Assembly: GCA_028282195.1 (NCBI GenBank)
Contig: JANQII010000040.1
Coordinates: 1 to 55,361 of the forward strand
From: Prolixibacteraceae bacterium
GTDB taxonomy: Bacteria; Bacteroidota; Bacteroidia; Bacteroidales; Prolixibacteraceae
DNA: 55,361 bases
Direction: 5' to 3'
In this document: positions 1 through 55,361 of the stretch, one piece after another
Numbering within the stretch: position 1 is the stretch's first letter
Layout: every line of letters begins with the position of its first letter
Translations under genes and position numbers: made by a program
The notes under the pieces: model-generated
Database searches by the model: none
The model's input: only the letters and a program-made list of their open reading frames with translations
Told to the model about the DNA's origin: nothing

Positions 1-25
1 AATGGATTATTTAACTAAAATTATT

Positions 26-33
26 TAAGTTTG
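26..33 (+). promoter_or_regulatory. Putative -7 promoter element
   Basis: The sequence TAAGTTTG matches the Bacteroidota -7 consensus TAnnTTTG and ends 16 bp before the ATG at 50. No convincing -33 element can be checked because the window starts here. Confidence 0.4.
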
Positions 34-49
34 TGCAAACAAGTAACCA

Positions 50-949
50 ATGGAACAAATTGCTCAACGATTGCCCCATTTACCACAACATAAAATAGCA
101 GAACTTGAAACAATTACCCGGCAGATTATTGAAACCGGGATGGCCTGCATGGTTATTTTGTATGGTTCGTATGCAAGGGGGAATTGGAAAGAAGTAGCCG
201 GCAAGAATAAATGGTTTTTTAACCCTGAATTCAGAACAGGCAAGAAAAGTGATTACGACCTGTTGGTACTGGCCAAAGATGAGCGGGACTGCCAGGACTT
301 AAAGAACAGGTTGTACAAAATGTTCGACCATGCCCCTACAGCCGTTCAGGCAACCGTGGAAACCCTGGGTTTTGTGAACATGCACCTGAGGGAAGGGCAA
401 TACTTTTTTACCGAAATAAAAGAACAGGGAATTATTTTATATGCAGATGATCATGTAGAATTAGCCGAAGCCGAAAACCTGACACCAGACCGCCTTAAGG
501 AAATAGCTGAACGGGACTTTAAACAATGGTTTGGGGCAGCTCAAGAAAATCTTGATACCTTCATATTTGTCAAAAACAAATTTACAACCACAAACAATCA
601 CAAATCCGCCCAAAAAGCCTCATTTGAACTACAACAGAGTGTTGAGAACTGCTATACAGCCATTGAAATGGTTTTTAGCCGCAATAACCCGTATGAGCAC
701 CGCTTGGCTGTGCTGCGCATGAATGCCCAACGGTACGCCCCCGAAACAGCTGCCTGTTTCCCTCAAAACACGGAAGAAGAAAAAGACCTCTTTTCACACC
801 TGGATGCCGCGTATATCGGTGGCCGCTACATTGATGAGGAACATTACCGGGTAAGTAAAGAACAACTCGAATACTGGGAAAAAGAAACTAAGAAACTCCT
901 TAAACTGACAGAGAAGGCTTGCCTTGCAAAAATTGAGGAGCTCGCTTAA
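50..949 (+). CDS. Nucleotidyltransferase-HEPN fusion protein
   Basis: A 299-residue cytoplasmic protein with two domains. The N-terminal half is a minimal nucleotidyltransferase (pol-beta fold): the GSYARG motif is at residues 39-44 and the metal-binding D-x-D pair is at D68/D70 in SDYDLLVL. The C-terminal half (about 155-290) is an all-helical HEPN domain with the usual F-x-K-N-K-F and ASFELQQSVENCY helices and a late R-x5-H in the segment around GGRYIDEEH. Separate MNT and HEPN genes form toxin-antitoxin pairs in which the nucleotidyltransferase AMPylates the HEPN RNase; fused single-chain versions are common in Bacteroidota and their role is not settled. The gene stands alone, with a TAnnTTTG-like motif just upstream. 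I infer nucleotide transfer to a protein or small molecule; the substrate is unknown. Confidence 0.85.
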   Translation: MEQIAQRLPHLPQHKIAELETITRQIIETGMACMVILYGSYARGNWKEVAGKNKWFFNPEFRTGKKSDYDLLVLAKDERDCQDLKNRLYKMFDHAPTAVQATVETLGFVNMHLREGQYFFTEIKEQGIILYADDHVELAEAENLTPDRLKEIAERDFKQWFGAAQENLDTFIFVKNKFTTTNNHKSAQKASFELQQSVENCYTAIEMVFSRNNPYEHRLAVLRMNAQRYAPETAACFPQNTEEEKDLFSHLDAAYIGGRYIDEEHYRVSKEQLEYWEKETKKLLKLTEKACLAKIEELA

Positions 950-1325
950 ATTGATGTTGGATGCTGGATGCTTGATGCTCGTCATCCCGGACGCAATGAA
1001 ATGGAGATCCGGGATCTCCCTCTGGTTGATACAGACCCTGATAACTAAAAGGAGACTACGACTGGAAACGGGTTGAAAATTGAAATGCCCGGAAATTCCG
1101 TCCGGAAAAACGTTTTCTACAAAACTACATCTCACGCCGGACGATTGGGGTTTGTGGTTCTTTATACCCAGCGCTCCGTTTCACTTCGCACTGGGCTATT
1201 GATATCACGCCCCAACCTTTGGCAGGCAGGCTTTCAGGGCTCCTCGCAGTGGATATGGGATAAAAAAAGACACGATCCCAGAGGGGATCGCATCTATTAT
1301 ATAATCTATATGGGGAAAAATTGAT
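950..1325. other. Intergenic repeat island between convergent genes
   Basis: This 376-bp gap contains degenerate 'ggatgctggatgcttgatg' type sequence (955-980), a stretch resembling 11280-11480, and one copy of a dispersed 110-bp repeat (1090-1198). A possible hairpin GATCCC..GGGATC lies at 1273-1290 between the two convergent genes and may terminate transcription. Open frames here have no support as genes. Confidence 0.5.
1090..1198 (+). repeat. Dispersed 110-bp repeat, copy A
   Basis: The segment beginning GGAAATTCCGTCCGG and ending CACTTCGCACTGGGC is closely similar over about 110 bp to 24343-24452 in the same orientation. Conserved blocks include AAACGTTTTC, GCCGGACGATTG and GTTTCACTTCGCAC. 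Both copies lie in intergenic DNA beside other repeats. Both give a similar chance peptide, but the sharing extends through DNA blocks with palindromic character (CGGACGG and GTGCGAAG-type arms), so I read it as a non-coding mobile or hairpin repeat. Confidence 0.7.
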
Positions 1326-1985
1326 TTAGTTTCGTACCCGTTTGCCCAGTGATTCGAGGAGCTGGGGCTTGTCTTCGAGTGCAATTTTGGCTACGGCGAA
1401 GAATTCGCTCATCCAGTCATCGAGAACGGCAAATGCGGCATCTTTGGTTTTTGTTGCTTCCTGCGACTCCCCTTTCTCACGAAGGTAGTTCGCACGGTTG
1501 TTTTCTACTTCGTTGATTAAGCTTAAGCCTTCTGCTATTTCTTCTGTACTAACTTTAAGCATGCTTAGCTTTGTTTGGATATCGGTGTCTTCATTGGCAA
1601 CGGTGTAATAACGCCTTACATTTTCAATCCACTTGATATAGGCCCGGGGGAGTGTACCGGTTATGGCCAGTTTCTCAGCGGTAAGGACATCATTTTTAAA
1701 TATGACCTTTGCCTTTTTACGGTGAAGGTTGTATAAGTCTTCCAGTTGCCGACGTTTTGTGTCGAAGGCTGCATAGGCGGCTGATGATTCGTGATCCTCG
1801 GTTTTGTTAGCGTCATAGGTTTGACGTGTATTGCTAAGAATAGCTTTACCGGCTGCGATTTTTGCCGCATCATAGCCCATCTCGCCCATTGCTGCTGCAA
1901 TTTCAGGCTGGTTTTCTACGTTTTCAAGAGCTACCCTGCTCCGTTCCAGTGTTTCTGCTTCCGAAAAATTTGGTCTACTTGACAT
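1326..1985 (-). CDS. Hypothetical helical protein preceded by 21-bp tandem array
   Basis: A 219-residue soluble protein with no signal peptide or membrane segment. It is rich in charged and alanine residues and predicted by eye to be almost all helical, with coiled-coil-like stretches around residues 60-95 and 140-175. A conserved-looking block reads GYDAAKIAAGKAILSNTR (about 37-55). I do not recognise a catalytic motif or named domain. The ATG at 1985 is directly preceded, from 18 bp upstream, by an array of exactly 21-bp repeats that must form the promoter and leader region, so the gene may be controlled by, or encode the partner of, whatever binds that array. It is convergent with the HEPN gene. 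Function unknown. Confidence 0.75.
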   Translation of the reverse strand: MSSRPNFSEAETLERSRVALENVENQPEIAAAMGEMGYDAAKIAAGKAILSNTRQTYDANKTEDHESSAAYAAFDTKRRQLEDLYNLHRKKAKVIFKNDVLTAEKLAITGTLPRAYIKWIENVRRYYTVANEDTDIQTKLSMLKVSTEEIAEGLSLINEVENNRANYLREKGESQEATKTKDAAFAVLDDWMSEFFAVAKIALEDKPQLLESLGKRVRN

Positions 1986-2002
1986 GTTGTTAAAAATTTA
2001 AA

Positions 2003-2207
2003 TGGTTTATACTTACGCATGCATTGCTAATGCCTGCATTTTGGTTGCTACACCTTACATTTCACTTGCTAACGCTTACCCATTGGTTGCTAAGGGTTAC
2101 ATTTCAATTGCTAAGGGTTACTGGTCGGTTGCTACAAGTCTCTCTCCTATTGCTAAGCCTTACAATTGAGTTGCTAATGCTTACCCATTGGTTGCTAACT
2201 GCTTTTC
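2003..2207 (+). repeat. 21-bp tandem repeat array (9 phased copies plus one decayed)
   Basis: TTGCTA starts at 2024, 2045, 2066, 2087, 2108, 2129, 2150, 2171 and 2192, an exact 21-bp period with no indel across nine copies. The approximate consensus is TTGCTAAGGCTTACATTTGG; the TTGCTA and TTAC blocks are conserved while the rest varies. A decayed copy (CTTACGCAT in phase) lies at 2003-2023. The period equals two helical turns, so all copies face the same side of the helix. It is unlike CRISPR (no long identical repeat, no unique spacers). It could be an operator array, an iteron-like binding region, or a phase-variable element upstream of the minus-strand gene starting at 1985. Confidence 0.9.
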
Positions 2208-2609
2208 TTTAAAAATTAACGGAACGGGGCTTTCCTGTCTATCCATCTTCGGGGTGTTCGTTAATTTGTTTCCCACATTTTGGGGTTCAAAGCAACTAAA
2301 ATGTTTATCGGCTACTAAAATAGGACAAGCAAATTTTAATTTATTGACAAAAATGCAAAATTGCATGAACGCTCCGGAATTTAGGGTTTACCCCCTGTTT
2401 TTTCTCATGAACTTCATTTTTTAGCACTTTATTGTTAATCAAAATAAGGAACTTTACTTTCAAAATGACACAAACAGCTTCCATTTAATGCTGAATAACA
2501 GCAATTAAAGGTCAATTAATTATAATATTTAATAATCTTTTGATAATTTCAGGGACAGTTTTTTATTAAATTTCGAAAAATAAACATAATTAATCACCTT
2601 AAAAACTAG
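2208..2609. other. AT-rich intergenic region upstream of the six-gene cassette
   Basis: About 400 bp with no credible gene. It contains an imperfect inverted pair TTAACGGAAC / GTTCGTTAA near 2216-2263 and becomes very AT-rich after 2400. TAAATTTC near 2568-2575 differs at one position from TAnnTTTG and is a weak candidate promoter for the cassette starting at 2610. No riboswitch-like fold was recognised. Confidence 0.4.
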
Positions 2610-4226
2610 ATGTCTTTGGAAAACAAATCAGAACTAGGCTTACAATTTGAAGAGGTTAAAGTAAACTTCATCTTTAGTTTTTTTATTGATAAAGAAAGTT
2701 CTATAAAATCATTTGTTTCTAGGATGAATTCTGAGAAAATTGGATTATTCAAAAATGTAGAATCAAATGTCATAAAAGAAAATTCTTTTGATACTGATAG
2801 CCTAAAAAAACTGATGTGCAGTTACACACTATCAGATGAATCATACAATAAAAGTAAAAAAACAACAAAAGAATTCAAACAAGAATATGATAATCAACTG
2901 ATCTTCAAAGCAAGAAAAGATGGCAACTCACATTATGATCGTCAGGTTATTTTGCCTAATCTTAGGTTGAAAAAACACGAATATTTCACAAAACTGGATT
3001 TTGGAAATGTAACCATCAAATTACCAATTCTTAGGAAGTATCGAAAAAAGGAAAAAACTGAATATTATAATGATGAATTATATAAAGGAAGGTGTAAATT
3101 GAATGGATTAGTAAGAATCTCAGATTCTGGAATTGGAGCTATGACATTGACTTTTCATTTAAAAAAACAATCTAAAAAACATCTCACTTCTGATGACATA
3201 TTTCAATTTTATAACCTTTTAAACGCATCAGATTCTCAGGACAGCAAAAAATATATTTATCCTAAGATAACTTGTTCGAAAAATCCATTTGATAAAAAAG
3301 AAGAGAAATTTGAGAGTAGAAGGTTAATTAATATTTTAACTCAACTATTTGGAAAATTAAAAGATGAAAAAAGTATAATCACCTTTGGATGTGAAAATAG
3401 TTGTGTTAAGAATTCAGAATGTGAAAATAGTCTCTTATTTCATCATAAAGATTTGGACTGTCAGAATCCTTATGTAGTTGTGAATGGGAAACTCATGAAA
3501 AATGACATTAAATTGAATTACGAGAATGAATTGCAGTTTAATGGGCATCCGCTTTGTTGGTGGGATCATTTTGATGGAAAACATTTTGAAAGGCTTGAGG
3601 ATGATGACCAAAAAAAAGTAAAGAGAAATCTTAGAGAAACAATACTACTACTTTTGCGATACATTATCGGTGGAGAACTTCTTTCTATAAAGAATGATGA
3701 GGAATTCAATAGATTAGTTCCATTGCCTTTTTTCAGAGAAAAGATAAACCATTACACAAAAAACTATAGCTATTTTAAACATATATATATTGCATCTCAT
3801 CATAGAACAACTGTTTTATTTCATGAAAATGTTTCTGAGGAGATAAATGCTGTTAGTTTATCAAAGGTTGAAAATGTTCCAAACTTTGTATCAGACTCAA
3901 TTCTTGATTTATTTGAAGTAATTAGGATGCGTTGGCATTTTAGTGTAGTACTGAATGAATTATTAGATATTGAGATAGATAAATTATCTGACATTCCCGC
4001 AGCTCGAAATAAGGAATTCGCAAAAAATATATTGTCTCTTAGAAAGAAATACGCATATTTCTTAAGTGATCCATTAACCTATTCTTATGGAGGAACTTTA
4101 GTTAATGACCTTTTGGAATCAGCAAAAGATTCTTTTCAAATAGATTATTTGAATAAATTAATAGAAACCAAGTTTACGGTCATTGATGACGTTATAAATG
4201 ATTTAATGAGAACAAGTATTTTGTAA
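2610..4226 (+). CDS. Hypothetical protein, first gene of ABC/radical-SAM cassette
   Basis: A 538-residue protein with no signal peptide or membrane segment. I do not recognise the family. The N-terminal 300 residues look like mixed alpha/beta and contain a cysteine cluster around residues 265-290 (GCENSCVKNSEC then DLDC) that could bind metal. The C-terminal part (about 330-538) is mostly helical, including LRETILLLLRYIIGGELL and EVIRMRWHFSVVLNELLD, and ends in a long helix pair. Codon use is strongly A/T-ended, unlike the flanking genes. Its stop codon overlaps the next gene's ATG by one base (TAATG at 4224-4228), so the two are translationally coupled and probably act together. Function unknown; an accessory or sensing partner of the transporter below is only a guess. 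Confidence 0.8.
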   Translation: MSLENKSELGLQFEEVKVNFIFSFFIDKESSIKSFVSRMNSEKIGLFKNVESNVIKENSFDTDSLKKLMCSYTLSDESYNKSKKTTKEFKQEYDNQLIFKARKDGNSHYDRQVILPNLRLKKHEYFTKLDFGNVTIKLPILRKYRKKEKTEYYNDELYKGRCKLNGLVRISDSGIGAMTLTFHLKKQSKKHLTSDDIFQFYNLLNASDSQDSKKYIYPKITCSKNPFDKKEEKFESRRLINILTQLFGKLKDEKSIITFGCENSCVKNSECENSLLFHHKDLDCQNPYVVVNGKLMKNDIKLNYENELQFNGHPLCWWDHFDGKHFERLEDDDQKKVKRNLRETILLLLRYIIGGELLSIKNDEEFNRLVPLPFFREKINHYTKNYSYFKHIYIASHHRTTVLFHENVSEEINAVSLSKVENVPNFVSDSILDLFEVIRMRWHFSVVLNELLDIEIDKLSDIPAARNKEFAKNILSLRKKYAYFLSDPLTYSYGGTLVNDLLESAKDSFQIDYLNKLIETKFTVIDDVINDLMRTSIL

Positions 4227-5203
4227 TGATTGATTTGGATAAGAAATATGAAAAATTCATCAAGAAGAGGCGTAAAGAAATTATGGCATCATATGTTTGG
4301 AGCGATTCTCAAAAAGAATTAATTATAAGAACCATTGAAGAACATGCATTAAAATATTTAAAATTAAAAGAGGCTTATCAAATAATAATTGACAGAAAAG
4401 ATAAAGATTATAATGGTTTTGGGCTCAATGGGAAATTAGTTCACCTTGAAGGTATCTACAAATATGATAGTCTGGAGATAGCACATGAATTTGAATTCTT
4501 TCAAGAATTAATGTATCCAAATGGGATTGAAATTGAAAAAATACCAAATTTAGCTTGTCATGAACATTTTGAAGCGAAGGGTATTAAAAGAACTTGGGAA
4601 GAAGAGCTTAACATTTTCGCAAATAAGAAACATGATTGCCGTAATATATGGTTAAAAAATCACCTATTAATAACAGAAAATATGATTGACCTTAGAACAA
4701 ATGCAGCTATCGTTCTTGATATGCTTGAAGAAATTAAAAGTGAAGTAATCTTTAGAGATAAAGTAAAAACTGTTTTTGGTTCAACTTATCAATCGAAGTT
4801 AGACGAATTTTTCACTCTTAAATCATCTTTGACTGACAATATTATTTCGTATGATAGCAATAAAGCAATGTATGATCGAAAGAGATCTTCAAACTCGAAA
4901 AAATCAAACTTTATTGATTCTCAAGAAGATCTGGTTAGAACGCTTGAAGATATTGATACTTTTTTCCTAATTAAATTATACCCATTACTAAAGGATGAAT
5001 TATCTAAGCTTGACTCAAAGGTGTCCGGTGGCGAATTGGAATTACTTGAAGGAAACGATATAAATTCTTTTCAAGAAAAAGTTAAAAGTTCTATTAATCT
5101 AATTGACAAAATTTCAGAAAAAGGAAAGAAAATTTGGGATTTTGTCGATAGTAATAAAGAAACACTTTTTAATATTGGCAAAACGCTAGCAATGATATTT
5201 TAA
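4226..5203 (+). CDS. Hypothetical protein, second gene of ABC/radical-SAM cassette
   Basis: A 325-residue, lysine- and glutamate-rich soluble protein of unknown family. It is helical for most of its length, with an aromatic block FGLNGKLVHLEGIYKYDS near residues 71-88 and a coiled-coil-like C-terminal half. The last 20 residues (about 305-325) form an amphipathic to hydrophobic helix, ETLFNIGKTLAMIF, which might dock on a membrane or on the 538-residue partner. It starts on the last base of the preceding gene and ends 17 bp before the substrate-binding lipoprotein gene, so it belongs to the same transcript. The name 'hypothetical' is all that sequence supports. Confidence 0.8.
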   Translation: MIDLDKKYEKFIKKRRKEIMASYVWSDSQKELIIRTIEEHALKYLKLKEAYQIIIDRKDKDYNGFGLNGKLVHLEGIYKYDSLEIAHEFEFFQELMYPNGIEIEKIPNLACHEHFEAKGIKRTWEEELNIFANKKHDCRNIWLKNHLLITENMIDLRTNAAIVLDMLEEIKSEVIFRDKVKTVFGSTYQSKLDEFFTLKSSLTDNIISYDSNKAMYDRKRSSNSKKSNFIDSQEDLVRTLEDIDTFFLIKLYPLLKDELSKLDSKVSGGELELLEGNDINSFQEKVKSSINLIDKISEKGKKIWDFVDSNKETLFNIGKTLAMIF

Positions 5204-5220
5204 TTAAACAATATATTATT

Positions 5221-6234
5221 ATGAAGAAATATACATTTTATTTAATTGCTTTACTATTTACAATCCTAACAGCATGCACGAATACTAGTAAAAAAGATTT
5301 AGAAGAGGTAAAAGTAATGTATAACATTGATGCCAATAATTTACATTTCCCAATAGCAGAAAAACAAGGCTATTTTGAAGAATTTGGAATTAATGTAAAA
5401 AGCAGTAATTCGGCAGCAGCAAAATTTGCTCTTGATGCTTTAAATGCAGGAAGTGTTGATTATTCAGTATTGGTAGATATGAATATTGCCCATAATCTAT
5501 TCAACAAAAATAGTGATGAATCTTTGAAAAATGATTTAGTTGTTTTAGCTGAACTTGCAGAACCAATAAATGCGATCAAACTAATTGCTCGAAAAGATAG
5601 AGGCATTGAAAAAGCAGAAGATTTAAAAGGTAAAAAAATAGGTGTTTTGTTTGGGGTTAACATTCATCTTTTCCTACATAAATACCTACTAGATAATGGC
5701 ATTGCTTTAGATGAAGTTGAAATGATTAATATGGCTCCACCAAACGCTGTTTCAGCTTTTAAGTCAAATGGTGGTGATTCTGATACACAAATAGACGCCA
5801 TTGTAATTTGGCAGCCACATGTTTATAAACTTCAAAAAGAACTTGGAGATAAAGTTATTGTATTATCTGATGAGGGGCATAAGTATTGGTATTATAAAAT
5901 GATCTTAGTGACAAAAAAGGAAATACTTGAAAATAACCCAGAAACCGCTAAAGCGATTCTTAAAGGATTAAGAAAGGCTGATGAATTAATCCAGAAAGAT
6001 GAAAATCTTGCTATTGAAACAATGGCGAATCTATTATACATGGATGTAAAAGAAGTGAAAGAATTCTATTCAGAACACCAATATAAGTTACAATTAACTG
6101 ATGGATTATATGATATGATTGTAGAGGACGTTAATTGGCTCGACACGACAATTCATAAGGGCTCTAGTCCTATTGAATACAAGCGAAGTACAATTATCTC
6201 AAACCTGTATAATGAAACATTTAAAAAGCAATAA
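5221..6234 (+). CDS. NitT/TauT-type ABC transporter substrate-binding lipoprotein
   Basis: A 337-residue lipoprotein: residues 1-18 are a type II signal peptide with lipobox LTAC, Cys19 being the lipidated residue. The mature protein has the NMT1/THI5-like periplasmic binding fold (PIAEKQGYFEEFGINVK at the start of domain 1; GKKIGVLFGVNIHLFL in the middle; DAIVIWQPHV in the hinge region). Family members deliver nitrate, taurine or sulfonates, riboflavin, or thiamine pyrimidine precursors; the binding-pocket residues do not let me choose. It is followed by its permease (overlapping) and ATPase, giving a complete importer. Presence of a full importer beside a radical SAM enzyme suggests uptake of a substrate or precursor for that enzyme. 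Confidence 0.9.
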   Translation: MKKYTFYLIALLFTILTACTNTSKKDLEEVKVMYNIDANNLHFPIAEKQGYFEEFGINVKSSNSAAAKFALDALNAGSVDYSVLVDMNIAHNLFNKNSDESLKNDLVVLAELAEPINAIKLIARKDRGIEKAEDLKGKKIGVLFGVNIHLFLHKYLLDNGIALDEVEMINMAPPNAVSAFKSNGGDSDTQIDAIVIWQPHVYKLQKELGDKVIVLSDEGHKYWYYKMILVTKKEILENNPETAKAILKGLRKADELIQKDENLAIETMANLLYMDVKEVKEFYSEHQYKLQLTDGLYDMIVEDVNWLDTTIHKGSSPIEYKRSTIISNLYNETFKKQ

Positions 6235-7015
6235 AAAAATTTCATCATTAATAAAGAGTATTATAGAAGGCAGCTATATTCAGCTTCTTTCTATAATTGC
6301 TCTCATTATTGTTTGGTATTATGCATCATCAACAGTAAAGGGTAATTATTCTGTAATCCCAGCTATTAACGAGATATATCTGGCAGGTAAGGATGCTATT
6401 AATAGGGGTTTCTTTATTGATGATTTAGTGATGAGTTGTAAAAGAGTCTACCCGGGCTTGTTTTATGGTTCTATCATAGGGGTTTTTATCGGTATAATTA
6501 CAGGAAGAAGTCGGTTTCTTTATAAATCATTTGGTACATACTTCCATATTTGGAGAGCATTACCCGCTGTTGCACTTGTTCCAGTAATAATCCAATTTTT
6601 TGGAGTAAGTGAGTTTGCAAAAATCTTCATGATTGCACTGGGTGTATTCTTTCCTGTATGGATTTCAACCCATGAGGGAGCCTCTCAATTACCAGAAACA
6701 TATAAAGAACTTAGTGAGAATCTAAAGCTCTCAAAATTTCGTTTCAATATTAAAATAGTGATACCATTTTCTCTTTCTTATTCCATTGGAGGATTAAGAA
6801 CAGGTATTGCCCTTTCCTTTATTATGCTGTTTGTTGCCGAGTGGATTGGTGCAAGTGAAGGAATTGGATATCGAATTTCCTACTCCCATATTATTGATAA
6901 AATGGATTTAATGTTTTTAGGGCTAATTGAGTTAGGTTTATTAGCATTTCTGACTGATGCTCTTTTCAAAATCTTTGTAAGCAAAGTTTTTCCCTGGATA
7001 AAATACTCTAAATGA
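6212..7015 (+). CDS. ABC transporter permease, NitT/TauT family
   Basis: About 267 residues with six membrane segments and a BPD_transp_1 domain. The cytoplasmic coupling (EAA) loop is visible as EGASQLPETYKELSENLKLS, matching the family pattern in which this loop contacts the ATPase. The late GLLAFLTDALFK segment is also typical. I prefer the ATG at 6212 over the in-frame ATG at 6173 because the latter would overlap the binding-protein gene by 62 bp and add a polar extension not seen in the family; from 6212 the overlap is 23 bp. Its stop overlaps the ATPase start by four bases (ATGA at 7012-7015), indicating coupled translation. Confidence 0.9.
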   Translation: MKHLKSNKKISSLIKSIIEGSYIQLLSIIALIIVWYYASSTVKGNYSVIPAINEIYLAGKDAINRGFFIDDLVMSCKRVYPGLFYGSIIGVFIGIITGRSRFLYKSFGTYFHIWRALPAVALVPVIIQFFGVSEFAKIFMIALGVFFPVWISTHEGASQLPETYKELSENLKLSKFRFNIKIVIPFSLSYSIGGLRTGIALSFIMLFVAEWIGASEGIGYRISYSHIIDKMDLMFLGLIELGLLAFLTDALFKIFVSKVFPWIKYSK

Positions 7016-7755
7016 CAAAAGAAAAGAAAATAACGGTTAAAGTTGAGAACCTTAATGTTAATTATGGAGAGAATACTATTCTTAATGACTTATCATTTTC
7101 AATAAAGGAGAATGAATTCTTTGTTTTAGTTGGAAAATCGGGGTCAGGAAAAACTACTTTATTAAAGTCAATATCAGGATTACTCGATTATAATGGAAGG
7201 ATAGTAACAAATGGTGAGTTGAGGCTTGTATTTCAGGATGATCGATTATTACCATGGTTGAAAGTTAGCCAAAATATCAAACTTGGTATTCCTGTCTACA
7301 ATAACAATCATATTGATAGAGATCATAAGCTATCAGAAGAAACTAAAGAGAAAATAGTTCAAGTTTCAGAACACCTAGAAATAGAAGATTTATTGCGAAA
7401 ATATCCTGATCAAATTTCAGGGGGTGAAAAACAAAGAGTTTCAATTGCTAGAGCATTTATTTCCGAACCTCAAATCGTCTTGATGGATGAGCCTTTCAAA
7501 TCATTAGATATTTTCACTAAAGAAAATATATATGATTGGCTTTTGAATTTCTGGAGAAAACTAGGATCTTCCATTATTTATGTAACACATGATTTAGAAG
7601 AGGCTTTATTTTTAGGAGACAGGGTTGCATTGCTTCAAGATGGTCAGATTATAAAAAGCATTGAAGTCCCTTTTGATCGTCCCAGGAATAAAAACATAAA
7701 GTATTCAGACAAGTTTACTGAGTATAGAAAAATGCTAGCAGCTTCCTTTAAGTAG
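7012..7755 (+). CDS. ABC transporter ATP-binding protein, NitT/TauT family
   Basis: A 247-residue nucleotide-binding subunit. Walker A GKSGSGKT is at residues 41-48, the Q-loop with the TauB/SsuB-like VFQDDRLLPWLKV follows at about 74-86, the signature ISGGEKQRV is near 137-145, Walker B IVLMDEP near 158-164, and the switch histidine in YVTHDLEEAL near 191-200. All catalytic elements are intact, so the importer should be energised. The LLPW after the Q-loop places it with nitrate/sulfonate/taurine/pyrimidine importers. It overlaps the permease by four bases and is followed after 3 bp by the radical SAM gene. Confidence 0.95.
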   Translation: MTKEKKITVKVENLNVNYGENTILNDLSFSIKENEFFVLVGKSGSGKTTLLKSISGLLDYNGRIVTNGELRLVFQDDRLLPWLKVSQNIKLGIPVYNNNHIDRDHKLSEETKEKIVQVSEHLEIEDLLRKYPDQISGGEKQRVSIARAFISEPQIVLMDEPFKSLDIFTKENIYDWLLNFWRKLGSSIIYVTHDLEEALFLGDRVALLQDGQIIKSIEVPFDRPRNKNIKYSDKFTEYRKMLAASFK

Positions 7756-7758
7756 CGT

Positions 7759-9138
7759 ATGAATATTTTATTAATAAATCCGTTTTCGCAATACGATTCT
7801 GTAAACTATTCGTTTGAGCCTAATTTGGGTCTTTTAGCTATCTACAGTCTACTTCCCGAAAGTTTTAAAAAAGAGGCTACAATATTAGATGGCGCTATTT
7901 TACCATCTAACGAAATAAAAAACGAAATAAATCTCAATAAACCCAAGATTGTAGCCATATCATGTAATTCTTTTAATTACAGCATTGCCCTTGAATATTG
8001 TAACGAAGCAAAAAAACACGGTGCGACAACGATACTTGGTGGTGTTCATATTACTAATTCTTATAAATCGATAATTAGGAATAAATCAGTACGCGTAAAT
8101 CAAATAGATTATTTGCATATTGGAGCACTTCAAAATGATTTTTCTTTCTTTATACATGAAGTTTTAAAAGGAACTTTTTCAAACTCTTATTCAAACATTC
8201 TATATCTTCCTGATTCAAACAAAGATTCTGAGATCATACCAATTCCAAACAACTACTTTCTTGATTCATTAGACTATTCAAATACCAATTTTAATGATTA
8301 TTCAAAATTCTTTACTCGTCGAGGAAATCTTGAAAGGTCAAAAATCATAGGTTCCACATTCACTCAAATTGGCTGTCCTCAGAATATTGTAAATAGAAGA
8401 TGTTCTTTTTGCTCTGTTCCTCAAAAGCATTTTTACCGGGATCTGGATAAAATACTAATAGATATTAAACATTTGACGCAAAACCATAATGTTGACCATA
8501 TCAGAATAACTGATCCAGACTTTTTAACAAATAAGGAGCGACTTTCTGATTTAATAAAAAGTTTAGAAACTTCTTTTAAATCCTATGATACAAAACCTTC
8601 TTTTTACTGTTTTACAAGGGCTGATAATATTGACCAAAATATCAAGATTATAAAATCCTTGAATATTGTATCTACATTCATTGGATATGAATCTGGAAGC
8701 AATAAAATGTTGAAAAGATTCAACAAAAACATCACAGCAGCAAAAAGCATTGAGGCGACAAGACTCTTACAGGAAAACAATGTTGATGTAACTTTAGGTA
8801 GCTTTATTATAGGAGGAATAAAAGAGTCAAAGGATACATTGAAAGAAACGTTATCATTCCTTCAGAAATTATCTAAAATTGGGAATGTTAGAAGTATATT
8901 AATTTCTCCAATGATACCTTATCCTGGTTCAAACGTATTTGATCGATTATTGTCTAAACTTGAAGAAGTTAACAGACAAGAATATGAAAAAATATATTAT
9001 TCCGATGATTATGACTTAAACGAACTCATAGTTCTTTGGAATAGATATTTTACCAACGTTGGCATTGAAGATTTAAGAAAGACAATTGAAGATGCATATG
9101 AAATAATCCCTCTTGGCATGAGATATTTGAAGATTTAA
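7759..9138 (+). CDS. B12-binding-domain radical SAM protein
   Basis: A 459-residue cytoplasmic enzyme. Residues 1-150 form a cobalamin-binding-like Rossmann domain (NILLINPF at the start, ATTILGGVHIT around 92-102) but without a D-x-H-x-x-G cobalt ligand motif. The radical SAM core covers about 195-430. The iron-sulfur cysteines are C206, C215 and C218, a C-x8-C-x2-C spacing instead of the usual C-x3-C-x2-C; the substitute residues are PQNIVNRR. Later motifs (FIGYESGSNKMLKRFNK, GSFIIGGIKES) fit the SPASM-less, B12-type branch such as methyltransferases. It starts 3 bp after the ATPase gene, ends the cassette, and shares its low-GC codon use. The reaction is unknown; radical methylation, rearrangement or ring contraction are all possible. 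Confidence 0.85.
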   Translation: MNILLINPFSQYDSVNYSFEPNLGLLAIYSLLPESFKKEATILDGAILPSNEIKNEINLNKPKIVAISCNSFNYSIALEYCNEAKKHGATTILGGVHITNSYKSIIRNKSVRVNQIDYLHIGALQNDFSFFIHEVLKGTFSNSYSNILYLPDSNKDSEIIPIPNNYFLDSLDYSNTNFNDYSKFFTRRGNLERSKIIGSTFTQIGCPQNIVNRRCSFCSVPQKHFYRDLDKILIDIKHLTQNHNVDHIRITDPDFLTNKERLSDLIKSLETSFKSYDTKPSFYCFTRADNIDQNIKIIKSLNIVSTFIGYESGSNKMLKRFNKNITAAKSIEATRLLQENNVDVTLGSFIIGGIKESKDTLKETLSFLQKLSKIGNVRSILISPMIPYPGSNVFDRLLSKLEEVNRQEYEKIYYSDDYDLNELIVLWNRYFTNVGIEDLRKTIEDAYEIIPLGMRYLKI

Positions 9139-9187
9139 ATCCCTACCCTGAGATCAAGTTCATTCACCGTCACACTCTCCAATACCC

Positions 9188-9195
9188 TATCTTTG
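9188..9195 (+). promoter_or_regulatory. Putative -7 promoter element
   Basis: TATCTTTG matches TAnnTTTG exactly and lies 30 bp before the ATG at 9226, which also has a clear AGGAG ribosome-binding site at 9216-9220. It would have driven the small secreted-protein gene now interrupted downstream. Confidence 0.5.
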
Positions 9196-9225
9196 TAATT
9201 ACAACAACATAAAAAGGAGTTTATT

Positions 9226-9402
9226 ATGAAGAATCTTTATCTGTTAATGGCATTGCTCCTAATTGTTTCTGGCTTGGTCCCCAAAAATGCCAGCGGACAA
9301 ACTACTCCCGCTCGCGCCGATTTACAATCGGTGTACAACTCAAAAGAGTTGAAATTATTTTTTTCAGCCTTTGGTAGAGGCACAAATTGCAAAGTCAAGT
9401 AG
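9226..9402 (+). pseudogene. 5' remnant of a secreted-protein gene, interrupted by repeat and intron
   Basis: Reading from ATG 9226, after an AGGAG site, gives 58 residues: a clean Sec signal peptide (MKNLYLLMALLLIVSGLV, cleavage about NASG-Q) and then a stretch with no protein-like character that lies in a palindromic dispersed repeat (CCGAT-TTACA-ATCGG and CAACTC-AAAA-GAGTTG hairpins). The stop TAG at 9400 falls inside the group II intron. If the intron is removed the frame continues only about 10 more codons. I read this as the 5' end of a secreted protein gene that lost its body when the repeat inserted, followed by the intron. Too short and damaged to assign a function. Confidence 0.6.
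9308..9398. repeat. Palindromic dispersed repeat (part 1), split by the group II intron
   Basis: Two perfect small hairpins (CCGAT-n5-ATCGG near 9318-9332, CAACTC-n4-GAGTTG near 9337-9352) are followed by GGCACAAATTGCAAAGTCAA. The other side of the presumed insertion site is CTTGCGCCAGCGTGGGG at 11263-11279. Joined, they give an inverted repeat in which CAATTTGTGCC pairs with GGCGCAAGTTG at 9 of 11 positions on the intron strand. Confidence 0.55.
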
Positions 9403-9428
9403 GTACAGGGAATCTCACCCCATACCTC

Positions 9429-9467
9429 TCACAGAACCGTACGTGATTGTCTCCAATCATACGGCTC
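9429..9467 (-). ncRNA. Group II intron domain V
   Basis: Reading the minus strand, GAGCCGTATGATTGG and AATCACGTACGGTTC pair as the two arms of the catalytic domain V hairpin with a GAGA tetraloop in place of GAAA. The GAGCCGTATG / CGTACGGTTC helix is the near-invariant hallmark of group II introns. Confidence 0.85.
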
Positions 9468-9480
9468 TTATCATACAAAC

Positions 9481-10737
9481 TTATACCAAATGGTAACCGA
9501 TTTGCCAGTGATAGAACAAGTAGCGATAATGCCTGTACACATACTTTAAATGTGCAATAGCAAGCCTTTTACTGTTCCTGAACCTTTTGAACCGGTTTCT
9601 TATCCATTTTATCAGTCGGTTATGCAGTCGGTGAAACACTTTAGTAAGGGTACGGGAACTGAATTTGTCATAATATCCAATCCACCCCCTGATTTTACTG
9701 TTCAACAGGTCAGCAATCTCTTGCCACGATGTTAGCCAGCGGTCAAAACGGGTATGCCGTATTTCCCCAACCAGTTTGGGATATGACTTTTGACTGATTT
9801 CACAATCATACCCCAAGAACATCCCCCCACGTTTCGATGGTTTGCTTACCGGACGGAAACTGAATCCAAGAAAGTCGAATTTTGATTTCTTCCCTTTCAG
9901 CTTTCTACGGTAATCTTTGCAATACACAATCCGCGTCTTCTGGGGATGTGCTGACAATCCACACCTTACCATCCGGCTTTTAATTTCCCTCAAAATGTAG
10001 CAGGCTTGATCCTCGGATACACAATGGACGATTATATCATCAGCATATCTTACAAATGAAACCTGTGGAAACTTTAATTCCATCCATTTATCAAACGTAT
10101 AATGCAAATACAGGTTAGCCAGCAAGGGACTTATTACACCTCCTTGCGGGGTGCCTTTGCCTTTCTTTGCTTCCATGCTACCATCCAACTTGGCAACCGG
10201 GGCTTCCAGCCATCTCTGTACATACATTTGAACCCATTGTTCAGGCACATGCCTGTCAAGCGCTTTCATCAGTTTTTCGTGTTCTACGTTATCGAAGAAT
10301 GCTGTAATATCCAAATCAATTACCCAGGCATACTTCCTAACATTTTCCCTAACGCAGGTCAATGCCTGATGTGCACCCCTCAATGGCCTGTAACCATACG
10401 ACGGTTCATGGAACCCTTTTTCGAGCCGGGGCCCTAACAGGTCTTTTATCACCTGCTGGGCAACCCTGTCTGAGACTGTTGGGATACCGGGCTTTCTTAC
10501 CTGCCCGTTATCCTTCTTTATCCCATGTTCCCTAACTGCTGGTGGGAAGTAACCCCCTGAGGCAAACCGGTTCCATAGTTTGTACAGGTTAGCTGACAGG
10601 TTTTCTTCGTATTGACGAATACTTATCTTGTCAATCCCTGCACCCCCTTTGTTCGATTTTACTTTCTTGTAAGCCTTCCACACCATTTCCTTACTGATGG
10701 GTAAGGGTTTTGTTTTCTCTTCAAAAATCTTCCTCAT
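9481..10737 (-). CDS. ltrA: Group II intron reverse transcriptase/maturase
   Basis: A 418-residue intron-encoded protein. The RT domain (about 20-290) has the family blocks: GIDKISIRQYEENL near the start, GYRPLRGAHQA, IDLDITAFFDNV (RT3), GTPQGGVISPLLANLYL (RT4) and the catalytic FVRYADD (RT5). The maturase (X) domain follows with LNSKIRGWIGYYDKF. There is no C-terminal HNH endonuclease domain, so integration would rely on the maturase and replication forks. It splices and mobilises the surrounding intron. The ATG at 10737 follows an A-rich stretch; the frame is uninterrupted, so the enzyme should be functional. Confidence 0.95.
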   Translation of the reverse strand: MRKIFEEKTKPLPISKEMVWKAYKKVKSNKGGAGIDKISIRQYEENLSANLYKLWNRFASGGYFPPAVREHGIKKDNGQVRKPGIPTVSDRVAQQVIKDLLGPRLEKGFHEPSYGYRPLRGAHQALTCVRENVRKYAWVIDLDITAFFDNVEHEKLMKALDRHVPEQWVQMYVQRWLEAPVAKLDGSMEAKKGKGTPQGGVISPLLANLYLHYTFDKWMELKFPQVSFVRYADDIIVHCVSEDQACYILREIKSRMVRCGLSAHPQKTRIVYCKDYRRKLKGKKSKFDFLGFSFRPVSKPSKRGGMFLGYDCEISQKSYPKLVGEIRHTRFDRWLTSWQEIADLLNSKIRGWIGYYDKFSSRTLTKVFHRLHNRLIKWIRNRFKRFRNSKRLAIAHLKYVYRHYRYLFYHWQIGYHLV

Positions 10738-11262
10738 TAATTTTGGGTTGTTAATAATTTGAAAACTGTATAATTGAACCCCTTTGCCCCACCCCCATTA
10801 CAGGGGCTTCAACACTACTACGGGTTCATCCGTCACCTCTTGCTGCATTAGTAACCGCCTTGATTTTACTCTTGTATTTTCCTTTTCGCATCAATAAGGG
10901 GCTTCCCGTGTCCCGCAAATAAGCCCGGATAAAAGTCATGCCCCCTTAACAACGCCTGACATGCAACCAGTAAACAGGTTTCCGTTGCACTTGTCCCTGG
11001 GACCGCAAAATGTCCCGGTTTTGTCAGGATGTACCGCTTTCTCGGTGCTTCATCGGTAGGTTCGCTTTCGCTCATCTCTTTTATCCATACATGACCAATT
11101 CAAATTTGGCCTTTTTTTTTCCTCGCTTCACACATGCCAATTGCTCAACATGCATCAGGAAAATTGTTTGGAGCCGCTCCCTGTAGAGAGACTCCGGAGG
11201 GTCGGTTCCTCCATCTTATTTGCAGCTATGTAAAAGAACGCTTACTTTTACTCACGGCACAC

Positions 11263-11510
11263 CTTGCGCCAGCGTGGGGGGATACTGGATGCTTGATTCT
11301 TGATTCTCGGTTACTGGATAACCGAAAACCGATAACTAATTTACAGCTAGAAGATTGAAGCTGGAAGTCCGAAGTCCGAAGCGGGAAATAATGACAGCTT
11401 ATCTGGATACTGGATTTAGATGCTGGATGTGCGGTTACCAGATAACTGAAAACTGCGACTGGATGCTGGAAACGGGTTGCGGGTTGACCTTCCATAAATA
11501 GGGTTGACAA
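11263..11510. repeat. Repeat remnant (part 2) and degenerate 'ctggatgctggat' island
   Basis: Just beyond the presumed intron boundary the sequence CTTGCGCCAGCGTGGGG completes the palindromic repeat. It is followed by about 230 bp of low-complexity, partly direct-repeated sequence (ATACTGGATGCTTGATTC, GATAACCGAAAACCGATAAC, GAAGTCCGAAGTCCGAAG, GGATGCTGGAAACGGGTTG) that resembles 955-1075. No gene is supported here. Confidence 0.6.
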
Positions 11511-11587
11511 ATTTAACTGACTATTTACTTTTCTAATTCATCATTTCTAAGCCCACATTTTTGTTACGCAAAACTTCCTTTTTATTT

Positions 11588-11595
11588 TATCTTTG
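11588..11595 (+). promoter_or_regulatory. Putative -7 promoter element
   Basis: TATCTTTG matches TAnnTTTG and lies 51 bp before the GTG start at 11647. A TTTTG at 11559-11563 could be the -33 element, though the 24-bp spacing is longer than usual. Confidence 0.45.
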
Positions 11596-11646
11596 TGTTT
11601 TGCCAAAAGGGGAACAATACCGATTGGTTTTTAAACAAGGTACAAC

Positions 11647-13953
11647 GTGACAAAACAACTACTACTAACTTTTATTACCGGTCTGTTTCTTGTGTTTTTA
11701 TCCAATGCGCAGAAAAGTACTTTGTTTCTGGATGATTTGGCTTTCCCTTGTATCGAATCAAATGAATCACAGAACATTGCCGAAACTCAGGCGTATTTGA
11801 TAGAACTTGACAATTCAAAAGACCTAAGCAAAGTTGTTTCTTCATTACCAGTTGCTATACAGCAGCAAGCAGTTGCGTTATTTGCTTTCTCAGGAGAATA
11901 CGACAAGGAACTTTTAAAAGCTGAGCTTACCGAAAAATACGGGAACCAACTTTATACCTGCAATAACAAATCCGATTGGCCAAGCCTGGACTCGCTTCAA
12001 CAGAAAAAAAAATCAGTCATTGCTGTTTTTAATAATGACCTGACATTTACTTCTGTAGAACAAATAAGGGATAACAATATATACGACAAGCGTTTTTCAA
12101 AAGACCCACTGGATAAGTTGGTTGTTTTTAACTCAAACTCTACCGACAACCTTTATAACGAATGTCTTTCAATGTGGAAAGCAACAGGCAAAGTGCCCAA
12201 CCTGATTATTTTGCCTTCAGAAAGAAATTCAACTTACAAATCAGCCCTGGATTCCATAAACTCCCTAAGGCGTTTTAAAGGTATTTTCAAGTACAACAAT
12301 GAATATCTCAATGAAATTTACTGGCATCAAAAACCAAAATTAATTACGCCTGCCAGGTTTTCGCTTCCCTTAACCGACTACAAAGAAATCTTATCGCCAT
12401 ATAAAAATGGTTACATAATTACTCCTCGTGAGATTATTCACCATACCGGGATGCCTGACCTTTTACGTGAGTTTAATGCTTTTGAAAGCTCAATTGATGA
12501 TCAGCTGATTATGAACTTTTCATTCGAAAAGAAAATTGTCAACCTGAGTGACCCGGACTGGAATAAGATAATCAATAAGAATGTTGAAATAAGAAAAGAT
12601 GATGAAAGAGGAAAAGTACTACACTTTTTCAAGCCCAACTCATTTATTGACTATTCAAAAGAAAATGATTTAAATTTTGACACCCCATTCACGATCGCAA
12701 CCTGGCTAAAACCAGATAGTTTAACTGACTTTATGGGGATTGTGGGCGTAGGAACATCTTTCTCTCTAAAATTAAATCATGGCATTCCGGATTTTACAAC
12801 CGCTACAATTAAAGATCATAGAACAGACAGGCCTCTGGAATTAAATAAGTGGCATCACCTTACGGTTGTATTTAATCCAGCCCGAACAGTAGAGTTTTAC
12901 ATTAATGGACAAAAAAACCCCATTGTTAATGCATCCGAGATTAAACCGTCCAATCAATCATTAATTATTGGCAACAACATTTGGGGCGAACAATTTTATG
13001 GTTCTATTGATGATCTGAAAATATGGGACAGAGGGCTTTCTGAAAAAGAAATTAAATCAGTTTACCTGATTAAGGCTACCTCTTCTGCAAGTAAATTTTC
13101 AGTGTATTACATTATCATATCCACGCTCATAGTCTTGTTTTTTGCAGTTGCGTTTTACACCATCAATAAAAGGCGAAATAAGCGGAAACCTAAAACAAAA
13201 AAAGCAGCTACGCTAAAAACTGACACCCCATCTATTCAAATTAAGCTTTTTGGGGCATTTCAGGTTTTCTCAGTTGCCGAAGGGGATATTTCAACTCGGT
13301 TTTCCCCACTTCTAAGGCAAATGCTGGCTTTCTTCATTTTAAACAAGGCCGAAAACCCGGAAGGAATTAATTCAAAACAAATAAGTGATACTTTCTGGCC
13401 TGGATCACCAAAGGAAAAAGCAAAAGAAAACCGGGGTGCTAACATCAAAAAGCTGCGAAAACTTCTCAACGAATTAGGTGGTGTCTCAATTATTTATAAA
13501 AACAAAAAATGGATTCTGGAACTGGATAACCGACTTGAAATTGATTTTCTTTTATACAATGAGTTGAAAACAAAAGTGGGTATTCAGGTTCATATCGACT
13601 CTGATATCATAGAAAAGCTAATAGCCATTTTGAAAGATGGTAATATTCTCCAAAACCTGGAACAGGAGTGGCTTGACTCCTACAAAAGCAATATTTCGGA
13701 TGAAGTCATAGAACTCCTTAAAAGCATCCTTCCAGGGCTTGATAAGAATTCAAATCTTCAAATTGAAACTGCAAAAACCATTCAGCAATTTGATCCATTA
13801 AACGAAGAAGCTTTAAAATACATTTTGATTGCTTTGGCATTGCAAGGGAATCATGGGCAAGCACAACAAGTTTACGACGATTTCTGCAAAAAATATATGC
13901 ATTTGTATAATGAAGAATACCCGCATTCCTATACTGAAATTGTAAAAAAGTAA
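11647..13953 (+). CDS. Membrane-spanning one-component regulator: LamG sensor, TM, SARP-like winged helix
   Basis: A 768-residue protein starting at GTG (AAGG seven bases upstream). Residues 1-21 are a Sec signal peptide. Residues about 25-300 are an unrecognised periplasmic region; about 315-475 are a LamG/concanavalin-type jelly roll (FTIATWLKPDS, LELNKWHHLTVVF, IDDLKIWDRGLSEKEI). A single membrane helix is at 485-508, followed by a basic stop-transfer. The cytoplasmic part has a SARP/OmpR-like winged helix (about 530-625: IKLFGAFQVF, GINSKQISDTFWPG, NIKKLRKLLNELGG) and a helical BTAD-like tail. The same output architecture occurs at 19887-22415 with a Kelch sensor. I infer direct coupling of extracellular glycan binding to transcription, probably of the GH109/GH20 genes just downstream. 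Confidence 0.8.
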   Translation: MTKQLLLTFITGLFLVFLSNAQKSTLFLDDLAFPCIESNESQNIAETQAYLIELDNSKDLSKVVSSLPVAIQQQAVALFAFSGEYDKELLKAELTEKYGNQLYTCNNKSDWPSLDSLQQKKKSVIAVFNNDLTFTSVEQIRDNNIYDKRFSKDPLDKLVVFNSNSTDNLYNECLSMWKATGKVPNLIILPSERNSTYKSALDSINSLRRFKGIFKYNNEYLNEIYWHQKPKLITPARFSLPLTDYKEILSPYKNGYIITPREIIHHTGMPDLLREFNAFESSIDDQLIMNFSFEKKIVNLSDPDWNKIINKNVEIRKDDERGKVLHFFKPNSFIDYSKENDLNFDTPFTIATWLKPDSLTDFMGIVGVGTSFSLKLNHGIPDFTTATIKDHRTDRPLELNKWHHLTVVFNPARTVEFYINGQKNPIVNASEIKPSNQSLIIGNNIWGEQFYGSIDDLKIWDRGLSEKEIKSVYLIKATSSASKFSVYYIIISTLIVLFFAVAFYTINKRRNKRKPKTKKAATLKTDTPSIQIKLFGAFQVFSVAEGDISTRFSPLLRQMLAFFILNKAENPEGINSKQISDTFWPGSPKEKAKENRGANIKKLRKLLNELGGVSIIYKNKKWILELDNRLEIDFLLYNELKTKVGIQVHIDSDIIEKLIAILKDGNILQNLEQEWLDSYKSNISDEVIELLKSILPGLDKNSNLQIETAKTIQQFDPLNEEALKYILIALALQGNHGQAQQVYDDFCKKYMHLYNEEYPHSYTEIVKK

Positions 13954-14053
13954 GTTTTTTCGTTTTATTCCCCCTTTTGTTCCTCTTGGCATTACCCTGG
14001 ATTCCTGTATATTGCAATTAATTTCGCGTAAAACAAAATAAAACTGTCAAATC

Positions 14054-15397
14054 ATGAATACAAACAGAAGGAATTTCCTGAAAACATTTAGTGCTGCCGG
14101 AGCAGGTTTGGTTGTTGCACCCCATATTGCAAAAGCGGGAAGCTTATCAAAAAAGAAAGAAGGAGAAGTTAATATTGCGTTCATTGGTGTTGGCGGCCGT
14201 GGCCGTAGCCATGTAAGAAGATCAATATTAACTGAAGGGGTGAAAATCACTGCTATCTGCGATATTGATCCGGAGGCAATAAGCAAAACACAAAAGATGC
14301 TCCGTGACGCTGGCATGCCAGAGGCTGCTGTATATTCCAATGGGGAATATGCTTATCTTGAAATGCTAAAGCGTGATGAGATTGATGGTGTAATTATTTC
14401 CACTCCCTGGTTGTGGCATACTAAAATGGCTGTAGCAACCATGAAGGCCGGCAAATATGCTGGTCTTGAAGTATCAGCAGCAAATACCATTGAGGAATGT
14501 TGGGACCTGGTAAATACTTCGGAGGAAACCGGTATACCATGCATGATCCTCGAAAATGTAAATTATCGCCGGGATGTAATGGCTGTGATGAATATGGTAA
14601 AGCAAGGCCTTTTCGGGGAAGTTGTTCATGCCCGTTGTGGTTACCGCCATAGTTTATTGGGTGTAAAGTTTAATGAAGATTTGAAATTTGGTGATGGGGC
14701 TAAAGGGGAAGCACGCTGGAGAACCCAACATTCATTAAAAAGAAATGCTGATGTCTACCCTACTCACGGTCTTGGACCAATTGCTGCTATGCTGGACATT
14801 AACCGGGGTAACCGTTTCCTTTACCTTACATCAACCGCATCAAAAGCTGTTGGTTTAAAAGATTATATTGAAGAGCATCCACAGGGAGGAAAAGATCATC
14901 CACATGCTAAACTTCCGTGGAAACTGGGGGATATTATTACCTCAATCATTAAAACGACAAATGGAGAAACCATTATTGTTACGCATGATTGTAACTTGCC
15001 TCGCCCCTATTCATTAAATTTCCATGTTGCAGGTACAGATGGTGTAACTGATTTTGACTATGGACACCGCCGTATCCATATTGAAGGGCAGACAGAAGGC
15101 CACGGCTGGGATGAGTTCAAAGCATGGCAAGATAAATACGATCATCCACTTTGGAAACAATATGGAGAAAAAGCGTCAGGTTCCGGACATGGTGGAATGG
15201 ACTTCTTCGTAACAAGGGAATTTATAAATGCAGTAAAAGAACAGCGCCAACCGGTTATGGATGTTTATGATGCAGCCGCATGGAGCGCTGTCACGCCACT
15301 TTCAGAGGCATCAATTGCCCAGGGCAGTGCACCTCAGTACTTCCCGGATTTTACCAGGGGCAATTGGGTAAAAAGAAAACCTGTAGAGTTTGTATAA
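14054..15397 (+). CDS. GH109 family alpha-N-acetylgalactosaminidase (Gfo/Idh/MocA fold)
   Basis: A 447-residue exported enzyme with a Tat signal (RRNFLKTFSAAGAG; twin Arg at 5-6). The N-terminal Rossmann domain shows AFIGVGGRGRSH, the NAD-binding loop of GH109, and DID at the end of strand 2. The C-terminal alpha/beta domain carries the GH109 block YPTHGLGPIA (Y235-H238), HAKLPWKLGDI and GHGGMDFF. Characterised members hydrolyse terminal alpha-GalNAc, for instance blood group A, by an NAD-dependent redox mechanism with the cofactor retained. Length matches the family (about 440-470). It lies 100 bp after the LamG regulator gene and before a GH20 gene, consistent with a shared role in removing terminal amino sugars. 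Other Gfo/Idh/MocA activities remain possible. Confidence 0.85.
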   Translation: MNTNRRNFLKTFSAAGAGLVVAPHIAKAGSLSKKKEGEVNIAFIGVGGRGRSHVRRSILTEGVKITAICDIDPEAISKTQKMLRDAGMPEAAVYSNGEYAYLEMLKRDEIDGVIISTPWLWHTKMAVATMKAGKYAGLEVSAANTIEECWDLVNTSEETGIPCMILENVNYRRDVMAVMNMVKQGLFGEVVHARCGYRHSLLGVKFNEDLKFGDGAKGEARWRTQHSLKRNADVYPTHGLGPIAAMLDINRGNRFLYLTSTASKAVGLKDYIEEHPQGGKDHPHAKLPWKLGDIITSIIKTTNGETIIVTHDCNLPRPYSLNFHVAGTDGVTDFDYGHRRIHIEGQTEGHGWDEFKAWQDKYDHPLWKQYGEKASGSGHGGMDFFVTREFINAVKEQRQPVMDVYDAAAWSAVTPLSEASIAQGSAPQYFPDFTRGNWVKRKPVEFV

Positions 15398-15723
15398 GAC
15401 TCTTTTCTTCATCATAAAACATTACTGACCGGATAAAAATATAGATTAAGGGCTTCAGCCCTTGAAGAACAAGGTGCTTTTTACCCCGGGATTAAGAGGT
15501 TGTGTGAAAATGTATTTTTGACTAACAAAAGGGCTTTAGCCCAAAGTGTTGAAATTAAGGGCTAAAGCCCTATCTAATCATTCATGCTTAATTCTCTGGC
15601 ATAAATGCCAGAGTTAGTTATGTTCACACAGTCTCTTTATGGTCTGGGGTTGTTACTATTACAAATGGCATTTGACATTTTCCTTAGTTTTTAACTACAT
15701 TCACTAAAACAACAAATGAGACT
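15398..15723. other. Intergenic region with palindromic elements
   Basis: No gene is seen in this 326-bp gap. It contains the hairpin AAGGGCT-TC-AGCCCTT at 15448-15463, a possible terminator for the GH109 gene, and a MITE-like element at 15496-15635. Confidence 0.6.
15496..15635. repeat. MITE-like palindromic element, 140 bp
   Basis: The ends GAGGTTGTGTGAA (15496-15508) and TTCACACAGTCTC (15623-15635) are inverted repeats matching at 11 of 13 positions. Inside are GGGCTTTAGCCC and its exact complement GGGCTAAAGCCC, and a perfect hairpin CTCTGGCAT-AA-ATGCCAGAG at 15594-15613. There is no coding capacity; the element could fold as a long DNA or RNA hairpin. Confidence 0.75.
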
Positions 15724-17331
15724 ATGAGACTGAAAAAGATTTTTTCCGTTATCATTTTACTATTCACCAGTATTTTTATTCAAGCGCAAAACGTTCATAT
15801 CGTTCCGCAACCACAAGAACTAAACATTCAAAAAGGAAGTTTTACGATTACGCCTGAAATTTCGATTATTACAAGCGTTGATTTCTATAAAACAGCAGAA
15901 TTTCTACAAAATAGTATTGAAAATTTAATCGGTTTCAAATGGAAGATCACGGATAAAAAAACGGATTCACCATCCATTAATTTCAAGCTAAATTCAGAAT
16001 TAGCTAAAGAGGAATATGAACTCATTGTTTCCAAAAGTGGAATTGATATGTATGCTTCAACCCATACAGGAATGTTTTACGGAGCTCAAACTTTGATTCA
16101 GCTAATTACCAACAATCGTATTTCAAAAGAAATTCCCAATCTGGAGATAACGGATTATCCACGCTTTTCGTGGAGGGCCTTTATGCTGGATGAATCCAGA
16201 TATTTTAAAGGGGCAGATCAGGTAAAAATGCTTTTAGATGAAATGGCTTACCTAAAGATGAATGTATTCCACTGGCACTTAGTAGATGATCAGGGCTGGA
16301 GAATTGAAATCAAGAAATATCCGCTTTTGACCCAAATTGGATCAAAAAGAAAAAGCACACAGGTTGGGCCACTAAAATGGCAAAGCCCAATCCAGTCTGC
16401 GGAACCGCATGAAGGATTTTACACCCAGGAAGAGATTAAGGAAATTATTGAGTACGCTGAAGAGAGACATATTACTATTGTTCCTGAAATTGAAATGCCC
16501 GGGCATTCAAGTGCAGCTATTGCCTCATACCCGTGGTTGGGCACTGCAAAAAAAGAAATTGAAGTACCTATCAAATTTGGGGTTGGGAAAGATGTGTATG
16601 ATGTAAGCGATCCAAAAGTTTATCAATTCCTGACTGATGTCCTGGATGAAGTAATTGCCCTATTTCCTTCAAAAGTTATTCATATTGGTGGTGACGAAGT
16701 AAAATACAATCACTGGAAATCATCAGAGTCTGTTCAGGCTTATATGAAAGAGAACGGAATTGAGATACCAGCCGGACTGCAGATTTTCTTCACGAATAGG
16801 ATTTCCCAATACCTGCAAAAGAAAGGCAGAAGGATGATGGGATGGAATGAAATCCTGGGGCACAAGCTTCATGAGTATCAAGATGAATCGGACACGAAGG
16901 AAGCAAAACAAGAGCTGGCATCAGAATCGCTGATACATTTTTGGAAAGGTGATTTAGAATTGGCAACAACGGCTGCAAGCAACGGTTATGAGATTGTCAA
17001 TTCATTGCATTCAGAAACCTACCTGGATTACGACTACAAATCGATACCATTATCCAGGGCTTATAACTTTAACCCAATCCCTAAAGGACTTGCCCCGGAG
17101 TATCATGATAAAGTGGTTGGAACGGGTTGTCAAATGTGGGGAGAATGGATTCCTACCAATGGGCATATGCATTTTATGGTTTTCCCAAGAATTGCAGCCT
17201 ACGCAGAAGTTGGCTGGACAGAAACGGAGAATAAAAATTTCAATAAATTTAAAGAAGCTTTAAAAAGCTTACAGGCGCGTTGGGTAAAAAAAGGGATTTA
17301 CTTTGCACCGAACAGTGCTGTTGGGTTATAA
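15724..17331 (+). CDS. GH20 beta-N-acetylhexosaminidase
   Basis: A 535-residue secreted or periplasmic enzyme with a Sec signal peptide (residues 1-21, cleavage near IQAQ). Residues about 25-145 form the GH20b alpha/beta domain and about 150-510 the catalytic TIM barrel. The substrate-assisted catalytic pair is D324-E325 in HIGGDEV; HWHLVDDQGWRIEI, EIEMPGHSSAA and the late CQMWGEW are further family signatures. It releases terminal beta-linked GlcNAc or GalNAc from glycans with retention via an oxazoline. It is the second of two co-oriented amino-sugar hydrolases; a repeat-filled gap separates it from GH109, and a perfect bidirectional hairpin terminates it. Confidence 0.95.
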   Translation: MRLKKIFSVIILLFTSIFIQAQNVHIVPQPQELNIQKGSFTITPEISIITSVDFYKTAEFLQNSIENLIGFKWKITDKKTDSPSINFKLNSELAKEEYELIVSKSGIDMYASTHTGMFYGAQTLIQLITNNRISKEIPNLEITDYPRFSWRAFMLDESRYFKGADQVKMLLDEMAYLKMNVFHWHLVDDQGWRIEIKKYPLLTQIGSKRKSTQVGPLKWQSPIQSAEPHEGFYTQEEIKEIIEYAEERHITIVPEIEMPGHSSAAIASYPWLGTAKKEIEVPIKFGVGKDVYDVSDPKVYQFLTDVLDEVIALFPSKVIHIGGDEVKYNHWKSSESVQAYMKENGIEIPAGLQIFFTNRISQYLQKKGRRMMGWNEILGHKLHEYQDESDTKEAKQELASESLIHFWKGDLELATTAASNGYEIVNSLHSETYLDYDYKSIPLSRAYNFNPIPKGLAPEYHDKVVGTGCQMWGEWIPTNGHMHFMVFPRIAAYAEVGWTETENKNFNKFKEALKSLQARWVKKGIYFAPNSAVGL

Positions 17332-17337
17332 AAAAAA

Positions 17338-17380
17338 TAATTAGTGATAGCCTCACTTCGAGTGAGGCTATCACTAATTA
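17338..17380. terminator. Bidirectional terminator, perfect 20-bp stem
   Basis: TAATTAGTGATAGCCTCACT (17338-17357) and its perfect complement (17361-17380) flank a TCG loop. The A and T runs at the stem base serve as U-tracts in both directions. It sits between the convergent GH20 (stop 17331) and S9 peptidase (stop 17383) genes. Confidence 0.9.
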
Positions 17381-17382
17381 GA

Positions 17383-19266
17383 CTATTTCAGGTATTGATC
17401 CAAGAATGTAAGTATCTGACCATACCCTTTTATTTCATTTTCTTTTTTCACAAATCCATGCCCTTCATCGGGGAACAACACATATTCAACCGGAACACCA
17501 TTTGCCTTAACTGCCTCCACAATCTCATCAGACTCAACCTGAAGTACGCGTGGGTCGTTAGCACCCTGAAGCACCATAAGCGGTTTCGTTACTTTATCGG
17601 CATGGAATACGGGTGAAATATTATATAAACGAACAGAATCAGCTGTATTTGGATCACCTAATTCGTCATATAGTGCTTTTCTAAATGATTCCCAATATGG
17701 AGGAATGGATTTTAATGTACGCAACCAGTTCGTAACACCAAAAATATTCACACCAACATCAAATTCTTCAGGGGTAAAACAAAGTGCTGCCATAACCATA
17801 TACCCACCGTAAGAACCACCAATGATTCCAATTTTGGATTCGTCAACCCAACCTGTTTTCTGCATATACTTTTTTGCGTAAATACAATCTTTCAAATCAA
17901 CATCACCATGCTTTTGGTTATCCATTTTAAAGAAAGTCTTTCCATATCCGCTTGAACCACGATTGTTTACAGCAATAATAGCATAACCATGATTTACCAA
18001 ATACTGAATCAATGAGAAATAGCTAACCCTTGATTGTCCGCCGGGGCCACCATGAACCCAAACAAGGGCAGGCACTTTCCCTGTATCTGCCTGATGGGGT
18101 TTATAGAGTATAGCTGGTATATCCAAGCCATCAAATGACTTATAACGAATGACTTTACCAGCAACCAAATCTTCCTCGTTAATCTCCGGATTCAACGTAT
18201 CGGTAAGCTTCTTCAGCTCTTTCGTTTCTAAATTATAAACGTAAATATTGTTTGGGGAAGTAGAAGCACCTACCGACATTTTAACGAGCTTTTCACTTTT
18301 TGAAACAGAAATAGATTTGATATCCCCATCTTCAAAAGCAGGCATTTCAACCGAAGTTCCATCGGCTAAATTAAAAACGTAGACTTTTGTTTTCGCATCT
18401 TCATTTACACCAATAATTCGGTATTTGGAATTGTATGATTCGTATGCATACCAAACATCCCAATCTGCTTCCCACACTTTTTCTTTCGCTCCTGATCCGA
18501 TATTATAACGGGAAAGATAAGTAAACTCACCTCCCTCATCAGTAAGAAAGTACAAGTATTCATTTTTCAAATCGAAAAATTGGGGGTTGAAAGTTGCATC
18601 ACCTTCATGTTCTGAAATATGCTTGGTTTCCTCAGTTTCCCTGTCATACAAAAACATTTCAGAATTAGAAGTTGTAATGGACTGGACTAAAGCGACAAAA
18701 CGCTTATTTTTAGAAATAGAGCCAATACTAAAACCTTTTTCATTCTGATAAACTAAAGTAGCCTCCATACTGGCAATATCCATTTCATACAAATCGAAGA
18801 AACGTTCATCTCTTTTATTCGATGTAAAAAAGAATGATTTTTTATCGCGTGCCCAACCATAAAAGCTTGATTTTGCACCTTCCCATGGAGTAATATCAGT
18901 AGTTACTCCAGCAGTATCCTGCATAAAAATGTGATTAATTTCATCACCATTATTATCACTGGAGAACAAGAAACGTTCATCTTCAGGAAAGTAGCCAATT
19001 CCAAATACAGATCTGTCTTCAAAATTTGTTACTTGTTTGGGTTCAGAACCATCAATAGGATATTCATAAATATTATAAATACCACTTTCATTGCTCGTAA
19101 GCAACAGTTTCGATTCATCTGGTGAAAAACTACCACCACCAATGCTGGTGTTTTTGTAGAACTGTTCAATGGTATAACTCTTAATTTCCCGGGGAGTCTC
19201 TTTTTTTGGGGTACAACTGGCCATTACTATAACGGCCAAAATAAGAAGGAAAGCAATTTTCTTCAT
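17383..19266 (-). CDS. S9 family prolyl oligopeptidase-type peptidase, lipoprotein
   Basis: About 627 residues from the preferred ATG at 19266; a start at 19314 is also in frame but would place 16 extra residues before an otherwise perfect lipoprotein signal (KKIAFLLILAVIVMASC). The N-terminal half (about 40-380) is a beta-propeller with repeated WD40/DPP-IV-like strands; the C-terminal alpha/beta hydrolase has the catalytic Ser in GGSYGGYM, Asp in LQGANDPRV and His in DEGHGF. The family (S9C-like) cleaves short peptides, often dipeptides or acylated amino acids, in the periplasm. It may consume peptides left after deglycosylation of glycoproteins by the neighbouring enzymes, which is an inference from context. 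Confidence 0.9.
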   Translation of the reverse strand: MKKIAFLLILAVIVMASCTPKKETPREIKSYTIEQFYKNTSIGGGSFSPDESKLLLTSNESGIYNIYEYPIDGSEPKQVTNFEDRSVFGIGYFPEDERFLFSSDNNGDEINHIFMQDTAGVTTDITPWEGAKSSFYGWARDKKSFFFTSNKRDERFFDLYEMDIASMEATLVYQNEKGFSIGSISKNKRFVALVQSITTSNSEMFLYDRETEETKHISEHEGDATFNPQFFDLKNEYLYFLTDEGGEFTYLSRYNIGSGAKEKVWEADWDVWYAYESYNSKYRIIGVNEDAKTKVYVFNLADGTSVEMPAFEDGDIKSISVSKSEKLVKMSVGASTSPNNIYVYNLETKELKKLTDTLNPEINEEDLVAGKVIRYKSFDGLDIPAILYKPHQADTGKVPALVWVHGGPGGQSRVSYFSLIQYLVNHGYAIIAVNNRGSSGYGKTFFKMDNQKHGDVDLKDCIYAKKYMQKTGWVDESKIGIIGGSYGGYMVMAALCFTPEEFDVGVNIFGVTNWLRTLKSIPPYWESFRKALYDELGDPNTADSVRLYNISPVFHADKVTKPLMVLQGANDPRVLQVESDEIVEAVKANGVPVEYVLFPDEGHGFVKKENEIKGYGQILTFLDQYLK

Positions 19267-19314
19267 AAATAATTGTTTTATAGTTTTCAGATTAGACAAA
19301 TAATTCAGTAACAA

Positions 19315-19886
19315 ATTACAAAAAGGAAAATAAAAATGTTCAACACATTTAATAAGAAGTTGTCAAAAGTTAAATGATATTAGTGTCGTGTCACGCCTGC
19401 CCTGACAGCCTCCCGAGTACCCGGGATTCTTTTGATTTTTGACTGCGTTAAAAAATCGTTTATCCGGCAGCTGCCGGACTATGCGCAGATTTTTTGCCTT
19501 GTCAAAAACCAAAATAACTTCAACTTAACCGTCATTTCAGACATGACACGACACTAGAAATAAATACTTGTTACCCAATCACAATTGGAATAAGCAAAAA
19601 CGATTTAATACAAGCATAACTTACCTATTGCAACTTTCTGTAAATCAACATTAGTTTCATGTAGAAATTCCAACTTAAATTGTTATATAATTGTACTATT
19701 ATGATGCCATAGAAGTTTATCAAACAAAGCTAATTTCGTTGGATTAATAAATAGATTAATAAAAAGATTAAAAGTTCCGGATAATTATTAACCCTTGATT
19801 TTTTTGAAATTTCACAAGCTAAAATACCCTCAACAATTAGATAGAAGAAAACGCAGTTTGTTTTTTAGGAATATTTTGTGTTACAA
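19315..19886. other. Intergenic region with a MITE-like element
   Basis: The 572 bp contain the palindromic element at 19381-19556. The remainder (19557-19886) is AT-rich and shows no gene, RNA or convincing promoter to me. Confidence 0.5.
19381..19556. repeat. MITE-like palindromic element, 176 bp
   Basis: TAGTGTCGTGTCA at 19381-19393 and TGACACGACACTA at 19544-19556 are a perfect 13-bp terminal inverted repeat. Inside, TTTGATTTTTGAC and GTCAAAAACCAAAA form a second inverted pair, and CCGGCAGCTGCCGG at 19464-19477 is a perfect palindrome at the centre, so the whole element can fold into one long imperfect hairpin. It carries no ORF. Confidence 0.85.
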
Positions 19887-22415
19887 TTACTTCTGAATAT
19901 TTGGCTGTGAACCGAAATTGTTCTCGTAATTTTTAATAAATGAAGTGTACGCATTTTTAGCAGCCTGGAGCCTTCCTTGATTCTTTAAAAATTTAGTTTT
20001 CGACTTTATTGCCTCTTCACTAAATGGGGCAATTCCCAGCATAACATTTGCGGCAAGAATCCCAAGATCATTGTTTTTACTCTTTGAGCAAAACTTTAAC
20101 ACAATGGATATCACATCTACAAGCTTCGTCTCAATTTCTGATTTAAAATTATCCATCCACTCTTCATGAACCGATGGCATAAATTGACCTCTTGACGTAT
20201 ATACAAAAAACTTCCTTAATTCATCTCCAATAAGCTGCTGAATATCAACCTCTAAAATACTTTTAGAGATAGTAACAAGATGAATAAGGTCAATAAACAC
20301 TTCGTTTGAATATTTAACCTTCCAAAATTTATTTTCATAGACAACATCGATACCATCAACATCCTGGAGTGCAGTTCTAAGTTGTGAGAAGCTTACACTT
20401 CTAATATTCTTTGCCTGAAAAGAGTCTTTATCGGGCCAGATAATCCTACTTATTTCCTTTGAGTTTATTCCTTTCTCATTTCTAATTTGTGACAATAATA
20501 CTAAACAAAGCAACTTTTGAAGCCTGGGTGGGAAGAGATGTGTAACATCTTTACCCATATTGTTTCTAACCAGGAAATCCCCAAAGAAGATAATGGCATT
20601 CGTTTTAGGAACTGCAGTTTTAATATTTTCATAATCCCATGTTACATCTGTAGAAATATGGGAATGTCTTCTTTTCTTTATCAAAAAAAGAATAGAAGCC
20701 GACACAAGCAACAATAAAAAAACAAATAAATATGAAAAATATATTTTCTTATTCCCATAGCTATTTTCTTCTAAATTGTTCATTCTATTGATCGGGGGAA
20801 AGTTTAATGTATAAATTCTAAAAGAAGCATGTTCTTTATTAACGTCTTCCCGAATTGCTGCAATTAGTTTTTTTGACTCTTTTGAATAATAAAGATGTGC
20901 CTCGGTCAATATTTCTTCAGAAGCAAACGGGATAGAGTCTGCAACTATCTCATATGAAGGTTTTTGTGTGCTTATTTTCAACAACTTCAATGGGGAATCG
21001 ACCAAATGATGTCCATAACACAAAGCATACAAGTATTTATCCTCTTTATTAAAATACATACTATTTGATCCAACAAATTTTTCATCCATTTTCGGAAATT
21101 CCCAGATCTTTTTTACTTCTTTATTATTTGTATCAATAGAATACAGATCAGTAAAATGATATCCACCAAGTACTTGCGGTCCCGTTAAATTACCAAAACC
21201 TCCAAAAAGATAATAAACGCCATCTTGATTTTGGCTTATCGCCGGGTACATTCTTGGAGAAATTGTATCTCCACTAAAAGGAACTTCTTCCCATGATTTT
21301 GAAACAGGATCTATAGCAATAAATTTATCATGAAATGTAAAACTTCCATATCCTCCAAATGCAATAGGATATTCAATATCTTCTGCAAGCATAGCTGAAT
21401 GTTGTAACGATTTTGGACGATTTCTGGAAACTTCAATATTAACCCACTCATAACAATCCAGATCCAGTTCAGCAAATCCAATTGCATTTCGTTCAGGACT
21501 TAAATCGTTAAAAACATAAACTACGATTCTATTTTTATGAAGATTATATATGGAATGATAATGGTCCTTAGCTACCGGAAACTGATTTTTATAACGACAA
21601 GAACTGAGTTTATTGGTGGCAACGTCATAAATCATGAGAGAATCTGAGCCAATAAGATATACTTGATTTGTTTTATCATTGTAACAAAAATCTGCAACAA
21701 GGTTACTATTAAACCTTTTACATTCTTTCCAGAAATATCGATCTTTTGCCACCCATGATGGATTTCTTACGGGAACTTTGTTTTTGGAAATCTCATCCAA
21801 TGTGAAATTTCCTTCGTATTCTTTCAGTTGATATTGAGAAACAAGATTATTCTTGTGGTCTTTTATTCCAATGTCCTTAATACACATAAAAGGTAAATCA
21901 GGATTAGCTCCGTGAAAACCAAAAACGACATCCGGTTTATATCCTTTCAAAAAATTATATTTACCACTTCGCTTTACATTATCAACGGCAAGATAGATAC
22001 TGTCCTTCTCTGGCAAAAAACTCAATTTAAACTTTTGCCAATTTCCCTGCTGAATTTTTTCCCTTAAAATAGGCAAATGAATAATCCTGTTATCATGATT
22101 TGAAATAATATCAAAATAACAAAACTCATCGTAAGAGTACGGAAAATAATATAAAGAGAGCTCCTCTTCCTTGTAAATAAATCTGCATATATATCCTATA
22201 GAAGAAGGATCATAAAAAGACAAATCAAAGGACAAATCAAATTTATTTTTGAATGTTTTCTGTGATAGTGGAAGTAATTTTAATGAAGTGCGCGACTCTA
22301 TCTCCTTATCATTCCCATTAAACCTTAATCCATATAAATCCTGGGAACGGGAATTATTCACCGAGAATATATACATTAAAACAGATAAAAGTAAACAAAA
22401 GAGAGATTTCGTCAT
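19887..22415 (-). CDS. Membrane-spanning one-component regulator: Kelch sensor, TM, SARP-like winged helix
   Basis: An 842-residue protein. Residues 1-24 are a signal peptide. Residues about 25-215 resemble a LamG-like jelly roll (NWQKFKLSFLPEKDSIYLAV), and about 225-550 form a Kelch beta-propeller (YPIAFGGYGSF, DGVYYLFGGFGNL). One membrane helix (about 556-580) is followed by RRH. The cytoplasmic part has a SARP/OmpR-like winged helix (about 600-700: IIFFGDFLVRN, RLQKLLCLVLLSQ, GINSKEISRIIWPD) and a helical BTAD-like tail ending near residue 842. GINSK-(Q/E)-IS and the W-P motif are shared with the protein at 11647-13953, so the two are paralogues with different sensors. Some databases may label such proteins galactose oxidase or Kelch protein only; the C-terminal DNA-binding part is the important feature. 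Confidence 0.8.
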   Translation of the reverse strand: MTKSLFCLLLSVLMYIFSVNNSRSQDLYGLRFNGNDKEIESRTSLKLLPLSQKTFKNKFDLSFDLSFYDPSSIGYICRFIYKEEELSLYYFPYSYDEFCYFDIISNHDNRIIHLPILREKIQQGNWQKFKLSFLPEKDSIYLAVDNVKRSGKYNFLKGYKPDVVFGFHGANPDLPFMCIKDIGIKDHKNNLVSQYQLKEYEGNFTLDEISKNKVPVRNPSWVAKDRYFWKECKRFNSNLVADFCYNDKTNQVYLIGSDSLMIYDVATNKLSSCRYKNQFPVAKDHYHSIYNLHKNRIVVYVFNDLSPERNAIGFAELDLDCYEWVNIEVSRNRPKSLQHSAMLAEDIEYPIAFGGYGSFTFHDKFIAIDPVSKSWEEVPFSGDTISPRMYPAISQNQDGVYYLFGGFGNLTGPQVLGGYHFTDLYSIDTNNKEVKKIWEFPKMDEKFVGSNSMYFNKEDKYLYALCYGHHLVDSPLKLLKISTQKPSYEIVADSIPFASEEILTEAHLYYSKESKKLIAAIREDVNKEHASFRIYTLNFPPINRMNNLEENSYGNKKIYFSYLFVFLLLLVSASILFLIKKRRHSHISTDVTWDYENIKTAVPKTNAIIFFGDFLVRNNMGKDVTHLFPPRLQKLLCLVLLSQIRNEKGINSKEISRIIWPDKDSFQAKNIRSVSFSQLRTALQDVDGIDVVYENKFWKVKYSNEVFIDLIHLVTISKSILEVDIQQLIGDELRKFFVYTSRGQFMPSVHEEWMDNFKSEIETKLVDVISIVLKFCSKSKNNDLGILAANVMLGIAPFSEEAIKSKTKFLKNQGRLQAAKNAYTSFIKNYENNFGSQPNIQK

Positions 22416-22876
22416 TATAAAAAGATTACAATTCTACACATATATTCCAAACGTATCAGGAAAGTAACTAATAAATTTACACCTCACTACTTTTTTTGCA
22501 AATATTTTAGATGCAACAACAATCAGATCTCCCAACTCAATAATCGACTGAAAAACAACACACAGAATTCTAATTCAGCATTAATTTTATTGTAAAAACT
22601 ATTCTAAAATATATTTTATTAAGTAATAATATTACTTAATTATTTATTTCAGATCCACTCGAATATAAAAAATTACATTTTTTTTAGTTTTCAACATCAA
22701 GAAAGCCATAAATTATTACACAACAAGATAACCTTTCAATCTCCTGAGCTTAGAAGCTGTCTAAAAATTATCCATCAATAATTTAACAATAATTTTTTCT
22801 TTTACCTAAGAGTATAGATTAGCTATAAAACACCTCCTCTACTATAAAGTCTACAGTTCCAAAGAATATAAATAAC
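22416..22876. other. AT-rich intergenic region with a solo MITE end
   Basis: About 460 bp with no gene. AGAAGCTGTCTAAAAATT at 22752-22769, continuing identically to 22773, matches the left end of the element at 29554 over 22 bases, but no right end is present nearby, so this is a truncated copy. Confidence 0.6.
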
Positions 22877-23017
22877 TTAATTAGCTTCTTTCCCAACAAT
22901 ATAAAACGATACAATTAAAATGAAACTAATAGCAGCAACTAACACCATAACTGAAGCTGTCACACTTGAAATATCTCCAATCCATCCTATCAACGGAGGG
23001 ATAACAGTTCCACCGGA
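22877..23017 (-). pseudogene. 3' remnant of an MFS sugar transporter gene
   Basis: In the frame ending with the TAA at 22877-22879 the minus strand encodes SGGTVIPPLIGWIGDISSVT and then a last hydrophobic helix and a short tail ending VGKEAN. The G-G-(x)-V-I-P-P-(L/I)-x-G block is typical of FucP/NagP-like major facilitator sugar transporters near their C-terminus. Everything upstream is missing: the sequence passes directly into the 5' part of a ROK kinase gene at about 23010, in a different frame. The remnant is about 45 codons of what is normally a 400-residue transporter. Confidence 0.75.
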
Positions 23018-23322
23018 ACATCCAGTCCGTAAGTATTCTCATACTTTCCATTCTGCCCGGTAAACAACGAAATACCTTTTTCATAATTAAATGGGCCAGG
23101 CATTGCAAAACCAATTCCTTCTACATTTTCAACTCCGGCAAGTTCCATCGTTTTTTTAATGGTGTCGCCCCACACGCCTATTATGACTTCAGAACTGGCA
23201 TGGTTATCCAAATCGCTTTCAGCAAGCGTATTTTCCAAATATTTCTTTTCAGCTAAATCAAAAGCAGCACAACTCACATGGCTGCCTCCCACATCAACTC
23301 CAATAGCTATTGTTTTATTCAT
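22990..23322 (-). pseudogene. Truncated ROK family sugar kinase (N-terminal part only)
   Basis: The 110 residues start with the ROK phosphate-binding motif GVDVGGSHVS and continue through GIGFAMPGPFNYEKGI, both typical of glucokinase/N-acetylglucosamine kinase proteins of about 300 residues. After residue about 104 (YGLDVPVE) the reading frame runs out of phase into the tail of an MFS transporter gene and stops at 22990. Loss of the second half removes the catalytic DIGG-adjacent Asp region and zinc site, so no kinase is made. It lies 8 bp after the GntR gene, and the ancestral order was presumably gntR-ROK-(...)-MFS. Confidence 0.85.
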
Positions 23323-23330
23323 TTCTATGT

Positions 23331-24065
23331 TTATCGTTTAATATTTATGGTGTAAGTAAATTTATCTGCCTTATAAAATCCAATGTTATATTCCAGTGGC
23401 CGCTGGCCCGGGTCCAGAACAAAATGTTCCCGAACCAAAACTGGCTCACCTTTATCAATTTTTAACCTTTTAGCGGTTATTACTGAAGCAGATCTTGCTT
23501 TAATCTTTTCATTAGAGAAAGTTGGTACAACATGAAAATCCTCTTCAAGAATATCATAAAGCGGACGGTCAAAATTTTCCTCTCCTGTTAAACCAATTTT
23601 CGGATGAAAGTAACTTTCAAAATATACGAACGGCCCATCTTCATCACCCCTCAGGCGACTTAAACGAAGAACCGGTTGTCCTTCTTCAATTTCGAAAAAC
23701 TTAGAAACCTTTTCATTAGCTTCAATCCAATCAGGTTGAAGCATGAAGTTTTTAAATTTTACCCCTTTTTCATTCATCTCCTGGGTAAAACTATGCCAAT
23801 GCTGAAGGTGAGTAGTTACTGTATTTTGAGCTACTTTTGTCCCGATTCCTTTTTTTCGAACAAGCAAACCTTCATATTCCAGTTTATTGGTTGCCTGCCG
23901 CAATGTATTTCTGGAAATTCCTAATTTCTTTGCTAAATCAACTTCTTTTGGTAAAAAGCCACCGTCTTTGTATTCCGGCAATTCAATCATCTCACGAAGT
24001 AGTTTTTCTACTTGTGCATGTAAGGGAACCGGGCTTGAATGATCAATTTTTAAATTCACTTGCAA
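23331..24065 (-). CDS. GntR/HutC family transcriptional regulator
   Basis: A 244-residue cytoplasmic regulator. Residues about 10-75 form the GntR winged helix (PLHAQVEKLLREMI, LAKKLGISRNTLRQATNKLEYEGLL) and about 95-240 the UTRA effector-binding domain of the HutC subfamily (PVLRLSRLRG, FVYFESYFHP). HutC members such as NagR sense phosphorylated amino sugars. Its target operon seems to have been the ROK kinase-MFS transporter genes directly downstream, which are now deleted and fused, so it may be an orphan acting elsewhere. A palindromic TACATATGTA lies just upstream of its start and could be its own operator. The sugar specificity is inferred from the partners. Confidence 0.9.
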   Translation of the reverse strand: MQVNLKIDHSSPVPLHAQVEKLLREMIELPEYKDGGFLPKEVDLAKKLGISRNTLRQATNKLEYEGLLVRKKGIGTKVAQNTVTTHLQHWHSFTQEMNEKGVKFKNFMLQPDWIEANEKVSKFFEIEEGQPVLRLSRLRGDEDGPFVYFESYFHPKIGLTGEENFDRPLYDILEEDFHVVPTFSNEKIKARSASVITAKRLKIDKGEPVLVREHFVLDPGQRPLEYNIGFYKADKFTYTINIKR

Positions 24066-24086
24066 GCTATTTTCAAAAACAAAACT

Positions 24087-24107
24087 TTGTACATATGTAT
24101 GAACATA
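24087..24107. promoter_or_regulatory. Candidate GntR operator
   Basis: The perfect palindrome TACATATGTA (24090-24099), followed by GAACATAT, lies about 25 bp upstream of the GntR start. Autoregulatory sites at this position are common for HutC regulators. Only position and symmetry support it. Confidence 0.35.
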
Positions 24108-24225
24108 TAAAAATATAGATTTTTATCAAATTCAAAAACTATTTTCAAGATTTTTTTAAATATCGAAAATTCAACTAGCTCGTTTCTAAATTCTTTAAAC
24201 CCTTAATCCGTCAGTTTACAGATTT

Positions 24226-24259
24226 GTCCCCCCTCCCGATAGCTCGGGATTAGGGGGAC
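24226..24259. repeat. Hairpin GTCCCCC..GGGGGAC with inner CCCGA..TCGGG
   Basis: GTCCCCC (24226-24232) pairs with GGGGGAC (24253-24259) and CCCGA (24235-24239) with TCGGG (24244-24248). It lies in the 430-bp gap between the GntR start and the GH2 stop, which otherwise contains repeat sequence and no gene. It may be part of a larger repeat running to 24452. Confidence 0.6.
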
Positions 24260-24342
24260 GAGGAATTCAATCCAAAAATTAGATTGGATCACGGAGGGGG
24301 TCAACAATTCACTACAATAATTCCAACCAAAATTGATTGGTT

Positions 24343-24452
24343 CGGAAATTCCGTCCGGGAAAACGTTTTCCACAAAACAACATTGTATGCCGGACGATTG
24401 TATTTTTTATTTCTTTACACCCAGTGCTTCGTTTCACTTCGCACCGGGCTAC
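24343..24452 (+). repeat. Dispersed 110-bp repeat, copy B
   Basis: Matches 1090-1198 over its whole length and in the same orientation: CGGAAATTCCGTCCGG, AAACGTTTTC, GCCGGACGATTG and GTTTCACTTCGCAC are shared. It lies just after the GH2 gene's end (minus strand) and may influence its 3' processing. Confidence 0.7.
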
Positions 24453-24499
24453 CAAGATTATGCCTTTACAGGGCATAAAATAGAACTTATGGACCAAAA

Positions 24500-26314
24500 C
24501 TATTTATCACTTAAAACATTACACACTTTTCGATTAATCCCACGTACCCTTAGTTCATCAAGTTTAATTACTTTCCTGTCATAAGTCATCAAACCGTTTA
24601 CTTCTCCTTCTACATCTGTAGTTTGGGTATAAACAGCTGCAGAGAATCCGCTTTTTGCCATCTTCAGAAGCTGCTCAGCGTATTCCACATATTTATCAGT
24701 TACCTGTTCCGAATTTTTAAACTGGATATACCCCCAGTTACGGTCAGTTGCCCAAAGATGTCCTTCCAATGCAAGGCCGATTCCACCATATTCTCCCAGA
24801 ACAGTAGCACGGCTGGCATCGTACAGGTACATTTCAGGCCCCGGATAGTTGTGCAGGTCGAGCATGTCACCTACCGGATAATGGTTACCACCACTGGCTG
24901 GATTCACCAAGCGACTTGGATCGTACGTTTTTGTCCACTCAACAATTTCTTCGGTTTTAAACTGTCCCCAGGCTTCATTAAATGGTACCCAGCAAACAAT
25001 TGACGGATGCGAGTAAAGGAAATTCATAATACCTTTCCACTCGGTGCGGTAGTTAGCTTCCGATTCTGCGCTTCTTTTCAGTTCAGTTCCATCAAAATAT
25101 TGACGGTTTTGCCAGTGTGGCGAGCGGTCACCGTTCGGCATGTCCTGCCAAACCAAAATACCCAATTGGTCGCAATGTGTGTACCAGCGCGCAGGCTCCA
25201 CTTTCACGTGTTTGCGGATCATATTAAAACCAAAATCCTTGGTTTTAATGATGTCGTACTTCAAGGCTTCATCGGTTGGTGCGGTGTATAAACCATCGGG
25301 CCACCACCCTTGGTCAAGCGGTCCAAACTGGAACAAATCTTTGTTATTCAACTGAAGGCGGACAATGCCATTCGCATCACGTTTGGTCGAAATCTTACGC
25401 ATCGCAAAATAGCTGTCCACTTCATCAACTACTTTACCACTGCTATATAATTTCACTTCCAGGTCGTAAAGGAAAGGTGAACCAGGGCTCCATAGTTTTG
25501 GGCTTGGAACAGCCACCTCAACAGCCTGTCCAGATGCAGCTTTGGCAGTTGAAACAGTGGTTTCCCCGTCTTTAACCACAATTTCGTAATAATCGCCAAA
25601 ATCAGTTCCACAGGTAAAAACTTCCACTTTCAGGTTTTGGTTGTCAATGTTTGGTACTGAGCGTACATTTTTGATGAATTTTTCGTTCACCGGCTCCAGC
25701 CATACCGTTTGCCAAATTCCGGTTACCGGCGTGTACCAGATTCCTTTAGGGGTACTGGTTTGTTTTCCACGCGGCTGGTATCCTCTTTCAGATGGATCCC
25801 AAACTTTCACAACCAGTTTCTGCTCACCCGATTTATTAAGAAAAGGGGTAACATCGAACGAGAAAGGCGAATATCCACCTTCGTGAGTCCCCACTTTAAT
25901 GTCGTTCACCCAGATGTCAGACCTCCAGTCAACTGCACCAAAATGCAGCAAAACCTTCTTGTTTTTCCACGATGAAGGCACTGTAAACGGACGTTTGTAC
26001 CACAATTCGTTCTCGTAGCCCACACTTTTTTGGACGCCTGAAAGACTCGATTCCACAGCAAAAGGAACCAGGATGTCCCCATCGAAAGTTTCAGGTTGTG
26101 CTGTTCCGGCCTTGGTAATGGCATACTCCCAAAGGCCGTTCAGGTTTTGCCAGTCAGCACGTTCCATCATCGGACGCGGATACTCCGGAAGCACATTGTC
26201 CACATCAATTTTTTCTGACCACGAGGTTTTGATCTTGTCTCCTGCAGGCTGCCATTGTGCCATGGCATTCAGGGTAAACAGACTGATCAATAACATTAAA
26301 ATCTTGTTCTTCAT
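24500..26314 (-). CDS. GH2 family glycoside hydrolase
   Basis: A 604-residue secreted enzyme; signal peptide 1-19 (cleavage near NAMA-Q). The order is sugar-binding jelly roll (about 60-220: LWYKRPFTVPSSWKNKK, WVNDIKVGTHEGGYSPF), immunoglobulin-like domain (about 225-325) and TIM barrel (about 330-590). The acid/base is E447 in FNEAWG and the nucleophile E508 in LGEYGG. GH2 includes beta-galactosidases, beta-glucuronidases, beta-mannosidases and others; the short barrel and missing C-terminal domain fit the Bacteroidota sugar-binding-domain type, whose substrate I cannot assign. It is the last gene of a minus-strand run GH43, clan-A hydrolase, GH43, GH2, with 47 bp to the preceding gene. Confidence 0.9.
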   Translation of the reverse strand: MKNKILMLLISLFTLNAMAQWQPAGDKIKTSWSEKIDVDNVLPEYPRPMMERADWQNLNGLWEYAITKAGTAQPETFDGDILVPFAVESSLSGVQKSVGYENELWYKRPFTVPSSWKNKKVLLHFGAVDWRSDIWVNDIKVGTHEGGYSPFSFDVTPFLNKSGEQKLVVKVWDPSERGYQPRGKQTSTPKGIWYTPVTGIWQTVWLEPVNEKFIKNVRSVPNIDNQNLKVEVFTCGTDFGDYYEIVVKDGETTVSTAKAASGQAVEVAVPSPKLWSPGSPFLYDLEVKLYSSGKVVDEVDSYFAMRKISTKRDANGIVRLQLNNKDLFQFGPLDQGWWPDGLYTAPTDEALKYDIIKTKDFGFNMIRKHVKVEPARWYTHCDQLGILVWQDMPNGDRSPHWQNRQYFDGTELKRSAESEANYRTEWKGIMNFLYSHPSIVCWVPFNEAWGQFKTEEIVEWTKTYDPSRLVNPASGGNHYPVGDMLDLHNYPGPEMYLYDASRATVLGEYGGIGLALEGHLWATDRNWGYIQFKNSEQVTDKYVEYAEQLLKMAKSGFSAAVYTQTTDVEGEVNGLMTYDRKVIKLDELRVRGINRKVCNVLSDK

Positions 26315-26361
26315 TTTGATTTTTTTAAAATTATTTATTTGGTTTAATTGATTATTATGAT

Positions 26362-27348
26362 CTACTTTAAAGGCCTGGCATGTACCCCATCAAATGTGAT
26401 CTTCACAGGCTTGATCCTTCCATTTTCATCGAAATACATCCGGTCGATACAGATTTCACGGTGGTTGCTATCGGTTTCGTTCAACGGTCTACGATGGTAT
26501 ATAATGTAGTATTCATCGATTCCAGGCACCTGGATTACCGAGTGGTGACCTGCTCCGGTGGCAACAGTCAAATCCTGTTTTAGAATTTTACCGATTCGTT
26601 TGAACGGACCGAACGGAGAGTCGGCAATTGCATAGGACACGCTGTAATCCGGGCCTGTCCAGCTACCTTCACTCCACATGAAATAATATTTACCATCGCG
26701 AATGAACATAAACGGTCCTTCTACATAATTTTCAGGTGTAATTTCCTTAAAAATGGTTCCGTCTTCAAAAGGTAGAAATCCAGAAAAATCGTCTTTTAAA
26801 CGAACGATGTTACAATGCCGCCATCCGCCATAAATCATATAATATTGTCCATCTTTGTCGCAAAAAATAAACTGATCGATAGGCTGTGCACCGTTGTGAA
26901 ATTTATCCAACAAAGGTTTTCCAAGGTAATCTTTAAAGGGCCCTCCGGGATGATCTGCAACTCCAATTCCAATACCTCCAGGTTCATCATCGCTTTGAAT
27001 GTCGTTGGCTGCAAAAAACAGAAAAAACTTCCCATCCTTTTTGATAATTGACGGTGCCCACATGGCACGCCAAGCCCATTTCACTTCAGTGGTATCAATG
27101 ATACGTTCGTGTTTTACCCAGGTTACCAAGTCTTTTGATGAAAAGGCATCCATAAAAACCTGTTCGTTATAGGGTGCAGAATATGTCGGATAGATCCAGT
27201 ATTCATCGCCAAAAACAGTCCCTTCAGGATCGGCGTACCAACCTTCAACAACAGGATTGAGATTGTTACCTGTACGTTTTTGGGCATTAGTCAAAGAATA
27301 AATTAAAATGACACCAAATAATGTTGTAATAAAAGTTTTTAATCTCAT
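26362..27348 (-). CDS. GH43 family glycosidase
   Basis: A 328-residue secreted five-bladed propeller enzyme; signal peptide 1-22. The catalytic base is D40 in GWYADPEG, the pKa-modulating Asp is in PIDQFIF, and the general acid Glu is in YVEGPFMF. Characterised relatives are arabinofuranosidases, xylosidases or galactanases. The gene begins 4 bp after the end of the clan-A hydrolase gene, so the genes are probably one transcript. No accessory binding module is present. Which sugar it removes is not evident. Confidence 0.9.
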   Translation of the reverse strand: MRLKTFITTLFGVILIYSLTNAQKRTGNNLNPVVEGWYADPEGTVFGDEYWIYPTYSAPYNEQVFMDAFSSKDLVTWVKHERIIDTTEVKWAWRAMWAPSIIKKDGKFFLFFAANDIQSDDEPGGIGIGVADHPGGPFKDYLGKPLLDKFHNGAQPIDQFIFCDKDGQYYMIYGGWRHCNIVRLKDDFSGFLPFEDGTIFKEITPENYVEGPFMFIRDGKYYFMWSEGSWTGPDYSVSYAIADSPFGPFKRIGKILKQDLTVATGAGHHSVIQVPGIDEYYIIYHRRPLNETDSNHREICIDRMYFDENGRIKPVKITFDGVHARPLK

Positions 27349-27352
27349 GTTC

Positions 27353-28474
27353 TTATTTCGCTCCGGTTAAATTTTTAATTAAGTTTACTTCATCCTGGCT
27401 GTATGGTTTACCATCAGGGTGAAAAATCTCGTGAAACCATAGTGGCGGTTCTGAACCATCTGGAATAGGTTCATCCCATGCATACTTGGTATTGGATTTT
27501 CCGGCAACTAACCCCCAGTTAATGGCTCCAACATTTTCCTCATACAATATTGGCATAATATTCTGAAAATAACTATTGTTCCTACGAGCCATGTATTCAG
27601 TACAAACCATTGGACGGTTATAGGTTTTTAGAGTATCTATCGCGTTCTGATGTTCTTGTGGCCCCTGATAGTTGTGATATGTAATGATATCGGAATTTTC
27701 AACCTGAAATTTATTCAAATCAGAAAGTGACAGGTTCCAAACTCCTACAGACAGAGGCTGCACCGGACGGATTTCCCATCCCCATTCAAATACTTTTTTA
27801 AGAAGGGGCATTGATCTGTTACCGTAACCTGAGTTTCCAGGTTCGTTATACAAATCCCAGAGCACAACTCTTTTGTCATTTTTAAAAGTTGTTAAAATAT
27901 CTTTTACATACTTTTCAAGAAGAAGAATCAGATTTGAATCCTTGTACAACAAATCTCCCGGATCGCGAACCCAACCGGAATTATGTACCCCAGGTTTAGG
28001 TTCAGGTTGTTTTCCTGCACTGTAAGTGGCATTCCAGCAATCATCGAAAAACACAAATATTGTTTTAATACCATGCCTGTCAGCAATATCGAGATATTGA
28101 TCCATGCGGTTTTTAAATCCCTTTTTATCCACATCCCACGCAACATGATGTAAATATACGCGCATACAGTTCATTCCAATTTCTTTTGCCCAGCCCAATT
28201 CGCGATCAATCGTTTCAGGATCAAAAGTTTCGGCCTGCCAAACTTCCAATTGATTGATTGACGTACTTGGATTAAAATTGCAACCTCTTAACCAGCCATG
28301 TTCTTTCCCCCAGTTCTTAGCCTGTTCTTTTGTCCATCTTTTTGAAACCACTTCAGTTTTTTTGTTTTCCGGACGCTCTTGTGTTCTTTTGTTTAAACTA
28401 CATGACTGGCTTAACAAAAGCATTACTGCAGTCACTAGATAAATAATTTGTTTCATAATATTATTCATTTTCAT
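27353..28474 (-). CDS. GH5-like clan-A glycoside hydrolase lipoprotein
   Basis: A 373-residue lipoprotein: signal MKQIIYLVTAVMLLLSQSC with a Cys after LSQS. The catalytic TIM barrel covers about 55-365. The acid/base is E211 in DLYNEPGN and the nucleophile E293 in VCTEYMAR, the clan GH-A pattern. Database entries of this type are often called cellulase or 1,4-beta-xylanase by fold alone; I can support only the clan. A surface lipoprotein position fits an endo- or exo-acting enzyme of the utilization locus. Its start overlaps the end of the upstream GH43 gene by 14 bp, so they are translated together. Confidence 0.85.
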   Translation of the reverse strand: MKMNNIMKQIIYLVTAVMLLLSQSCSLNKRTQERPENKKTEVVSKRWTKEQAKNWGKEHGWLRGCNFNPSTSINQLEVWQAETFDPETIDRELGWAKEIGMNCMRVYLHHVAWDVDKKGFKNRMDQYLDIADRHGIKTIFVFFDDCWNATYSAGKQPEPKPGVHNSGWVRDPGDLLYKDSNLILLLEKYVKDILTTFKNDKRVVLWDLYNEPGNSGYGNRSMPLLKKVFEWGWEIRPVQPLSVGVWNLSLSDLNKFQVENSDIITYHNYQGPQEHQNAIDTLKTYNRPMVCTEYMARRNNSYFQNIMPILYEENVGAINWGLVAGKSNTKYAWDEPIPDGSEPPLWFHEIFHPDGKPYSQDEVNLIKNLTGAK

Positions 28475-29537
28475 TTTGTTTTAATTCCACTTCTATTTCT
28501 CCCGAAGGACGGTTTATTTCTTTCCCGGCAGAAACTGGTATCCCAAAATTAGGTGTTCCATCCTTATTCCAAGAAAAGGGTTGCATTCGCACATTGCGTT
28601 CCCATCCGGGAGTAGTACTTTTCTTCGAGTGATAAACAACCCAATCTTCATTGTTGTCAGGAGATTTCACAAATGAACAATGGCCAACCCCATACACCGA
28701 AGAGCTTCCTTGAAAAACAGGACCTTTCTTTGTCCAGCTTTCCGGATCAAGAAGATCAGCATCCGGGTTTCTCAATTGTAACATCCCCTGACGGTATTCT
28801 TTTAGCCATGACTCGCGACAGGAATAAATAATAAATAATTGATTCCCATTCTTTAAAACCTGAGGCCCTTCATTCAAATCCAAAGGGCCACCTGTCTCCC
28901 AACTTTCCACAGGAGAGGAAAGTAAAACGCGCTTGCCTTTTAAAGTACACGGATCAAGCATCTCCTGAATAAATAAGTGCTGTTGAGTAGCATCGGTATC
29001 TTCCTGTTCAAGCCAGCCTGACCAAATAGCATACAATTTATTGTTGTAGGCAAAAACGGTCATATCAATAGCCCAAATATTACTCTCTTTATCTTCCGGG
29101 TTATCACCTGTGTAGAGCATTCCCATTTCTTCGTAATCACTAAAAACATCATCTGTCTTAGAACGTAAAACACCTGTACGTTGATGAATAAAAGGTGGCC
29201 CTGATTCACCGGCTGCATAATATATATACCAATGCCCATCCATGAAATGGATCTCAGGAGCCCATACGCATGAACGATTCCATCCGGTTTCCGGTGCCCG
29301 CCAGGTTTCCCGGATTTCTCCCTTTTTAGTCATTAATTTTGATCTCGAAACTGCAATTCCGTTGTTCGAAGAGAAACAGTACACGTAATCACTGCCTTGT
29401 TTAACCATCCAGGGATCAGCACCATCCCATACCGGATTTTGAAAGGTTGATCTTATGGTATCACATTCTTTCAAATTACTACACCTTGCCATAGTAAAGC
29501 AACACATAAACATACAAACTATAATTTTAAATTTCAT
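28461..29537 (-). CDS. GH43 family glycosidase, probable lipoprotein
   Basis: A 358-residue exported enzyme. The signal segment ends MARC-S, a plausible lipobox at Cys19. The five-bladed propeller has the catalytic base D41 in DGADPWMV, the second Asp in AIDMTVF and the general acid Glu in LNEGPQVL. It is more distant from the GH43 at 26362 than a duplicate would be, suggesting another subfamily and linkage. It is the first gene of the four-gene hydrolase run. A MITE-like element ends only 17 bp upstream of its ATG and separates it from the Sus genes. Confidence 0.9.
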   Translation of the reverse strand: MKFKIIVCMFMCCFTMARCSNLKECDTIRSTFQNPVWDGADPWMVKQGSDYVYCFSSNNGIAVSRSKLMTKKGEIRETWRAPETGWNRSCVWAPEIHFMDGHWYIYYAAGESGPPFIHQRTGVLRSKTDDVFSDYEEMGMLYTGDNPEDKESNIWAIDMTVFAYNNKLYAIWSGWLEQEDTDATQQHLFIQEMLDPCTLKGKRVLLSSPVESWETGGPLDLNEGPQVLKNGNQLFIIYSCRESWLKEYRQGMLQLRNPDADLLDPESWTKKGPVFQGSSSVYGVGHCSFVKSPDNNEDWVVYHSKKSTTPGWERNVRMQPFSWNKDGTPNFGIPVSAGKEINRPSGEIEVELKQNENE

Positions 29538-29553
29538 ACTGTTTTCAGCTTTT

Positions 29554-29736
29554 AGAAGCTGTCTAAAAATTATCCTTTCATTTTATTAGGCGTCTTATTT
29601 CGGTTATCCTGCGTCGAATTTTCCTTATCCCGGACCACCGGGACGCTCAAATTCGCCTTGCCTAACCAAACCTGTCTGCCGAACAGGCAGGAAATACGCA
29701 CTAATAATTCTAAAAAATAAAATTTAGACAGCTTCT
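29554..29736. repeat. MITE-like palindromic element, family I, copy 1 (183 bp)
   Basis: AGAAGCTGTCTAAAAATT at the left and AATTTAGACAGCTTCT at the right are terminal inverted repeats. The core (ATCCTTTCATTTTATTAGG, GAATTTTCCTTA, CAAATTCGCCTTGCCTAACC, AATACGCACTAATAATTCT) matches the element at 55180-55361, but the terminal 14 bases are different. It has a central inverted CCCGG..CCGGG and GCCTGTC..GACAGGC type palindromes and no ORF. Confidence 0.85.
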
Positions 29737-30044
29737 TAAAAAAACCTAATTTTTCAACATTTTACTATAAAGTAACCACCCAGTGAACATGCCTGAAATC
29801 TAACTTGTACAGCATCGTTAGTTTCACATGGGTACTCATGTATGGATTAATGGTTGCAGAGAATAAGCAGGAAAGTGAATGATCTATTTCCTCAGAAATA
29901 CTTTATGAAATGTAAAGATCAATTTCAAAAATAAATAAGGTACGTGAAGCCTGCAACGTATATTCCAAATAACATAGAAATAAAAATTGAAAGATCTTCA
30001 AAGTATTTTAAATCATCCTAGTCAATAAATTATTAAGAATAAGA

Positions 30045-30072
30045 GCTATCAGGGATTATAGTCCCTGATAGC
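30045..30072. terminator. Terminator after the Sus genes
   Basis: GCTATCAGGGA (30045-30055) and TCCCTGATAGC (30062-30072) form a perfect 11-bp stem with a six-base loop, 13 bp downstream of the DUF3823 stop on the minus strand. Upstream and downstream are A/T rich. It probably ends the SusC-SusD-DUF3823 transcript. Confidence 0.8.
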
Positions 30073-30084
30073 ATTATTAAATTA

Positions 30085-30771
30085 TTAGAGATCAATTCGC
30101 TGAACGGCAGAAAATATCATATCTTCCCTGCCAACTACCTTCAATCCGATTCTTGCATATACATAATTCTGACCTGGTGACATATCAGGTACTGAGACTG
30201 ATAAATTTATTGAATTTATATCTGCAATATCGCCACCACCCATTTCTGCATTTGCAATATTTGTCCTGAAGTCAACAAACTGACTTTTATTCACGTACAA
30301 ATTAATACGCTCAATATCACGGGCATCTGCATCGGTGATAATTTTATCAGCCTTGAAATTGGCTGTAATATTATTTCCGTTTGCTGAGATTTGTGCATTC
30401 CTGATCATATAATAGGGTTCTACCTCAATATCCATGCTTTTATTTCCGTTAAGGGTTACGTCAAGGGTATCAGATCCTAAAGTTCGAAACGGACCCTGGG
30501 CTTCTGGAAATACCAGCTTGTAGCTTCCATTAAATAAAAGGGCAGAATATGATCCATCCTGGTCAATAACAACATCAATAGGATACGAAAGTTGCCATCC
30601 GGGCTCCCATAGTTCAAATTTAACATCGTTGTAACTAACATTGATTGGTTCTCCATTATATACAATATTTCCTTTCAGGAAAGATTCCGGCTTCTCATAG
30701 TTGTCCCATTCACACGATGTGAAAACCGTAGTTACAACAATTAGCACCAATATGGTTTTAAATTTTTTCAT
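30085..30771 (-). CDS. DUF3823 lipoprotein of the PUL
   Basis: A 228-residue lipoprotein: signal MKKFKTILVLIVVTTVFTSC with Cys20, then DNYEKPE, which is characteristic of the DUF3823 family. Two beta-rich domains follow: an N-terminal carboxypeptidase-like Ig fold (about 30-115; FLKGNIVYNGEPI) and a second domain (about 120-228). Members are usually found directly after SusD genes and are thought to be surface glycan-binding or complex-stabilising proteins; that is inferred from context. It starts 17 bp after SusD and ends before a terminator. Confidence 0.85.
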   Translation of the reverse strand: MKKFKTILVLIVVTTVFTSCEWDNYEKPESFLKGNIVYNGEPINVSYNDVKFELWEPGWQLSYPIDVVIDQDGSYSALLFNGSYKLVFPEAQGPFRTLGSDTLDVTLNGNKSMDIEVEPYYMIRNAQISANGNNITANFKADKIITDADARDIERINLYVNKSQFVDFRTNIANAEMGGGDIADINSINLSVSVPDMSPGQNYVYARIGLKVVGREDMIFSAVQRIDL

Positions 30772-30788
30772 TATTTTCTCTTTTAAAA

Positions 30789-32678
30789 TTACTGATTAGG
30801 GTTCTTTACAATCTGTGGATTATTATTCCTGATTTCATCGTTAATGAATGAATAATAATTACCCAGGCGAAAACGATCAGCACCCGTTACCTGAGCTGGT
30901 AACACTTGCCTGAAAATCCATTTCCCATCGTTAGGACTTCCCGGCTCATAATATTTATATGGCCACAATCCAAATACTCGTGTACTAACCTCATCTGCTT
31001 TCCATGGTTTATCTGTTAAATCAACTTTTTCACCATTCCATACGATATGCGCCAAACGCCAACGTTTCAAATCCCATAGCTGGTGTCCTTCGAAAGCCAA
31101 CTCTACTTTGCGTTCATGTACAATACGGTCAAAAGTAACATCTGTAGCTGTTAAGTCAGTAGTAAACCCTGCGCGACGACGAACCATGTTCATATAACCT
31201 GCAGCTTTATCTGCATTGCCCAATTCAAAAGCAGCTTCAGCAGCAACCAGATAAACTTCAGACAAACGATAACGGACCCACCACCGGTCAGATTTTAAAC
31301 CTCGCTGACCTGATCCTGTTGCTGTATCCATGAACTTTCTGACATAGAAACCTGTCTGTGCACTGTACTCACGCCCATCAATTGGTCCATCGAAACCAAC
31401 AACCTGGACAGCTGTTTCCGTTCCCGGCAGAACTTTTCTTTGGCCAAACTCATCTCCGGTAATAATGCTGCCATCGGCTAACAAGTAACCTGCCCAAATA
31501 TCAAGATCTTTTCCTTTAAATTTTGAACCTGGCAAAATAACGGTACCTGCCAAACGTGCATCGCGGCCTGCAAACATATCAATCGGATTATCGAAATAAA
31601 TGTAGTCGCCTTCAGTCGTGTTTGTTTCAAAGGTAGCAAACGAATTATCAAGCATTTCGAACGACTGTACCAGGTTTAATGATGGATTGGTACGTCCGCC
31701 TTCCAGATCTTCAGCACCAGACCATGGCTGATTGACCAGGGTCCATGTATTTGACCTGCCATCAAAACGTTCACTTTGCACATAATCACGTACAAAAATT
31801 ACTTCGGGGTTATTTCCTTTGTCGATGAATAAACTCGCAAAGTTTTCTGACAAGTCTTCCTTTTTGTTATACAAGGAATACGTTTCGCTGCTAATCAGTT
31901 CTTCAGTAGCTGTCAAAGCCTTTGAATAATAGCTTTCAGCCAGGCTTGCAGAAATACCTACTTCGCCACCGGACAACGAAACCTCAGGTGTATTTGCACC
32001 ATATTTTGCAATTGATGCAGCGTATATGGCCACCCTTGCTTTCATCGCCAGGATCAAACCTTTTGTCGCACGGCTTTTTATGTTCACATCGTTAGGCAAA
32101 TCTCCAATAACCGCATCAAGTTCGCTTAAAATAAAATCATAAACCTCCGATTCTTTGGCACGTGGGTACTGCAGGAAAGTAGCATCGCCACTAAAATCGT
32201 ATTCAAGAGGTTCAAGAACCAGTGGCACGCCACCCATACGTTTTACCAGCTCGAAATAGGCGTTGGCGCGCAAAAAGCGGCCTTCGGCAATAAAACGGGC
32301 TTTAACTTCAGGAGCCAAATCTTTGGTTAAATCAGATTGAGCTTTTTGAATGAAAAGATTGATTTCACGTATATAATCATAATTCCACAAACTCCATTTA
32401 CCATAGGCCCAGTCGTTGTTTTTATGACGCCAGTAGTCGCCGAAGTTTGAACCAAAAGCTTCGTCAAAATCTGCATAGTTCCACCAACCGTTCACCGACT
32501 GATACTCAGGAATCCGGAAATACAAGTCGCTAACAACTGAAAGAATCAATGCTTCATCGTTCCAAACTTGTTCATCAAGTAAAATATTCGTTGGTTCCCT
32601 GTCTAGAAAATCATCATCATTACAGCCCCAGTTAAAGGCTACAATTACAATCAGTATATATAATATCTTTTTCATCAT
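30789..32678 (-). CDS. susD: SusD/RagB family nutrient-binding outer-membrane lipoprotein
   Basis: A 629-residue surface lipoprotein; signal with lipobox NWGC followed by Asn-Asp-Asp-Asp, a surface-export-like acidic patch. The family start (FLDREPTNIL) and the TPR helices (FIAEGRFLRANAYFELVKRMGGV) are clear, as is the C-terminal ERKVELAFEGHQLWDLKRW. It forms the lid of the SusC barrel and binds the target oligosaccharide. It lies 15 bp after SusC in one operon. The length is a little above the 500-560 usual for SusD, which suggests inserted binding loops. Confidence 0.95.
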   Translation of the reverse strand: MMKKILYILIVIVAFNWGCNDDDFLDREPTNILLDEQVWNDEALILSVVSDLYFRIPEYQSVNGWWNYADFDEAFGSNFGDYWRHKNNDWAYGKWSLWNYDYIREINLFIQKAQSDLTKDLAPEVKARFIAEGRFLRANAYFELVKRMGGVPLVLEPLEYDFSGDATFLQYPRAKESEVYDFILSELDAVIGDLPNDVNIKSRATKGLILAMKARVAIYAASIAKYGANTPEVSLSGGEVGISASLAESYYSKALTATEELISSETYSLYNKKEDLSENFASLFIDKGNNPEVIFVRDYVQSERFDGRSNTWTLVNQPWSGAEDLEGGRTNPSLNLVQSFEMLDNSFATFETNTTEGDYIYFDNPIDMFAGRDARLAGTVILPGSKFKGKDLDIWAGYLLADGSIITGDEFGQRKVLPGTETAVQVVGFDGPIDGREYSAQTGFYVRKFMDTATGSGQRGLKSDRWWVRYRLSEVYLVAAEAAFELGNADKAAGYMNMVRRRAGFTTDLTATDVTFDRIVHERKVELAFEGHQLWDLKRWRLAHIVWNGEKVDLTDKPWKADEVSTRVFGLWPYKYYEPGSPNDGKWIFRQVLPAQVTGADRFRLGNYYSFINDEIRNNNPQIVKNPNQ

Positions 32679-32693
32679 CTATCAATTTTTAAG

Positions 32694-35600
32694 TTAGAAA
32701 GTAAGATTGACACCAACATTTACCATGCTATTTTGAGGATACTGTAGTCCATTCTGATCCATAATTTCAGGCTCAACACCTAAACTTTTCAAGTTATCAA
32801 TTGAGAATAAATTATACGAATTCAAATACAATCTGCATTTTTGCATTCCTACTTTGGATATCCATTTTTCAGGTAGGCTATAGCCTACTTCCAAGGTGCG
32901 TAATCGTATATAGCGGGCATTTGTTAACCAGTAAGTTGATTGTTTGTTGTAATTGTTATGCCATCCGGTATTGAACCTTAAGGCTGGGTAAGTTCCCGGA
33001 ATCCACGCACTATTTAAGTCAAACGGATCTTCCCTGTGCCATCTGTTGTCATAAAACTGTCGTAACAGGTTACCTGTATTTTGGTAGGGCCAGCGCATTT
33101 CCCAGTTTTGATTATAAGAATAAACCGAACCACCTGAGAAGTCAGCTCTAAGATCAAATCCTTTATACCGGGCAGCAATGTTAAAACCGAAGTTTACAAT
33201 TGGATTGCGGTCTCTTGGAAATCCAATCGGACGTTCATCCAGATTATTGATCACACCATCTTCATTCACATCCTTGTATATAAGATCTCCCGGGAGCATG
33301 GTACGGTTGCCTTGACCATCATTATTTATTGGATAGCTGTTAATTTGCTCAAACGATTCAAATTGACCAATAACCTCATAGCCCCAGAAAGTACCTGTCC
33401 AACGATCCTCTGAAGAATTCCTGTAATGATCCCACGAATTACCAAACCTAGGTTTATAAGATTCCAGGAATTTGTTTCTTGCATAAGAAATGTTACCACC
33501 AACAGTATAATTCAGATCTCCAACATTTCCATCATAAGCAATTGACATTTCAGCCCCCATTGTAGCATCGCTGTTAACATTCTCGTCAGGCAGTCCGTAA
33601 CCTACTTCGTTTGGAATAAGGATATCGTATTTTCTACCGCGCAAACCATCGCGTTTACGATAGAAGTAGTCAACAGCACCACTCAATTTTCCATTGTATA
33701 ACGACCAGTCGGCACCAATATTGGTTATTCTACTGGTATACCATGAGATTGAAGTGATTGGAACACCCCGGTCGCGGGCACCGGTAATAATTTCGCCATC
33801 CATAACAACCGCCTGAGAAGCATAATTATAACCGGTCAGATAATCGAATGCACCAATACCTACATTGTCATCTCCCAGTTCGCCGAAAGAACCACGTATC
33901 TTCAGGTTTAATGTACTTTCCCCAAACAGATCTTTTGCAAACTTCTCTTCAGTTATTCTCCAGCCAGCTGAAACAGATGGAAAAAATCCCCATCGGTTTT
34001 TCGGCACAAATTTCCATGATCCATCGTAACGTCCAGCAATTTCCAAGTAATACTTATTTGCATAATTGTAGTTGAACCTTCCTATGTAACCAATTCTTGC
34101 ACTTTCGTAATCCCTATCGTTATACGTGTCCATATCAGGGAACTGTATCAAAGGCAAGGCATTGGTTTTTGGAACAGCATGCACCCACACATCCAGGTCC
34201 CGCCGTTCAATTCGTTCATTTGCGACTGTCGCCGAGATGTTATGATCCTCAAAGGATTTTTTATAGTCTAACTGTCCTATTAAAACATTTTCAAATTGTT
34301 TGTGTGTTCCACGTTCACGCCATGGGTTCATCATAGAAAAAGTTACTTTATATTCGTCTGTTTCGGGAAAATACGAGTACGCTTCATAGGTATACTCATG
34401 ACCATCCATAAGACGATCTTTAATAAAATATGAGTACATTCCTTTAAAAGTCAACCCATCAATTGGCAAGTCATACTCAGCAACAAAGTTTAATTGAAGA
34501 GCACGCCAATCCTCTGTCCAATAACCCGAATTTTCTTTGGTTAACAAACCCCAGTTTTCAGCCATATGCCCAATATTATTGATATAATCCGGGTTATCAT
34601 TGGCAAAAGGCCTTTCGGTTGGCCGGTTACGGAACAATGCAAATCGTGGGGCCCAGTAATCGTCGCCTCCCGGCACCCCTGGATTATCCCGGGTTTCAAT
34701 GTTGCCATTTATTGATACCCCAACTTTAAGGCGGTCGTTGATCTGAGCATCAATGTTTGACTGAAAATTAGTACGACCAAAAGTAAACTCACGTCCCAAA
34801 ACCGATGATTGATCCAAACGGGTTAGTGACAGGTAATAATTAATTTTGTCAGATCCTCCTGAAGTATTAACATTGATTGATGTTTGAGGAGCATTCGGCT
34901 CAATAATAAAATCGTACCAATCGAAACTCCGATAACCATACGCTGTCCCATCTCTCCATTTGTCCAGTTCATCCTGTGTAATATTAGTATGTCCATCGAG
35001 ATTCATCTCTGCATAGGCTTTACCCAACATCCACTCATAAGCTCCAACTGTTTCAGGGAAACGTGACCAATTTTGCCAACCTGTATAGGCATTTACATTA
35101 ATGGTGTTTTTTGTTTCGTTCTTACCTCTTTTTGTGGTCACAACCACAACACCATTTGCAGCACGCACACCATAAATAGCAGCTGATGCATCTTTTAGTA
35201 CACTTATACTTTCAATATCATTGGGTGAGAGGTTATTAAAATGTCCTGCATCTTTTTGTATTCCATCGATTACATAGAGAGGGTCACCCATATTTCGAAT
35301 CTGGATATTGGCACTTGCTCCAGGGCGACCATCCGGCATCCGGAACGTAACACCTGCAATTTTCCCGGCAAGAGTGGCACCCACTGTTGATGCAGGTACT
35401 TGCTCAATATCACCGGCAGATACTCCTGAAATTGCCCCAGTCAAAGATTCCTTTTTCTGAGTTCCATAGCCAATTGCAATAACCTCCTCAAGACCAATGT
35501 TAGATTCGCGCAAAATGATATCAATCCCGGTTCTGGATTCCACCGCAATTTCCTGAGTTTTCATTCCTATAAATGAAAAAACCAGAATATCTTTTGGATT

Positions 35601-36134
35601 TGTGCCAGGAATAAAATAATAACCGTCATCATTTGTTACTGTTCCTTTAGTAGTTCCTTTTACGATAACTGTTACTCCAGGTAATGCTTCTCCACTTTGA
35701 TTAGTTACCTTACCGCTAATACTGGATTGTTGCAGTGAATTCGACACTTTGAGGGCATGAGTAACATTCCCGGTATTCTTAACTATAATGTGTCTGTCAA
35801 TTAACTCAAAAGTATATTCGGTACCATCAAAAACAGTTGTTAAAATATCAACAATAGTTGATTCAGTCTGTTTGATTGAGATATTTCTTGACAAATCTAT
35901 CTCGTTACTGTCATAAAAGAACCGGAATTCACTTGTATTTTCAATTTCTTCTATCAGTTCAGCTAATCTGGCATTCTTCAAATTTAATGTCAGCTTTGTA
36001 GACTGCGCATAAGTAGAGGCAGAAACCTGTACAAAAGCAATCACAATTAGCAAACATGTTAATTTCATAATTTGTAATAGTTTTTTGTAATGAAGAATGT
36101 AATTTTCTCCATTGCAATGGTTAGTTTTTTTCAT
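32694..36134 (-). CDS. susC: SusC/RagA family TonB-dependent transporter with STN domain
   Basis: A 1,146-residue outer-membrane transporter. After the signal (about residues 24-44) comes a Secretin/TonB N-terminal (STN) domain (about 48-118: LTLNLKNARLAELIEEIENT), a carboxypeptidase-like domain (about 135-210: GKVTNQSGEALPGVTVIVKG), the plug with the TonB-box-like EVIAIGYGTQKK (about 220-330), and a 22-stranded barrel ending in a C-terminal aromatic (VGVNLTF). STN carries the signal that releases the sigma factor through FecR, so this transporter both takes up its glycan and induces its own genes; the FecR and sigma genes are directly upstream. Cargo unknown. Confidence 0.95.
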   Translation of the reverse strand: MKKTNHCNGENYILHYKKLLQIMKLTCLLIVIAFVQVSASTYAQSTKLTLNLKNARLAELIEEIENTSEFRFFYDSNEIDLSRNISIKQTESTIVDILTTVFDGTEYTFELIDRHIIVKNTGNVTHALKVSNSLQQSSISGKVTNQSGEALPGVTVIVKGTTKGTVTNDDGYYFIPGTNPKDILVFSFIGMKTQEIAVESRTGIDIILRESNIGLEEVIAIGYGTQKKESLTGAISGVSAGDIEQVPASTVGATLAGKIAGVTFRMPDGRPGASANIQIRNMGDPLYVIDGIQKDAGHFNNLSPNDIESISVLKDASAAIYGVRAANGVVVVTTKRGKNETKNTINVNAYTGWQNWSRFPETVGAYEWMLGKAYAEMNLDGHTNITQDELDKWRDGTAYGYRSFDWYDFIIEPNAPQTSINVNTSGGSDKINYYLSLTRLDQSSVLGREFTFGRTNFQSNIDAQINDRLKVGVSINGNIETRDNPGVPGGDDYWAPRFALFRNRPTERPFANDNPDYINNIGHMAENWGLLTKENSGYWTEDWRALQLNFVAEYDLPIDGLTFKGMYSYFIKDRLMDGHEYTYEAYSYFPETDEYKVTFSMMNPWRERGTHKQFENVLIGQLDYKKSFEDHNISATVANERIERRDLDVWVHAVPKTNALPLIQFPDMDTYNDRDYESARIGYIGRFNYNYANKYYLEIAGRYDGSWKFVPKNRWGFFPSVSAGWRITEEKFAKDLFGESTLNLKIRGSFGELGDDNVGIGAFDYLTGYNYASQAVVMDGEIITGARDRGVPITSISWYTSRITNIGADWSLYNGKLSGAVDYFYRKRDGLRGRKYDILIPNEVGYGLPDENVNSDATMGAEMSIAYDGNVGDLNYTVGGNISYARNKFLESYKPRFGNSWDHYRNSSEDRWTGTFWGYEVIGQFESFEQINSYPINNDGQGNRTMLPGDLIYKDVNEDGVINNLDERPIGFPRDRNPIVNFGFNIAARYKGFDLRADFSGGSVYSYNQNWEMRWPYQNTGNLLRQFYDNRWHREDPFDLNSAWIPGTYPALRFNTGWHNNYNKQSTYWLTNARYIRLRTLEVGYSLPEKWISKVGMQKCRLYLNSYNLFSIDNLKSLGVEPEIMDQNGLQYPQNSMVNVGVNLTF

Positions 36135-36221
36135 ACATTTAATGTGTTAAAATTCGATAATTAAGCCTTAAGGCTTTTTATTGATTTACAAGAGGAAACA
36201 TTGGGAGTGTTTCCGTACAAG

Positions 36222-36247
36222 CGGGAAATACCTAACTGTATTTCCCG
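36222..36247. terminator. Hairpin between FecR and SusC genes
   Basis: CGGGAAATAC (36222-36231) and GTATTTCCCG (36238-36247) form a perfect 10-bp stem with a six-base loop in the 148-bp gap between FecR and SusC. No U-tract follows on the minus strand, so it may act as a partial terminator or as a leader structure for the SusC transcript. Confidence 0.55.
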
Positions 36248-36282
36248 TTTTTCATAAATAAGGTTTTTACATAAGCACTGAT

Positions 36283-37299
36283 TTATTTTATGTTTTTAAT
36301 ATAGATTTTACCTTTTTCAAACGTGTAATTAAATGGTTCTCCTGAAGCTCCTTTAAATACTTCCATTATTGTATAAATATTGTCGTCAACGCTCAGTGTA
36401 CCTGTAAATAATCGTGACTTTAATTCTTCATCTTCAAAATCAACCTCGAGATTGTAGATACGTTCAATTTTCAAAGCAAGAGAATGAAAATTTTCGTCTT
36501 TAAAACGATAGACTCCTTTGAGCCAATAATCATAAAAACTATCGGGTATTATAGACTCATAAATTTTCCCGGAGTTCTTATCGTATGTGAGCCCATATTT
36601 GGGCTTTACCTCAAACGAACTGTAATCGTTTGAAGATTCTCCTTTTTTAATATCAAATTGAATTTTCCCGGAAACCAATTCGGTTTTTACTTCCTGATCT
36701 TCCGGATATGCGACTACCGCAAATTTTGTCCCTAAAACTTTTATACGGTGTTCACCAACATTTACAATAAATGGATGTTTTTTGTCGTGTGACACTTCGA
36801 AAAATCCTTCCCCTTCCAGTCTAACACTCCTAAAACCTCCAATGAACGTCTCAGGATATATAAGGCAAGTACCATTACTTAACCAAACCTTTGTACTATC
36901 AGGTAATATCACCGAAGTGCGATTACCTTTTGGTACAAATATTTCATTCATTGCGACATCATTTTTGAGATCCACAAAATTAATTAGATAGCCACCCATT
37001 ATCGCGAACACGATAATGGCAGCATATTTAATTACTTGTAATAAAAAGGTTTTTTTTCTGTTTTGTATGTTTCTTTTCACGACTTTGTATCCACTGTTTA
37101 TAGCTTCCTTGTCCATCTCGTTTCCAGTTTGCAACAAAGCCCACAAATTTTTATGCCTAATATATGCCTTTGCATTCTCGTGCGATCCATTAACAAAATC
37201 AAAAAGTTCTTCCGAATCTTTAATTGACTCCTTGTTGATAATCTTATATATTACTTTTTCCAGATTCATTTTATTACTCTTAATAGTAGAATGATTCAA
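36283..37299 (-). CDS. FecR family anti-sigma factor
   Basis: A 338-residue inner-membrane protein (a start at 37269 is equally possible). The N-terminal cytoplasmic part (1-80) binds the sigma factor, a single membrane helix lies at about 85-106 (FLLQVIKYAAIIVFAIMGGYLI), and the periplasmic FecR domain follows (EIFVPKGNRTSVILPDSTKVWLSNGT is split here by residues 125-150), ending in the DUF4974 domain (about 265-338, YRFKDENFHSLALKIERIY). It relays the signal from the STN domain of SusC and controls the sigma factor encoded 103 bp upstream. Confidence 0.95.
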   Translation of the reverse strand: MNHSTIKSNKMNLEKVIYKIINKESIKDSEELFDFVNGSHENAKAYIRHKNLWALLQTGNEMDKEAINSGYKVVKRNIQNRKKTFLLQVIKYAAIIVFAIMGGYLINFVDLKNDVAMNEIFVPKGNRTSVILPDSTKVWLSNGTCLIYPETFIGGFRSVRLEGEGFFEVSHDKKHPFIVNVGEHRIKVLGTKFAVVAYPEDQEVKTELVSGKIQFDIKKGESSNDYSSFEVKPKYGLTYDKNSGKIYESIIPDSFYDYWLKGVYRFKDENFHSLALKIERIYNLEVDFEDEELKSRLFTGTLSVDDNIYTIMEVFKGASGEPFNYTFEKGKIYIKNIK

Positions 37300-37402
37300 C
37301 GAACAAATACCCTATAAAAAAAATCATTTTTCTGTAGCTATTCATCAAACACTCATTACAATTATTTGAACATTAGTCAATTAATGAATGTAAAAAATAA
37401 CG

Positions 37403-37993
37403 TTACCGGAAACTAACAAGAAGATAAGCAACTAATGGGAGGTAATCTTTTAATCTACCCCTGAATACCTTCAAAGCTTTAGTTATTTGGGCTTCAACCG
37501 ATTTTAGTGAAATATTTAAGGTTTCAGCCACTTCCTTATTTTTTTTACCTTCAAGACGGCTCAAAACAAAAACTTCACGGCAACGGGGAGGCAGTTCTTT
37601 TAATGTTTTTTCAATGATTACTTCAATTTCCTGAAAAACAAGAGCAGAAGTATCGATACTTTTCAACGCATCAGTATATACTTCATTTTGTTTCTGAAGA
37701 AGCTTTTCTTTTCCAAATTTCTCCCTGACTTTTTCATGCCTCAAATACATAAGACAATTGTTCTTTACGTTGGTATATAAGTAACTTTGAAGCTGAGACT
37801 CGTTCAGAAATTCAGGCTTTTTGTTCCACATTGATATAAAAGCATCCTGAACAAGATTTTCACTTTCATGATTAGGAACATATTCTTTTGCAAAATATAC
37901 CAGTCTGGGATAGTAAATATTAAAAATCGTCTCAAAAGCAGCGTCATTACGCTTATTCAACAACTTAATTATTTCTTTTGAGACCGGTTCCAT
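37403..37993 (-). CDS. ECF RNA polymerase sigma-70 factor (FecI-like)
   Basis: A 196-residue ECF sigma factor. Region 2 is at about 20-90 (FNIYYPRLVYFAKEYV, NLVQDAFISMW) and region 4 about 130-185 (LPPRCREVFVLSRLEGKKNKEVAETLNISLKSVEAQITKAL). It is expected to direct RNA polymerase to the SusC operon when FecR receives the transport signal. It is the first gene of the locus and has its own upstream region (37994-38100) with a near-consensus TATAATTG box. The order sigma, FecR, SusC, SusD is typical for glycan loci in Bacteroidota that respond to transported substrate. Confidence 0.95.
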   Translation of the reverse strand: MEPVSKEIIKLLNKRNDAAFETIFNIYYPRLVYFAKEYVPNHESENLVQDAFISMWNKKPEFLNESQLQSYLYTNVKNNCLMYLRHEKVREKFGKEKLLQKQNEVYTDALKSIDTSALVFQEIEVIIEKTLKELPPRCREVFVLSRLEGKKNKEVAETLNISLKSVEAQITKALKVFRGRLKDYLPLVAYLLVSFR

Positions 37994-38202
37994 TTGGCAG
38001 CTGGCAATTTACTTTATAAATGCAATTATAATGAAAAACAATTAAGGATAGAATGAATTTGCAAACTCTCCATTGCAATAAATTAGGACAAGACCGTTAA
38101 AGTGTTATGAATTAAGCTTAAAAGTAAATATTATTCTAAGATAAGATTATCCACTCCAAAGGAGTTGGGTTTCAGTTATAAATCAAAAATTTGATTTTCC
38201 AC

Positions 38203-38364
38203 TTAGCCCATCATACGTTTGCAGCCACGGTCTTAAGTAACGGTGTACCAATTGAACCATTAAGTAAGATGCCTGACCATTCAAAATTGAGCACAACCCA
38301 AACACATGCTAAGGTTGTAGAGAAGAAGCTTAGTGAGGATATGAAAAAGCTCAAAACAAAAAAG
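38203..38364 (+). pseudogene. Tyrosine recombinase C-terminal remnant
   Basis: The translated stretch LAHHTFAATVLSNGVPIEPL then SKM..HSKLSTTQTHAKVVEKKLSEDM is the end of a phage/conjugative-type integrase, where the usual form is H-x-x-R-HTFAT and SKMLGHSKISTTQIYAKV. The conserved Arg and the catalytic Tyr are altered or missing (GHSK to DHSK, IYAK to THAK). There is no N-terminal part, so this is a dead fragment, marking an old integration event between the sigma factor and the histidine kinase gene. Confidence 0.75.
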
Positions 38365-38442
38365 TTCTTTCGAAAGGTATTTTACTGGCAGTATTCGGAG
38401 GTATACTTAAGGGCTTTTGCTACATCTTTTATAGTTACATGA

Positions 38443-39052
38443 TCCATTTTTCCTCCCTTATTAACTAATATCGAAAATCTCAATTATTTTCGAAAATAAC
38501 CATTAAACTTTCTTTTTAAGGAAAATAATTCACCATAAAAAGGGGGTATAATTCAACCTTTACTATAATTAATTGAATTAAATATCCACCCTCAAAGAAG
38601 GTGGACTTGGTTTGCACCCATAGGGCGCTTAAAAGGAAAACAACACGGAAAGTCAAAATAAGAAATAAGGAACAAAAAATGTAAAAAACGGGTAAGAAAC
38701 TTTCTGATTGGATATTCCCTGTCTGCCGACAGGCAGGCTTATTCGATATTTTAAATTTCATGGGTTGAAAATAAAGGCACAGCCCTTTAAACATGACCAC
38801 CATCAAAGAAGGTGGTTTTATAAATTGATAATAAATATATCTCCTTTAATAGTTTTGGAACAATTCCCGGCAATTCAAAACAACATATTAAAGATTCTAG
38901 TCCCTTCGGGTTCACTTTCATAGCCTATATTATCCAATAGATTAACATCTATACCAAAACCTTATTTCAATTCTAAAAAGTAACTTTTAACTTTGAACCC
39001 GGAATATCTATTAGACATTAATTCTACGACTAAGAATCTAACTAACATTTTA
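38443..39052. other. Intergenic region with paired hairpins
   Basis: This 610-bp stretch holds two related small hairpins, CCACC-CTCAAAGAA-GGTGG near 38586-38604 and CCACC-ATCAAAGAA-GGTGG near 38798-38816, and a GTCTGCCGACAGGC palindrome near 38721. I see no gene. The kinase promoter lies at its right end. Confidence 0.5.
38965..38995 (+). promoter_or_regulatory. Promoter of the sensor kinase gene
   Basis: TTTC (38965-38968), a 19-bp spacer, and TAACTTTG (38988-38995) match the Bacteroidota -33 and -7 elements. A TTG start at 38993 would lie inside the -7 box, which argues for the ATG at 39053. Confidence 0.6.
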
Positions 39053-42000
39053 ATGAAAGTAATTGCAACTCTTCTTGTTTTCAGCTTTTCATTAATAATT
39101 AATGGTTATTCTCAACAATATAACTTTACAAATTACTCTATTAACGATGGCTTATCTCAAAGTGTGGTTAATTGTACATTCCAGGATTCAAGAGGTTTTT
39201 TATGGATAGGCACACAAAATGGGTTAAATAAATTTGACGGCGAAACTTTTGAGATATTCCGATTTAATCCTTTAGACACTGGCTCTATTTCAAACGATTG
39301 GATTTATGCTATTTCTGAAGATATTGAAGGAAATCTGTGGATTGGCACAAAAGATGGTTTAAACAAGTACATTTTTAAACAAAACAAGTTTAAACGAATA
39401 GCTTACAATACTGATTATATTTATGACATAACCCAATATAGCTATGACAACACTAGCTTAAGTAATGGAGACATCCTAATAAATACGCCTCCGGTCATTT
39501 CAATTTATAATCATCAAAAAAAAAGCTTTACACATTATAATAGCAACTTAGAGTATGATGGTTCTGTAAAGGATGTAAAAATTCCGGTACTGGAAGATAA
39601 GGGCAACATATGGATAGGCTCAACGAGAGGATTATCCCGGTTTTCACTCAAAACAAAAGAGTTTAACTATTTCCTGTTCACGAATAAAAAAGGCAACTCT
39701 ATTGCAGATGTAAATATCACTGCCATTTATAAAGATAAAAATGGAACAATATGGGCTGGGACCACAATCGGATTGTTTAATTATAATCCGAACTCCAATC
39801 AATTTGAGGAATCTGAAATTACACTTGGTTCTTCTGAAAGGTTTTCGTTAAAAGGCAGTTGCGTTAGAACAATTATTGAAGATAAAAACAAGGACCTTAT
39901 TGTTGGTACAGAAGGCAATGGCCTTTATATTCTTACTGAAAACTCCATTCAAAACTACACATCGCAAAATAGTACAATTGCACACAACATTGTTCAGACG
40001 TTGCTGATTGATCAGTCAGAAAACCTTTGGATAGGTACCCTTAGCGGACTGAGCAAAACAGATTTAAAGAGAAAGAGGTTTAAGCTTTACCGAAATAGTA
40101 ACTCACCAGGCTCAATAAATCTTCTGGGAAATGTTATCGCTTCAATATTCAAAAATGACGATGGTTTGTTGTGGGTAGGAAATTGGGGACAGGGATTAAA
40201 TTTGATAAACCTGAACTCCAAAGAGGTTGAACACTTTTCAACGCAACAAAGCGGTAATAATAAAATTCCAAATAATTTTATCCATATCATTTTTAAGGAT
40301 AACGACGGTTTGATTTGGATTGGAACACGAGACGGAATTATGATATACGATAAAGCAACTCATAAATTTGTTCGATGGTATAAATATTTCAACAAACCCG
40401 AGCTGCAATTATTCCATAATGTGAGGATATATTCGATTATCCAGGATAAATCTGCTAATTATTGGATTGCTACTCAGAATGGGCTTTACAAAGTTAGTTC
40501 TGATAAATCGACCATTGAGGTTTTCAAAACTGAATTGGGTGCGGATCATCAATTAAGTTCAAACCTGGTCTACAGTGTACTTGAAGATTCCGACGGACTT
40601 ATATGGATAGCAACCCTTAATGGATTAGATATGTACAATCCAGTCACCCAGAATATTAAACACTTCAAAAAAGAAAAAAATGGACTAAGTGGTAATTTTA
40701 TTATATCACTATGTGAAGATAGCAAAGGTAGAATATGGATTGGCACGAGTACATATGTTAATGTGTTTGACAAAAAAGACTCCACGTTTACCTACTACTC
40801 TCAGAAACATGGTTTACCAAACAATTATATATTTGGGATTGTAAAGGACAAAAATAATGGCCTCTGGTTTGCAACAGGTGGAGGATTGTGTAAATTCAAT
40901 GAACAACAAAATAGCTTTCATACATTCACACTTGAAGATGGGTTACAAAGTCTTGAATTTAATTTAAGAGCTGATTATGTATGTGAGGATGGTGAAATAT
41001 ATATGGGTGGCATGAATGGTTTTAATTCCTTTTATCCTGATTCTCTCTACAAAAATCCACACAAACCCAAGCTGGTTTTCACTTCTTTTTATCACGAAGA
41101 AGGTTCTTCAAAGAAGTATTATAATTTAAAAGACTTACAAAAAATTGAATTGGGGCACACAATAAAATCATTTACCATTGAATTTGCTGCATTGGAATAC
41201 ACCAATCCTCAAAAAAACCAGTATGCCTATAAAATGAAAGGTATCTCAGATGAGTGGATAGATATTGGGAACCGGAAATTTGTGCCATTTTTTGCTCTTA
41301 AACCGGGTAATTATACTTTTATGGTCAAGGGTTCTAATAATGATGGTATTTGGAACGATGAAGCTAAAAGCATTGATATAACAATACGCCCTCCCTGGTG
41401 GAGAAGTATATATGCCTATATCAGTTACCTGGTGATAGTTCAATTTATTATTGTTCTTTTTATAAGCATGCGCGAAAGAAAACTTAAACATGATAAAAAG
41501 CTTCTTGAGCAGAAGGTTTTAGAACGAACGCTTCAGATTGAAAAACAAATTAAAATAATTGTATCAAAAAATCAGGAATTAAAAGAATTGAACAACACAA
41601 AAGACAAGTTCTTCTCAATTATCGGCCACGATCTTGGAAATCATTTCAACATTATTGTTGGATTTTCAGAACTATTGATCTCTGATTTTAAGAAGCTAAC
41701 CACCGAAAAAATACAATATCATTTAAACAATATTTATAACTCATCCAAACATGCCGACAACTTACTTGACAACCTTTTAACCTGGTCCAGGATCCAACGG
41801 AAATCAATCAGATATAATCCAAAAGAAATTTTACTGAATAAAAAAATAAATGAGCTACTTGAATTCCATAAAGAGAACCTGGAAAAGAAAAAAGTTAAAA
41901 TAAACTACCTCCATCAAAAAGACATTACAATTTATGCCGATAAAAATATGTTTTCTACTGTTTTTCGAAATTTGATATCGAACGCAATCAAGTACTCTCA

Positions 42001-42274
42001 CGAAAATGGCACCATTTCAATTGATGCTAAGGTTGAGAATAATTATTGCAATATTTCAATCGAAGATAATGGTGTTGGAATCCCTACTGAGAACATAGAA
42101 AATCTATTTAGAATTGACAGCAAAAACTCTACTGAAGGAACCAATGGAGAAAAAGGGACCGGACTAGGTCTCATCCTCAGCAAAGAGTTTGTTGAAAAGC
42201 ATAACGGACAGATTTGGGTGGAAAGCAAAGTTGACAAAGGCAGTAAATTCACCTTTGCAATGCCGGTAAAATGA
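39053..42274 (+). CDS. Two-component sensor histidine kinase (reg_prop propellers, Y_Y_Y)
   Basis: About 1,073 residues from ATG 39053; an earlier in-frame TTG at 38993 falls in the promoter. Signal peptide MKVIATLLVFSFSLIING; then two seven-bladed propellers built from reg_prop repeats of the pattern LWIGT-x-x-GL (about 25-690), a Y_Y_Y domain (about 700-775), a membrane helix (about 785-805), a coiled coil, a HisKA domain with the phosphorylated H859 in GHDLGNHF, and an HATPase domain (N-box SNAIKYSHENG, DNGVGIP, GTGLGLILS). Unlike hybrid HTCS regulators it lacks receiver and AraC domains, and no response regulator gene is adjacent, so its output partner is elsewhere. It may sense a glycan fragment. 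Confidence 0.95.
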   Translation: MKVIATLLVFSFSLIINGYSQQYNFTNYSINDGLSQSVVNCTFQDSRGFLWIGTQNGLNKFDGETFEIFRFNPLDTGSISNDWIYAISEDIEGNLWIGTKDGLNKYIFKQNKFKRIAYNTDYIYDITQYSYDNTSLSNGDILINTPPVISIYNHQKKSFTHYNSNLEYDGSVKDVKIPVLEDKGNIWIGSTRGLSRFSLKTKEFNYFLFTNKKGNSIADVNITAIYKDKNGTIWAGTTIGLFNYNPNSNQFEESEITLGSSERFSLKGSCVRTIIEDKNKDLIVGTEGNGLYILTENSIQNYTSQNSTIAHNIVQTLLIDQSENLWIGTLSGLSKTDLKRKRFKLYRNSNSPGSINLLGNVIASIFKNDDGLLWVGNWGQGLNLINLNSKEVEHFSTQQSGNNKIPNNFIHIIFKDNDGLIWIGTRDGIMIYDKATHKFVRWYKYFNKPELQLFHNVRIYSIIQDKSANYWIATQNGLYKVSSDKSTIEVFKTELGADHQLSSNLVYSVLEDSDGLIWIATLNGLDMYNPVTQNIKHFKKEKNGLSGNFIISLCEDSKGRIWIGTSTYVNVFDKKDSTFTYYSQKHGLPNNYIFGIVKDKNNGLWFATGGGLCKFNEQQNSFHTFTLEDGLQSLEFNLRADYVCEDGEIYMGGMNGFNSFYPDSLYKNPHKPKLVFTSFYHEEGSSKKYYNLKDLQKIELGHTIKSFTIEFAALEYTNPQKNQYAYKMKGISDEWIDIGNRKFVPFFALKPGNYTFMVKGSNNDGIWNDEAKSIDITIRPPWWRSIYAYISYLVIVQFIIVLFISMRERKLKHDKKLLEQKVLERTLQIEKQIKIIVSKNQELKELNNTKDKFFSIIGHDLGNHFNIIVGFSELLISDFKKLTTEKIQYHLNNIYNSSKHADNLLDNLLTWSRIQRKSIRYNPKEILLNKKINELLEFHKENLEKKKVKINYLHQKDITIYADKNMFSTVFRNLISNAIKYSHENGTISIDAKVENNYCNISIEDNGVGIPTENIENLFRIDSKNSTEGTNGEKGTGLGLILSKEFVEKHNGQIWVESKVDKGSKFTFAMPVK

Positions 42275-42361
42275 TATCTCGGCCCCACTATTTCAGGATA
42301 ATCAATTAATCAACCCCTATAACAAAAACTACAGATATTGATTTTGTTATTCGTTAAACTT

Positions 42362-43453
42362 CTATTTAGGATTTATTGCAAAAATTTCAGTTTCAAGTTT
42401 TTTACCAAGTAATATTTTATTACACAACCATTCAACTTTATAATCTTCGGCAATTGGTGCAAATATTTGAGCAAATGTTTTCGTTACTAACAGACTCCTA
42501 TTTAAACTTTTACATTGTTTTTGAATACGTGCTGCAGTGTTTAACACATCGCCATGAAAAGCAATTTCACTTTTAAGCGAACCTACTTCAGTCACCATAA
42601 TTTTTCCTGAATTGATTGAAGCAGTGAATTCAGGTACGATCCCAAATTTATGCATAAAGCTATTGGCTTCATCCTTTAAAATGGATATAAACTCGTAATA
42701 AAAGTTAACTGCAAAAAGATAGTTTCTAGCTTCGTTTGCAGACCACGTTAAAACCACTTCATCGCCTACAATCTGGTATTGAACTGCATGGTATTTGATT
42801 TCAAGCACACCAAGAAACTGAAAACACTTTTGAAGGAAAGCACTGTATTTTTTGTGACCAAGCACTTCTGCGTATTTCGTTGAAGAAATTAAGTCGATAA
42901 AAATAAATATTCGGGTTTCTTCTTTTGGTTTTCTGTAATATCCCATAATAACCGGGAGAAATAGCTTTAGACCAGTATTTTGGATTATAATCTTCACAAA
43001 GTTGACAAATATTGAAATCACTGTTATAAGAATAAATAAATACAGTGTAGCTCTGTTGTTTACAAAAACTGTTAGCAATGACAAATATTCTGCAAAACTG
43101 TCAAATCTACCTTGATAATATAAGATTGAGATAAGGACAATACAGGTAACGAAAATGAGTATCGAACTTGAAAATCTTAATATCAGTGCCCTGAATATAC
43201 CTTGTTTCATAAAAAACTTATGAAAGGCAACATCTTCAAGCAACCATAAGGTAATAGCAAACAAAGAGGCAATCAAGGGTATAAAGCCGATGTTTCTGTG
43301 AATCACCCTAAAAACTTTAGCACCACCGACTCCAAACTCTGGATAGATTAGATAACCAAGCGAGTATTCAACTAACAAAAGAAAGTTCCAGAGAATAAGG
43401 TTAATTGTTAGATTAACCAGCCACCACTTGATTTGCGCTCTTTGTATCTTCAT
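42362..43453 (-). CDS. Membrane-bound class III adenylate/guanylate cyclase
   Basis: A 363-residue protein with about four membrane helices in residues 11-160 and a class III cyclase domain (about 180-345). Metal-binding aspartates D187 (FIFIDLISS) and D231 (VGDEVVL) are present, as are the transition-state residues N305 and R309 in HGDVLNTAARI. All catalytic residues appear intact. ATP or GTP specificity cannot be settled. It starts 15 bp downstream of the RND permease gene in the same orientation and looks like the last member of that operon, linking export to a cyclic nucleotide signal. Confidence 0.9.
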   Translation of the reverse strand: MKIQRAQIKWWLVNLTINLILWNFLLLVEYSLGYLIYPEFGVGGAKVFRVIHRNIGFIPLIASLFAITLWLLEDVAFHKFFMKQGIFRALILRFSSSILIFVTCIVLISILYYQGRFDSFAEYLSLLTVFVNNRATLYLFILITVISIFVNFVKIIIQNTGLKLFLPVIMGYYRKPKEETRIFIFIDLISSTKYAEVLGHKKYSAFLQKCFQFLGVLEIKYHAVQYQIVGDEVVLTWSANEARNYLFAVNFYYEFISILKDEANSFMHKFGIVPEFTASINSGKIMVTEVGSLKSEIAFHGDVLNTAARIQKQCKSLNRSLLVTKTFAQIFAPIAEDYKVEWLCNKILLGKKLETEIFAINPK

Positions 43454-43468
43454 TTAACTTTTTATTTG

Positions 43469-45793
43469 TCAATCGAACGGTTTGACTGCATTAACAATCA
43501 ATGGTGTAATAAACAGATTGGTCATAAAAGCAGTAAATATGCCTACCACAACAAATATCCCCAAATAAACCAGCATGTTTATGGGGGAGGTCAGGTAAAC
43601 AACAAAAGAGATGATGATTATAAAAGAAGTCATAAACAAAGCCCTCCCAATTACAACAATGGCATTAACAGACGATGTTTTATAGTTCCCGGTTAATTTA
43701 TAATTGGCTTTTAGATAGTTGATCAGGTGTATTGTGTTGTCAACGGAAATCCCCAATATCATAGGGGCAATGGTCACGGTTACGAAATCCAGCGGAATAC
43801 CCAAAAAGCTCATTGTTCCTCCTACAACTATAATCGGGAGTATGTTTGGGATTATCCCGATTAATCCGATCCTGACCCCCCCAAGTACAATCATCATCAA
43901 AATTCCAATAATAATCAATGCCAATAAAATTGATTTAATCTGTCCGATTGCAACCATATGGTTCAGTGCCGCCATTTTGGGCATCCCCCCAGTAATCGTA
44001 AACGTTGCCTTTGGGAATAACTCTGTGGCCAGATTTTGCAGAGTCCCCATTTCCTTCATCGTCTGACTGGCATTCATATTGTTCGTTTCCACTTCCAGGC
44101 GCAATACCGAAAAATCATCATTGATCCAATCCCCCAACCTGGCTCCTCCTGACATTTCATAAAACATAAGCAATTGAGCCACCAGGTTTTTATTTTCCGG
44201 TATGGTATAGAAACTGGCCTCATCCCTGTTGATCAATCGATTCATATCCTTGAGGATTGTAAGTACTGAATTTGTCTTTTTGGTCAGCTTCAGCTCGTTC
44301 ACCTTATCATTAAAACGGTCAAATTTAGTAAGCACATCCGGATCCTTTACTTTGTCCTTTTCTTTAAAATCCAATGCAATGTTATAGGAATCAAACGAAC
44401 CGATCTTAGTTTTTGCAACGTCCAGTATTCGTTTTATATAAGGTACTTTCATTCCATACGAACGTTCCGAGTCGAAATTAACTTCTAAAGAGACCAGCCC
44501 AATACCCATTAAAACGACAACCAGTATTGATATGGAAACAACTGCTTTTGAGTTTCTGAAAACAAACTCGCCTATTCGGTGAAAATATTTATCACTTTTA
44601 AGATTACTTTTGTTTTTCTTTTTCTTTGGTTTATATTTTCCAAAACTCAACAAACTTCCTGTCAACACAAATACGATAAGGTAGATAACCAATATCAACA
44701 CAGCCGAGGTCAGCCCGAGCCACCTGATGGGTATCAAACTAATAGCCATAAACGACAATAGCGCACCAATAGTTGTAAATGCTGCAAAAGCAGTAGGCCA
44801 TCCGGACATTCCAATAGCCTTGATCAAAGCCTGCCTGACGTTTTTCGATTCGGACAGGTTTCGTTCGTAATAGTTAAAAAGATGGACGGAATAACCCAGC
44901 GAAACTGCCAATGATAAAATAATAGGTACAGCAAATAAAAATGCGTTTATTTTAATTCCTAAATGCCCCATTGTACCAAAAACAATGATGATCGAAACCA
45001 AAGCTGTAGTTATAGGAATAACTACCCCTTGAAAGGAACGAAAGAAGAAGAAAAGGAACACCAGTAAAACAATGATGGTAATACCAAGAAGGGATTCGGA
45101 TTCATGCCCGGTAAACAACAATTCTTCATATCCGTAAACAGGTGTCCCCACGGCCCGTAAATTATACTTCCGATAGTTTTCCTTTGACAAGATTTCCAGC
45201 AACTTTTTCCCAACTACATTGCCTGGTGCTATTCCATGCTCTTTTTCATAATTATCTGGATATGATAACAGGTTTAATACAAGCCATGTTTCCGTACAAT
45301 CTTCTGAAACTATTTTATTTTTTAAGTACTCTTTACTAAAAACCCTTTTTTTCCCGGTTATGACATCCTCATTTTGCGGTTCATCCGGAATCAAATCTTC
45401 GGTAATGATCTCATCATCAATAGTAAAACTAAATTCCATATCAGCAATTGAAGTAACATTATCTGCAAACGGGATCTCAGCTTCCAGCTCAGTACCTAAT
45501 TCATCCAGCATATTGATTATTTCTTCAGAAAATACATAATCCGTTTTCAAATGGATACCAATAATGTCACTATTGCCAAAGTAATCTTCATACTGCTGTT
45601 TATTTGCGAAAATAATGGAGTTTTTTGGGAACCAGTTTTCGACTGATGTATCGTATTTTATTTTAGGCACGCCTATCCCGGTTATCAGGGTAATCAATAA
45701 CACCAATACTAAATATACCCAGCGTTGTTTAATGATATGTTCGCCTAGTTTGGCAAACCAGATATGTTGTTTTGACTGATTATTTGTTTTCAT
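43469..45793 (-). CDS. RND superfamily (MMPL/HpnN-type) exporter
   Basis: A 774-residue permease with the typical arrangement of 12 membrane helices in two halves, each preceded by a large periplasmic loop (about 50-225 and 420-600). The first half has the GALLSFMAISLIPIRWLGL stretch (helices 4-6) and the second half the matching SFLGIPLDFVTVTIAPMILGISVDNTIH. The D/N-rich helix 4 motif GISVDNTIH is the usual proton-relay region. Relatives export lipids, hopanoids or polyketides across the inner membrane. Its partners are a LolA-like periplasmic protein and an outer-membrane barrel, so lipid or lipoprotein transport is the best guess. Confidence 0.9.
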   Translation of the reverse strand: MKTNNQSKQHIWFAKLGEHIIKQRWVYLVLVLLITLITGIGVPKIKYDTSVENWFPKNSIIFANKQQYEDYFGNSDIIGIHLKTDYVFSEEIINMLDELGTELEAEIPFADNVTSIADMEFSFTIDDEIITEDLIPDEPQNEDVITGKKRVFSKEYLKNKIVSEDCTETWLVLNLLSYPDNYEKEHGIAPGNVVGKKLLEILSKENYRKYNLRAVGTPVYGYEELLFTGHESESLLGITIIVLLVFLFFFFRSFQGVVIPITTALVSIIIVFGTMGHLGIKINAFLFAVPIILSLAVSLGYSVHLFNYYERNLSESKNVRQALIKAIGMSGWPTAFAAFTTIGALLSFMAISLIPIRWLGLTSAVLILVIYLIVFVLTGSLLSFGKYKPKKKKNKSNLKSDKYFHRIGEFVFRNSKAVVSISILVVVLMGIGLVSLEVNFDSERSYGMKVPYIKRILDVAKTKIGSFDSYNIALDFKEKDKVKDPDVLTKFDRFNDKVNELKLTKKTNSVLTILKDMNRLINRDEASFYTIPENKNLVAQLLMFYEMSGGARLGDWINDDFSVLRLEVETNNMNASQTMKEMGTLQNLATELFPKATFTITGGMPKMAALNHMVAIGQIKSILLALIIIGILMMIVLGGVRIGLIGIIPNILPIIVVGGTMSFLGIPLDFVTVTIAPMILGISVDNTIHLINYLKANYKLTGNYKTSSVNAIVVIGRALFMTSFIIIISFVVYLTSPINMLVYLGIFVVVGIFTAFMTNLFITPLIVNAVKPFD

Positions 45794-45909
45794 CTTTATT
45801 TCATCTGTTTATTTTTTAATTTTTATTTGTCAGATGCCTGTCTATCGGCAGACAAATAACTTACCATTCGCAAATAATTATATTCGTATGTGAGTTAATA
45901 ATTATTTAC

Positions 45910-47514
45910 TCATGGACCTTTCATTTTGTGTTTCCACGCATAACTTATCTTGAAATAGATATTATTGTAAGAATTAAGAAAGCCTATTAAGTCTGTTGTA
46001 TCATCACTTCTAACTTTATCACTGCCATATGGTTTGAACCAGGAATAAGCCAGATTTGCCCCCAAATAAAGGTGGAGGGAATGGCCGGGGGAATATTGAA
46101 GTTCAGGCAAAAGTAACAAACTGCCGTACCGTTTCTTTTCCATTTTGTCATAATTCACAGGAATTGAGTAGTAGGCATTTATTGTAGGTTTTAAAGTGCT
46201 GTTAAAAAATGAAAAGTCCATCGACGTTGAAATTGAGTGTGTATAGCCTTCAGTATGTATTCCAAAAGGCTGTACCAAGGATCTGTAATAGTATTCTTCC
46301 ATATAGGGTTCATTATCCATCAAATTACGATCTGGTATCCCATTTTTATAAATCGTGAAAAAGTCATCATCAAATTTCGGGATCCATTTACCAGCATACT
46401 GCAGATTAAAATAAAACCGCTGATTAGGACCATAAAAGAAATCAAACCCTAAAGTATAAGCTAAATCATGATTCCTGACTTTATAAGAATCATTACCATT
46501 ATCCTCAGTTAATGAGTAACATGCTTCCAGCCAAATACCATACCTGTCAATAATTGTTTTAGCATCGAAACCAAACCGGTGAATTCTATTTCTTTCCAAA
46601 TTTATTTCTGAAACCTTGTAAGATTTGTTTCCATCCATTTGGCTCATTAAACTGTTTGCTTTAGTTTCAGATAAGTTATCAAATATCCAGTTTTTGAAAT
46701 CACTATCAATTTTAACCGCATATCTATCCAGGGTTATATCCGGGGTATAATAAGGGTCAATATCATAAATATAGCTGAAAGAAAAATCCAAGCCTGAAGA
46801 ATAGTAATTGGCTTTAAAAGCCCCAAGACTAGACTTGGGGCTAAATTCCAGATTTCTGATTTTCACATTTTTAACTTGTGAAATGGCTTCTAACTGAGGC
46901 TGATTGTTTTCATTATTTAACCCTGAGAATTGATTTTCGTAAAAAAATTCATCAGGAATAAAATCTTCATATTTCCAGAAGTAAACATCGGATTGTTCAA
47001 ACGGAACAAAAATTCCCTGAAATGACCATTTATCATTTGGATAATATTTAAACGCAGCTGAAAAAATTGAAATTTCCTCCGTTTCAAATCCTTTTATTTC
47101 ATAATCTTTTGGATTCAAATTGTTGGTCGGGTTCAAATCATCAGCAACACCCCATGCATAATCCTGGAAACCAAAACTCCACGAAACTTTGTCATTGTTT
47201 ATCTTCAGGTAATTTTCTTTGATCCTTATCCCGGACATGTCCTGCCAGTTTCCTGTTTCATCCATAGCGCCTCTCAATTCCCACTTAGACACGAGCTCAA
47301 TGTTCTGGTGGTTAACTTCTAAGCCAAGTTCATTGATCCACTTTGGTGCTTTTATAAGTGTATTATAATTGTTCTCCGAAGTTGGCAAGTGATATTGGAA
47401 ATAATGGTCTCCGCTTAACTCGATTTCAAAATCTCCTGAATTTGATCTCAATTGAGCTTTTACCACGAGAATAAATAAAAACATGATTATCGTGGTTAAT
47501 ACTTTTTTCATCAC
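45910..47514 (-). CDS. Outer-membrane beta-barrel protein of the RND operon
   Basis: A 534-residue exported protein with signal peptide 1-20 (MKKVLTTIIMFLFILVVKAQ) and then alternating amphipathic strands rich in aromatic residues to the C-terminus, consistent with a beta-barrel of about 18-20 strands. No enzymatic motif is seen. It lies 6 bp after the LolA-like gene and before the RND permease; similar trios (LolA-like, barrel, RND) in other bacteria transport lipid-like cargo. I cannot assign a named family with confidence. Confidence 0.75.
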   Translation of the reverse strand: MMKKVLTTIIMFLFILVVKAQLRSNSGDFEIELSGDHYFQYHLPTSENNYNTLIKAPKWINELGLEVNHQNIELVSKWELRGAMDETGNWQDMSGIRIKENYLKINNDKVSWSFGFQDYAWGVADDLNPTNNLNPKDYEIKGFETEEISIFSAAFKYYPNDKWSFQGIFVPFEQSDVYFWKYEDFIPDEFFYENQFSGLNNENNQPQLEAISQVKNVKIRNLEFSPKSSLGAFKANYYSSGLDFSFSYIYDIDPYYTPDITLDRYAVKIDSDFKNWIFDNLSETKANSLMSQMDGNKSYKVSEINLERNRIHRFGFDAKTIIDRYGIWLEACYSLTEDNGNDSYKVRNHDLAYTLGFDFFYGPNQRFYFNLQYAGKWIPKFDDDFFTIYKNGIPDRNLMDNEPYMEEYYYRSLVQPFGIHTEGYTHSISTSMDFSFFNSTLKPTINAYYSIPVNYDKMEKKRYGSLLLLPELQYSPGHSLHLYLGANLAYSWFKPYGSDKVRSDDTTDLIGFLNSYNNIYFKISYAWKHKMKGP

Positions 47515-47520
47515 TACGAT

Positions 47521-48300
47521 CTATTTTTCAAGATTCTGAACTGTAAAAACATCATCATCAATGCCTACATTAATTTTATAAGCTCCCTGATAATACATTG
47601 TTTTATGATTATCAAGATGATTTATGATTTCCATCTCCAAAGGGGTAATGATCCCATCAATTATTTCAATTTCATTGATAAAAGATGTTTTAATTAAGCG
47701 CCCCTGCTTTTTATCATACATCTCAATTTTATATACATAATAATCGTCTTTACGAACCCAATTCGTTAGTTTTGAATAAGGGGCATCTTTGTCTACAGGG
47801 TAAGATTCAACAACATAATAAGCTTTTCCATCCCATTCATCTTCTTTGATGTATTTGTAAGTGAAATCTTCTAAATCGTGATCTTCTAAGTCGTAGAAGT
47901 ACAAGTCAGATCCCAGGAACTTGCCATCTTTACCAGAACCGGAGATCTTCCTGGACTTCCCAAATGCAGGCAAATACATTCGCTGGTCGTCATCGCCCTT
48001 TTGAGCGATTGTCAAAAACCTCATACCAGCAACATCAGCTGGTTTCGTAATTTCAAAAAATGAATCATACCCTGCAGCTTGTTTTTTGGAATAAACGAGC
48101 ATCTCTCTCTTCTTCACATTACCTTTCTTATTTTCCAGCACAAGCCTACCTTCGGAATAAGAATCTTTAGGTTCTTTTAATTCATCATACTTTTTCATGA
48201 TTTCATACCCTTTATTGGGTTGTGCATATAAATTTCCAACAGTAATAACCGTAATCAAAAAGCACACTAACATTCTGAACATTGTTTTCTTATTTTTCAT
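47521..48300 (-). CDS. Outer membrane lipoprotein-sorting (LolA-like) protein
   Basis: A 259-residue periplasmic protein with signal peptide 1-26. The remainder has an incomplete beta-barrel that wraps hydrophobic groups, as in LolA/LolB; motifs include RMYLPAFGKSRKISGSGKDG and FLGSDLYFYDLEDHDLEDF, typical of the LolA_like (DUF4292-adjacent) family found next to RND permeases. Its probable role is as a periplasmic carrier between the RND permease and the outer membrane. It starts 53 bp after the TetR gene's end and has a candidate TetR operator just upstream (48323-48338). Confidence 0.9.
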   Translation of the reverse strand: MKNKKTMFRMLVCFLITVITVGNLYAQPNKGYEIMKKYDELKEPKDSYSEGRLVLENKKGNVKKREMLVYSKKQAAGYDSFFEITKPADVAGMRFLTIAQKGDDDQRMYLPAFGKSRKISGSGKDGKFLGSDLYFYDLEDHDLEDFTYKYIKEDEWDGKAYYVVESYPVDKDAPYSKLTNWVRKDDYYVYKIEMYDKKQGRLIKTSFINEIEIIDGIITPLEMEIINHLDNHKTMYYQGAYKINVGIDDDVFTVQNLEK

Positions 48301-48322
48301 TTCTTTTGTTTGTTAAAAACAG

Positions 48323-48338
48323 ACCAGTCTGTCTGTTT
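48323..48338. promoter_or_regulatory. Candidate TetR operator upstream of the LolA-like gene
   Basis: ACCAGTCTGTCTGTTT is identical to 48973-48988. Both sit in the palindromic context ACAGAC-CA-GTCTGT or close to it, the typical form of TetR/AcrR sites. It lies 23 bp upstream of the LolA-like ATG, in the gap after the TetR gene. Confidence 0.75.
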
Positions 48339-48352
48339 GTGATTAAAAAAAT

Positions 48353-48925
48353 TTATTCTATTAATTCCACCAGCTGATCAACAGCCTTTTTGCAAAATCT
48401 CTCAGCCTCATCAATATTTTCAAATAATAATAAAGTATCTATAAGCGCTCCGTCTATAAGCAAAACCATCTGAAGTGATATTAAATCAAGATCGGTGTTT
48501 TTCGAGTTAGGCAGTTCATCTAAAATACTCTTGACCAAAGCCAAAATACCATTATAACTATCCCTATTCCTATCCTTCAGAACCTTTATCCTGGGATATT
48601 CAGCAAATACACTTAAGAAATTAACATCCTGAGAAATTTGTTTTTCCATTTTTTTAAATGGAGAAAAAACCATTTCCAGAAGTTTCAGCAACTTTTCTTT
48701 CGGTGTAAGGTCAGAAGAATTATCATATCCAAACCCTTTTAAATACCCAAAAAACTTCTCATGAACAGTATCAATAAATAATTGTTCTTTGCTTTTAAAA
48801 TGATGATAAAATGCTCCTTTAGAGGTTCCCGATTTTTCAATAATCTCGTTTATACCTACATTATAACCTTTTGTAAGAAAAAGTTCCAAAGCTGCATTTT
48901 GAATATTTTCTTTATTGATACTCAT
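48353..48925 (-). CDS. TetR/AcrR family regulator
   Basis: A 190-residue repressor with an N-terminal helix-turn-helix (about 5-50: NAALELFLTKGYNVGINEII, SGTSKGAFYHHFKSKEQLF) and a helical ligand-binding domain. It precedes the LolA-like/barrel/RND/cyclase genes in the same direction and has a matching operator both in front of itself and in front of the LolA-like gene. It probably represses itself and the exporter and is released by the exported compound or a lipid-like ligand. Confidence 0.95.
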   Translation of the reverse strand: MSINKENIQNAALELFLTKGYNVGINEIIEKSGTSKGAFYHHFKSKEQLFIDTVHEKFFGYLKGFGYDNSSDLTPKEKLLKLLEMVFSPFKKMEKQISQDVNFLSVFAEYPRIKVLKDRNRDSYNGILALVKSILDELPNSKNTDLDLISLQMVLLIDGALIDTLLLFENIDEAERFCKKAVDQLVELIE

Positions 48926-48945
48926 TAAAATTTAAATTTACGGTG

Positions 48946-48953
48946 CAAATATA
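48946..48953 (-). promoter_or_regulatory. -7 promoter element of the TetR gene
   Basis: Read on the minus strand, TATATTTG matches TAnnTTTG, 20 bp upstream of the start codon. A candidate -33 TTTG lies 16 bp further upstream, abutting the TetR operator at 48973-48988, so bound repressor would block RNA polymerase. Confidence 0.65.
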
Positions 48954-48972
48954 AAAGTAAACTCTCAAACAA

Positions 48973-48988
48973 ACCAGTCTGTCTGTTT
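48973..48988. promoter_or_regulatory. Candidate TetR operator upstream of tetR gene
   Basis: ACCAGTCTGTCTGTTT identical to 48323-48338, positioned against the -33 region of the TetR promoter. The pair of identical 16-mers 650 bp apart, both upstream of genes in one operon, is strong evidence for autoregulation. Confidence 0.75.
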
Positions 48989-49328
48989 TTATTTTTTTAT
49001 ATCGTATTTATTAACATTAAATTTACAAATCCATCAAGAACCTGGTGTGTCAAACTAAAGAAGATAAATGACTATCGTATTGTTATCCCAAATTGAAATA
49101 TAACTCCCATTTCTCATCAGAAGTCATTAAAATGGTCATTCAATAGTCAATACCTTGTCATTCATTGTTTTAATAATGACCATTATTGACTATTGAATGA
49201 CAATGAATAACTTCAAATTACCAAAGGAGATTCTTACAAACTAAGCTGTTAGGGAAATAGCCCGAGACTCTTAAAAAGACATTAACCAGAGCAAGGTCAA
49301 TGTTTTTTATATTAACGTGTTTTGTAAA
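48989..49328. other. Intergenic region with an 18-bp inverted repeat
   Basis: No gene is seen. It contains the perfect 18-bp inverted repeat described at 49135-49201 and otherwise AT-rich sequence between the glycosylasparaginase gene's end and the TetR promoter. Confidence 0.5.
49135..49201. repeat. Large inverted repeat, 18-bp arms with nested arms
   Basis: GTCATTCAATAGTCAATA (49135-49152) and TATTGACTATTGAATGAC (49184-49201) are perfect complements around a 31-base loop. An alternative pair, ATGGTCATT (49132-49140) and AATGACCAT (49175-49183), overlaps, so two exclusive stems are possible. It lies downstream of the glycosylasparaginase gene and may terminate it or switch conformations. 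Confidence 0.75.
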
Positions 49329-50291
49329 TTACTTCAAATAGCTATCAGCTTTATTAAGAGTAGTTCCTTCTTTATCTGAATGTGCAAAACTAAAGCCTTC
49401 GTGAAGACTAAAACCAGCAGTTTCACCGGTTTTATTCACTGCAATGTAACCTATCTGCACCCGGTTTAGGTCTTTATTGGTTCTAACCGTTCTCATAACT
49501 GCTTCTTTACATGCTTCCATCGGTGATAATCCATTGCGCATTAATTCTACAACCAAAAAGCTACCCAGTGTACGCATTACATACTCACCATGTCCTGTAG
49601 CAGCAGCACCACCTACTTCATTATCGCAATATAGCCCTGCTCCAATAATTGGCGAGTCTCCCACCCTGCCGTGCATTTTAAAAGCCATACCTGATGTGGT
49701 ACAAGCTCCACTCAAATTTCCATGCTTATCCACAGCCAGCATAGAGATTGTATCATGATTCTCAATATTAATTACAGGTTTATATTCCGATTTTACCAAC
49801 CACTTCTTCCATGCAGCTGTTGATTTTTCAGTCATTAATTCTTCTTTTTTGAACCCTTTTTCCAAAGCAAATTTAAGCGCACCTGCTCCCGATAACATCA
49901 CATGAGGCGTATCCTCCATCACTTTTCGGGCTACTGAAACCGGATGCTTAATATGCTGCAAAAAGCTAACAGAACCGGCATTTCCTTTTTCATCCATAAT
50001 ACATGCGTCAAGCGTAATATGCCCGTCACGATCCGGGAAACTCCCATAACCTACAGTCATCACATCAGGATCAGCTTCAGGTACACGCACACCTGATTCC
50101 ACTGCATCAAGTGCAGTTCCCCCATTCAGCAGAATTTTGATAGCTTCTTTATTTGCAGGAACGCCGTGATCCCAGGTTGAAACAGCAACAGGTAAATTTT
50201 TCGATTTTAATGAAGCTTGAATAGTACCGGTCAATGTAACACCAGTTGTAACCGCCAAAGAACGGTTAACAAATTGTCGTCGGGTTATCAT
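49329..50291 (-). CDS. Glycosylasparaginase (N4-(beta-N-acetylglucosaminyl)-L-asparaginase)
   Basis: A 320-residue Ntn-hydrolase with a twin-arginine signal (TRRQFVNRSLAVTT). Self-cleavage is expected between D180 and T181 in HDTISM, which makes T181 the N-terminal nucleophile of the beta subunit; SGAGALKFAL precedes this and GDSPIIGAGLYCDNEVGGAAATGHGE carries the substrate pocket, split at 20 residues by conserved Gly. The enzyme hydrolyses the GlcNAc-Asn bond of glycoasparagine released after proteolysis of N-glycoproteins. It is divergent from the CutC-like gene across 44 bp, and near a PNGase F homologue, so both ways of cutting the glycan-Asn bond are present. A plain isoaspartyl peptidase remains the alternative. 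Confidence 0.9.
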   Translation of the reverse strand: MITRRQFVNRSLAVTTGVTLTGTIQASLKSKNLPVAVSTWDHGVPANKEAIKILLNGGTALDAVESGVRVPEADPDVMTVGYGSFPDRDGHITLDACIMDEKGNAGSVSFLQHIKHPVSVARKVMEDTPHVMLSGAGALKFALEKGFKKEELMTEKSTAAWKKWLVKSEYKPVINIENHDTISMLAVDKHGNLSGACTTSGMAFKMHGRVGDSPIIGAGLYCDNEVGGAAATGHGEYVMRTLGSFLVVELMRNGLSPMEACKEAVMRTVRTNKDLNRVQIGYIAVNKTGETAGFSLHEGFSFAHSDKEGTTLNKADSYLK

Positions 50292-50335
50292 TTTATAAAG
50301 ATTTTATAATTTAGGCCGAAAGTTAATGCTAAAAA

Positions 50336-50944
50336 ATGATAAAAGAAGCTTGCGTTGAAAGTTTTTCAGAAGCCATTGAGGCCGAAAAAAGAGGCGCCAA
50401 CCGGATTGAATTGTGTGATAATTTAGAAGTTGGTGGCACGACCCCTTCTTGCGGAACGATTAAAATGTGTATTGAAAAGCTCAAAATACCATTCTTTCCC
50501 ATAATCAGGCCGAGAGGGGGCAACTTTGTTTATTCCAATGATGAATTAGAAATAATGAAAACGGATATCGAAGTTTGTAAAAAACTTGGCGTAAAAGGGA
50601 TTGTTTTGGGAGTTTTAACATCTGACAATAGCGTCAACATTGAACAAACCCAGGAGCTAATAGAACTGGCCCAACCCATGGAGGTAACTTTCCATAAAGC
50701 ATTTGATGACACACCCGACTTTACGAAAGCCCTTGAAGATATAATCAACTGCGGGGCAAACCGGATACTCACATCCGGGACAAAGGAAACTGCAGAAGAA
50801 GGAGCTGAAATATTAAACCAAATTATCGATCAGGCCAACAACCGAATTACCATAGTAGCCGCCGGAAAAATTACAGCAGAAAACTTCGATTATTTAAGTA
50901 ACAAAATCAAAACAACCGAGTTTCACGGCAAAAAGATTGTGTAA
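50336..50944 (+). CDS. cutC: CutC family protein, short form
   Basis: A 202-residue TIM-barrel protein. CutC hallmarks are present: VESFSEAIEAEKRGANRIELCDNLEVGG split at residue 28, PSCGTI, PIIRPRGGNFVYSNDE and TFHKAFDD. The C-terminus ends at EFHGKKIV, about 40 residues short of the usual 240, so the final helix or strand is missing or the form is naturally short. The name comes from copper homeostasis in E. coli, a role now doubted. Divergent from the glycosylasparaginase gene with a 44-bp shared promoter region, a neighbourhood that suggests a link to amino-sugar use. Confidence 0.85.
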   Translation: MIKEACVESFSEAIEAEKRGANRIELCDNLEVGGTTPSCGTIKMCIEKLKIPFFPIIRPRGGNFVYSNDELEIMKTDIEVCKKLGVKGIVLGVLTSDNSVNIEQTQELIELAQPMEVTFHKAFDDTPDFTKALEDIINCGANRILTSGTKETAEEGAEILNQIIDQANNRITIVAAGKITAENFDYLSNKIKTTEFHGKKIV

Positions 50945-50960
50945 GTTTTAAAATTTACTG

Positions 50961-51201
50961 GAGAATGTCCAAAAAGTTAGGTCTGTGCCATCCTGAGAGC
51001 TGACCCAAAAATATTTGGTCATAATGAGGTAATGACAGTTTTGTTTTTATTATAAGCAACGGGTGTCATCTTTTGGAAAGATGACACCCCTGCATAAATT
51101 GTAAGGATCTGTAAGCGGTTGACCTTTAGCCAAGAGACTCTGATCCCAGGCGCTCGGGACAGAATGACAAGTGTGTTTTAGAGACTGTTTTGGACACTCT
51201 C
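50961..51201. repeat. MITE-like element with GAGAnTGTCCAAAA ends, 241 bp
   Basis: GAGAATGTCCAAAA (50961-50974) and TTTTGGACACTCTC (51188-51201) are terminal inverted repeats matching at 13 of 14 positions. Inside, GGGTGTCATCTTT and AAAGATGACACCC (51061-51089) form a perfect 13-bp stem around TGG. No ORF. It lies between the CutC-like gene and the PNGase F gene, which are convergent, and may terminate both. Confidence 0.75.
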
Positions 51202-51225
51202 TTTTTTTGTAAAAAAGTCAAAAAA

Positions 51226-53157
51226 TTATCTTCTCTGTGTCATTTTCATGATACGCTGCTTAAGCTTACTTTCTCCTTCAACATACAATTCGATGACATA
51301 ACGCCCGTCTTTTAAATCTTCGAGGTTTAAGTCAAACGTTTTGCTTTTCACATTTTCAAAAGGAAATACTTTTACGGTATCACCATCTGCAAGCACATCA
51401 ATTTTGCCTTTGGCAGCTTCCTCCAAATGAACCATTAGCTGTGTTGAAGTAGTGATTCTCCTTGGGTGAAGCATAAAGAAACTTTGCTCAACAGTTGTAT
51501 CAATACGTGGTGTAAGGCTCGTTGTAAAATCAAGCTGCTCCCCTACTCCACAATCGCTTTCAAAACGGTGCAGGATTCTTCCATCCAAATCAGATAAATA
51601 CATATATCCAAAGCCATATTGCGGCATAAACCAGAACTCCAAACCATTATGTGCAGTATCTTGCAAAGCAATCCGGTAATTTCCTTCAGGCAACATCAAT
51701 GTGTCGTTGTAAATTGTATTTGAATCAGTTATTGCAGCAGTACGCTCAAATACAACTTCCATTTTTTCATCTAAAACCTGAATAGTATTGTCTTCGGGCT
51801 GATTGTTCGACTTATAAGTTAATACCATTTTCTCTGGCATTTCTTTAGGCGAATTAAAATCAACTTGCATTGAATTATCAGCTCCCCACTGATCATCTTC
51901 CCCATTAGGTTCACTCAATTCTACAAAAAATACATTCTTACCAAAATCGAAATCAACTTTCCCCGGCAAAACAATCACTTCTTCTTCATAAAAATCTAAA
52001 TCCCCTGTCCATGAAAAAGACTTCGTTTCAAAACCTTCAGTGCCGTAGTAAATGGTTAATGTTTGAAGTACCTCACGCCCCAGGTTTCTAATTACAATCC
52101 GAGGTTCAAAACATGAAGGGTTTAACCGGTTTAATTCAGGGGCATCATTGGGTACCAGAATTTCTTCTAAAGCTACATCAAACTGTTTTTCAGGCTTTTT
52201 ATACTGAAATAGAATTGCATTAATATTTTCATTGGCCTGAATTCTTTCAGAAGCTGTATAAGGCTCAATTTCAAAATCAATTATGTGCTTTTGCTTCGTG
52301 ATGGGAAAATCAATCAAATCCGGTTTTTGCAGGTCACCGGGACACCAGTATGCGCGATCGAATATCCAGGTACCACCTTGTGGGTAGAGGTTATTATCAC
52401 CACATTCTTTCCACATATCGCGATGATCAATCACTTCTCCATCAACCAATATTTCACGCCAGCGACTGCAAAATTCGCTGCAATATTTTGGGGCATCCAT
52501 TCCATGACCTGTGTGCTGAACCCGGATTCGGCCAAAATCAGCTGTAGTATCTATCTCCAATTCGACAGGAGCGAGTGATTTTTCTATTGGTTTATCAGGA
52601 TTCCCATAGCTAAATGAGCCATTGTAAACTTCCTCGTATTTAACCATTTCTGCCACAAGATCACCTAAAACAAATTCAAAATTTAGATGTAAGTCCCAGC
52701 CTACTTCCGGACTTTCATAGCCAGAATGCAAGTACTCAATTTCAACACTATCCCTTAATATAGAAGCATAATCGGTTACATCAACACGCCATTTCCAGTC
52801 CCAGTCTTGTTTAAAATTGCTTCCATAAGGCGTTAGCATTCTGCCCAATTCCAAATTAAGTGAATCTCCCTTTACGCCACCTACCCGTCGAATAGTAATG
52901 TGATCGAGATAATCCCAGTGGGCAATTTTAATCGAATCAGGATGACCTAAAGTCAAATCCATAAACACACGGCGGACCTGCGCATCTTTTGCAGGAAAAA
53001 CGCCCCATGCCGGAAAGAAGTTAACGCCTTTGTGCGGGTTACAAACAATCGTTACATGATTATGGGTTGTAACGGTTTGAGTAATTTTTTCAGGTTTAGT
53101 CCGGATACAGCTCATTAATACAATTGAGCAAAAAACAAATGGTAGTAAAGATCTCAT
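51226..53157 (-). CDS. PNGase F-family peptide-N-glycosidase, lipoprotein
   Basis: About 643 residues from the preferred ATG at 53157 (the in-frame start at 53187 adds ten polar residues before the lipobox). The signal MRSLLPFVFCSIVLMSC is lipidated. Two jelly-roll domains of PNGase F follow: AHWDYLDHITIRR (D92, numbered from 53187, corresponds to the catalytic Asp of PNGase F) and GHGMDAPKYCSEFCSRW, with E238 between paired cysteines as in the C-x-E-x-C catalytic motif, then LYPQGGTW..RAYWCPG. The last 330 residues have no counterpart in the 314-residue mature PNGase F and are beta-rich. The enzyme should release N-glycans from asparagine at the cell surface. Specificity beyond the fold is inferred. 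Confidence 0.9.
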   Translation of the reverse strand: MRSLLPFVFCSIVLMSCIRTKPEKITQTVTTHNHVTIVCNPHKGVNFFPAWGVFPAKDAQVRRVFMDLTLGHPDSIKIAHWDYLDHITIRRVGGVKGDSLNLELGRMLTPYGSNFKQDWDWKWRVDVTDYASILRDSVEIEYLHSGYESPEVGWDLHLNFEFVLGDLVAEMVKYEEVYNGSFSYGNPDKPIEKSLAPVELEIDTTADFGRIRVQHTGHGMDAPKYCSEFCSRWREILVDGEVIDHRDMWKECGDNNLYPQGGTWIFDRAYWCPGDLQKPDLIDFPITKQKHIIDFEIEPYTASERIQANENINAILFQYKKPEKQFDVALEEILVPNDAPELNRLNPSCFEPRIVIRNLGREVLQTLTIYYGTEGFETKSFSWTGDLDFYEEEVIVLPGKVDFDFGKNVFFVELSEPNGEDDQWGADNSMQVDFNSPKEMPEKMVLTYKSNNQPEDNTIQVLDEKMEVVFERTAAITDSNTIYNDTLMLPEGNYRIALQDTAHNGLEFWFMPQYGFGYMYLSDLDGRILHRFESDCGVGEQLDFTTSLTPRIDTTVEQSFFMLHPRRITTSTQLMVHLEEAAKGKIDVLADGDTVKVFPFENVKSKTFDLNLEDLKDGRYVIELYVEGESKLKQRIMKMTQRR

Positions 53158-53414
53158 TTTCTTGTCAGGTTTTATAATTAGAATCAAAATTCAAATGCCA
53201 GTCGGAACAAAGCTTCATCTATTTCTGCACCCACAACACGATGGGCACTGTCCTACTTTATATGAACTTGTAAAGACAAGCCAAAATAAGGCATTTTTTG
53301 AGCTATTAAAAAATTACGGGAAAAACAATTATCAGAAAAACAACAGGATGATAAAATCACGAAAAGACGGACAAAAGAAATGGGTTCCATCTGTATAAAA
53401 TGAACTTTTATTTG

Positions 53415-54437
53415 TCAGTCGCCCTTAGGAAGATGTTCCCACCGGACCAGGTAAGACTCATCCCCGTTATGAATCATCGAAATCCCCCATGTTAACTTGT
53501 TCAGGCCTTTATCTCCAGTTAAATCAGGTCGAAATGCGCCTGGCGCATTTGGCCTTTTATCCCGATCAATTTTTACGGATAAGGGATTGCCGGTAAAATC
53601 GATCCCATCTGATGCATATTCAAAAGTGCAACTAATAGAAGCCAGGCACGCTATTCCCTGATTCTGTTTCCATAAAAACACTTCATGGCTTTGATCAAGG
53701 ATTGGATTACCTTCATATTTGATAAAAGGTCCCGTTGGACTTTCTGACATTGCTACCCCCATTTGGGTATGGGCCGGGCCACTTTGCCCATCAGCATATC
53801 GTCTTCCTTTGTAATAAAGCCGGTATTCTTTTTCTTTTTTAAGCAATACTGCATCATCAACCCGGTAACTGTCAAAATGGTCATGATCTGAACTAACAGA
53901 CAATACCGGATCATCAGAGCATCTTACAAATGGTCCTTCCGGGCTTTTCGATTGAGCAACCCCAATAGCCGTGTAATCATTTACAGCGTTATTCTCAAAA
54001 AGGCCTTCTTCATTGGTTGGCGTTGGCATAACACCAGTATAATAAAGATAATATGTATCACCAACTTTAATCATATTGGGCGTAAAAACGGCCTGTCTAT
54101 CCCATTGCCCTTTTTCCCCTACGCCAAGGACCTCCCCAATTTCAGTCCAGTTATGACCATTATCTTCTGAAAAAGCAGCCCATATTGTCCCCCAGTACCC
54201 AGGGCTCCTGCCATAAACTTTGGTATAATAGACATAGTGTTTATCGCCAACTTTTATGATATCACTGTTATCACGTCGTGTGCACCCTTTTTCATATCCA
54301 ATCCCCGTCACATTTTCAAATTGAAATTCCTTCAACTGGAAGTATGATTTTATCTCATCCAGGTTTTTCATCCCGGGATTTGTCTTACACCCCAGGATAC
54401 CCCCCAAAAAAACGATTGTAACAAATAGTATACGCAT
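53415..54437 (-). CDS. GH117 family alpha-neoagarobiose hydrolase-like lipoprotein
   Basis: About 340 residues from ATG 54437 (an earlier in-frame ATG at 54467 precedes the lipobox signal MRILFVTIVFLGGILGC). It is a five-bladed propeller with the GH117 signatures GCTRRDNSD (catalytic Asp region), GKGQWDRQAVFTPN, FDSYRVDDAVLL and YYKGRRYADGQSGPAHTQMGVA, interrupted for length here. Known GH117 enzymes release 3,6-anhydro-L-galactose from neoagarobiose; many others are of unknown specificity. It lies downstream of a RbsD-like gene in the same direction. Confidence 0.85.
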   Translation of the reverse strand: MRILFVTIVFLGGILGCKTNPGMKNLDEIKSYFQLKEFQFENVTGIGYEKGCTRRDNSDIIKVGDKHYVYYTKVYGRSPGYWGTIWAAFSEDNGHNWTEIGEVLGVGEKGQWDRQAVFTPNMIKVGDTYYLYYTGVMPTPTNEEGLFENNAVNDYTAIGVAQSKSPEGPFVRCSDDPVLSVSSDHDHFDSYRVDDAVLLKKEKEYRLYYKGRRYADGQSGPAHTQMGVAMSESPTGPFIKYEGNPILDQSHEVFLWKQNQGIACLASISCTFEYASDGIDFTGNPLSVKIDRDKRPNAPGAFRPDLTGDKGLNKLTWGISMIHNGDESYLVRWEHLPKGD

Positions 54438-54527
54438 AGCTATTATTTTATTTCTTGTTTTAACCATCTTAATTGCGCCAATGAAACTGATTGGTGATTT
54501 ATAGTATTGACAGGAAGAGAGGTATTA

Positions 54528-55082
54528 TCAGTCACTCATTTGTTTACGCATCTTACTTTCTTGTTCCGCATTCCAATACCCGCAATCAAGACGAAGAAAC
54601 ACGGAAGTATAAGGAATCGTAAGATTTGTCTTTAAAACCAGAATGTGGAACGTTTCTGCCGCTTCATCAATCGTTGCAATTAAGTCTTCATGCAACTTTT
54701 TAGTTATGTTTCTCCCTTTCAACAATTGATTTAATTCATTTCTGTATTCTTCAATCCCTTTTGCCTCAGCCTCAGGTACAAAATCAATTTCTTTATCAAG
54801 AAAAACCTCAGCATAAACATGAGGTGCTTCATCAACAGCTTTAAGAACTTCTTTTACCACATCCAACTGATCCCCATTGGTTGCAACTGTTTTTATTGCA
54901 GGCTTGCTTTGGAAAGGATAAGCTGCATCAACAACCAATATCCAGTTCCGGTGTCCATGTAACTGAAGTTGTTCTTTAAGTTCATGCCGCCAATTGGAAT
55001 TATTACTTTGAGAAAAGGATTGAAATACCAGGAAAACAGAGCTAATAAGCAATACACATCTTTTTAAAATCAGAGTCTGCAT
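54528..55082 (-). CDS. RbsD/FucU-like secreted protein
   Basis: A 184-residue exported protein with a signal peptide (residues about 1-25) and an RbsD/FucU fold: LHGHRNWILVVDAAYPFQSK resembles the H-G-x-x-x-x-(I/L)-x-x-x-D-A-x-(Y/F)-P start of ribose pyranase and fucose mutarotase. A secreted version is unusual because known mutarotases are cytoplasmic. It is the first gene of a minus-strand pair with GH117, separated by 60-90 bp. Sugar anomer interconversion outside the cytoplasm is a plausible but unproven role. Confidence 0.75.
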   Translation of the reverse strand: MQTLILKRCVLLISSVFLVFQSFSQSNNSNWRHELKEQLQLHGHRNWILVVDAAYPFQSKPAIKTVATNGDQLDVVKEVLKAVDEAPHVYAEVFLDKEIDFVPEAEAKGIEEYRNELNQLLKGRNITKKLHEDLIATIDEAAETFHILVLKTNLTIPYTSVFLRLDCGYWNAEQESKMRKQMSD

Positions 55083-55179
55083 GTTTTATAATTTTTTTTG
55101 TAACTAAAATTATCCCAAATAAACCAATAAAAAGGAGTTCATATCATGAATAAAAGTGTACAAATAATGAAACACCCTT

Positions 55180-55361
55180 AGTAACTGTTAGGAATTTATC
55201 CTTTTATTTTATTATGCGTCTTACCTGCCAGCCGGCAGGCTGGTTTCGGTTATGCTACGTTGAATTTTCCTTAAATAGCGGTGCTATTCGCGTCAAATTC
55301 GCCTTGCCTAACCAAAAAATACGCTATAATAATTCTAAAAAACAATTTCCTAACAGTTACT
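55180..55361. repeat. MITE-like palindromic element, family I, copy 2 (182 bp, reaches window end)
   Basis: AGTAACTGTTAGGAATT (55180-55196) and AATTTCCTAACAGTTACT (55344-55361) are inverted repeats. The core matches the element at 29554-29736 (ATCCTTTTATTTTATTATG, GAATTTTCCTTA, CAAATTCGCCTTGCCTAACC, AATACGC and TAATAATTCT). The ends differ from copy 1 but each pair is internally complementary. The right end coincides with the end of the window, so anything beyond is unknown. Confidence 0.85.

What the first reader, a model, noticed from the sequence alone, without database searches (positions are those of the whole stretch)
2610..9138. Six-gene, AT-rich cassette joining two unknown proteins, a NitT/TauT importer and a B12-type radical SAM enzyme
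All six genes point the same way with overlaps or gaps of at most 17 bp (1-bp overlap, 17 bp, 23-bp overlap, 4-bp overlap, 3 bp), so they form one operon. Their codon use is markedly more A/T-rich than both flanks, and they sit beside a group II intron and repeats, which suggests transfer. Neither of the first two proteins matches a family I know. A complete importer with a radical SAM enzyme and no standard biosynthetic partners suggests uptake and modification of an unusual small molecule.
Basis: partly seen in the sequence, partly recalled or inferred. Interest (0 to 1): 0.8.

Follow-up and report, generated by a model that had tools for sequence, protein, structure and literature searches.

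The report
Mobile importer module with swappable partner
Two bacterial proteins of no known family travel as a unit with a small-molecule importer and often a methyl-transfer-type enzyme, and in one relative the partner protein carries an immune-type TIR domain, which hints at an undescribed importer-linked, possibly anti-viral, system.

Summary
The six-gene operon is real and is a module. The same genome holds a second, diverged copy of its first five genes (unk1, unk2, binding protein, permease, ATPase), lying between two genes that are neighbours in 4 of 6 congeners. Three further loci carry unk1, a second large gene and the importer: two in other families of the same order, one in another class. 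One of them has the full six-gene order, B12 radical SAM enzyme included. unk1 is the constant part; the window copy is recognisable only by its last ~110 residues. The unk2 slot is variable: between two copies whose other genes stay 57-87% identical, the first part of unk2 was replaced, in one case by a Thoeris-like TIR domain. The radical SAM enzyme is optional: present in 2 of 5 loci, a methyltransferase in 1, neither in 2. Best reading: a horizontally mobile, immune-like sensor/effector system built round a NitT/TauT-type importer. Module, mobility and domain swap are shown; the immune function is inferred. A metabolic uptake operon is the main rival. Structure predictions failed.

The parts
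2610..4226 (+). unk1, 538 aa, constant cytosolic-type protein of no known family
   Evidence: relatives L007, L052, L164, L045
3867..4223 (+). C-terminal part of unk1 (residues 420-538), the only part of the window copy with detectable similarity to the relatives
4226..5203 (+). unk2, 325 aa, occupant of the variable slot; no family, no TIR domain in this copy
   Evidence: TIR in the L052 counterpart
5221..6234 (+). NitT/TauT-type substrate-binding protein (lipoprotein-like start, Cys19)
6212..7015 (+). importer permease
7012..7755 (+). importer ATPase
7759..9138 (+). B12-binding radical SAM protein, 459 aa; optional part of the module
8374..8412 (+). cysteine motif CX8CX2C (residues 206-218), same spacing and alignment place in L164

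Best explanation
A horizontally mobile gene module. Its core is unk1 (constant protein), unk2 (exchangeable partner) and a single-permease NitT/TauT-type importer; a SAM-dependent enzyme is often added at the end (B12 radical SAM here). Shown: the core recurs, one copy in this genome sits between genes that are adjacent in congeners, and the first part of unk2 is swapped between close copies. Inferred: it works as an immune-like sensor/effector system. The importer delivers or reports a small molecule, unk1 couples that signal to unk2, and unk2 is the effector arm (a TIR domain of the NAD-cleaving or cyclising kind in one relative, unknown elsewhere). The radical SAM enzyme or methyltransferase modifies the small molecule so that it becomes, or stops being, the signal.
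For: Second copy in the same genome with the same five-gene order. Loci L052 and L164 in other families of the order and L045 in another class. Six-gene order with B12 radical SAM in L164. Binding proteins of window, L007, L052 and L164 in one clade, SH-aLRT 97, with L061 and the L205 protein. Domain swap: L007 and L052 match at 66% DNA identity over unk1 and at 78% from inside unk2 to 6-9 bp past the ATPase stop, while 667 against 943 bp of unk2 between them have no counterpart. The L052 stretch holds TIR_2 (2.4e-15), ThsB1 of Thoeris (1.4e-36), and aligns with the NAD+ hydrolase AbTIR incl. a glutamate (its catalytic role is recalled). EamA and amidotransferase genes adjacent without the module in 4 of 6 congeners. 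AT-rich genes in both copies.
Against: TIR in 1 of 5 loci, none in the window. No phage or defence test exists. The importer is of an ordinary family, with taurine- and sulfonate-binding proteins the nearest solved relatives. No classic defence gene was recognised directly beside the window copy, and the second copy lies near rpoC/rpoB. unk1 and unk2 match no PADLOC model (L052 TIR apart). The far side of the amidotransferase gene differs between G000 and the congeners, so the insertion site has also been rearranged. The window-to-L045 and window-to-L052 unk1 links are weak alone.
Confidence: 0.42

Rival explanations
1. A metabolic uptake operon: the importer brings in a scarce nutrient (sulfonate, nitrogen compound or vitamin precursor), the SAM enzyme works on it, and unk1/unk2 regulate or assist uptake.
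For: Binding protein nearest to taurine- and sulfonate-binding proteins (TIGR01728 1.1e-35; 6ssy 7.7e-26 with the 5-row profile). A radical SAM protein stands near a sulfonate importer in the isethionate pathway (PMC11423573, passages).
Against: No sulfonate, nitrate or vitamin enzyme in the module; every NCBIfam equivalog cut-off missed; TIR domain and wholesale replacement in the unk2 slot; sporadic distribution (0 of 6 congeners).
Confidence: 0.3
2. Uptake and tailoring of an unusual small molecule: a secondary metabolite, antibiotic or signal is imported and methylated, for detoxification or for making a product.
For: B12 radical SAM protein in window and L164, class I methyltransferase in L045 at the end of the operon; the window enzyme's best solved relative is OxsB of oxetanocin synthesis (1.6e-9, part of the core only).
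Against: No further biosynthetic gene; the enzyme is absent in L007 and L052, whose other genes are intact; does not explain the TIR domain.
Confidence: 0.2
3. Chance neighbourhood: two unrelated AT-rich gene groups that landed side by side.
For: The unk2 proteins show no similarity outside L007-L052, and window unk1 matches only by its C-terminal part.
Against: Same arrangement in 5 loci, found both from unk1 (L007) and from the binding protein (L045, L052, L164); 4 to 22 bp or overlap between unk2 and the binding-protein gene in the four loci of identical order.
Confidence: 0.04

Closest known systems
Thoeris (ThsA/ThsB)
   Same: The unk2 of L052 carries a TIR domain that scores as ThsB1 (1.4e-36).
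   Different: No ThsA match for unk1 or unk2 of the five loci, a full importer instead, and no TIR domain in the window copy.
NitT/TauT ABC importers (SsuABC, TauABC, NrtABCD)
   Same: Binding protein, permease and ATPase of that family.
   Different: Below the cut-offs of the NCBIfam models listed for the three proteins (for the ATPase the best 25 of 210 were shown); preceded by two unknown proteins; no sulfonate or nitrate enzymes.
Isethionate reductase genes IsrBHDK with SsuCAB (PMC11423573; passages seen)
   Same: Sulfonate importer near a radical SAM protein.
   Different: There IsrB works with a nitrogenase-like enzyme; no such genes here.
NTP-dependent biological conflict systems, Kaur et al. 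2020 (PMC7159879; abstract, section 33 and found passages)
   Same: A constant component plus a swappable effector component; radical SAM and periplasmic-binding domains mentioned among effectors.
   Different: No NTPase, caspase or vWA component found here; in the passages seen no complete importer is described.
B12-dependent radical SAM enzymes (BchE, PhpK, HpnJ, RiPP C-methyltransferases, OxsB)
   Same: B12-binding plus radical SAM domains.
   Different: Far below all listed cut-offs; CX8CX2C in place of the usual CX3CX2C (canonical spacing recalled).

Membership tests
Thoeris | ThsB-type TIR protein | tested here: not met
   Not in the window; met only in the relative L052
Thoeris | ThsA partner | tested here: not met
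   No ThsA hit for unk1/unk2 of window, L007 (as L004), L052, L045, L164 in PADLOC
NitT/TauT ABC importer | NMT1/SsuA-like binding protein, BPD permease and ATPase adjacent | tested here: met
NitT/TauT ABC importer | Known substrate class | tested here: inconclusive
   Nearest solved relative taurine-binding 6ssy, 7.7e-26 with a 5-row profile; listed cut-offs missed
B12-dependent radical SAM enzyme | Radical SAM core plus N-terminal B12-binding domain | tested here: met
   (B12 domain 1.3e-7, 31.9 against cut-off 32.1 bits); above cut-off in L164
B12-dependent radical SAM enzyme | Methyltransferase activity | not testable with these tools
   Inferred from the family and from a class I methyltransferase at the end of the L045 operon
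Anti-phage defence system | Protection against phage | not testable with these tools
   Needs an experiment
Anti-phage defence system | Effector domain of a known immune kind | tested here: inconclusive
   TIR in 1 of 5 loci (L052)
Two-gene membrane conflict system (EACC1) of Kaur et al. | EACC1 plus caspase or cyclase protein | tested here: inconclusive
   No caspase or cyclase family for unk1/unk2 in any of 5 loci (Pfam); EACC1 itself was not searched for

The most novel reading that the evidence does not exclude
An immune system with its own importer: a NitT/TauT-type ABC transporter takes up (or monitors) a small molecule, a B12 radical SAM enzyme or methyltransferase methylates it, a constant protein (unk1) senses it, and an exchangeable unk2 arm, such as a TIR NADase, carries out the response.
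Probability: 0.3. Interest if true: 0.88.

Novelty: categorically new. Interest (0 to 1): 0.66.

Why it matters
A mobile module that couples a complete small-molecule importer to a swappable, in one case TIR-bearing, partner would mean that bacteria can make uptake part of immunity or of population-level warning, a link that none of the papers I could find describes (listings in one open-access library). Even if it proves metabolic, unk1 and unk2 are uncharacterised proteins tied to an importer, and the methyl-transfer-type enzyme gives a concrete handle for finding the substrate.

Tried and rejected
Structure prediction: unk1 with a 2-row alignment gave mean pLDDT 32.6 and unk2 alone 49.1, too poor for a fold search, so none was run. 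PDB sequence searches with the 4-row unk1 and unk2 profiles gave only weak hits (Csy4 0.19; Ste5 0.0025 and CheA 0.14), not pursued.

unk1 and unk2 in plasmids and viral contigs: nothing. L052 unk2 hit 45 plasmid records; the 20 listed lie in its TIR region.

Marginal unk1 hits dropped: G069 (E 4.7e-4, frame with 3 stops; 0.010), G344 and G334, G107 (0.0048, a MutS2-like protein judged by eye). L045 unk1 against PADLOC PDC-M11B (0.0088) and the window ATPase against mad3/mad8 (1.1e-28, 1.3e-15; ATPases in general score there) were not taken as defence evidence; nor were the radical SAM matches to PDC-M51A (2.3e-6 window, 1.5e-10 L164).

My early note that the N-terminus of L052 unk2 looks like an effector-associated domain found no support and is not claimed. 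An organometal 'SAO' system (name recalled) was considered because NCBIfam Sao models appear; they lie far below their cut-offs, and the paper search named none. Terminal repeats at the second copy: none convincing. CX8CX2C in the literature: nothing useful. Relatedness of unk2 proteins other than L007-L052: no signal.

Controls that limit the claim: one of 25 cross-slot pairs (window unk1 against L007 unk2) scored z 4.9 (5.7), so z near 5 is not proof of homology. The label test of the tree does not show clustering of the module rows (2 changes, 182 of 500 shuffles as low, only 8 rows labelled); the tree is a quick one and warns of long branches, window, L045 and L205 among them.
Full report
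What is there. The window (contig C31 of genome G000; 5.84 Mb in 348 contigs, 98.4% complete, 2.95% contamination) holds six + strand genes at 2610-9138 with spacings -1, 17, -23, -4 and 3 bp. Genes 3-5 are a NitT/TauT-type binding protein, permease and ATPase; gene 6 is a B12-type radical SAM protein; genes 1 and 2 reach no family cut-off in Pfam, NCBIfam or PADLOC. GC3 of all 6 genes (0.216-0.257) lies below the lowest of 29 other coding sequences that I picked from the window (0.262).

A second copy in the same genome. A search of 296 genomes of the phylum with unk1 gave, besides the window and one marginal frame with three stops (G069), one place in the same genome (E 1.9e-4); the reverse search finds the window back (E 9.6e-5; 247 genomes). 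That place (C217, locus L007) has five genes in the same order: unk1 465 aa, unk2 410 aa, binding protein, permease, ATPase. No radical SAM gene follows. It is AT-rich too: GC3 0.190-0.258 against 0.344 for rpoC nearby. In 4 of 6 congeners the flanking genes (an EamA-like transporter and an amidotransferase-like gene; the G000 one is PF00117, 2e-29) are direct neighbours without the module. In the other 2 the amidotransferase is missing there, and so is the module. Against a perfectly clean picture: beyond the amidotransferase the congeners have an asparagine-synthase-like gene and G000 has rpoC with a small gene between, so the site has also been rearranged (names by eye). For the window copy I have no empty site; the best congener match of the downstream gene, in G695, has other neighbours.

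Other loci. Binding-protein searches gave three more. L045 (genome G139, another class): unk1, unk2, a small membrane gene, binding protein, ATPase, permease, methyltransferase. L052 (Bacteroidales bacterium SMBSF30): the five-gene order. L164 (genome G835, same order, another family): unk1, unk2, binding protein, permease, ATPase, B12 radical SAM, that is the window's six-gene order, followed by an SMC-like ATPase with a weak LmuB match (5.5e-8). L163 is the same contig as L052 and is not counted again.

How these were found. L007 came from an unk1 query and the other three from binding-protein queries, so the link was seen in both directions. In all 5 loci the importer follows unk2, in L045 after one small membrane gene. 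The genome-contig scan matched 343 stretches, 120 of them relatives, and kept 80; one search covered 295 genomes of the order and gave 34 places in 32 genomes, of which I fetched 12 wide regions. unk1 profile searches at E <= 0.01 found only known copies in 140 genomes of the own family and 237 of the class, and in 228 of the phylum the known copies plus one chance hit (G107); the search of 92 genomes of G139's family (E <= 0.1) gave G139 and three marginal hits. The samples overlap. A profile scan of the 206 records held (among them the 80 genome-contig loci and 59 short binding-protein loci) found no further unk1; the five training rows match by construction. The module is thus rare.

Strength of the unk1 family. 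L007 and L052 are 57% identical; L164 matches L052 full length at 29% (E 1e-53). Window unk1 matches L164 over residues 421-537 (28%, E 2.5e-7) and a profile of L052, L007 and L164, which does not include it, at E 9.6e-5, probability 58. L045 is linked through the window protein (28% over 112 aa, E 3e-5; hhalign 0.001, probability 22), not through the other three. Residues 1-420 of window unk1 give no clear signal. In a shuffle test window unk1 scores z 8.3, 7.0, 5.6 and 5.2 against L164, L007, L052 and L045, but one of 25 cross-slot pairs reached z 4.9, so the last two count for little alone. The binding proteins add support: window, L007, L052 and L164 fall in one clade (SH-aLRT 97) with L061 and the L205 protein, among 148 rows; L045 lies elsewhere. 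That tree is a quick one, warns of long branches (window, L045, L205 among them), and its label test shows no clustering beyond shuffles (182 of 500).

The unk2 slot. unk2 proteins of different loci show no similarity except L007-L052. Those two share 71% over an alignment of 181 columns at the C-terminal end. On DNA the two loci match at 66% from about 70 bp before unk1 to the first 21-26 bp of unk2, and at 78% from inside unk2 (after about 231 and 321 codons) to 6-9 bp past the ATPase stop; 667 bp (L007) against 943 bp (L052) between them have no counterpart. The L052 stretch holds a TIR domain (PF13676 2.4e-15; PADLOC ThsB1 1.4e-36) that aligns with NAD+ hydrolase AbTIR, a glutamate kept (its catalytic role is recalled). 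The unrelated first part of L007 unk2, and the window, L164 and L045 unk2, have no known domain. A constant frame with one swapped arm that can bear a TIR domain is the pattern of immune effectors, hence my preferred reading.

The SAM enzyme. Window and L164 end in B12 radical SAM proteins with CX8CX2C at the same alignment place, 23% identical over 456 aa (E 5e-6). Two unrelated members of the superfamily may look like that, and their best NCBIfam models differ (BchE against a RiPP methyltransferase), so orthology is not established. L045 ends in a small-domain methyltransferase; L007 and L052 have neither. Importers without unk1 that I happened to read show a similar habit: L202, L204 and L205 have methyltransferases and stand beside or near type I restriction genes (in L205 on the opposite strand with one gene between), and L172 has a SPASM radical SAM gene. 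I did not measure how often this occurs around NitT/TauT importers, so it is a lead only. It suggests that the enzyme methylates something related to the transported molecule; that is inference.

Known systems. Thoeris fails on the missing ThsA and on the window lacking a TIR. The importer belongs to the NitT/TauT family by domain content but misses the listed cut-offs for named subfamilies. Full-text searches for an importer coupled to TIR, defence or conflict systems (one open-access library, of whose listings I saw titles and abstract starts) showed none. In Kaur et al. (PMC7159879; abstract, section 33 and passages) radical SAM and periplasmic-binding domains are named among effectors; the passages seen describe no complete importer. 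Passages of PMC8195603 gave nothing. The isethionate pathway (PMC11423573; passages) is the best metabolic parallel.

Verdict. The finding is stronger than reported as a module (second copy, insertion site, domain swap) and weaker as a fixed six-gene pathway (the radical SAM enzyme is optional). Function is open: immune-like 0.42, metabolic uptake 0.30, tailoring of a small molecule 0.20, chance 0.04. I call it categorically new because no described system that I could test has this composition; the label concerns composition and does not assert a shown function.

Noticed in passing
window 9394-11212 (minus): Group II intron with reverse transcriptase just behind the operon; a short frame that opens near 9226 runs towards its 3' end (read by eye).
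   Followed up: no
window 2023-2198: Imperfect 21-bp tandem repeat array between the upstream gene and unk1.
   Followed up: no
window 50-949: Polbeta-type nucleotidyltransferase (PF18765 5.7e-7) with a long C-terminal part.
   Followed up: no
L202 1964-8754, L204 3416-18328, L205 5358-18147: Three NitT/TauT importer operons without unk1 that include a methyltransferase and stand beside or near type I restriction genes; background rate not measured.
   Followed up: partly
L061 1-6348: Tandem array of five binding-protein-like genes before one ATPase and one permease (Alphaproteobacteria MAG; read by eye); the one that entered the tree falls in the module clade.
   Followed up: no
L010, L011, L053-L060: Several near relatives of the module binding proteins stand next to histidine-kinase-like genes without a permease (by eye), so this branch may include sensors.
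   Followed up: no
L172 2673-10651: Importer with a SPASM radical SAM gene and three large proteins of no clear family.
   Followed up: no
L164 11668-14070: SMC-like ATPase with a weak LmuB (defence) match directly behind the six-gene module, followed by a membrane coiled-coil-like gene.
   Followed up: no
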